Below the pieces are notes generated by a model, which worked only from the letters and a program-made list of their open reading frames with translations, ran no database searches and had not been told where the DNA came from. From Rhodocyclaceae bacterium (lineage in GTDB: Bacteria; Pseudomonadota; Gammaproteobacteria; Burkholderiales; Rhodocyclaceae), in the NCBI GenBank assembly GCA_029982755.1, contig JARRBR010000016.1, positions 1-39,576 on the forward strand: a DNA stretch of 39,576 bases. The letters run 5' to 3'. Both the position numbers and the translations under genes were made by a program. Positions within the stretch are counted from its first letter, which is position 1, and each line of letters starts with the position of its first letter. Shown piece by piece: positions 1-39,576 of the stretch.

Positions 1-62
1 CCGGCCGCAGCGTAAGACAGCTTGAGAAATACCGGGCAAGAAGCAGGAATTCGGGAAACGAA

Positions 63-1145
63 ATGGACAGCGAACTTCAGATCGCGTTGATCGGTGCGGG
101 CCTGGCGGCCGTGGTGCTGGTCGTCGGCTACAACAAATGGCAGGAGCGCAAGCATCGACGCGACGCCGAGCGGGCCTTCCGCTCGGAGCACCGCGACGTG
201 CTGCTCGAACCGCGCGCCGAGTTCGAGTCGCCCGAGCGCCGGGAGCCCGGATTCGGCGGTGACGAGGAAGCGTCACGCCGCTTCAGCGAGGCTCCGGTGA
301 GCCGCACTGCGCCCGAACTGCCCCGCCTGCTCGACGCCCGCGCCGACTGCGCGATCCGCTTCGAGGCGATCGAGGCACTGGACGTGGGCACCGTCTGGTT
401 GATGCAGGCCGAGCAGCTCGCCGGCCTCACCAAGCCGGTGCGCTGGTTCGGCTTCAATGACGCGGAGAACGTCTGGATGCCGCTCGGCCCGGAAAGCACC
501 GGCGCCTGCCACTGGTTCTGCGCTGCACTGCAGCTGGTCAATCGCCAGGGCTCGATCGGCGAGACCGACTTCATGCGCTTCACCGGCGGCGTCCAGCGCG
601 TCGCCGATGCGGTGATGGCGCTCCCGCCCGGGCTTCCGCTGCGTGCGGAAACCCTCCACCAGGCGACCGAGCTCGACCGTTTCTGCGCCGATGTCGATGT
701 GCAGATCGGGGTGAACGTGCTCGCCCGCGACGGTCATTTCGACGGCCGTTCCATCCGCCGCGCCGCCGAACGCCTGGGGCTGCTCCTGGGCCACGACGGC
801 GCCTACCATGCGGTCGAGGGCGAGGCCAGCGTGTTCACCCTCGCCAACCTGGAGGCGGGCGCCTTCGCTCCCGACAGCCTCGACGGCTTGGTCAGCCGCG
901 GCCTGACCCTGGTCATCGACGTCCCCCGCGTGGCGGGCGGCGGCGCAGCCTTCGACCGCATGATGCGCACGGCCGGCGAGCTCGCCGCCGAACTCGGTGG
1001 CGACGTGGTCGACGACAACCGTGCGCCCTTCGGCGCCGAGGCCGCAGCGGTCATTCGCGGGCAGATCGAGCAGTTCCAGGCCCGCATGGACGAAGCCGGG
1101 ATCCCGGCCGGCGGCCCGCTCGCGCAACGCCTGTTCGCACTGTAA
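63..1145 (+). CDS. zipA: Cell division protein ZipA-like, FtsZ-binding
   Basis: Predicted inner-membrane division protein that tethers FtsZ to the membrane. The 360-residue product begins with a short N-terminal hydrophobic segment (about residues 7-23, LIGAGLAAVVLVVGY), followed by a basic stretch (QERKHRR), then a charged linker rich in Arg, Glu and Pro. The C-terminal half (about 200-345) resembles the ZipA FtsZ-binding domain, including the pattern FDRMMRTAGELAAELGG near residue 305. The N-out single-pass arrangement fits ZipA. The gene lies 3 bp before ligA, and smc-zipA-ligA is a common order in beta- and gammaproteobacteria, so smc probably lies just left of the window. ZipA is poorly conserved, so the name rests on architecture plus position. 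The start ATG at 63 has only a weak GGGAA-type ribosome site. Confidence 0.85.
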   Translation: MDSELQIALIGAGLAAVVLVVGYNKWQERKHRRDAERAFRSEHRDVLLEPRAEFESPERREPGFGGDEEASRRFSEAPVSRTAPELPRLLDARADCAIRFEAIEALDVGTVWLMQAEQLAGLTKPVRWFGFNDAENVWMPLGPESTGACHWFCAALQLVNRQGSIGETDFMRFTGGVQRVADAVMALPPGLPLRAETLHQATELDRFCADVDVQIGVNVLARDGHFDGRSIRRAAERLGLLLGHDGAYHAVEGEASVFTLANLEAGAFAPDSLDGLVSRGLTLVIDVPRVAGGGAAFDRMMRTAGELAAELGGDVVDDNRAPFGAEAAAVIRGQIEQFQARMDEAGIPAGGPLAQRLFAL

Positions 1146-3245
<2,100 letters not shown>

Positions 3246-3254
3246 TGCGGCCGG

Positions 3255-3268
3255 GCGCCGATCGGCGC
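3255..3268. repeat. Perfect 14-bp palindrome after ligA
   Basis: GCGCCGATCGGCGC is a perfect 14-bp palindrome located 10 bp after the ligA stop and about 53 bp before galU. No T-run follows it on the plus strand, so it is not a standard terminator. It could be a weak transcript-processing hairpin, a protein site or chance in GC-rich DNA. Confidence 0.35.
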
Positions 3269-3321
3269 ATGATCGCGCCCGCTGCTGCACAGCAATCTTT
3301 CACTCTGGGAGAGCAAGAAAA

Positions 3322-4224
3322 ATGAAGAAGGTCACCAAGGCGGTGTTCCCGGTTGCCGGCATGGGTACGCGCTTCCTGCCCGCCACCAAGGCGAGCCCCA
3401 AGGAAATGCTGCCGATCGTGGACAAGCCGCTGATCCAGTACGCCGTCGAGGAAGCGGTCGCCGCCGGCATCACCGACATGATCTTCATCACCGGCCGCAC
3501 CAAGCGCTCGATCGAGGACCATTTCGACAAGGCCTACGAGCTCGAGACCGAGCTCGAGGCGCGTGGCAAGAAGGAGCTGCTCGAGATCGTCCGCCAGACC
3601 GTGCCGAAAGGCGTCAACTGCATCTACATCCGCCAGTCGGAGGCGCTCGGTCTGGGCCATGCGGTGCGCTGCGCCAGCCATGTGGTGAGCGACGAGGCCT
3701 TCGCTGTGATCCTCGCCGACGACCTGCTCGACAACAAGGACAAGACGCCGGTGCTGAAGCAGATGGTGGATGTGTACAACTACCACCGCTGCTCGGTGCT
3801 CGGCACCATGAACGTTCCGCGCGAGGAAACCCGCAGCTACGGCATCGTCAGCACCGAGACCGACAAAGGCCAGGTGCAACGCATGACCGGCATCGTCGAG
3901 AAGCCCAAGCCCGAGGAAGCACCGACGACGCAGGCCGTGGTCGGGCGCTACATTCTGACCCCGCGCATCTTCGACCACATCCGTGCGCTCAAGCCGGGTG
4001 CCGGTGGCGAGTATCAGCTCACCGACGCGATCGCCTCGCTGCTGAAGGAAGAGGCGGTGCTGGCCTACCAGTTCGACGGCGTGCGCTACGACTGCGGCTC
4101 CAAGCTCGGCTACCTGAAGGCGACGATCGAGTTCGGCCTGCGCCACCCGGAGACCGGGCCCGAGTTCGCGCAGTACCTGAACGGCCGTTTTGGCGCCGAA
4201 GCGAGCGGCGGCAAGAAGAAGTAA
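3322..4224 (+). CDS. galU: UTP-glucose-1-phosphate uridylyltransferase GalU
   Basis: Makes UDP-glucose from UTP and glucose-1-phosphate, a precursor for LPS core sugars, exopolysaccharide and trehalose. The 300-residue length matches the family (about 300). Visible motifs are the N-terminal nucleotide-binding loop [20 protein letters not shown] (residues 10-29), the [11 protein letters not shown] block, EALGLGHAV (about 110), DDLLDN with the metal-associated Asp, and [17 protein letters not shown] Shine-Dalgarno at 3307-3311 lies 10 nt before the ATG. The 76-bp gap from ligA contains a palindrome, so galU could be read through from ligA or have its own promoter; no convincing one was seen. 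It converges on typA. Confidence 0.97.
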
Positions 4225-4282
4225 GCATCCGCTTCGCGCCGCCGTCGCCGCCATCTGGCGGGAGGAGGTCGCGCGGCAAGGC

Positions 4283-4303
4283 CCGGGCGCGTGCTGCGCC
4301 CGG
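4283..4303. repeat. Perfect 8-bp-stem hairpin in galU/typA gap
   Basis: CCGGGCGC, a five-base loop GTGCT, then GCGCCCGG form a perfect 8-bp stem. It sits 9 bp to the left of the stronger bidirectional terminator, within the 172-bp gap between the converging galU and typA. There is no adjacent T-run on either strand. It may back up the terminator or stabilise the galU 3' end. Confidence 0.4.
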
Positions 4304-4311
4304 TAACAAGA

Positions 4312-4342
4312 AGGCCCCGGCGGGATGATCCCGGCGGGGCCT
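4312..4342. terminator. Bidirectional Rho-independent terminator between galU and typA
   Basis: The 31-bp inverted repeat has arms AGGCCCCG.CGGG and CCCG.CGGGGCCT, a single G-G mismatch and an ATGAT loop. On the minus strand (typA) it is followed directly by TCTTGTTA. On the plus strand (galU) ATTTTC follows a few bases later. Its place between two converging genes fits a shared terminator. Confidence 0.8.
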
Positions 4343-4396
4343 CGGCATTTTCAGCGTCGGTGCAGGCCCGGACGGCCCTGCACCGTTCGCCGATGA

Positions 4397-6214
<1,818 letters not shown>

Positions 6215-6249
6215 GGAGGAGGGCAGGCGAAGTCTTTGAAAGGTCGGGG

Positions 6250-6258
6250 ATTCTATCA
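6250..6258 (-). promoter_or_regulatory. Extended -10 promoter element for typA
   Basis: On the minus strand the sequence reads TGA-TAGAAT, an extended -10 with a 5/6 match to TATAAT. It places the transcript start near 6243, about 30 nt before the chosen typA ATG. The -35 region is weak (TGTTGC at a 17-nt spacing), as expected when the extended TG is present. Confidence 0.55.
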
Positions 6259-6305
6259 CGGGCTGCGGCAGCGCAACATGGATTTCTCGGCGACTCCGGG
6301 GTGCG

Positions 6306-6314
6306 TGCTAGAAT
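6306..6314 (+). promoter_or_regulatory. Extended -10 promoter element for mtnP
   Basis: TGC-TAGAAT is an extended -10 that ends 28 bp before the mtnP ATG and is followed by CGCCCGCC. No good -35 is visible upstream. The downstream sequence strongly resembles that at the rpsB promoter. It is divergent from the typA promoter about 50 bp away. Confidence 0.55.
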
Positions 6315-6342
6315 CGCCCGCCCAGTGTGAAGAGGTTCAGGA

Positions 6343-7080
6343 ATGCTTGCGATCATCGGCGGCAGCGGACTTACCCAGTTGTCGAACATGGAGATCGAGC
6401 GCCGCGAGGTCGCGCGCACCCCCTACGGCGAGCCGTCCGGGGCACTGGCCTTCGGGCGCATGTGCAACGAGCCGGTGGTCTTCCTCGCGCGCCATGGCTA
6501 CGGGCACACGATCCCGCCGCACCTGGTCAATTACCGTGCCAACATCTGGGCGCTGAAGGAGGCGAAGGTCTCCGGCATCGTCTCGGTGGCCTCGGTGGGC
6601 GGCATTCGTGCCGACCTCGCCCCCGGCACCCTGATCGTGCCGCACCAGATCATCGACTACACCTGGGGCCGCAAGAGCACCTTCTTCGACGGCGGTGACA
6701 CCCCGGTGCGCCACATCGACTTCACCCATCCCTACGACGAGACCCTGCGGCGCCGCCTGCTCGCCGCGATCCGTGCCGCCGGCGACAGCGCGGTCGATGG
6801 CGGCGTCTATGCCAGCACCCAGGGGCCGCGGCTGGAGACGGCGGCAGAGATCAACCGTCTCGAACGCGACGGCGCCGACATCGTCGGCATGACCGGGATG
6901 CCCGAGGCGGCGCTCGCCCGCGAGCTCGAGCTGCCCTACGCGGCAATCGGGGTGGTGGTCAATTACGCAGCCGGACGCTCGTCGAGCGAGCACGGCATCC
7001 ACTTCGACGACATCGAGCTGGTACTGCAGGAATCCATGGTGCGCGTGCGCAACGTGCTCGAGTGTCTTTGTCAGGTTTGA
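6343..7080 (+). CDS. mtnP: MTAP-family purine nucleoside phosphorylase (likely S-methyl-5'-thioinosine phosphorylase)
   Basis: Predicted to phosphorolyse a methylthio-purine nucleoside made from polyamine synthesis or SAM use, salvaging the base and methylthioribose-1-phosphate. The 245-residue protein starts with IIGGSGL (phosphate-binding loop, residues 4-10). It then shows FLARHGYGHTIPPHLVNYRANIWAL (about 47-71), SVGGI, TQGPRLETAAEI and GMTGMPEAALARELELPYA (about 187-205), all typical of the MTAP/PNP-II family. It is closer in style to bacterial methylthioinosine phosphorylase than to MTAP of eukaryotes, but substrate cannot be settled from motifs alone. AGAGG at 6331-6335 is a well-placed ribosome site. 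An extended -10 lies just upstream, and yqhA follows after 11 bp. Confidence 0.9.
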   Translation: MLAIIGGSGLTQLSNMEIERREVARTPYGEPSGALAFGRMCNEPVVFLARHGYGHTIPPHLVNYRANIWALKEAKVSGIVSVASVGGIRADLAPGTLIVPHQIIDYTWGRKSTFFDGGDTPVRHIDFTHPYDETLRRRLLAAIRAAGDSAVDGGVYASTQGPRLETAAEINRLERDGADIVGMTGMPEAALARELELPYAAIGVVVNYAAGRSSSEHGIHFDDIELVLQESMVRVRNVLECLCQV

Positions 7081-7091
7081 GGTTGAGAACG

Positions 7092-7598
7092 ATGAAACGC
7101 ATTGAAAGTGGTTTCGAGCACGTGCTGTTCACGAGCCGCTGGCTGATGGCGCCGGTGTACTTCGGGCTGGTGCTGGCGATGGTGCTGCTGCTGGTCAAGT
7201 TCGGCAAGGAGCTCCTGGGCCTGTTTTCCCACATCTGGACGGCGTCGGGCAGCGAGTTGATCATCGGCGTGCTGTCGCTGGTGGACGTGGCGCTGATCAT
7301 GAACCTGCTGATCATTATCATTTTCAGCGGCTACGAGAACTTCGTCTCCAAGATGGAGGACCTGCACGCGCACCAGGATCGCCCGGAGTGGATGGGTCAC
7401 ATCGGCTTCTCGGATCTCAAGCTCAAGCTGATCGGCTCGATCGTGGCGATCTCCGGGATCGAGCTGCTGAAGGCCTTCATGAACGCGCACAACCTGACCG
7501 ACCGCCAGCTCGGCTGGATGGTCGGCATCCATGTGACCTTCCTGTTCTCCGGCCTGCTCTACGCCGCCATGGATCGTCTCGCCGGCAAGGGGCACTGA
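7092..7598 (+). CDS. yqhA: UPF0114 (YqhA-type) inner-membrane protein
   Basis: This 168-residue integral membrane protein belongs to the UPF0114 / YqhA family, whose biochemical role I do not know. Hydrophobic segments lie at about residues 19-36, 54-80 (with LIIIIFSGYENFV at its end), 107-127 and 137-157. The conserved family patterns FSGYENFVSK and SDLKLKLIGSIVAISGIELLKAFM are present. The start at MKRIESGFEHVLF is preferred to one ten codons upstream that overlaps mtnP. It probably shares a transcript with mtnP, and its 3' end converges on glnD, 44 bp away. The family name is secure; function is not. Confidence 0.9.
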   Translation: MKRIESGFEHVLFTSRWLMAPVYFGLVLAMVLLLVKFGKELLGLFSHIWTASGSELIIGVLSLVDVALIMNLLIIIIFSGYENFVSKMEDLHAHQDRPEWMGHIGFSDLKLKLIGSIVAISGIELLKAFMNAHNLTDRQLGWMVGIHVTFLFSGLLYAAMDRLAGKGH

Positions 7599-7642
7599 GC
7601 GCACCACCACAGCCGCAGGGGCAGGAGCGCCCTCCGCGGGGG

Positions 7643-10219
7643 CTAGACCTGCAGCCGATCGAGCAGTTCGCGCTCGATCTTCAGCACCTGCGCATCCTGG
7701 TTCAGCACCTGGCCGGTGAGCAGGAAGGTATCCTCGACGCGCTCGCCCAGTGTGGCGATCTTCGCCGTGTGCAGGCGGATGCCGTGGTCGGCGAGCACCG
7801 AGGCGACGTCGAACAGCAGACCGGGACGATCCGCCGCGGTCAGCGACAGCACGTGGTAGCGGCCCGCCTCGTCGGGACGGATGCTGACCTCGGGGCTGAT
7901 CGGGAAATGCTTCACCTGGCGTGAAATGCGGCCGCGCGCGGGGCGCTCGGGCGCGCCGGCCTGCTGCAGGCGGGCGCACAATTCGTGCTCGATCAGGGTC
8001 ACGATGTCGCGATAGACCGCCTGCTGCCCGGGATCCTGCACCATGAAGCTGTCGAGCGCGTAGCCGTGGCGGGTGGTGTGCACCTTGGCGTCGAGGATGG
8101 TGAAGCCCATGCGGCCGAAGAAGCCGGTCAGGCGCACGAACAGGTCCTTCTGGTCGCGGGTGAACACCATGACCTGGACGCCGTCGGCATCGTCCGCCAC
8201 CCGTGCCTTCACCACCGGCTCCTCGGTCGTGGGGCGGTAGTAGAGCACCCGGGTGTGCCAGGCGATCTCCTCGGCCGAATGGCGCATGAAGTAGACCGGA
8301 TCGAGCCAGTTCCAGAGCTCGTCCTCCACCCCCGGACGCAGCCCGTGGAAGCGCAGCTGCCGGCGCGCATCCTCCTGCCGGCCGTCGAGACCGAGCGCCT
8401 CCTGCGGCGTCGCGCCGCGCAGCAGGCGCTGAGTGGCGAAGAACAGGTCTTCCAGCAGCTTGCCCTTCCAGCCGTTCCACACCTTGGGGCTGGTGCCGCG
8501 CACGTCGGCATGGGTCAGCAGGTAGAGCGCGATCAGGCGGCGTTCGTCGCCGACGACTTGGGCGAAGCGCTGGATGACCGCGGGGTCCGAGGTATCTTCC
8601 TTCTGCGCGACGCGCGACATCGTCAGATGGTGCTCGACCAGCCACACGACCAGCGCGGTATCCTCGGGCGCGAGGCCGTGCTGGGTGCAGAACTCGCGCG
8701 CATCGACCATGCCCAGCGTGGAGTGGTCGCCGCCGCGCCCCTTGGCAATGTCGTGGAAGAGGGCGGCGACGTAGAGCAGCCAGTGACGGTCGAAGGCGAT
8801 GATCAGCCGCGTCATCAGGGGGTATTCGTGCGCATGCTCGCCCATCGTGAACCGGCGCACGTTGCGCAGCACCATCAGGATGTGCTGGTCGACCGTGTAG
8901 ACGTGGAACAGGTCGTGCTGCATCTGGCCGACGATCCGCCGCCAGGCCGGGATGTAGCGCGACAGGATGCCGTACTCGTTCATCTTGCGGAACACGCGCA
9001 CGATGCCGCGCTTCTGCTGCAGGATCTGCAGGAACAGCTCGCGGTGCTCGGGACGGGCGCGGAACGCGGCGTTCACCCGGTTGCGGTTGATCCACAGTGC
9101 GCGCAGGGTGCGTGCGGTCATGCCCTTGAGCTCGGAGCGCTGCTGCAGCAGCAGGAAGCACTCGAGGATCGCCGCGGGGTGGCGCTCGAAGATGTCGTCG
9201 TGCCGGACGTCGAGCAGCTCGCGCACGACCTGGAAGCGCGCATTGACGACGATCGCCGCGCCGCGGTCGGGAAAGATCACGCTGCCGTAGTTCTGCAACA
9301 GCACGGTGTTGAGCTGCATCACCATCTTCGCGGTGACGTAGTAGCGCTGCATCAGCACCTCGGAGGCCCGGCGCGTGGCGGTGGGCTCGATGTCGAGCAC
9401 GCGCGCGATCTTCTCCTGGTGGTCGAACAGCAGGCGGTCCTCGGCGCGCCCGGTCAGGTAGTGCAGTCGGATGCGCAGGTGCTGCAGGAAGCGCTCGACA
9501 TTGCGCAGTTCGCCCGCTTCGCTGCCGGTGATCAGGCGGCGGCGGGCGATATCCCGCCAGCTCCGCCCCAGCCCCGCCGCGCGCGCGATCCAGCCCAGCA
9601 TCTGCAGGTCGCGCAGCCCGCCCGGGCTTTCCTTGCAGTTGGGCTCGAGGGCGTACGGGGTGTCGTTGAAGCGCGCATAGCGTTGCTCCTGTTCGAGCAG
9701 CTTGGCCTTGTAGAAGGCGCGCACGTCGAGCGCTTCGCGATAGCGGCTCGCCAGCTCGCTGAACAGCGCGGCGCTGCCGGTCAGCAGCCGGGCCTCGAGC
9801 AGGTTGGTCTGCACGGTGATGTCGTCCGCGGCGGCGATCAGGCACTCATCGACCGTCCGCACGGCGTGGCCGACCTCGAGGCCGATGTCCCACAGGCCGC
9901 CGACCAGAGTGGCCAGCCGCGCCTGCAGGGCCTCGTCGGCTGGCTCCGGCAGCAGGACCAGCAGGTCGACGTCCGAGGCCGGGAACAGCTCGCCGCGGCC
10001 GTAGCCGCCGACCGCCACGACCGCCGCCTCGGCGGGCATGCCGCACGACGACCACAGTCGGGCGATCTCGTCGTCGACCAGCGCCGCGCGGCCCTTGAGC
10101 ACGGTCGCGGTGTGCGGACGGGCCTCGTATTCGGCGCGCAGCCGCGCCATGCCCTCGGCCATGCGCTTGCGGGCGTCCGCCAGCAGCGGTTGCAGGGACG
10201 TGGTCAGCGCGTCGTTCAT
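7643..10219 (-). CDS. glnD: Bifunctional uridylyltransferase / uridylyl-removing enzyme GlnD
   Basis: Cytoplasmic nitrogen sensor that uridylylates PII (GlnB/GlnK) when glutamine is low and removes UMP when it is high. The 858-residue protein carries an N-terminal nucleotidyltransferase domain with GGYGRGELFPASDVD (about 71-85, two metal-binding Asp). A central HD hydrolase domain with LFHDIAKGRGGDHS (near 486) follows, then two C-terminal ACT domains (about 680 and 786; the second begins LTAADRPGLLFDVASVL), which sense glutamine. All domains look intact. It lies 22 bp after map on the same strand, so the two are probably cotranscribed. No PII gene is in the window. Confidence 0.97.
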   Translation of the reverse strand: MNDALTTSLQPLLADARKRMAEGMARLRAEYEARPHTATVLKGRAALVDDEIARLWSSCGMPAEAAVVAVGGYGRGELFPASDVDLLVLLPEPADEALQARLATLVGGLWDIGLEVGHAVRTVDECLIAAADDITVQTNLLEARLLTGSAALFSELASRYREALDVRAFYKAKLLEQEQRYARFNDTPYALEPNCKESPGGLRDLQMLGWIARAAGLGRSWRDIARRRLITGSEAGELRNVERFLQHLRIRLHYLTGRAEDRLLFDHQEKIARVLDIEPTATRRASEVLMQRYYVTAKMVMQLNTVLLQNYGSVIFPDRGAAIVVNARFQVVRELLDVRHDDIFERHPAAILECFLLLQQRSELKGMTARTLRALWINRNRVNAAFRARPEHRELFLQILQQKRGIVRVFRKMNEYGILSRYIPAWRRIVGQMQHDLFHVYTVDQHILMVLRNVRRFTMGEHAHEYPLMTRLIIAFDRHWLLYVAALFHDIAKGRGGDHSTLGMVDAREFCTQHGLAPEDTALVVWLVEHHLTMSRVAQKEDTSDPAVIQRFAQVVGDERRLIALYLLTHADVRGTSPKVWNGWKGKLLEDLFFATQRLLRGATPQEALGLDGRQEDARRQLRFHGLRPGVEDELWNWLDPVYFMRHSAEEIAWHTRVLYYRPTTEEPVVKARVADDADGVQVMVFTRDQKDLFVRLTGFFGRMGFTILDAKVHTTRHGYALDSFMVQDPGQQAVYRDIVTLIEHELCARLQQAGAPERPARGRISRQVKHFPISPEVSIRPDEAGRYHVLSLTAADRPGLLFDVASVLADHGIRLHTAKIATLGERVEDTFLLTGQVLNQDAQVLKIERELLDRLQV

Positions 10220-10241
10220 GGCGGCATTCCGGTCCGCGCTG

Positions 10242-11063
10242 TCAGGCGAACCGGGGGGCGACGATCGCGGGCGGTGGCGGGGCCATGGCGGACAGCGTCA
10301 GGACCTCGACCCCGGTCTCGGTGACCACGACCGTGTGCTCCCATTGCGCCGACAGGCTGCGGTCCTTGGTGACGATGGTCCAGCCGTCGGGCAACTCGGA
10401 GATGGCAGCCTTTCCGGCGTTGATCATCGGCTCGATGGTGAAGATCATCCCGGGCTTGAGCTCCGGGCCGGTACCGGCCTTGCCGTAGTGCAGCACCTGC
10501 GGCTCCTCGTGGAACTTGCGCCCGATGCCGTGGCCGCAGAATTCGCGCACCACCGAGAAGCCGTTGCCTTCGGCATGCTTCTGGATGACGGCGCCGATGT
10601 CGCCGAGCCGCCCGCCGGGCTTCACCGCGGCGATGCCCAGCCACATGCACTCGTAGGTGATCTGGGTCAGACGACGGGCGATGATGCTGGCCGCGGCCTC
10701 GCCGCCGACCATGAACATGCGGCTGGTGTCGCCGTGGAAGCCGTCCTTGATCACGGTGATGTCGATGTTGACGATGTCGCCCTTCTTGAGCGCCTTGTCG
10801 CCGGGCACGCCATGGCAGACCTGGTGGTTGATCGAGGTGCAGATCGACTTGGGGTAGGGGGTGTAACCGGGCGGAGCGTAGTTGAGCGGCGCCGGGATGG
10901 TGTTCTGCACGTTGACCATGTAGTCGTGGCACAGGCGGTCGAGCTCGCCGGTGGTCACGCCCGGCTTGACGTGGGGCTCGATGTAGTCGAGGACCTCGGC
11001 GGCGAGGCGGCAGGCCACGCGCATGTGCTCGATCTCGTCGGGGGTCTTGATGACGATGCTCAT
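10242..11063 (-). CDS. map: Type I methionine aminopeptidase Map
   Basis: Removes the initiator Met from nascent proteins with small second residues. The 273-residue product has the five metal ligands of the pita-bread fold: Asp in NIDITV, Asp in GDTSRMF, His in CGHGIGRKFHEEP, Glu in TIEPMI and Glu in QWEHTVVV. The substrate-site His is in the TSINHQVCHGVP block. Length is close to E. coli Map (264), with a short Ala/Pro-rich C-terminal tail. It diverges from rpsB, the usual arrangement, and is followed by glnD. The upstream region holds TTGACG (11095-11100, minus) as a possible -35 but no good -10. Confidence 0.97.
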   Translation of the reverse strand: MSIVIKTPDEIEHMRVACRLAAEVLDYIEPHVKPGVTTGELDRLCHDYMVNVQNTIPAPLNYAPPGYTPYPKSICTSINHQVCHGVPGDKALKKGDIVNIDITVIKDGFHGDTSRMFMVGGEAAASIIARRLTQITYECMWLGIAAVKPGGRLGDIGAVIQKHAEGNGFSVVREFCGHGIGRKFHEEPQVLHYGKAGTGPELKPGMIFTIEPMINAGKAAISELPDGWTIVTKDRSLSAQWEHTVVVTETGVEVLTLSAMAPPPPAIVAPRFA

Positions 11064-11148
11064 TGTGTCTTTGTTCGAAACTGGGGCTGGAAAGCGTCAA
11101 GGCTATCGCAAGCGGACCCCGCCGGGCAAACCGCGGGTGGAACATGCC
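11064..11148. other. map side of the map/rpsB divergent intergenic region
   Basis: The full gap between map and rpsB is 320 bp. This left part holds the map leader. The only promoter-like match on the minus strand is TTGACG at 11095-11100 as a possible -35. The best hexamers 16-18 nt downstream (TCGAAC, CGAACA, GAACAA) are poor -10 elements, so I do not call a map promoter. No further ORF or repeat stands out here. Confidence 0.3.
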
Positions 11149-11178
11149 TTGAGTCGCGTCATCTGCGCGTGCTAATAT
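11149..11178 (+). promoter_or_regulatory. Promoter of the rpsB-tsf-pyrH cluster
   Basis: TTGAGT (11149-11154) and an extended -10 TGC-TAATAT (hexamer 11173-11178) are separated by 18 bp. This is the best sigma-70 match in the window and predicts a transcript start near 11185. That leaves a leader of about 200 nt before rpsB. The GC-rich CGCCGGC follows the -10, as expected for stringently controlled ribosomal-protein promoters; stringent control is inference. Confidence 0.7.
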
Positions 11179-11184
11179 CGCCGG

Positions 11185-11383
11185 CTTGTCTGCACCGGCA
11201 GGCAAAATCCGCACGTCCTGTGGCAAAGGGTCCATCCGGAGCGCACCAAAGACGACACCGAGTCCGGTCCGTCCAGCGTGTTCCGGTTGGCGTATTCGCG
11301 GAGCGAAGCGGCGCATGGCGCCGGTTCCTCACGCATCCACGGGGCGGAGGTTTGAACCCTTTATACGTTTGGAGTGATACAAC
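11185..11383 (+). promoter_or_regulatory. Long rpsB 5' leader, candidate S2 autoregulatory RNA
   Basis: About 200 nt separate the predicted transcript start from rpsB. A hairpin at 11305-11327 has a perfect CGGCGC/GCGCCG stem with an ATG loop, extended by GAA/TTC past a G-G mismatch. A purine-rich GGAG (11371-11374) sits 9 nt before the start codon. In Gammaproteobacteria the rpsB leader binds S2 to repress the operon; whether this leader does the same is inference. Confidence 0.4.
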
Positions 11384-12136
11384 ATGTCCGTCACGATGCG
11401 TCAGATGCTGGAAGCCGGCGTCCACTTCGGTCACCAGACCCGCTTCTGGAACCCGCGCATGGCCCCCTACATCTTCGGCCAGCGCAACAAAATCCACATC
11501 GTCAACCTCGAGAAGACGATGGCGAAGTACAACGAGGCGATGGAGTTCGTGCGCAAGCTGGCTGCGAACCGCGGCAACATCCTGTTCGTCAGCACCAAGC
11601 GCCAGGCTCGCGAGATCATCGCCGAGGAAGCCCAGCGCGCCGGCATGCCCTTCGTCAACGAGCGCTGGCTCGGCGGCATGCTGACCAACTTCAAGACCGT
11701 CAAGCAGTCGATCAAGCGCCTCAAGGAAGTCGAGGCGATGATGGAAGACGGCTCGATCGAGCGCCTGTCCAAGCGTGAAGCCCTGACCGTGCGTCGCGAG
11801 CTCGAGAAGCTGCAGAAGTCGATCGGCGGCATCAAGGACATGGGCGGCCTGCCCGACGCGCTGTTCGTGATCGACGTCGGCTACCACAAGATCGCCATCA
11901 CCGAAGCCCAGAAGCTCGGCATCCCGGTCGTCGCCGTGGTCGATACCAATCACTCGCCCGAAGGCGTGGACTACATCATCCCGGGTAACGACGACTCCTC
12001 GCGCGCGATCCGCCTGTACGCCCGTGGCGTGGCCGATGCCGTGCTGCAGGGCCGCAGCCAGGTGCTGCAGGAAATCGTCGATGCCGGCGGCGACGAATTC
12101 GTCGAAGTCGAGGAAGGCTCGCAGGAACAGGCCTGA
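11384..12136 (+). CDS. rpsB: 30S ribosomal protein S2
   Basis: Structural protein of the small ribosomal subunit, bound at the head-body junction. The 250-residue product opens with the universal [20 protein letters not shown] (5-24) and contains FVSTKRQA (63-70), [13 protein letters not shown], and the signature block [10 protein letters not shown] and [24 protein letters not shown]. The C-terminal tail is acidic ([11 protein letters not shown]). GGAG ends 9 nt before the ATG. It is the first gene of the long plus-strand cluster, followed by a hairpin and tsf, the conserved bacterial order. Confidence 0.99.
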
Positions 12137-12146
12137 TCGATGACAT

Positions 12147-12166
12147 ACGGGGCCGCGAGGCCCCGT
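12147..12166 (+). terminator. rpsB-tsf intergenic hairpin (attenuator-like terminator)
   Basis: ACGGGGCC, a GCGA tetraloop, then GGCCCCGT form a perfect 8-bp stem, with two more T residues after the closing arm (GTTTGC). It begins 10 bp after the rpsB stop. The short T-tract suggests partial termination, which would set the rpsB:tsf transcript ratio. Confidence 0.6.
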
Positions 12167-12292
12167 TTGCAATCCGGGTCGCCGCTGCGGTGAAATGCAG
12201 GCGACCCCCGAATTCCCCGGCGCGTTGCTCGCTCTTGTGCAGCGCTGCGCGCCGCGACCTTGAACGTTAAACCAAGATACTCAGGAGCTAGC

Positions 12293-13189
12293 ATGGCGGA
12301 AATCACCGCGAGCATGGTCAAGGAACTGCGCGAGAAGACCGACGCGCCGATGATGGAGTGCAAGAAAGCGCTGGCCGAAGCTGCCGGCGACATGGCCAAG
12401 GCCGAAGAGATCCTGCGCGTCAAGCTCGGCAACAAGGCTTCCAAGGCCGCGACCCGCATCGCTGCCGAAGGCGTGGTCGGCATCGACATCTCGGCCGACG
12501 GCAAGCTGGGCTCGATCATCGAGGTCAACTGCGAGACCGACTTCGTCGCCAAGAACGACGATTTCCTGGCCCTGGTGCAGAACTGCGCCGCCCTGGTGTC
12601 GGCCAACAACCCGGCCGACGTCGCCGCGCTGTCGGCGCTGCCGCTGGGCGAGGGCACCGTCGAGTCCACCCGCACCGCGCTGGTCGGCAAGATCGGCGAG
12701 AACATGAGCATCCGCCGCTTCGCGCGCGTCGAAGCCAAGGGCAAGCTGTTCTCCTACATCCACGGCGGCGCCAAGATCGGCGTGCTGCTGGACCTGGTCG
12801 GCGGCGACGAGCAGCTGGGCAAGGACATCGCGATGCACATCGCCGCGTCCAAGCCGAAGGCGCTGGACGCCTCGGGCGTGTCGCAGGACCTGATCGATGC
12901 CGAGCGCCGCATCGCCATCGAGAAGGCCCGTGCCGACAACAAGCCCGAAGCGATGCTGGAAAAGATCGCCGACGGCACCGTGCAGAAGTTCCTGAAGGAT
13001 GTCACGCTGCTGGCCCAGGTCTTCGTCAAGGCCGAGGACGGCAAGCAGACCATCGAGCAGCTGCTCAAGGCCAAGGGGGCTTCGGTGGCCGCCTTCACGC
13101 TGTACATCGTCGGCGAAGGCATCGAGAAGAAGGTCACCGACTTCGCCGCCGAAGTGGCCGAACAGGCTGCTGCCGCCGCCAAGAAGTAA
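12293..13189 (+). CDS. tsf: Translation elongation factor Ts
   Basis: Guanine nucleotide exchange factor that recharges EF-Tu with GTP. The 298-residue protein starts [21 protein letters not shown] and includes the EF-Ts signatures [12 protein letters not shown] (about 16-27) and the later [23 protein letters not shown] region (about 62-84). It ends in an Ala/Lys-rich tail. I chose the ATG at 12293 because AGGAG (12283-12287) sits 5 nt before it and the N-terminus then matches the family; an in-frame start at 12260 lacks this. The 156-bp gap from rpsB holds an attenuator-like hairpin and no clear promoter of its own. Confidence 0.98.
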
Positions 13190-13199
13190 GGAGATGGAC

Positions 13200-13913
13200 A
13201 TGTCCGCCGCCTACAAGCGCATCCTGCTGAAGCTCTCCGGCGAAGCCCTGATGGGCGACGACGCCTACGGCATCAACGAGGACGTGGTCACCCGCATCGT
13301 TTCCGAGATCGCCGACATCACCCGTCTCGGCGTCCAGGTCGGTGTGGTGATCGGCGGCGGCAACATCTTCCGTGGCATGAAGGGCGCGGCCTCCGGCATG
13401 GACCGCGCCACTGCCGACTACATGGGCATGCTCGCCACCGTGATGAACGCGATGGCGCTGGCCGACGCGATGCGGCGCATGGACGTGCCCGCACGTGTGC
13501 AGTCGGCGCTGCGCATCGACCAGGTGGTCGAGCCCTACATCCGCGGGCGGGCGATCCGTCATCTGGAAGAGGGGCGGGTGGTGATCTTCGCCGCCGGCAC
13601 CGGCAACCCCTTCTTCACCACCGACACCGCCGCTGCGCTGCGCGGCGCGGAAATCGGCGCCCAGATCGTGCTCAAGGCGACCAAGGTCGACGGCGTCTAC
13701 ACCGCCGATCCGAAGAAGGATCCCCAGGCCCAGCGCTATCACCGCATCAGCTTCGACGAGGCCATCGGCCGCAATCTGGCGGTGCTGGATTCGACCGCGT
13801 TCGCGCTGTGCCGCGACCAGAAGCTGCCGATCAACGTGTTCTCCATCTTCAAGCCCGGTGCGCTCAAGCGCGTGGTGATGGGCGAAGACGAAGGCACGCT
13901 GGTCCATTCCTGA
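13200..13913 (+). CDS. pyrH: UMP kinase PyrH
   Basis: Phosphorylates UMP to UDP with ATP in pyrimidine nucleotide synthesis; bacterial UMP kinases are hexameric, GTP-activated and UTP-inhibited. The 237-residue product has the amino-acid-kinase fold. Visible are [14 protein letters not shown] (6-19), the glycine-rich IGGGNIFRG (about 56-64), the UMP-site region [16 protein letters not shown], and [17 protein letters not shown] (about 160-176). The start at 13200 lies 6 nt after AAGGAG (13188-13193). An ATG at 13194 directly abuts that ribosome site and is less likely. It follows tsf by 10 bp, the standard order. Confidence 0.98.
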
Positions 13914-13931
13914 ACCCTGGAGAATGCGCGC

Positions 13932-14489
13932 ATGATTCCCGAACTCAAGAAGAACACCGAACAGAAGATGCAGAAGTCGGTCGAGGCACTCAAGACCGAC
14001 CTCGCCAAGGTGCGCACCGGCCGCGCCCATACCGGCCTGCTCGACCACGTGATGGTCGAGTACTACGGCTCGATGGTGCCGGTAAACCAGGTTGCCAACA
14101 TCACCCTGATCGACGCCCGCACGATCGGCGTGCAGACCTGGGAGAAGCCGATGCTGCCCAAGGTCGAACGCGCGATCCGCGACAGCGACCTCGGCCTGAA
14201 CCCGGCCAACATGGGTGAGCTGCTGCGCGTGCCGATGCCGGCCCTGACCGAGGAACGCCGGCGCGACCTGACCAAGGTCGTCCGTCACGAGGGCGAGACC
14301 GCCAAGGTCGCGATCCGCAACCTGCGCCGCGACGCCAACCAGCAGCTCAAGGACGCGGTCAAGGACAAGACGATCTCCGAGGACGACGAACGTCGCGCCG
14401 AAGACGAGATCCAGAAGCTCACCGACAAGTACGTCACCGAGATCGACAAGCTGCTCGCCCAGAAAGAACAGGAACTGATGCAGATCTGA
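13932..14489 (+). CDS. frr: Ribosome recycling factor
   Basis: With EF-G, splits post-termination ribosomes into subunits. The 185-residue length equals the E. coli protein. It shows the family patterns [15 protein letters not shown] (near 28-42), the short beta domain ([13 protein letters not shown]), and [28 protein letters not shown] (about 114-141). The long C-terminal helix is rich in Lys, Glu and Asp and ends with [14 protein letters not shown]. It lies 18 bp after pyrH and 48 bp before uppS, within one apparent transcript. Confidence 0.98.
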
Positions 14490-14537
14490 TCCTGCCGGGA
14501 TCGGCTGTTCCCGCATGGGTTCGACAGGAGGCAGATC

Positions 14538-15317
14538 ATGACCGGTGGTCGTTTCAGGAGCTCCACCCGGGAGATCCCCGAGGTGTCGGCGGTGCCCCGG
14601 CATATCGCCATCATCATGGACGGCAACGGGCGCTGGGCGCGCAAGCGCCTGATGCCGCGCGTTGCCGGCCACTCGCGCGGCGTTGAAGCCCTGCGTTCGG
14701 TCATCCGCGGCTGCATCGAGCAGGGCGTCGAGTACCTGACCGTGTTCGCGTTCAGCTCCGAGAACTGGCGTCGGCCGCAGGACGAGGTCTCGTTCCTGAT
14801 GCAGCTCTTCCTCAAGTCGCTGCAGAAGGAAGTCGCACGCCTGCACGAGAACGGCATCCGCTTCCGCGTCATCGGCGACCTGGGTCGCTTCGATCCCCAC
14901 CTCGTCAAGGTCATCCGCGAGGCCGAGGCGCTCACCGCCGGCAATACGCGCTTCAACCTGACGGTCGCCGCCAACTACGGCGGGCGCTGGGACATCCTCG
15001 ACGCGATGTCGCGCCTGATGGCGCGTCATCCCGAGCGTCGCGACGGCTTCACTGAGGACGAGCTGGCGAGGGAGCTGTCGATGAGCTTCGCGCCCGAGCC
15101 CGACCTTTTCATCCGCACCGGCGGCGAGAAGCGGATCAGCAATTTCCTCCTCTGGCAGCTGGCCTACACCGAGCTGTTCTTCACCGACGTCCTGTGGCCC
15201 GACTTCGACGCCAGTGCGCTTGCCGATGCGATCGCCTCCTACCAGGGCCGGGAGCGCCGTTTCGGCAGGACGAGCGAACAGCTCAAGTCGGCAACCGGGC
15301 AGGGCAGCGATGCTTAA
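14538..15317 (+). CDS. uppS: Undecaprenyl diphosphate synthase UppS
   Basis: A cis-prenyltransferase that condenses isopentenyl units onto farnesyl diphosphate to make the C55 carrier lipid for peptidoglycan and O-antigen. The 259-residue protein has HIAIIMDGNGRWARKR (catalytic Asp in MDGNG, about residue 30), the FAFSSENWRRP block, and the IPP-binding end RTGGEKRISNFLLWQ followed by AYTELFF. An N-terminal extension of about 20 residues precedes the core. AGGAGG (14526-14531) gives a good ribosome site. Its last 8 bp (ATGCTTAA) overlap the start of cdsA, which indicates translational coupling. Confidence 0.97.
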   Translation: MTGGRFRSSTREIPEVSAVPRHIAIIMDGNGRWARKRLMPRVAGHSRGVEALRSVIRGCIEQGVEYLTVFAFSSENWRRPQDEVSFLMQLFLKSLQKEVARLHENGIRFRVIGDLGRFDPHLVKVIREAEALTAGNTRFNLTVAANYGGRWDILDAMSRLMARHPERRDGFTEDELARELSMSFAPEPDLFIRTGGEKRISNFLLWQLAYTELFFTDVLWPDFDASALADAIASYQGRERRFGRTSEQLKSATGQGSDA

Positions 15318-16131
15318 GGACCGCGTCATCACCGCCATCCTGCTGCTCGCCGGCCTGCTCGGCGCCGTCTTCCTGCTGCCTGCAGCGGCCTGGATGTTGC
15401 TGTGTGCGGCGCTCTGCGCCGCGGCGGCCTGGGAATGGGGCGGGCTGGCCCGCTTCGAGCGGCCGCTGCGGACGATGAATGCAATCGTGTTCGGCGTGAC
15501 CTGCCTGATGGTGGGCTTCATGGCCGGGCTGGGCGACGGCAGCCTGTCGGGCGCCGTGCTGCTGATCCCGCTGTACATCGTCAGCGCGCTGTTCTGGGTG
15601 TTCGTCGTGCCTGCCTGGCTGGCGCGCAAATGGTCGCTCGCCAGCCCGACGCTGGCTTCGCTGGTCGGTTTCGTCGTCCTGATTCCGACCGCCCTGGCGA
15701 TGATGCACCTGCGCACGATCGGGCCGTGGGTGCTGCTCGGCACCATGGGCGTGGTCTGGGTCGCCGACATCGCCGCCTATTTCTCCGGCCGCGCCTTCGG
15801 CCGTCACAAGCTGGCGCCGAGCATCAGCCCGGGCAAGACGTGGGAAGGCGCGCTCGGCGCCGCGGTCGCGGTGCTGCTGTTCGGTTTCGGCGTGCTGGTC
15901 GCACTCGGTGCCCGACAGCCCGGCGGGGCGCTCGCGATCGGGCTGGCCCTGCTGGCGTGGACCGCGGTCAGCATCGTCGGCGACCTTTTCGAGTCCCTGC
16001 TCAAGCGTCAGGCCGGCCTCAAGGACAGCGGGAACATCCTTCCCGGCCACGGCGGCATTCTCGACCGCATCGACAGCCTCACCTCGACCCTCCCGCTCGT
16101 GGCGCTGGCCTCGGTCTGGCTGTCCGCCTGA
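15310..16131 (+). CDS. cdsA: Phosphatidate cytidylyltransferase CdsA
   Basis: Inner-membrane enzyme that makes CDP-diacylglycerol from phosphatidic acid and CTP, the branch point for phosphatidylethanolamine and phosphatidylglycerol. The 273-residue product is almost entirely hydrophobic, with about seven or eight membrane segments starting at residue 7. The CDS signature is at the C-terminal part: [11 protein letters not shown], then [21 protein letters not shown] and [14 protein letters not shown], which carry the metal- and substrate-binding Asp residues. The start at 15310 overlaps uppS by 8 bp and gives the usual MLKDRV N-terminus; longer in-frame starts would lie inside uppS. Confidence 0.97.
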
Positions 16132-16172
16132 GGCGCATCTGCGCTCCGGCTTTAGACCTGGAACACAAGCAC

Positions 16173-17375
16173 ATGGCTGAATCCGCCCCCCGGCGCCTGA
16201 CCGTCCTGGGCGCCACCGGCTCGATCGGGCAGAGCACGCTCGACGTCGTCGCCCGCCATCCCGACCGCTTCGAGGTCTTCGCGCTCAGTGCGCAGCGCCA
16301 GCACGACAAGCTGCTCACCCAGTGCATCCGGTTCGCGCCGCGTTACGCCGTGATGGGCGACGCCGCCGCCGGCGCGCAGCTCGCCGCGGACCTGCGGGCC
16401 GCCGGCAGCCGTACCGAGGTGCTGTGCGGCGAAGCAGCCCTGGAAGACATTGCCGCCGCGGAAGCGGTCGACATGGTCATGGCGGCCATCGTCGGTGCCG
16501 CCGGCCTGCGACCGACCCTGGCTGCCGCCCGAGCCGGCAAGAAGGTCCTGCTCGCCAACAAGGAGGCGCTGGTGCTGTCCGGCCAGCTGTTCATGGACGC
16601 CGTCCGCACGGGCGGCGCCACGCTGCTGCCGATCGACAGCGAGCACAACGCGATCTTCCAGGCGCTCCCCGTCGATTACGCACGCGACCCGGTCGCCTCC
16701 GGGGTGCGGCGCGTGCTGCTGACCGCCTCGGGCGGCCCCTTCCGTACCGCGCCACTGACCTCGCTGGCGGCGGTGACGCCGGAGCAGGCCTGTGCCCATC
16801 CCAACTGGGTGATGGGGCGCAAGATCTCGGTCGATTCGGCGACGATGATGAACAAGGGGCTGGAGGTGATCGAGGCGCACTGGCTGTTCGGCGCCCCGGC
16901 CGACATCATCGAGGTGGTGGTGCATCCGCAGAGCGTGATCCACTCGATGGTCGACTACGCGGATGGTTCGGTGATCGCCCAGCTCGGCAACCCCGACATG
17001 CGCACCCCGATCGCCAACGCCATGGCCTGGCCGGATCGCATCGAGGCCGGCGTGCGCCCGCTCGACCTGTTCGAGATCGCGCGCCTGGATTTCGAGCGCC
17101 CCGATCTCGAGCGCTTCCCCTGCCTGCGCCTGGCTTTCGAGGCCCTGCGCGCCGGCGGGGCCGCGCCGGCGGTGCTCAATGCCGCGAACGAGGAGGCGGT
17201 CGCCGCCTTCCTCGAGCGTCGCGTCGGCTTCCTGGACATTCCCGACGTCATCGCGGCCTGCCTGGAACGCAGCGGCACGCTGACGGTCGATTCGCTGGAG
17301 GCGGTGTTCGCCGCCGACGCCTGCGCGCGCAATTGGGCGCGCGCCGAGATCACCCGACGTCCGGTTTCCAGATGA
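16173..17375 (+). CDS. dxr: 1-deoxy-D-xylulose 5-phosphate reductoisomerase
   Basis: Converts DXP to 2-C-methyl-D-erythritol 4-phosphate with NADPH, the committed step of the MEP isoprenoid pathway and the target of fosmidomycin. The 400-residue protein (E. coli 398) has the NADPH loop [14 protein letters not shown] (about 11-24), the KEALVLSG stretch, and the active-site/metal block [17 protein letters not shown] and the [17 protein letters not shown] region follow. The start [19 protein letters not shown] is the family-like N-terminus 41 bp after cdsA; its ribosome site is weak. Its TGA overlaps the rseP ATG (ATGA). Confidence 0.98.
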
Positions 17376-18736
17376 ATCTGCTCGATTACCTCGTTCCCTT
17401 CGCGCTCGCGCTCGGCCTGCTGATCCTGGTGCACGAGCTCGGCCATTACCTCGTCGCACGCTGGTGCGGGGTCAAGGTGCTGCGCTTCTCGATCGGTTTC
17501 GGCAAGCCGCTGCTCGTCAGGCGGGCGGGTCGCGACGGCACGGAGTGGGCGCTGGCGGCCTTTCCGCTCGGTGGCTACGTCAAGATGCTCGACGAGCGCG
17601 AGGGGCCGGTGGCGCCGGCCGAGCTGCACCGCAGCTTCAACCGCCAGAGCGTCTATCGCCGCTTCGCGATCGTCGCCGCCGGACCGATCGCCAACTTCCT
17701 GCTCGCAATCGCCCTGTACTGGGGCCTGTTCGTCGCCGGCACCGACGAGCTGCGACCGCGGCTGGCACTCTCCGACACCCCCGCGATCGCGCAGGCCGCC
17801 GGCGTGCGCGACGGCGATCTGGTGGTTTCAGTCGACGAGGAGGCGGTGCGGAGCTGGCAGGACCTGCGCTGGTTGCTGCTGCAGCACGCGCTCGACAATC
17901 GCGAGCTGGTGCTGAAGGTGCGCACGCTGGAAGAGGTCGAGGCTTACCGCCGCCTGGACCTGCGCGGCATCGCCATCGACGAGGGTGATGCCGACCTGAT
18001 CGCACGTATCGGCCTCAAGCCGTGGCGCCCCCACATTCCGGCGGTGATCGGCAAGATCGCCGAGGATGGCGCCGCTGCGCGGGCCGGCTTGCAGTCGGGT
18101 GACAAGGTGATCGCGATCGACGGGCTGGAGGTCGAGGCCTGGAGCGATCTCGTGCTCGCGGTGCGTCAGGCGCCCGGGCGCAGCCTGCCCTTCGAGATCG
18201 AGCGCGACGGTGCGGTCCTGACCCTGCAGGTCACCCCGGACGAAGCCAGCGAGAACGGCGAACGCATCGGGCGCATCGGCGTCGGCGTGGCCGAACCCGC
18301 GCCCGGCGGGGTCTCGATGTTCAGCGAGGTGCGCTACGGCGTCGTCGAGGGCTTGGTGAAGGCGGTGCGCCAGACCTGGGAGACCAGCGTACTGAGCCTG
18401 AAGATGATCGGCCGCATGTTCACCGGCGAGGTGTCGTGGAAGAACCTCTCCGGACCGGTCACGATCGCCGATTATGCGGGTCAGACGGCACAGCTCGGAC
18501 TGAGCCATTACCTCAAGTTCGTGGCCCTGATCAGCATCAGCCTGGGGGTCCTCAACCTGCTCCCCATCCCGGTTCTGGATGGTGGACACTTGTTGTACTA
18601 TACGGTCGAAATCATCAAGGGCGGTCCGATTCCGGAGCGCATCATGGAGATCGGTCAGCAGATCGGTCTCGTCCTCCTGGTGATGCTGATGGCATTCGCC
18701 TTCTACAACGACATCAACCGTCTCATTTCCGGCTGA
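17372..18736 (+). CDS. rseP: Site-2 protease RseP (sigma-E regulatory zinc metalloprotease)
   Basis: Inner-membrane protease that makes the second cut in anti-sigma factor RseA and also clears signal-peptide remnants. The 454-residue product has HELGH at residues 21-25 inside the first membrane helix (zinc ligands His21 and His25, catalytic Glu22). Two tandem periplasmic PDZ domains follow (about 120-210 and 215-300; the second has [14 protein letters not shown]). The C-terminal membrane helix bears [16 protein letters not shown], where the Asp is the third zinc ligand. It overlaps dxr by 4 bp and is followed by bamA after 8 bp, a conserved envelope-stress arrangement. Confidence 0.97.
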
Positions 18737-18744
18737 ATTCCCGC

Positions 18745-21105
18745 ATGAATCGCAAGCTCCTGCCCGGGCTCATCATGGCCCTATTTGCCGCTGCGCCGGC
18801 GTTCGCGTTCGACCCCTTCGTCGTCAAGGACATCCGGGTCGAAGGCATCCAGCGCACCGAGGCGGGTACCGTCTTCAACTATCTGCCGGTCCGGGTGGGC
18901 GAAACCTTCAGCGAGCAGCAGGCCGCCGATGCGATCCGTGCGCTCTTCGCCACCGGGTTCTTCAGCGACGTGCGGATCGAGACCGAGGGCGACGTGATCG
19001 TCGTCGTCGTGGACGAGCGCCCGGCGATCGCGGACATCACCTTCGTCGGCGTCAAGGAGTTCGACAAGGACGCGCTCAAGGCGGGCCTGCGCGAGGTCGG
19101 CCTGGCCGAGTCGCGCATCTTCGACCGCGCGTTGCTCGAGCGCGCCGAGCAGGAACTCAAGCGCCAGTACCTGTCGCGCGGCAAGTACGCCGCCACCGTG
19201 ACCACCACCGTGACGCCGCTCGAGCGCAACCGCGTCGGCATCAACTTCGCGGTGGAGGAGGGCGACGTCGCCAAGATCCGCCAGATCAACATTGTCGGCG
19301 CCAAGGCCTTCGACGCCGAAGACCTGATCGAGCAGATGCAGCTCACCACCCCCGGCTGGCTGACCTGGTACACCAAGAACGACCAGTACTCGCGCCAGAA
19401 GCTGTCGGCCGACCTCGAGACCCTGCGCTCCTTCTACCTGAACCAGGGTTATCTCGACTTCAACATCGACTCCACCCAGGTCTCGATCACGCCCGACAAG
19501 AAGGACATCTACATCACGGTCAACATCACCGAGGGCGAGCAGTACACCGTGACCGGCGTTCGCTTCACCGGCGATCTCGTGCTGCCCGAATCCGAGTACG
19601 TGGCCCTGACGCAGATCCGCCCCGGCGAGGTGTTCTCGCGCGAGAAGCTGACCGAGACCACCAAGGCGATCACCGACCGTCTCGGCAACGAGGGCTATGC
19701 CTTCGCCAACGTCAACGCCGCGCCGGAAGTCGACAAGGAAAAGCGCGAGGTCGCCTTCACCGTCTTCGTCGATCCGGGCCGCCGGGTGTACGTACGCCGC
19801 ATCAACGTCGGCGGCAACACCAAGACCCGCGACGAGGTCGTGCGTCGCGAGATGCGCCAGATGGAAGGGGGCTGGTACGACGCCGCGGCGATCAACCGCT
19901 CGCGCAACCGCATCGACCGCCTCGGCTTCTTCGACGAGGTCAACGTCGAGACCCCCGCCGTACCCGGCACGACCGACCAGGTCGATGTGAACTTCACCGT
20001 CAAGGAACGCCCCACCGGCAACCTGATGCTGGGTGCGGGCTTCTCCAGCTCCGAGAACATCGTGCTGTCGGCCTCGATCGCGCAGCAGAACCTTTTCGGT
20101 AGCGGCAACGCGCTGACCCTCGGCCTCAACACCAGTGAATCGAGCCGCACGCTTGCGCTGTCGTTCACAAATCCGTACTACACGGTCGATGGCGTCAGCC
20201 TGGGTTGGGATCTCTACCACCGCACCTATGACGCCGACGAGCTCGACAGCGTTTCTCCCTACAAGACGGTGTCGACCGGCGCGGGTATCCGCCTTGGTTG
20301 GCCGATTGCCGAGGACGACCAGATCAACTTCGGCCTTACGGCCGACCGTACCGAGATCACCACGTACAACGCAAGTCCGTTGCTGTACAAGGATTTCTGC
20401 AAGGAGAACGGCCTCAACAATGAGAGCGGAATCGGCGAGTGCACGGTCGACAGTCTCTTGCTGACCGTGGGTTGGTCGCGCGACAGCCGCGACAGCTTCA
20501 CCTATCCGCGCTCCGGCACCTACCAGCGCGTGTATGGCGAGGCCACGGTGCCGGTCGGCGACCTGCGCTACGGCAAGCTCGGCTACCAGTACCAGCACTG
20601 GTTCCCGATCGGTCGCGACTATGCGCTGATGCTCAACGCCGACGTCGGCTATGCGAAGGGCTTCGGGGGCAAGGACGTGCCCTTTTACAAGAACTACTTC
20701 GTCGGCGGCATCGGCTCGGTGCGGGGTTATGACCAAGGCTCGATCGGTCCGAAGTATTTTGACCCGAGCGACGGCGACATCACATCGACCGGCGGCACGC
20801 GCAAGGTGGTCGGTAACGCGGAGTTCTTCTTCCCAATGCCGGGTGCGGGCAAGGACCGCTCCTTCCGCATCTCGGCGTTCTTCGATGCCGGTTACGTGTG
20901 GGGTGAAGATCAACAGCCGCTGGATAGAACGGGCGTGTTCGTAGAGCAGGATGTCCGCTTCAGCGACCTGCGCTACAGTACCGGCCTCGCGTTTTCCTGG
21001 AGCTCGCCGATCGGACCGCTCAAGTTCAGCTTTGGTCACCCGCTCAATAAAGACGACAACGACGAAGTCCAGCGATTCCAGTTCCAGCTCGGCAGCGTCT
21101 TCTGA
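18745..21105 (+). CDS. bamA: Outer-membrane protein assembly factor BamA
   Basis: Core of the BAM complex that folds beta-barrel proteins into the outer membrane. The 786-residue precursor has a signal peptide (basic MNRK, hydrophobic core, cleavage likely after AFA at 21). Five POTRA domains follow to about residue 420 (first begins [15 protein letters not shown]), and then a 16-strand barrel. The lid-locking loop motif GSVRGYDQG is present, and the protein ends in the usual aromatic strand, QFQLGSVF, with a C-terminal Phe. A surface-loop region holds a Cys pair (C552 and C566), noted under findings. The start at 18745 is 8 bp after rseP. Confidence 0.98.
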
Positions 21106-21139
21106 CGCGCCGACAACCCAGTTTCATCCGGAGGCATAA

Positions 21140-21640
21140 GTGAAAGTCAGTACCCTCTCCCTGCTGGCAGCCGCACTGCTCGGCGTGTCCCAGGCCGCAA
21201 TCGCCGAGACCAAGATCGGCTTCGTGAACTCCGACCGCGTGATGCGCGAGGCGGCGCCCGCCGTGCGCGCGCAGCAGCGTCTCGAGAAGGAGTTCGAGAA
21301 GCGCGACCAGGAGCTGCAGCGCCTCGCTCGCGACCTCAAGTCCATGCAGGAAGACCTCGAGCGCAACGGCCCGACCATGGGCGACAGCGACCGCCGCAAC
21401 AAGGAGCGCGCCTTCAACGAGCTCAACCGCGACTTCCAGCGCAAGCAGCGCGAGTTCCGCGAGGACCTCAACCAGCGCCGCAACGAAGAACTCGCCTCGG
21501 TGCTCGACAAGGCCAATCGCTCGGTCAAGCAGATCGCCGAGCAGGAAAACTACGACATCATCTTCCAGGAAGCGGTGTACGCGAACCCGCGCATCGACAT
21601 CACCGAGAAGGTGATCCAGTCGCTGTCGGACGCCAAGTAA
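21140..21640 (+). CDS. skp: Periplasmic chaperone Skp (OmpH family)
   Basis: Trimeric periplasmic holdase that carries unfolded outer-membrane proteins towards BAM. The 166-residue precursor starts at GTG with a signal peptide (MKVSTLSLLAAALLGVSQAA, cleavage after AIA at 22). The mature protein begins ETKIGFVNSDRVMREAAPA. A long, highly charged helix follows (about residues 45-130, rich in Arg, Glu, Lys and Gln), which forms the coiled-coil tentacles. It ends with a beta strand region IIFQEAVYANPRIDITEKVI. GGAGG (21130-21134) precedes the GTG by 5 nt. It sits between bamA and lpxD, the standard order. Confidence 0.96.
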   Translation: MKVSTLSLLAAALLGVSQAAIAETKIGFVNSDRVMREAAPAVRAQQRLEKEFEKRDQELQRLARDLKSMQEDLERNGPTMGDSDRRNKERAFNELNRDFQRKQREFREDLNQRRNEELASVLDKANRSVKQIAEQENYDIIFQEAVYANPRIDITEKVIQSLSDAK

Positions 21641-21652
21641 GCCCGGGCGCGC

Positions 21653-22687
21653 ATGTTCCGACTGCAAGAACTGGTCGATCGCCTCGGCGGGGAGCTCCAC
21701 GGTGACGGCAACGTTGCCGTCGCCCGCGTCGCCACGCTGGAGAAGGCGGGGGAGGGCGATCTCGCCTTCCTCGCCAACCGCAAGTACCTCCCCCAGGTCA
21801 AGGATTGCGCGGCCAGTGCCCTGATCGTCGCGCCCGATGCGCGCGAACAGCTCGCGGATCGCGCGTTGATCGTCACTGCCGATCCCTACCTGTACTTCGC
21901 CCGCGTCGCCCAACTCTTCAGCCCGCAGCCGGCGCCGCGTCCCGGGGTGCACCGTCTCGCGGCGGTGGACTGCGACGTCCCTGCCAGTGTCGAGATCGGA
22001 CCGGGCGCGTGCGTGGAAGAGGGGGTCGAGCTCGGCGAGGACGTCGTGATCGGCGCCAACTGCTTCGTCGGCCGCGGCACCCGGATCGGGCGCGGCACCC
22101 GGCTCTACCCCAACGTCACCGTCTATCACGACTGCGTGATCGGAGCGGATTGCATCCTGCATTCGGGGGTAGTGATCGGCGCTGACGGCTTCGGCTTCGC
22201 GCGCGAGCGTTCCGGGGCCTGGGTCAAGATCCCGCAGACCGGCCGCGTCATCCTCGGCAACGACGTCGAGATCGGCGCCAACACCACGATCGACCGCGGC
22301 GCGCTCGACGACACCGTGATCGGCGACGGCGTCAAGCTCGACAACCTGATCCAGATCGCCCACAACGTGCGCGTCGGCGAACACACGATCATGGCCGGTT
22401 GCGCCGGGGTCGCCGGAAGCGCCCAGATCGGCGCGCGCTGCATGGTCGGGGGCCAGGCCGGCATCTCCGGCCACCTGAGCATCGCCGACGACGTCGTGGT
22501 TTCGGCATGGACGCTGGTCGCCAAGTCGATCACCAAGCCGGGCGTCTACACCGGCAACCTGCCGCTGCAAACCCATGGCGACTGGGTGAAGAATTTCTCC
22601 CATCTGCGCCACCTGGACGCGCTCGCCAAGCGCGTCCGTCAACTCGAACAACAGAGCGACGGTCCCGAGGACCGCACGCCGGGCTGA
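21653..22687 (+). CDS. lpxD: UDP-3-O-acylglucosamine N-acyltransferase LpxD
   Basis: Adds the N-linked hydroxyacyl chain to UDP-3-O-acyl-glucosamine in lipid A synthesis, using acyl-ACP. The 344-residue protein has the N-terminal uridine-binding domain (about 1-100). A left-handed beta-helix of hexapeptide repeats (VEIGPGA, VVIGANC, TRIGRGT and so on) spans about 105-310. The catalytic His lies in LIQIAHNVRVG (near residue 239), and a C-terminal helix (HLRHLDALAKRVRQLEQQ) closes the trimer. It lies 12 bp after skp and 6 bp before fabZ. Confidence 0.98.
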   Translation: MFRLQELVDRLGGELHGDGNVAVARVATLEKAGEGDLAFLANRKYLPQVKDCAASALIVAPDAREQLADRALIVTADPYLYFARVAQLFSPQPAPRPGVHRLAAVDCDVPASVEIGPGACVEEGVELGEDVVIGANCFVGRGTRIGRGTRLYPNVTVYHDCVIGADCILHSGVVIGADGFGFARERSGAWVKIPQTGRVILGNDVEIGANTTIDRGALDDTVIGDGVKLDNLIQIAHNVRVGEHTIMAGCAGVAGSAQIGARCMVGGQAGISGHLSIADDVVVSAWTLVAKSITKPGVYTGNLPLQTHGDWVKNFSHLRHLDALAKRVRQLEQQSDGPEDRTPG

Positions 22688-22693
22688 GCCATC

Positions 22694-23128
22694 ATGGACA
22701 TCAAGGAAATCCTGCAGTACCTGCCGCACCGCTATCCCTTCCTGCTCGTCGACCGGATGCTGGAGATCGAGCCTGGGGTGCGCGCGCGCGGGCTGAAGAA
22801 CGTGACCATGAACGAGCCCTTCTTCCCGGGCCATTTCCCGCATCATCCGGTGATGCCGGGCGTGCTGATCATCGAAGCGATGGCGCAGGCCGCCGCGCTG
22901 CTGTCGTTCAAGAGTAGCGGCGTGAAGCCCGACGACAGCTCGGTGGTGTATTTCGCCGGCATCGACAACGCGCGCTTCAAGCGTCCGGTGGTGCCCGGCG
23001 ACCAGCTGATCTTCGACGTCGAGATCACCCACGCCAAGCGCAACATCTACAAGTACAAGGCGCGCGCCAGCGTCGACGGCGAGCTCGCTGCCGAAGCCGA
23101 GCTGATGTGCGCGATCAAGACCCTATGA
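22694..23128 (+). CDS. fabZ: 3-hydroxyacyl-ACP dehydratase FabZ
   Basis: Hot-dog-fold dehydratase of fatty acid elongation that also competes with lipid A synthesis for hydroxyacyl-ACP. The 144-residue protein has [12 protein letters not shown] (10-21), the catalytic His in [14 protein letters not shown] (about 46-60), and catalytic Glu in [12 protein letters not shown]. It lies between lpxD and lpxA, as in most Proteobacteria, and its TGA overlaps the lpxA ATG (ATGA), which implies coupling. Confidence 0.98.
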
Positions 23129-23895
23129 TCCATCCGACCGCAATCGTCCATCCCGGCGCCAAGCTCGCCGCGAACGTCAGCGTCGGTGCCTACTCGATCA
23201 TCGGCGAGCACGTCGAGATCGGCGAGGGTACCCGCATCGGCCCGCACGTCGTGGTCGAAGGCCACACCCGCATCGGCCGCGACAACGAGATCTTCCAGTT
23301 CTGCTCGATCGGCGCCAGCCCGCAGGACAAGAAGTACGACGCCGAACCGACCCGGCTCGAGATCGGCGATCGCAACACGATCCGCGAGTTCTGCTCGTTC
23401 AACGTCGGCACCAGCCAGGACGCGCACGTCACCCGCGTGGGCAACGACAACTGGATCATGGCCTACGTGCACGTCGCACACGACTGCCAGGTCGGCGACC
23501 ACACGATCTTCGCCAACAACGCCACGCTCGCCGGCCACGTCCATGTGGGCGACTGGGCGATCCTCGGCGGCTTCACCGGCGTGCATCAGTTCTGCCGCGT
23601 CGGCGCGCACAGCTTCTGCGGCGTCGGCACCGTGCTGCTGCAGGACCTGCCGCCCTTCGTCACCGTGGCGGGCAACCCCGCCAAACCGCACGGCATCAAC
23701 AGCGAAGGCCTCAAACGCCGCGGCTATTCGGCCGCGGGCATCGCCGCGATCAAGCGTGCCTACCGCGCACTGTACCGTTCGGGTCTGTCGCTCGACGAGG
23801 CGCGCCAGCGCGTCGCCGAGATCGCCGCCGCCGAGCCGGAGGTGGGCCTGTTCTCCGAGTTCATCGGCGAATCCGGCCGCGGCATCGTGCGCTGA
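23125..23895 (+). CDS. lpxA: UDP-N-acetylglucosamine O-acyltransferase LpxA
   Basis: First enzyme of lipid A synthesis; it moves a 3-hydroxyacyl chain from ACP to UDP-GlcNAc. The 256-residue protein starts [14 protein letters not shown] and is built of hexapeptide repeats (VEIGEGT, TRIGRDN). The catalytic His is in [11 protein letters not shown] (His119 here, equivalent to E. coli His125). The family block [23 protein letters not shown] follows, then the C-terminal helical domain with [13 protein letters not shown] longer in-frame ORF starts inside fabZ; the ATGA overlap start is used because the N-terminus then matches the family. Confidence 0.98.
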
Positions 23896-23910
23896 GGCCG
23901 TGGCCACGCA

Positions 23911-25062
23911 ATGACCGTCCGCATCGCGATGGTCGCCGGCGAGACCTCCGGCGACCTGCTTGCCAGCCACCTTATCCGCGCGCTGCGCCAGCATCTGCCG
24001 GATGCCGAGTTCTTCGGCATCGGCGGTCCGAAGATGCAGGCCGAAGGCTTCGAGGTGCGCTGGCCATGCGAGCTGCTGGCCGTGCACGGCTACGTCGACG
24101 CCCTCAAGCGTTATCGTGAGCTGTCCGGCATCCGTCGCGAACTGCTGGCGCAAATCCGCCGCGAACGGCCGACGGCCTTCATCGGCGTCGATGCGCCCGA
24201 CTTCAATCTGTGGCTGGAGTGCAAGGTTCGCGACGCCGGCATGCCTTCGATCCATTTCGTCAGCCCCTCGATCTGGGCCTGGCGCGGCGGGCGGATCAAG
24301 CGCATCGCGCGCTCGGTCTCGCACATGCTGTGCCTGTTCCCGTTCGAGCCCGAGATCTACGAGCGCGCCGGCGTGCCGGTGAGCTATGTCGGCCACCCGC
24401 TGGCGGACGTGTTCCCGCTGCATCCCGACCGTGACGGCACCCGCGAACGCTTCGGCATCCCGCTCGAGCACAGGGTGGTCGCGATGCTGCCGGGCAGTCG
24501 CCAGTCCGAGGTGCGCAATCTCGCCGACACCTACATCGCGACCGCGCGCCATCTGCTCGAACGCGATCCCGGGCTCGGCTTCCTGGTCCCGCTCGCCACC
24601 CGCGAGACGCGGGAGATCTTCGAGGAGGCACTGCATCGCAACGAGGCCACGGAGCTGCCGATCCGCATGCTGTTCGGCCATGCTGTCGATGCGATGACCG
24701 CCGCGGACGTGGTGCTGGTGGCGAGCGGCACGGCGAGCCTTGAGGCGGCGCTCCTCAAGCGCCCGATGGTGATCACCTACCGCATCGGCAAGTGGCAGTA
24801 CCGCCTGATGAAGCGCATGGCCTACCTGCCCTGGGTGGGACTGCCCAACATCCTGTGCAACGAGGGCGTCGTGCCCGAACTGCTGCAGGACGACGCGGTA
24901 CCGGAGAAGCTCGCCGACGCGATCGAGGGCTGGCTGCAGGATGCACCGCGCCGGGCGGCGGTCGAGGCGCGCTTCATGGACCTCCACCTGACCCTCAAGC
25001 AGGACACCGCACGGCGGGCCGCCGAAGCGATCCTGCCCTACCTCGGCGTGACCGCACGCTGA
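23911..25062 (+). CDS. lpxB: Lipid-A-disaccharide synthase LpxB
   Basis: GT19 glycosyltransferase that joins UDP-diacylglucosamine and lipid X to give the lipid A disaccharide at the inner membrane. The 383-residue length equals the family norm (E. coli 382). Motifs are [15 protein letters not shown] (7-21), [17 protein letters not shown] and the conserved [15 protein letters not shown] (about 109-123). [20 protein letters not shown] (about 192-201), and the donor-site region [11 protein letters not shown] follow. It lies 15 bp after lpxA and 10 bp before rnhB. Confidence 0.98.
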
Positions 25063-25072
25063 GGCCCGACCG

Positions 25073-25687
25073 ATGACGCCGGACCTGTTCGCGCCAACGC
25101 CCGCCGAGGGGCTGCTCGTGTGCGGCGTCGACGAGGCCGGGCGCGGCCCCCTGTGTGGCCCGGTGATGGCGGCGGCGGTGATCCTCGACCCGGCACGGCC
25201 GATTGCCGGCCTGAACGACTCCAAGAAGCTCACCGAAGCCGCTCGCGAGCGCCTGGCGCCGCAGATCCGCGACCATGCACTGGCGTGGGCGGTGGCAGAA
25301 GCCAGCGTCGAGGAAATCGACCGCCTGAACATCCTGCACGCCACCATGCTGGCGATGCAGCGCGCGGTGATGGCGCTCGGCCTCGCGCCGGGCGAGGTGC
25401 TGATCGACGGCAACCGTTGCCCGAAGCTCCCCTATCCGGCGCGCGCGATCGTCAAGGGCGACGCGACCGAGCCGGCCATCTCCGCCGCCTCCATCCTCGC
25501 CAAGACCGCCCGCGACGAGGCCATGCGCGTGCTCGACGCCCAGTGGCCGCAGTACGGGCTGGCCGCGCACAAGGGTTATCCGACCGCCGCCCACCTCGCC
25601 GCACTCGCGGCGCACGGAGTGCGCGACTTCCACCGCCGCAGCTTCGCACCGGTGAAGAAGCTGCTCGTGGGTGGAACCGGGCAGTGA
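25073..25687 (+). CDS. rnhB: Ribonuclease HII
   Basis: Cuts the RNA strand of RNA-DNA hybrids and single ribonucleotides left in DNA. The 204-residue protein has [16 protein letters not shown] (about 14-29) with the first two acidic active-site residues and [13 protein letters not shown]. The later Asp residues are in VLIDGN and in KTARDEAM, and the SKGYPT-like block [15 protein letters not shown] precedes FHRRSF. It follows lpxB directly, as in E. coli, where dnaE comes next. Here an RNA methyltransferase follows after 7 bp. Confidence 0.97.
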
Positions 25688-25694
25688 ACCGGCC

Positions 25695-26483
25695 ATGAAG
25701 ACGATCACTTCGCGCGACAATCCGCTGGTCAAGCGCCTACATGCGCTCGCCCAGTCCGGCCGCGAGCGCCGCCAGCGCGGCGAGACCGTGCTCGACGGCG
25801 CCCATCTCCTCCAGGCCGCGGTCGATGCGCGCTGGCCGCTGAAGGCGGTCGTGTGCTCCGGGAGCGGCCTGGCACGTGCCGAGCATCAGCGCCTGCTCGA
25901 CGCGCTCGCCGCGGACGTCCCGCGCTACCAGTTCCCCGACCCGCTGTTCCGCCACGTCAGTCCGGTGGAGACGCCCTCCGGCCTGCTCGCCATCATCGAT
26001 CTTCCGTCACCCGTTGCCGCCGACCCGCTCTCCGCCAGCGTCGTGGTGCTCGATGCCGTGCAGGATCCCGGCAACCTCGGCACCATCCTGCGCACGGCCG
26101 CAGCGGCAGGGGTGCGACGGGTCATGCTCGGCGCCGGCTGCGCACAGGCCTGGTCGCCGCGCGTGCTGCGTGCCGGCATGGGCGCGCATTTCGTGCTCGA
26201 GATTGAGGAAGGCGTCGATCCCCTCGTCCGTCTGGAAGGCTATCCCGGACGCTGCCTGGCGACCGCGCTGGGCCCCGGCGCCGTTTCGCTGTACGCCCTC
26301 GATCTGCGCGGGGCGGTGGCCTGGCTGTTCGGTGCCGAGGGTCAGGGCCTCTCGCCGGCGCTGCTGGCGCGTGCCGACCAGCGCGTGATCATCCCGATGG
26401 CGGCTGGGGTCGAATCGCTCAACGTCGGCGCGGCGGTCGCCGTGTGCCTGTTCGAGCAGGCGCGACAGACGCAAGGGCGTTAA
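25695..26483 (+). CDS. TrmH/SpoU-family RNA 2'-O-methyltransferase
   Basis: Probable SAM-dependent 2'-O-methylation of a tRNA or rRNA ribose; the exact target cannot be read from sequence. The 262-residue protein has an N-terminal substrate-binding domain (about 1-100, starting MKTITSRDNPLVKRL) and a C-terminal SPOUT domain. The three motifs are complete: motif 1 DPGNLGTILRTAAAAG (about 122-137), motif 2 WLFGAEGQGL, and motif 3 IPMAAGVESLNVGAAVAVCLFE, whose knot binds SAM. The start at 25695 is preferred to one 8 codons upstream inside rnhB. It looks like the last gene of the long plus-strand cluster. Confidence 0.93.
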   Translation: MKTITSRDNPLVKRLHALAQSGRERRQRGETVLDGAHLLQAAVDARWPLKAVVCSGSGLARAEHQRLLDALAADVPRYQFPDPLFRHVSPVETPSGLLAIIDLPSPVAADPLSASVVVLDAVQDPGNLGTILRTAAAAGVRRVMLGAGCAQAWSPRVLRAGMGAHFVLEIEEGVDPLVRLEGYPGRCLATALGPGAVSLYALDLRGAVAWLFGAEGQGLSPALLARADQRVIIPMAAGVESLNVGAAVAVCLFEQARQTQGR

Positions 26484-26511
26484 AAGCCTCACGCCCGAAT
26501 CGCGCCCGTTC

Positions 26512-26540
26512 TTGACCGGGGTGCGCTCCGCTTCCATGCT
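26512..26540 (+). promoter_or_regulatory. Possible weak promoter before the 164-residue hypothetical gene
   Basis: TTGACC (26512-26517) and CATGCT (26535-26540) are 17 bp apart. The -35 matches 5 of 6 bases, but the -10 is poor (3 of 6). It would give a leader of about 70 nt containing the hairpin at 26549-26566. This is a tentative call. Confidence 0.25.
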
Positions 26541-26566
26541 TCGCGCATGTCCGCAGCCTTGCGGAC
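26535..26566. repeat. Two tandem small inverted repeats
   Basis: CATGC-TTCGC-GCATG (26535-26549) is followed at once by GTCCGCA-GCCT-TGCGGAC (26549-26566); both stems are perfect. They lie between the RNA methyltransferase and the hypothetical gene. No T-run follows, so termination is doubtful; they may be part of the next gene's leader. Confidence 0.4.
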
Positions 26567-26618
26567 GCACACGATACGCAGACGGCCACAGGCCGCGCAG
26601 GCAAGGAGACGAAGATCG

Positions 26619-27113
26619 ATGGTCAAGTACTGCAAGACCGACAAGGGGCATCGGGAAATCAGCGAACGCTCCGGCGGACTGGGCCTGCGTGCCCGGCGAC
26701 TGCTGATCCTGATCGACGGGCAGCGTGACGCCGAAGAGCTCGGCCGGCTCGCCGGCGATTCCCAGGTCGAGGAGACGCTGCGCACGCTCGCCGAGGCGGG
26801 CTTCGTCGAGACGCTCGCCGCGCCGGCGCCCACCGTCGCCGCGCCGGCGGCTCAATCGGCACCGCCCCCCGCAGCACGCAGCGGCCGACAGGCGAGTCTC
26901 GGCCTGGCGCAGGACTTCATGATGAACACCCTGCGCACCTTCCACGGTCCGTACGGCAAGCTGGACCTCGTCAAGCGCATCCACGCGACCACCCACGCCG
27001 ACGAACTGCGCACGCTGTTCGACGAATGGCTGCACTCGATCAGCGAGACGCGTATCGGCCGCAAGCGCGCCGACGAGCTGTCTGCACGCCTGCTCGAGGT
27101 GATGCCGGGCTGA
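26619..27113 (+). CDS. Conserved hypothetical protein, two small domains joined by an Ala/Pro linker
   Basis: I do not recognise a named family with certainty. The 164-residue protein has an N-terminal part (1-65) beginning MVKYCKTDKGHREI, with a basic-hydrophobic helix LRARRLLILIDGQRDAEEL and a possible winged-helix-like ending LRTLAEAGFVET. A linker rich in Ala, Pro and Ser spans about 67-92. A C-terminal part (93-164) contains MMNTLRTFHGPYGKLDLVKRI and ends in ISETRIGRKRADELSARLLEVM. There is no signal peptide or membrane segment. I recall similar short proteins in other betaproteobacteria, but cannot check. AAGGAG (26603-26608) 10 nt upstream supports the ATG at 26619 over an in-frame start at 26547. 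Its stop lies in a hairpin loop. Confidence 0.75.
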   Translation: MVKYCKTDKGHREISERSGGLGLRARRLLILIDGQRDAEELGRLAGDSQVEETLRTLAEAGFVETLAAPAPTVAAPAAQSAPPPAARSGRQASLGLAQDFMMNTLRTFHGPYGKLDLVKRIHATTHADELRTLFDEWLHSISETRIGRKRADELSARLLEVMPG

Positions 27114-27119
27114 GCCCGG
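27105..27119. repeat. Inverted repeat with the stop codon as its loop
   Basis: CCGGGC-TGA-GCCCGG: a perfect 6-bp stem whose three-base loop is the stop codon of the 164-residue gene. The gap to the converging bioD end is only 19 bp, so this is the only obvious candidate for a shared 3'-end structure there. No T-run is present. Confidence 0.45.
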
Positions 27120-27132
27120 ATCGAGCGCCGCG

Positions 27133-27822
27133 TCAGTCGGGAAGGCGGACGCGGTCGGAATGGGCGGCCGGGTCGCGCGTTTCGGACCACGGCAGCACGC
27201 CGAGCAGCGGTGCAGGAATGCGCGCACGCAGGCTGTCGATGTTCTGCGTGGCGCGCAGCATCTTCGGATCGATGCAGTTACCAACCCAGCCGGCGAGCCG
27301 GAGCCCGCGGCGTTCGATGGCCTCGAGCGTCAGCAGGGCGTGGTTGATGCAGCCCAGGCGCAGGCCGACCACCAGGACGACCGGCAGGGCGAGATCGACG
27401 GCGAGATCGGCGGTGTCGTAATCGTCCGCCAGCGGCACCCTGAACCCTCCCACGCCCTCCACCAGCACCACGTCGGCGCGTTCGCGCAGGACGGCCAGCG
27501 CATCCACGATCGGCCCGGGCGTGATCCTGACGCCTTCCTCCTCGGCCGCGATGTGCGGCGCGACCGGGCTGGCGAGGCACCAGGGATTGAGCAGGGCGAG
27601 CCCGGGGTCGAAGCTGCTCGCCGCACGCAAGGCGGCGACGTCCTCGTTCACCTGTTCGCCGTCCACCAGCTCGGCGCCAGCGGCGACCGGCTTCATGCCG
27701 AGCGCGGTGAAGCCCTGTGCACGCGCGGCGTGGAGGAGGGCGCAGGTCGAGTGGGTCTTGCCGATTTCGGTGTCGGTGCCGGTGATGAACCAGGCGCGGG
27801 CGGGCTTGTTCTGTTGGGTCAT
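27133..27822 (-). CDS. bioD: Dethiobiotin synthetase BioD
   Basis: ATP-dependent carboxylation of 7,8-diaminopelargonic acid to dethiobiotin, the penultimate biotin step. The 229-residue protein (E. coli 225) has the P-loop FITGTDTEIGKTHSTCAL (about 12-29, Lys and Thr for ATP). The MKPVAAG block with the diamine-site Lys (near 43) and VEGVGGFRVPL (near 120) follow, the latter with the metal-associated Glu. GLRLGCINHALLT follows. It is the last gene of the bioAFHCD operon, and its ATG overlaps the bioC TGA by 4 bp. No bioB is present after it, so the last step must be encoded elsewhere. Confidence 0.97.
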   Translation of the reverse strand: MTQQNKPARAWFITGTDTEIGKTHSTCALLHAARAQGFTALGMKPVAAGAELVDGEQVNEDVAALRAASSFDPGLALLNPWCLASPVAPHIAAEEEGVRITPGPIVDALAVLRERADVVLVEGVGGFRVPLADDYDTADLAVDLALPVVLVVGLRLGCINHALLTLEAIERRGLRLAGWVGNCIDPKMLRATQNIDSLRARIPAPLLGVLPWSETRDPAAHSDRVRLPD

Positions 27823-28808
27823 CGGCTCGGACCGTGGTTGTGGGGCTTGCGCAGCGCAAGCAGGATGAGGTCGTAGGTGGCGGGCAGGCGGCCGTCGGGG
27901 CGGCGATGCCTTTCATAATCGGCCAGCAGGCGGCTCCACGCAGCGCGGCCGAGCGCCCCGCGCCGGCGTCCGCCATCGACGGTGGCGGCACCGATGCGCT
28001 TGATGTCCTGCAGCAGGTGGCGCAGATCCGGCGCGCAGGCATGCACTTCGGCCGCCTCGTCCGCCAGCGGCACCAGGGCGCTCGCCCGCGCGGCCTCGAT
28101 CCAGCGCGCCGCGGGGTGGAAGTCGATGGTGTGGCGGGCGCCGTCGATCAGCGCGAAGGCCTCGCGCAACTCCCACAGCGTGCGCGGGCCGAGGGTGGCG
28201 ATCAGCGCGATGCCGCCGGGCGCGAGCACGCGGGCGCATTCCGCCAGCGCGCGGCCGGGGTCGCACCACTGGATCGCCAGGCTGGACCAGATCAATGCCA
28301 GGCTCTCGCCGGCGAGCGGGAGATGCTCGAGGTCGCCGCACACCGCGTGCAACGTGGCCGAGTCAGTGCAGGCGCCGCCGGCCGGTGTCGCATCCAGTGC
28401 GGCTGTCCGTGCAGGAGCGCCCGCGTCGCCTGACGCCCAGTGCCGCCGTCTCGCCTGGGCGAGCATGGCCGGGGCAAGATCGAGCGCGATGCGGGGCGCA
28501 CCCGGACACAGGCGGTCGAGCTCGGCAAAGCCGAATCCGGTCCCGCAGCCGGCGTCGAGGACGGGGGTGCCCGTCAGCAGCGCCGCCTGCAGGTCCAGCG
28601 CCGCGGCGAAGGCGCCCAGCCGCGCGCAGATCTCGCGCTGGACGTGGGCGGCCTCGTCGTAATGGGGCGCGGCGCGGTCGAAGGCCCGGCGGATGTGCGC
28701 CCGCCGGGTGCGAGGCTCCAGCTCGGGACGCTCCAGCGTGGCGGTCGCCGCCGAGGCGGTCTCCGGCCTCGGGTCGAGCCGGGTGTCGGGCGGGGCGTGC
28801 TCACGCAT
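27819..28808 (-). CDS. bioC: Malonyl-ACP O-methyltransferase BioC, enlarged
   Basis: SAM-dependent methylation of malonyl-ACP, disguising it so fatty acid synthesis can build the pimeloyl chain. Core motifs fit BioC: AHIRRAFDRAAPHYDEAA (37-54), SAM motif VLDAGCGTG (83-91), the SSLAIQWC block, then ARVLAPGG, and KRIGA near the C-terminus. At 329 residues it is much longer than E. coli BioC (251). About 36 extra residues lie at the N-terminus, and about 32 are inserted at 123-154 between the motif LAPAMLAQARRR and CGDLEHLPL. The ATG at 28808 overlaps bioH; a TTG two codons upstream is also possible, and a start near residue 35 would remove the extension. Confidence 0.92.
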   Translation of the reverse strand: MREHAPPDTRLDPRPETASAATATLERPELEPRTRRAHIRRAFDRAAPHYDEAAHVQREICARLGAFAAALDLQAALLTGTPVLDAGCGTGFGFAELDRLCPGAPRIALDLAPAMLAQARRRHWASGDAGAPARTAALDATPAGGACTDSATLHAVCGDLEHLPLAGESLALIWSSLAIQWCDPGRALAECARVLAPGGIALIATLGPRTLWELREAFALIDGARHTIDFHPAARWIEAARASALVPLADEAAEVHACAPDLRHLLQDIKRIGAATVDGGRRRGALGRAAWSRLLADYERHRRPDGRLPATYDLILLALRKPHNHGPSR

Positions 28809-29655
28809 CGGCAAACGTTCGGATCAGGTGCGCGCATTCGGCGCTGCGCGACAGCGGCAGCGCGTGTCCGCAGCCGCTCAGGATTTCCACGTGGGCGCGG
28901 GGCAGGGCTCTCGCCATCGCGCCCGCGGCCGCGACGGGCATCAGCGCGTCGTGCTCGCCGTGGATGACCAGGCAGGGCTGCTCGATCCGCGGCAGTGCAG
29001 CGCGCAGATCGGTGGTCGCGAGCAGGGCGAGCCCGTCCGCGAGCGCGGCGTTTCGGGAGTCGACAAGGGATGCGGAGCGCTTCGCACCGTTCGGCGCGGA
29101 CGCATCGGCGGCTTCGATTTCGGGCGGCTCGTCGAGCGCCGTCAAGGCGCGCGCGAGCGACGTCTGGACCCCGCGCCGGTCGGCTTCGCCAAGGCACTGA
29201 AGCGCCAGGAAGCGCTTGAGCGTCGCGCGCGGATCGTCCGCGAAACCGCTGCGGAAGGCATCGACCGTCGCCGGCGCGAGTCCCGGCCAGGGCTGCTCGG
29301 CAGGCGGCTGCGCGGCCACGAAGCGCGCCGTGCCGGCGATCAGCACCAGACGCGCGACACGCTCCGGGTGGCGGTGCGCAAGATCCAGTGCGAGGAGGGC
29401 GCCGAGCGACCAACCGACCACCGTTGCCGCAGCCGGAAGCTGCGCGGCGAGGCAGTCGGCCCATGCACCGATGTCGGCAGCGGGGGCAGCCGGGGCACCG
29501 GCATGGCCGGGCAGCGCCGGCGCGAGCGTGGACCGGTCCGCGAGCAGTGCGCGGATCGGCGCCCAGACCGCCGGGCTCATCGCCCAGCCGTGCAGCAGCA
29601 CGAGCGTGGCCTCGTCACCGCCAGCGGCCTCCGCGGGAACACGGCTCGCGCTCAC
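28801..29655 (-). CDS. bioH: Pimeloyl-ACP methyl ester carboxylesterase BioH
   Basis: An alpha/beta hydrolase that cleaves the methyl ester of pimeloyl-ACP and so ends chain growth. The 284-residue protein starts at GTG overlapping the bioF TGA (GTGA). It has the oxyanion region [14 protein letters not shown] (18-31), nucleophile Ser83 in [11 protein letters not shown], and the acid Asp in [11 protein letters not shown]. The catalytic His is in [11 protein letters not shown]. It is about 28 residues longer than E. coli BioH because of the N-terminus and a short insert around [12 protein letters not shown] longer in-frame ORF runs back inside bioF and is rejected. Its stop overlaps bioC by 8 bp. 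Confidence 0.94.
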
Positions 29656-30836
29656 CCGCCACCTCCGGCCTGCTCGAGGCGCATCAGGGTCTCGGCGAGG
29701 CGCACGACATCGGCCTCGTCGTGGGCCGCCGTCAAGGACACACGCAGCCGTGCGGTGCCGGCCGGCACGGTGGGCGGGCGGATCGCGGGTACCCAGAGTC
29801 CCGCGTCGAACAGGGCCTTGGCAACCGCCAGCGCCTCGCCGTTGTCGCCGATCAGCACAGGCTGGATCGCGGTATGCGAGGGCAGCAGCCGCCAGCGTTT
29901 CAGCCGCGTGTTGCTGCGGAAGCATTCGATCAGGGACTGCAGGCGCTGCCGGCGCGTGTCGCCGGCTTCGATCAGGCGCAGGCTCGCGAGCAGCGCATGG
30001 GCGAGCGCCGGCGGGGCGCCCGTCGTGAAGATGTAGGTCCGCGCCTTCTGCAGCAGCCACTCGACAACATCGGCGTGGCCGGCGACGAAGGCGCCCGCGA
30101 CGCCCGCAGCCTTGCCGAGGGTGCCGACCAGCACGATGCGCCACGCCTCGGGATGGATGTCGAGGCCGGCTTCGGCGACCGCGCCGCGGCCCTGCGGCCC
30201 GAGCACGCCGAAGCCGTGGGCGTCGTCCACGACCAGCCAGGCGTCGTGGCGCACCGCGAGCGCCAGCAGCTCGGCGAGCGGCGCGACGTCGCCGTCCATG
30301 CTGAACACCGCGTCGGTGACGATGAGCTTCCTCTGCGCAGCGCTGGCGGCGAGCAGGCGCTCGAGGGCCCCGGTGTCGGCATGCGGGTAGCGATGGACCG
30401 TGGCGCGCGACAACAGCATGCCGTCTACCAGGGACGCGTGGTTGAGACGGTCGGCGAAGATCGCATCGCCGCGTCCGGCCAGCGCGGGCAGGATGCCGCT
30501 GTTGGCCATGTAGCCGGTGGAGAAATACAGCGCGCGTTCGCAACCGACGAAGCGGGCGAGGGCGGTCTCCAGTTCCTCATGGACCGCGTAATGGCCGCTC
30601 ACCAGATGCGAGGCGCCGGAGCCGGTCCCCCAGCGCGCAGCGCCTTCGGCGAGCGCCGCGGCGAGCGCCGGTTCGCCAGCCAGCCCGAGGTAGTCGTTGC
30701 CGCAGAAGGCGATCAGCTCGCGGCCGTCTACCGTGGCACGCGGGGAGCAGGGCAGGGTGTTGCTGCGCCGGCGACGACGCAACGCATCGCGATCCAGCCG
30801 GTCGAGGCCCGCACGCAGTTCGTCGAGAAGTCGCAT
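29652..30836 (-). CDS. bioF: 8-amino-7-oxononanoate synthase BioF
   Basis: PLP enzyme that condenses pimeloyl-ACP with alanine to KAPA. The 394-residue product has [11 protein letters not shown] (near 43-53), the [21 protein letters not shown] block, [14 protein letters not shown], and [12 protein letters not shown] (near 200) with the cofactor-contacting Asp and His. The PLP-binding Lys is in VGTLGKAAG (near 236). The ATG at 30836 gives [22 protein letters not shown], which matches the length of the E. coli N-terminus. A GTG at 30848, the base next to the bioA stop, is an alternative adding four residues. Neither has a clear ribosome site. Confidence 0.96.
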
Positions 30837-30848
30837 CCCCGTCGTCAC

Positions 30849-32201
30849 TCAGGCCAGGGCGGCATCGAGCGCCGCGGCTGCGCCATCGACCAGATGCGCG
30901 ATCTCGGCCTCGCCGACGACGTAGGGCGGCATGAAGTAGACCGTGTCGCCGATCGGCCGCAGCAGCACGCCCCGGTCGAGTCCGGCAGCGAAGAAGCGGC
31001 GCGCGAAGCCCGCCCCGGCACCGACGACGTCGAAGGCGGCGATCATCCCGGTCTGGCGCTGGTGGCGGACCGCGGGGTGAGCGCCGAAGCGCGCCTGAAG
31101 CGCATCGCCGAGCAGCCGGCCGCGGATGCGGTTGGCTTCGAGCACCCCGTCCTCGGTGAAAATGTCCAGCGTGGCCAATGCCGCGCGGCAGGCAAGCGGG
31201 TTGCCGGTGTAGGAGTGCGAATGCAGGAATGCCCGGCTGGCGCTGTCGTCGTAGAAGGCGCGGTAGATGTCTTCGGTGCTCAACACCAGGGACAGCGGCA
31301 GGTAGCCGCCGGAGATGCCCTTCGACAGGCAGATGAAATCCGGCCAGCCGGTCCCGGCGTCGGGCTGGTCGGCGGGACCCGCGACCTGCTCCCAGGCGAA
31401 GAAGCTGCCCGTGCGGCCGCAGCCGACCGCGATCTCGTCGGCGATCAGATGCACGCGGTAGCGGTCGCACAGTGCGCGCGCAAGCCGCAGGTATTCGGCG
31501 TCGTACATCACCATGCCGGCCGCGCCCTGTACCAGCGGCTCGACGATGAGGGCGGCGATCTGGTCGTGATGGGCCGCGAGTTCGGCCTCCAGTGCGGCCG
31601 CAGCGCGGCGGGCGAGGTCGACGGGGGTCTCGTGCGCCGACGCCAGGCGCGCGTCGGGGGTGGGCACGGTCGTGCCGGAACGCACCAGCGGCGCGTAAGC
31701 GTCGCGGAAGATCGCCACGTCGGTGACTGCGAGCGCCCCCACCGTCTCGCCGTGATAGCTGCCTGCGAGGCTCAGGAAGCGGGTCTTCCCCGGCTCGCCG
31801 CGGTTGCGCCAGTAATGCACGCTCATCTTCAGCGCGATCTCGGTCGCCGAGGCGCCGTCGGAGGCGTAGAAGGCGTGGCCGAGGCGCTGCCCGGTGAGCA
31901 CGGCAAGGCGCTCGGACAGCGCCACCACCGGCTCGTGGGTGAAGCCCGCCAGCATCGCGTGCTCGAGCGTGTCGAGCTGGTCCTTGATCGCCGCGTTGAT
32001 GCGCGCATTGCAATGGCCGAAGAGATTGACCCACCACGAGCTGATGCCGTCCAGCAGCCGGCGGCCGTCGGCATCGATGAGCCATGGGCCCTCGCCGCGC
32101 ACGATCGGCACCAGCGGCAGGGTCTCGTGCTGCTTCATCTGGGTGCACGGGTGCCACACGGCGGCGAGCGAGCGGGCGAGCAGATCGTCGGCGGGGGTCA
32201 T
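30849..32201 (-). CDS. bioA: Adenosylmethionine-8-amino-7-oxononanoate transaminase BioA
   Basis: PLP class III aminotransferase that makes 7,8-diaminopelargonic acid from KAPA with SAM as amino donor. The 450-residue protein has the BioA-specific [12 protein letters not shown] (about 15-26), [17 protein letters not shown], and [16 protein letters not shown] (PLP phosphate site). [24 protein letters not shown], and the PLP Lys in [15 protein letters not shown] follow. The [11 protein letters not shown] motif separates it from ornithine/acetylornithine aminotransferases. The ATG at 32201 is chosen because the 31 upstream in-frame codons span the predicted promoter. It is the first gene of the biotin operon and diverges from yaaA. 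Confidence 0.97.
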
Positions 32202-32231
32202 GGCGCGGGCGGCGGAACGAAACGGGCGCCC

Positions 32232-32260
32232 ATGGTGGGCAAACGCTCCGGGGCTGTCAA
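32232..32260 (-). promoter_or_regulatory. Candidate promoter of the bioAFHCD operon
   Basis: On the minus strand a perfect -35 TTGACA (32255-32260) is followed after 17 bp by CACCAT (32232-32237), a weak -10. It would start transcription about 25 nt before the bioA ATG. I see no BirA-type operator (TTGTAAACC-like) and no BioR-type palindrome in the bioA/yaaA gap. Confidence 0.4.
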
Positions 32261-32330
32261 TCGCACGACCCGTGCGCTTCTGCGCGGGCTGCACCGCGTC
32301 CGGCGTCTGGGCCGCCTGTGCGGATTCGCG

Positions 32331-32337
32331 TTAACAT
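32331..32337 (+). promoter_or_regulatory. Possible -10 element for yaaA
   Basis: GTTAACATCGGCGGG contains TAACAT (32332-32337), followed by the same CGGCGGG-type sequence seen after other -10 elements in this window. No good -35 is seen at 17 bp. It would give a transcript start near 32344, about 35 nt before the yaaA ATG. Confidence 0.3.
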
Positions 32338-32378
32338 CGGCGGGTCCGGCGAGTCCGCCGCTTCGCACAACGAAACCC

Positions 32379-33164
32379 ATGATCCTCGTCATCTCTCCCG
32401 CCAAGGCGCTCGACTACGAGACGCCGCTGACCACCGCCACCTTCACTCAGCCCGATTTCCTCGATGACGCCAGCGCGCTGATCGAGGTCCTGCGCGAGAA
32501 GTCGCCGGCCGACATCGCCGAGCTGATGTCGCTGTCGGATCCGCTCGCCACGCTCAACGTCGCGCGCTATGCGAGCTGGTCGCGCCCCTTCGCGCCCGAC
32601 AACGCCAGGCAGGCGGTGCTCGCCTTCAACGGCGACGTGTACGAGGGCCTGGACGCCAAGAGCCTCAGCGAGCAACAGCTCGCCTGGGCGCAAGACCACC
32701 TGCGCATCCTGTCCGGCCTTTACGGCGTGCTGCGTCCGCTCGACCTGATGCAGCCCTACCGCCTGGAGATGGGCACGAGGCTCGCCAATCCGCGCGGGAA
32801 GAATCTCTACGAGTTCTGGGGCGAGCGCATCACCGACGAACTCAACCGCCTGCTCGCGCAAGAGGAAGAGGCCGGGCGCGAGCGCGTGCTGGTGAATCTC
32901 GCCTCCGACGAATACTTCAAGTCGGTCAAGCCGAAGAAGCTCAAGGGCCGCATCGTCACGCCGGTGTTCGAGGACTGGAAGGGCGGGCGCTACAAGATCA
33001 TCAGCTTCTACGCCAAGCGCGCCCGCGGCCTGATGAGCCGCTACGTCATTACGAACCGCATCGACGAGGTCGAAGCGCTGAAGGGCTTCGACAGCGAGGG
33101 CTACGCCTTCGCCGCCGACGCCTCGGATGCCGACACCCTGGTCTTCCGTCGCCGCGAGGAATGA
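32379..33164 (+). CDS. yaaA: Peroxide stress protein YaaA (DUF328/UPF0246)
   Basis: Member of the YaaA family; in E. coli the protein lowers free intracellular iron and DNA damage under peroxide. The 261-residue product (E. coli 258) starts with the family N-terminus [17 protein letters not shown] and has [14 protein letters not shown] (near 83-96), [36 protein letters not shown] and [20 protein letters not shown] much longer in-frame ORF starting inside the biotin genes is a GC-rich shadow upstream of this start. It overlaps the downstream peptidase gene region, with GAGGA at its 3' end acting as the next ribosome site. Confidence 0.95.
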
Positions 33165-33169
33165 GCGCG

Positions 33170-34306
33170 ATGAAGATCAGCTCCGCCTTCGACTCGGGTG
33201 CGATCGAGGTCGTCAGCCTCGACGACCCGGCCAACATCCGCCTGCGCCTGCGCAAGGACAACGCCGCCGACTTCCACCAGTGGTTCCACTTCCGGCTGAT
33301 GGGCGCGGCGGGCAAGCCCCTGCGCATGGTGTTCGACAACGCGGGGACCGCGGCCTACCCGGACGGCTGGCCCGACTACCGCTGCGCGGCCTCCTACGAC
33401 CGCCAGAACTGGTTCCGCATCCCCGGCACGCGCTACGAGAACGGCGAGCTGATCGTCGAGCACACGCCCGAGCGCGACAGCATCTACTACGCCTACTTCG
33501 AGCCCTATTCGCACGAACGGCACCTCGACCTGCTCGCGCGTGCCGAGCTGTCGCCCTACGCCCGGGTGCGCGACCTCGGCAGCACGGTCGACGGCCGCGA
33601 TCTCGACCTGGTGGTGGTCGGCCGGGATGCGCCCGGCCGCGTGCCGGTGTGGATCATCGCCCGCCAGCATCCGGGCGAGACGATGGCCGAGTGGTTCGTC
33701 GAAGGCCTGCTCGAGCGCCTGCTCGACGGCGCCGATCCGGTCGCGCGCAAGGTGCGCGAGCACGCGGTGCTGTACATCGTCCCCAGCATGAACCCGGACG
33801 GCGCGGTGCGCGGCAATCTGCGCACCAACGCCGCCGGCCGCAACCTCAACCGCGAATGGCGCGAACCGGACCCGGTCGCCAGCCCCGAGGTCTTCCTGGT
33901 GCGCGCGGAGATGGAGCGCACGGGCTGCACGCTGTTCCTGGACATCCACGGCGACGAGGCGCTGCCCTACGTGTTCTTCTCGACTGCCGAGGAGGTCCCG
34001 GGCTTCACCCCCGAGGCGGCCGCGGCGCAGGCGAAGTTCGTCGAAAACTTCCTCGCGGTGAGTCCGGACTTCCAGACGGAGGAGGGCTACAAGCCCGGCC
34101 GCTTCGGAGAGGAACTGCTGACGCTCGCCAGCAAGTGGGTCGCCAACCGCTTCGGCTGCGTGTCGCTGACGCTGGAGATGCCGTTCAAGGACAACGCGAT
34201 CCTGCCCGACGGCCAGGTCGGCTGGAACGGCGCGCGCAGCAAGCGCCTGGGGGCGGCGATGCTGAATCCCATCCTGGGCCATCTGTCGGCCGCGCCAGGA
34301 AAATAG
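33170..34306 (+). CDS. M14-family zinc carboxypeptidase (bacterial M14_6-like)
   Basis: Predicted metallocarboxypeptidase; the natural substrate is unknown. The 378-residue protein has an N-terminal beta domain (about 1-120, with WFHFRLMGAAGKPLRMVF) and a C-terminal peptidase domain. The zinc ligands are His167 and Glu170 in RQHPGETMAEW and His260 in LDIHGDEALPY. The SMNPDGAVRGNLRTNAAGRNLNREW substrate-binding block lies between them, and a catalytic Glu is likely in SLTLEMPF. There is no signal peptide, so it should act in the cytoplasm. GAGGA at 33156-33160 directly abuts an ATG at 33161 but sits 9 nt before the ATG at 33170, so the latter is chosen. It is probably cotranscribed with yaaA. 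Confidence 0.92.
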   Translation: MKISSAFDSGAIEVVSLDDPANIRLRLRKDNAADFHQWFHFRLMGAAGKPLRMVFDNAGTAAYPDGWPDYRCAASYDRQNWFRIPGTRYENGELIVEHTPERDSIYYAYFEPYSHERHLDLLARAELSPYARVRDLGSTVDGRDLDLVVVGRDAPGRVPVWIIARQHPGETMAEWFVEGLLERLLDGADPVARKVREHAVLYIVPSMNPDGAVRGNLRTNAAGRNLNREWREPDPVASPEVFLVRAEMERTGCTLFLDIHGDEALPYVFFSTAEEVPGFTPEAAAAQAKFVENFLAVSPDFQTEEGYKPGRFGEELLTLASKWVANRFGCVSLTLEMPFKDNAILPDGQVGWNGARSKRLGAAMLNPILGHLSAAPGK

Positions 34307-34315
34307 CGCGGCCGA
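34286..34315. terminator. Perfect 10-bp inverted repeat across the peptidase stop codon
   Basis: TCGGCCGCGC, a ten-base loop CAGGAAAATA, then GCGCGGCCGA form a perfect 10-bp stem. The stop TAG of the M14 gene starts in the loop and ends in the 3' arm. The converging hpnE ends only 14 bp away, so the structure may end or protect both transcripts. No strong T-run flanks it. Confidence 0.5.
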
Positions 34316-34320
34316 GCCGA

Positions 34321-35646
34321 TCAGCCGCTGCGCCCGAGGTCCGCGAGAATCGCGGTGGCGCAGGCCACCCCCGAGCGCACCGCGGATTCGAGCGTGGCCG
34401 GGTAGTCGGAATCCAGATAATCCCCCGCCAGCCAAAGCCCGGGCAGCGGGGTCCGGATGCCGGGGCGGAAGACGCCGGGGCGGCAGGCGATCGTGGCGCG
34501 TTTCTCGACGATGACCTGCGACCACTCCGGCGCCGGCAGGCGGCGGCCGAGCTGGCGTTCGAGCTGGGCATGCACGGCCAGGATCAGGTCGTCGCGTTCC
34601 AGCGCCTCGTGCGGCCCGTGGGCGCTGATCACGCACGCGAACAATCCTTCCGGTCCGCCGAGCTGACCGCGGTCGAACACCCATTGCGCCGGATCGGCGG
34701 GGCTTTCGGACACCAGGCCGATCATCGCTTCGGGCAGGCGCTGGCCCTTGCCCAGCGCCAGATACACCGAGACGATCGGTTCGTGCTCGAGCGCCCCGAT
34801 CTGCTCCGCCAGCCGCCCGCAGCCGCCGGTGGACGCGAGCAGCGGCGCGGCGTGGTAGGGCGCGGTGGCGAGCACCACATGCGGCCAGGGCTGGCTGCCG
34901 GGGTCGCCCTCGAGCCGGTAGCCGCCGGGCACCGGGCGAATGGCGTCGATCGCGTTGCCGGTGCGCAGCTTGCCGCGGCGGGTGGCCAGGTAGCGCGCGG
35001 CAGGCACCGGGAAGAGTTCGGACAGGTCGGTGCGCGGCAACAGCAGCTCGCTGGCGGAAGCGCCTGCGGCCAGGCTGTCGCGCAGCACGTTGGCGAAAAC
35101 CTGGGCGGAAGCCGCCTCGATCGGCGTGTTGAGCGCGGCCACGCACAGCGGCGCCCACACCAGGCCGCTCAGCTTCGCCGTCTGCCGCGTCTCGGCCAGC
35201 AGTTGCGCCACGGTCATGTCCGCGACCGGCAGGCGGAAGTCGCGCTTCCTGAGCCAGCGCATCAGGCGCAGCATGGCCAGCTTGTCGCCCCAGTCCAGGC
35301 CCTTGGCGCGCAGCAGGCCGACGGCGAGGTGGAAGGGCGCGGGCAACGCCGCCGCCTTCAGATGCAGCTGACCCGGCACGTGCAAGGTCAGCGGCAGGTG
35401 GGCGAGCTGCTTGGGCGAACAGCCGGTCAGGCGCAGCAGGCGGGTGAGCTCGCTGTAGGCGCCGATCAGGATGTGCTGGCCGTTGTCCACCCGCCAGTGA
35501 TGGTCCTTGTGCACCACGCGCGCGCGCCCGCCCAGGGTGTGCGAGCGCTCGAACACCGTCACGTGCACACCGGCGCGCGCGAGCTCGACCCCGCAGGCGA
35601 GGCCAGCGTAGCCCGCGCCGATGATGGCGACGACCGGCACGCTCAT
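34321..35646 (-). CDS. hpnE: Squalene-associated FAD-dependent desaturase HpnE
   Basis: FAD amine-oxidase-like enzyme that reduces hydroxysqualene to squalene in the HpnC-D-E route. The 441-residue protein has the dinucleotide-binding motif VAIIGAGYAGLACGVELARAG (about 6-26), then FERSHTLGGRAR and NGQHILIGAY. The C-terminal FAD-binding end LPGLWLAGDYLDSDYPATLESAVRSG is present. It is third in the minus-strand hpnCDE group, 79 bp after hpnD; the gap holds a perfect GC-rich hairpin. Family members were formerly annotated as phytoene or zeta-carotene desaturase-like; the hpnC/hpnD neighbours support the squalene role. Confidence 0.94.
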   Translation of the reverse strand: MSVPVVAIIGAGYAGLACGVELARAGVHVTVFERSHTLGGRARVVHKDHHWRVDNGQHILIGAYSELTRLLRLTGCSPKQLAHLPLTLHVPGQLHLKAAALPAPFHLAVGLLRAKGLDWGDKLAMLRLMRWLRKRDFRLPVADMTVAQLLAETRQTAKLSGLVWAPLCVAALNTPIEAASAQVFANVLRDSLAAGASASELLLPRTDLSELFPVPAARYLATRRGKLRTGNAIDAIRPVPGGYRLEGDPGSQPWPHVVLATAPYHAAPLLASTGGCGRLAEQIGALEHEPIVSVYLALGKGQRLPEAMIGLVSESPADPAQWVFDRGQLGGPEGLFACVISAHGPHEALERDDLILAVHAQLERQLGRRLPAPEWSQVIVEKRATIACRPGVFRPGIRTPLPGLWLAGDYLDSDYPATLESAVRSGVACATAILADLGRSG

Positions 35647-35674
35647 GGCGCTGCCCTCCTGGCGCTACGCGACA

Positions 35675-35691
35675 TCCTCCCCGGGGGAGGA
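35675..35691. repeat. GC-rich hairpin between hpnD and hpnE
   Basis: TCCTCCCC-G-GGGGAGGA: a near-perfect 17-bp palindrome in the 79-bp gap between hpnD and hpnE. The loop would open by several bases in RNA. No T-run follows on the minus strand. It may lower or process expression between the two genes. Confidence 0.45.
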
Positions 35692-35725
35692 GAGCGCTTC
35701 CCTGCGGGCGGTCGTGCGGGCGCGC

Positions 35726-36559
35726 TCATGCGCGGAACCAGGTCGTGCCTGCCAGCCACACCTTGCGCAGCGGCGTGAGCGAGGTGCGGCGGTCGAGCAC
35801 CAGGAAGCCGTCGCGGGCGATCTCGCGCAGCAGGGTGCGGTAGATCGCCGCCATCACCAGGCCGGGGCGCTGGGCCTTGCGGTCCACTGCCGGCAGTTGC
35901 GCGAAGGCCTGGTCGTAGAAGCGCTCCGCGCGCTCGGCCTGGAATGCCATCAGCTCGCGGAAGGCGTCCGAGTAGCGCGCCTCGAGGATGTCCTTGGCGG
36001 GCACGTTGAAGCGCTGCAGGTCCTCGATCGGCAGGTAGATGCGGCCGCGGCGGGCGTCTTCGCCGACGTCGCGGATGATGTTGGTGAGCTGGAAGGCCAG
36101 GCCGAGGTCGTGCGCGTACTTGAGCGTCTGGCGGTCCTGGTAGCCGAAGATCTCGGCCGCGAGCAGCCCGACCACGCTCGCCACCCGGTAGCAGTAGAGC
36201 TGAAGGCCCTTGAAGTCGAGGTAGCGCGTCTGCGCCAGGTCCATCGCCATGCCGTCGATGATCTCGAGCAGCTGCTCCTGCGGCAGGCGGAAGCGCTGCA
36301 GCACGTCCTTCAGGGCCAGGCCGACCGGGTGGGTGGGCGTGCCGCTGTAGATGCGGCCGACCTCCTGCCGCCACCACTCGAGCTTGGTCTGCGCCAGGGA
36401 CAGATCGTGGCACTCGTCGACCACGTCGTCCACCTCGCGGCAGAAGGCGTACAGCGCCGTGATCGCCTGGCGGCGCTCGGCGGGCAGGAACATGAAGCTG
36501 TAGTAGAAGCTCGAGCCGCTCCTGGCGGCCTTGTCCTGACAGTAGTCGTGCGGATTCAT
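35726..36559 (-). CDS. hpnD: Presqualene diphosphate synthase HpnD
   Basis: Head-to-head condensation of two farnesyl diphosphates to presqualene diphosphate. The 277-residue trans-isoprenyl synthase starts MNPHDYCQDKAARSGSSFYYSF and has the first Asp-rich motif CREVDDVVDE (about 40-49), the YCYRVASVVGLL block, and the second motif QLTNIIRDVGEDARRGRIYLP (about 157-177). These place it in the squalene/phytoene synthase family and in the HpnD subgroup by context. Its ATG overlaps the hpnC TGA (ATGA), so the two are translationally coupled. Confidence 0.94.
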   Translation of the reverse strand: MNPHDYCQDKAARSGSSFYYSFMFLPAERRQAITALYAFCREVDDVVDECHDLSLAQTKLEWWRQEVGRIYSGTPTHPVGLALKDVLQRFRLPQEQLLEIIDGMAMDLAQTRYLDFKGLQLYCYRVASVVGLLAAEIFGYQDRQTLKYAHDLGLAFQLTNIIRDVGEDARRGRIYLPIEDLQRFNVPAKDILEARYSDAFRELMAFQAERAERFYDQAFAQLPAVDRKAQRPGLVMAAIYRTLLREIARDGFLVLDRRTSLTPLRKVWLAGTTWFRA

Positions 36560-37404
36560 GCGGTTCTTCCGAAAGTCAGGGCGCGCCAGCCGAGGCGCAG
36601 CCAGTCGCGGCGACCGAGCGTGGGCCGATGGCGGAAGACATCGTAGCCGACCCCCTCGATGCGTTCGAGGATGCGCAGGCCACCGAGCACCACCAGGCGC
36701 AGCTCCCAGCCGATGCGTCCCGGGAGGGCGCGGGCGAGCGGGGCGCCGGAGCGCATCATGGCGCGCGCGCGTTGCACTTCGAAGGCGAGCAGCGCGCGCC
36801 AGTCGTCGTCGATCGCCGTCTCGCCACGCACCAGCGCGTCGAGACGGGCCTCATCGACACCGAAGCGGGCCATGTCGTCCTGCGGCAGGTAGATGCGCCG
36901 CTTGTTCCAGTCGACGCCTACGTCCTGCCAGAAGTTGATCAGCTGCAGGCTGGTGCAGATCGCGTCCGAGCGACGCAGGTTCTCCGCGGTGGCGGCGCCG
37001 TACAGATGCAGCATCAGCCGCCCGACGGGGTCGGCAGAGCGCCGGCAATAGTCGCGGAGCTCGTCGAAACTGGCGTAGCGGGTCTTGCCGACGTCCTGCA
37101 TGAAGGCGTCGAGCAGGTCGCGCAGCGGCTGCAGGGGCAACGCATGGGACGCGATTGCGTGCCCGAGGCGGGCGAAAAGCGGCGCCAGCCCGGCATCGCA
37201 CACCGGCTGGCCGCGGGCGCAGGCCTCGAGCGCGAGCTGGTAGTCGTGCAGGCGCGCGAGGCGGGCGATGGCCGGCGCGTCGCCTTCGTCGGCGACGTCG
37301 TCCGCGCTGCGCGCGAAGGCATAGATCGCCTCCACCGGTTCGCGCAGGCGCGCCGGCAGCAGCAGGGAGGCGACGGGAAAGTTTTCGTAGTGCTCGACCG
37401 GCAT
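36556..37404 (-). CDS. hpnC: Hydroxysqualene synthase HpnC
   Basis: Converts presqualene diphosphate to hydroxysqualene, acting between HpnD and HpnE. The 282-residue protein begins MPVEHYENFPVASLLLPARL, the typical HpnC start. Asp-rich motif 1 is FARSADDVADEGD (about 32-44) and motif 2 is INFWQDVGVDWNKRRIYLPQDD. In-frame starts at 37446 and 37611 are less likely: 37446 is only a few bases past the predicted transcript start, and the extra residues do not look like the family. It is first in the hpnCDE group, reading away from the ABC transporter genes. No squalene-hopene cyclase is in the window. Confidence 0.92.
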   Translation of the reverse strand: MPVEHYENFPVASLLLPARLREPVEAIYAFARSADDVADEGDAPAIARLARLHDYQLALEACARGQPVCDAGLAPLFARLGHAIASHALPLQPLRDLLDAFMQDVGKTRYASFDELRDYCRRSADPVGRLMLHLYGAATAENLRRSDAICTSLQLINFWQDVGVDWNKRRIYLPQDDMARFGVDEARLDALVRGETAIDDDWRALLAFEVQRARAMMRSGAPLARALPGRIGWELRLVVLGGLRILERIEGVGYDVFRHRPTLGRRDWLRLGWRALTFGRTA

Positions 37405-37459
37405 CGGGGCTGTGGTACGGACGTCACCGCTGGCCGGTGAATGCATCGCAAGGCCGGCG

Positions 37460-37465
37460 AGTATA
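37460..37465 (-). promoter_or_regulatory. -10 element for hpnCDE
   Basis: On the minus strand GG-TATACT-CGCCGGCC contains TATACT (5 of 6 bases of the consensus, with all three most conserved positions). It predicts transcription from about 37453, roughly 50 nt before the hpnC ATG at 37404. The -35 region is not recognisable. The CGCCGGCC after it matches the motif seen at rpsB and mtnP. Confidence 0.5.
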
Positions 37466-37667
37466 CCGCGGCGCGACGCGGCCCGTCGGGCTGTGGTCGC
37501 GCCGCATCCTTGCTCATGCACCGGCGCCGGCGCACGCAGGGCACGGCGTTTCTGCATTCTCCCCGAAAGCCCGTCCGCCGCTGCAACTTTCCGCCCGGCG
37601 TGATGACACAATCACCTGTCCAGGCCGCTGCGCAGGCACGCGGGCCTGGTCGTCCCCGCACGGCCCA
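37466..37667. other. hpnC / ABC transporter divergent intergenic region
   Basis: The 263-bp gap between the two divergent units has the hpnC -10 at its left edge. Near its right edge, TGA-CACAAT (37604-37612) could be a weak extended -10 for the ABC genes, with no clear -35. No repeat, RNA gene or credible small ORF stands out. Long in-frame ORFs crossing it on both strands look like GC-rich shadows. Confidence 0.35.
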
Positions 37668-38360
37668 ATGGATTCGATTCGGATGCTGGAACTCCGCCAA
37701 GTCTGCAAGACCCTGCCCGGCGTGCCGCCGCGCGTGCTGTTCGACCGGCTGTCGCTGCGCGTCGAGGCGGGCGAGTGCGTGGCGATCGTCGGCGAGTCCG
37801 GCGTCGGCAAATCCACGCTGCTCAACTGCATCGCCGGTCTCGAGCCGATCGACGCCGGCGAGATCCGGGTCGGCCCCTCGCGCATCGATCCTCTCGACGA
37901 CGACGCGATGGCGCGGCTGCGGCGCAGCCATTTCGGCTTCGTGTTCCAGGCCTTCCACATCCTGCCGCATCTGAACCTGCTGCAGAACGTGGCGCTGCCC
38001 CTGTGGTTGCTGGATGAAGCCGAGGGCGTCGCGGCGAGCCGCGCGCGGACGATGCTGGAGCGCGTCGGGCTCGGCACGCGCGCGGAGGACCCGCCGCAGC
38101 AGCTGTCCGGCGGCGAACTGCAACGGGTGGCGATCGCCCGTGCGCTGGTGCACCGACCGCATCTGGTGCTGGCGGACGAGCCCACCGGCAACCTCGACCC
38201 CGGGCGCGCGACCGAGGTGCTCGACCTGCTGCTCGGCCAGATCCGCGACAACCGGGCAGCCGGGGTACTGGTCACGCATTCGCGCACCGCAGCCGCGCTC
38301 GCCGACCGCGTGCTGGAACTGCGCGCCGACGGGCTGCACGACATCACGGCGCGACCATGA
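37668..38360 (+). CDS. ABC transporter ATP-binding protein (LolD/MacB/YbbA type)
   Basis: ATPase subunit of a MacB/LolCDE-like exporter or lipid-handling system. The 230-residue protein has Walker A GESGVGKST (42-50), a Q-loop in FGFVFQAFHILPHL, signature LSGGELQRVAIARAL, Walker B VLADEPTGNLD and an H-loop in LVTHS. The TGNLD ending is typical of the LolD/MacB/FtsE branch. The ATG at 37668 is used; an ATG five codons later (37683) is equally plausible. Its TGA overlaps the permease ATG by 4 bp. Partner context (one large FtsX-type permease) is closer to YbbA-YbbP than to LolD, but the substrate is unknown. Confidence 0.93.
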   Translation: MDSIRMLELRQVCKTLPGVPPRVLFDRLSLRVEAGECVAIVGESGVGKSTLLNCIAGLEPIDAGEIRVGPSRIDPLDDDAMARLRRSHFGFVFQAFHILPHLNLLQNVALPLWLLDEAEGVAASRARTMLERVGLGTRAEDPPQQLSGGELQRVAIARALVHRPHLVLADEPTGNLDPGRATEVLDLLLGQIRDNRAAGVLVTHSRTAAALADRVLELRADGLHDITARP

Positions 38361-39576
38361 AGGTCGCGCTGCGCCGCGTGTTCCTCGCCAGCCTGCTGCG
38401 AAGACGGCTGGCGACCGCGTTGTCGCTGCTGGCGATCGCGCTCGGCGTCGCGCTCGGACTGGCGGTGCAACTGATCCATGCCGCGGCGCTCGACGAGTTC
38501 GGGCGCGGCATCCGGCTGCTGGCGGGCGAAGCCGATCTGCAGCTGGTCGGGGCGCGCGAGGGCTTCGACGAGGCGGTGTTCGCTGTGCTTGCTGCGCGCC
38601 CCGAGGTCGCGGTCGCCAGTCCGGTGCTCGAGATCGAGGCGCGCCTGCCGGGCCGCGACGACAGCCTGCGCATCCTGGGCGTGGATCTGTTCCGCGTGCT
38701 GCGCGTGCAACCCGGCCTGATGCCGCTCGCCGAGTCCGCGGGGACGGAGAACGGGCGCTTCGCCGCCCTGCAACCGGACAACATCTTCCTCGCCGACGAG
38801 GCCCGAATGCGGCTCGCGGAACCCTATCGTGCGGCCGATGACAGCCTCCAGGGGCCGGCGCTGGTCGGGGACCTGCTGCGGGTGCAGTCCGGGGTGCGGA
38901 GCTTCGAGCTGAGGCTCGCCGGGCGGGTGCCGGGGGCATCCGGCGTGCTCGGGGTCATGGACATCGGCGCGGCGCAGCAGCGTTTCGATCGGATCGGCGT
39001 GCTCAGCCGGGTGGACCTGAAGCTCGCCAAGGGCGTGACACCGCAGACGGGCGTCGAGGCCCTGGCGCCCTTGCTGCCGCCCGGCCTGGCGCTGCGCATT
39101 CCGGAGGCGGCCGCAGGGGAGGTGGGCACGCTGTCGCGCGCCTACCGCGTCAACCTGACGATGCTGGCGGCGATCGCGCTGCTGACCGGCGGCTTCCTGG
39201 TGTTCTCGACCCAGTTGCTGGCGGTGGCGCGCCGGCGGCGGGAGTTCGCGCTGCTGCGCGCGCTCGGACTGGAGCGGCGCGAGCTGATGCGGGGCCTGCT
39301 CTCCGAAGGCGCAGCGGTCGGGCTGATCGGCGGCGTGTTCGGGGTCGCGCTCGGCCACCTGCTCGCCGCCGGGGCGTTCCAGCTGGTGGGCGGCGACCTG
39401 GGTGCCGGGTTCTTCCGCGGGCTGAGGCCCGAACTGCAGTTCGACGCCTGGCTCGGCCTGGGCTACCTGCTGCTCGGGGTGCTCGCCGGTGTGGCCGGCA
39501 CCTGGCTGCCGGCGCGTGCGGCTGCGCGGGTCCCGCCGGCACGCGCCCTGCGCGCCGGGGAGGGCGAGCGTGCCGG
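38357..39576 (+). CDS. FtsX/LolC-family ABC permease, 3' truncated by window edge
   Basis: Membrane subunit paired with the upstream ATPase. The visible 406 codons run open to the end of the window. A first membrane segment lies at about 19-40 (ALSLLAIALGVALGLAVQLIH), followed by a large periplasmic MacB-like domain (about 45-265). Three more hydrophobic segments sit near 272-292, 320-345 and 368-387, with the FtsX-domain loop RRREFALLRALGLERREL between the first two. The segment ends ARAAARVPPARALRAGEG, which suggests the first half of a YbbP-type double-FtsX permease rather than a LolC/E end. The ATGA overlap with the ATPase gene sets the start. Confidence 0.9.
   Translation, partial: MKVALRRVFLASLLRRRLATALSLLAIALGVALGLAVQLIHAAALDEFGRGIRLLAGEADLQLVGAREGFDEAVFAVLAARPEVAVASPVLEIEARLPGRDDSLRILGVDLFRVLRVQPGLMPLAESAGTENGRFAALQPDNIFLADEARMRLAEPYRAADDSLQGPALVGDLLRVQSGVRSFELRLAGRVPGASGVLGVMDIGAAQQRFDRIGVLSRVDLKLAKGVTPQTGVEALAPLLPPGLALRIPEAAAGEVGTLSRAYRVNLTMLAAIALLTGGFLVFSTQLLAVARRRREFALLRALGLERRELMRGLLSEGAAVGLIGGVFGVALGHLLAAGAFQLVGGDLGAGFFRGLRPELQFDAWLGLGYLLLGVLAGVAGTWLPARAAARVPPARALRAGEGERA

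Follow-up and report, generated by a model that had tools for sequence, protein, structure and literature searches.

The window, a 39,576-nt stretch of Rhodocyclaceae DNA, raises the question of whether the long region before rpsB, the gene for ribosomal protein S2, is a feedback switch for that protein. The rpsB gene occupies positions 11384..12136 of the forward strand, with its ATG at 11384 and tsf next downstream, and the reverse-strand map gene (10242-11063) diverges from it; the genome is Thauera-like, the best named matches of the encoded RpsB being Thauera records. In E. coli, excess S2 is reported to repress rpsB-tsf through the 5′UTR with S1 as a helper, the S2 operator is described as excluding the Shine-Dalgarno sequence and start codon, and a small deletion of a conserved bulge can abolish S2 control (PMC10931766). 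A first-pass annotation of the window proposed an equivalent switch here from three features, a promoter, a long structured leader and a hairpin at 11305-11327, and suggested that a betaproteobacterial version could be distinct.

A predicted 199-nt leader precedes rpsB

The candidate rpsB promoter lies on the forward strand at 11149..11178 and consists of TTGAGT (11149-11154), an 18-nt spacer and TAATAT (11173-11178), with a predicted start near 11185. In all 28 aligned Thauera leaders, TTGAG(C/T) and TANNNT stand 17-19 nt apart with a 5′ hairpin directly after them, and by pattern the spacing is 18 nt in 27 of the 28. Across 172 related leaders, 89 of 185 -10-like boxes fall 40-49 nt upstream of P1, the long stem described below. 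A consensus promoter scanner called 0 promoters because it demands 9 of 12 matches. Since the promoter is kept throughout the Thauera leaders, an untranslated leader of ~199 nt before the ATG at 11384 is likely, in line with the earlier estimate of about 200 untranslated nucleotides. The segment 11185-11400, comprising the leader and 17 nt of rpsB, is also more stable than 200 of 200 dinucleotide shuffles (-92 versus -78.7 kcal/mol; z -2.98).

A 5′ hairpin, P1 and a pseudoknot form the conserved core of the leader

Comparison of the 28 Thauera leaders reveals a fixed series of common blocks, CUUGUCUG-loop-CAGGCAAAAUCC, CACG(U/C)C, GGGUCC, a very variable stretch, CGG(A/C)GG...AACCCU and the Shine-Dalgarno sequence, and a compact predicted fold accommodates them in the window, all on the forward strand. 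A 5′-terminal hairpin, P0 (11186..11205), is formed by UUGUCUGC, a 4-nt loop and GCAGGCAA. The long stem P1 pairs a 5′ strand at 11212..11223 (C11212, bulged A11213, 11214-11223) with a 3′ strand at 11337..11347, giving 11 pairs around a single bulged A, nine of which are aligned pairs with covariation. The junction J2-3 (AAAGGGU, 11225..11231) forms a seven-pair pseudoknot with ACCCUUU at 11356..11362, and a pseudoknot of 5 to 9 pairs, G-U allowed, is present in 27 of 27 Thauera leaders scored, with leader L083 left out. A conserved purine-rich strand, GAGGUUUGA (11347..11355), whose first G is the last base of P1, links stem and pseudoknot; E. coli has GGAGGCAUAACCCC at the same position. 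The Shine-Dalgarno GGAG (11371..11374) lies 8 nt downstream of the pseudoknot, and by a simple pattern 169 of 172 leaders have a corresponding gap of 1-41 nt (median 6 nt). The first-pass annotation was right that the leader is structured, and the elements that prove to be conserved, P0, P1 and the pseudoknot, were ones it had not named. CAACCCUU may resemble 16S rRNA helices 35-37.

We examined covariation in three alignments. The first comprised 31 betaproteobacterial leaders aligned with MAFFT from sequence only; 98.8% of 403 cells were paired, compared with 32-58% when partners were slid by 1-3 columns, and double-sided changes occurred in 41 cells versus 13.8 in shuffles, with 0 of 500 shuffles reaching any of five measures. 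Nearly all of this signal came from P1, the pseudoknot contributing one cell with a double change. A second alignment, A2, held 89 leaders aligned by the covariance model R1, which was built with P1 but without the pseudoknot, and gave 97.2% paired cells and 208 double changes versus 49.7, with 0 of 500 shuffles reaching it on any of the five measures. The third, A3, consisted of 55 matches from 63 leaders outside the alignment rows of a later model, R2 (two of the 63, L227 and L230, are in the R1 alignment), and gave 97.4% paired cells and 139 double changes versus 29.9, while 74 of 500 shuffles reached its count of pairs with any double change. Because both models carry P1, the counts for this stem on A2 and A3 are tilted in its favor, a bias from which the 31-leader alignment is free.

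In the pseudoknot, the inner pairs UA, GC and GC are invariant. The fourth pair shows double-sided changes in 5 A2 rows and 7 A3 rows. For the fifth pair, A2 has 11 rows with such changes and 8 in which it is unpaired, and A3 has no double change and 6 unpaired rows. In a 119-row pseudoknot test, from which 4 rows were skipped because their anchor was not GGT, positions 1, 2 and 4 beat all 2000 shuffles and position 3 did not. A simple anchor search covering 256 of 264 leaders gave Watson-Crick counts above all 1000 shuffles at three positions; this search probably misplaced the junction in part, and we set it aside in favor of the model-based alignments. In three betaproteobacterial leaders (L003, L112 and L118) the model alignment skips the junction, probably because a long insert follows P1. 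Together, aligned orthologous leaders, the comparison that the first-pass annotation had suggested, contain conserved pairing: at the level of sequence, P1 covaries strongly in all three alignments (31, 89 and 55 leaders) and the outer pairs of the pseudoknot partly covary.

Between the P1 strands lies a variable domain, P3 (11234..11336), which in the window is predicted to form two stem-loops (11236-11286 and 11298-11334; -49.1 kcal/mol) and whose length differs widely between species. The P3 region folds more stably than its shuffles (mean z -1.86 across 162 leaders), and this folding energy is its main support; partner-matching, applicable to only 46 of 172 leaders and to 43 once these were thinned, ranked the true partner in the top 10% for 35%. 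The hairpin highlighted by the first-pass annotation, at 11305..11327, is the tip of the second P3 stem-loop. It is present as described, with a 6-bp Watson-Crick core spanning 11309-11324, but comparison did not confirm it as special: a perfect stem of at least 6 bp also turns up in 28.6% of 500 shuffles of the leader, and the hairpin pattern occurs in 6 of the 28 Thauera leaders. In one of these six, L083, A-U replaces a G-C pair, and because both sides change in this compensatory way the hairpin is probably a genuine stem within that small clade. We rejected it as a functional element on its frequency among shuffles and its narrow occurrence, and place it as a lineage-specific appendage within variable P3, outside the conserved core.

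The leader is widespread before rpsB

We searched for related leaders with the two models. R1, built from the 31 leaders, gave a single match in each of 89 of 100 sources at E<=1 (the window included by construction) and reached E<=0.01 in 74 of 100. In Thauera, R1 matches stand directly before rpsB in 28 of 29 genomes and end at the rpsB start or no more than 17 nt from it; in the sole exception, G022, rpsB is cut by the contig end. One Thauera-search genome, G005, had one extra match (E 0.39). R2, built from 89 alignment rows, was applied to 63 leaders outside its own alignment and recovered 55 of them at E<=1 and 51 with the threshold set to E<=0.01.

At the same E<=1 threshold, R2 matched 82 of 120 genomes of the order and 39 of 56 genomes of the class, tallies that are not independent of the model because 35 of its 89 rows come from the order set. 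Placement, judged by eye, was consistent: in 81 of the 82 matched order genomes the best match lay no more than 44 nt from rpsB and shared its contig and strand, and in 38 of the 39 matched class genomes it lay within about 100 nt of rpsB, the exceptions being G131, where rpsB is split at a contig end, and G220, with a match of E 0.19. No match at E<=1 was found in the other 38 of 120 order genomes, one of which, G061, also lacked an rpsB match. G142 has an additional R2 match at the end of a contig, which we took as a fragment rather than a second locus. The order-wide tally points to S2 feedback leaders being common in this group. Later work (Fu 2013) may already have noted so wide a presence. 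As far as the 2009 account of Meyer et al. describes the taxonomy of the rpsB motif, it lists most Alpha- and Gammaproteobacteria and a few Betaproteobacteria (PMC2704228), and the presence we observe across the order exceeds those "a few".

The leader shares the architecture of known S2 leaders

The rpsB motif is described as a P1 stem leading into a junction with P2 and P3, in which J2-3 pairs with a 3′ extension of P1 and P2 is optional (PMC2704228). The window has a 5′UTR directly before rpsB, a long P1 closing a P3 junction, and a pseudoknot, and so shares with the described motif (RF01815) its place upstream of rpsB, its long P1, its variable P3 and the pairing of J2-3 with the 3′ extension. 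It differs from that description in three ways: P2 is missing, AAAGGGU following P1 too closely for such a stem to fit; P3 is expanded into two hairpins; and a 5′-terminal hairpin has been added. The architecture is also that of the E. coli S2 operator (t44, RF00127), which lies in the same place: nine aligned P1 pairs, the A bulge and five pairs of the pseudoknot recur in both, as does the GGAGG...AACCC 3′ strand. The letters of E. coli P1, however, differ from those of the window, in which t44 has no match.

Rfam searches capture this relationship only in part. At gathering cut-off, 0 families were called in the window, RF01815 and RF00127 included, and at E<=10 the segment 11000-12350 returned neither of these two families and only a chance match to MAT2A_F. 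Among leaders of the order, t44 matched in place in 13 of 20 (20 of the 88 fetched) with 23.6-37 bits and a best E of 4e-5, below its cut-off of 44, and RF01815 matched 1 of the 20 with 25.4 bits; the search with the known rpsB RNA model, which the first-pass annotation had suggested, drew a blank in the window itself and gave sub-threshold matches among some of its relatives. In another set, t44 scored the E. coli leader at 83.5 bits and matched 0 of 10 betaproteobacterial loci, including the window and two other Thauera, and RF01815 matched 1 of the 10 at 26.6 bits against a cut-off of 40. A search of whole genomes with RF01815 found it in none of 150 genomes from the order and none of 56 from the class, an absence that means little because the search was pre-filtered and positive in only 1 of 14 of its own controls. 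We file the leader by its architecture and by a chain of related leaders rather than on an Rfam score. In the betaproteobacterial loci scanned, the present Rfam models do not reach their cut-offs, and the alignments assembled here could seed an improved family model.

The possibility that betaproteobacteria use a class of their own was raised by the first-pass annotation, and we reject it. R1, a betaproteobacterial model, also detects the leader of E. coli (21.7 bits, E 0.03); E. coli forms the P1 pairs, bulge and pseudoknot pairs set out above; and t44, although below its cut-off, matches most of the sampled order leaders, against none of the ten loci in the other set. On one leader, L182:331-420, the RF00127 (331-403) and RF01815 (349-420) matches overlap on the same strand, both below cut-off, and the two entries may be one family. 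In Piscirickettsia, t44 and RF01815 are each reported once per genome (PMC5955585).

An added 5′-terminal hairpin looks betaproteobacterial

The P0 hairpin at the predicted start appears to set these leaders apart. The sequence directly before P1 folds more stably than shuffles, with a mean z of -2.14 in 15 Thauera, -1.78 in 39 other betaproteobacteria and -1.46 in 98 leaders of the order. The mean z is -0.19 both for a control region further upstream and for the corresponding sequence of 20 other class members, among them E. coli. When P0 arms were matched across 146 thinned leaders from all groups, the native 3′ arm ranked in the top 10% in 40% of them, versus 10% for the control. From these comparisons the added hairpin does look betaproteobacterial, and it is a little new, lying outside the rpsB motif as described in PMC2704228. 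We consider it rather doubtful that the extra 5′ hairpin, together with the large two-hairpin P3 of some Thauera, adds a second layer of control on top of S2 repression; if it did, that layer could be RNase-mediated release of a leader RNA or a landing site for S1.

Probable S2 feedback and alternative explanations

The conserved P1 and pseudoknot, the position before rpsB and the published architecture point in one direction: the leader is very probably, as the first-pass annotation supposed, an autogenous operator of rpsB-tsf, here a divergent representative of the S2 leader family (rpsB motif), with S2 binding inferred from E. coli. In the fold supported by comparison, the 5′-terminal hairpin is followed by P1 with its bulged A closing variable P3, and the pseudoknot joins the P1/P3 junction sequence AAAGGGU to ACCCUUU, shortly ahead of the Shine-Dalgarno sequence. 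By analogy with E. coli, when S2 rises above the supply of free 30S particles, S2, probably with S1, would bind this fold; bound S2 would lock the pseudoknot beside the ribosome landing site, 30S loading would be blocked, and the coupled rpsB-tsf message would fall. The short distance between pseudoknot and Shine-Dalgarno sequence, in the window and across the related leaders, means that stabilizing the pseudoknot would be expected to crowd the landing site. This arrangement also opens the proposed repression step to compensatory mutation.

Other explanations account for parts of these data. The leader might work through mRNA stability or processing instead of S2 binding, with the 5′ hairpin protecting the message and RNase cleavage giving a short leader RNA. 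The conservation of P0 itself in betaproteobacteria at the predicted start would suit such a role, as would BprB of Bordetella pertussis, likewise from a betaproteobacterial rpsB 5′UTR, where a short transcript is reported to be tied to rpsB transcription (PMC3110155). The evidence there is Northern blotting and RT-PCR, and the authors propose autoregulation via the 5′UTR (PMC3110155). A stability or processing role leaves the P1 bulge, the pseudoknot before the Shine-Dalgarno sequence and the likeness to the E. coli S2 operator unexplained, and we regard it as distinctly unlikely. The Bordetella authors also suggest inhibited full-length transcription (PMC3110155), which would fit an attenuator that switches between antiterminator and terminator in the leader; 10700-11500 holds no terminator-like site and the leader, by eye, no T run after a stem, and we rejected this highly improbable reading.

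The simplest account, a plain GC-rich 5′UTR in which the hairpin is a chance stem, is fair for 11305-11327 taken alone, given its frequency in shuffles and patchy occurrence, but even there the L083 change suggests a true stem in a small clade. For the leader as a whole it is contradicted by covariation, by matches outside the training alignment and by the position before rpsB, and we find it scarcely credible. An S2-responsive operator remains our preferred reading of the leader.

Gene context

Several further features surround the leader. On the map side of the intergenic region, a block resembling AAGGCTATCGCATGCG...GGGCAAAC (11064-11130) is kept in most Thauera leaders and absent from L086, L087, L089 and L099; map is present in the flank of all 28, and the block is probably the divergent map promoter or leader. 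The Thauera rpsB-tsf spacer carries a GGGGCCGCGAGGCCCC hairpin near 12149-12164, and the E. coli rpsB-tsf spacer (L111:1697-1806) matches Rfam CssrA with 136.6 bits. The rpsB gene also occurs in phage records.
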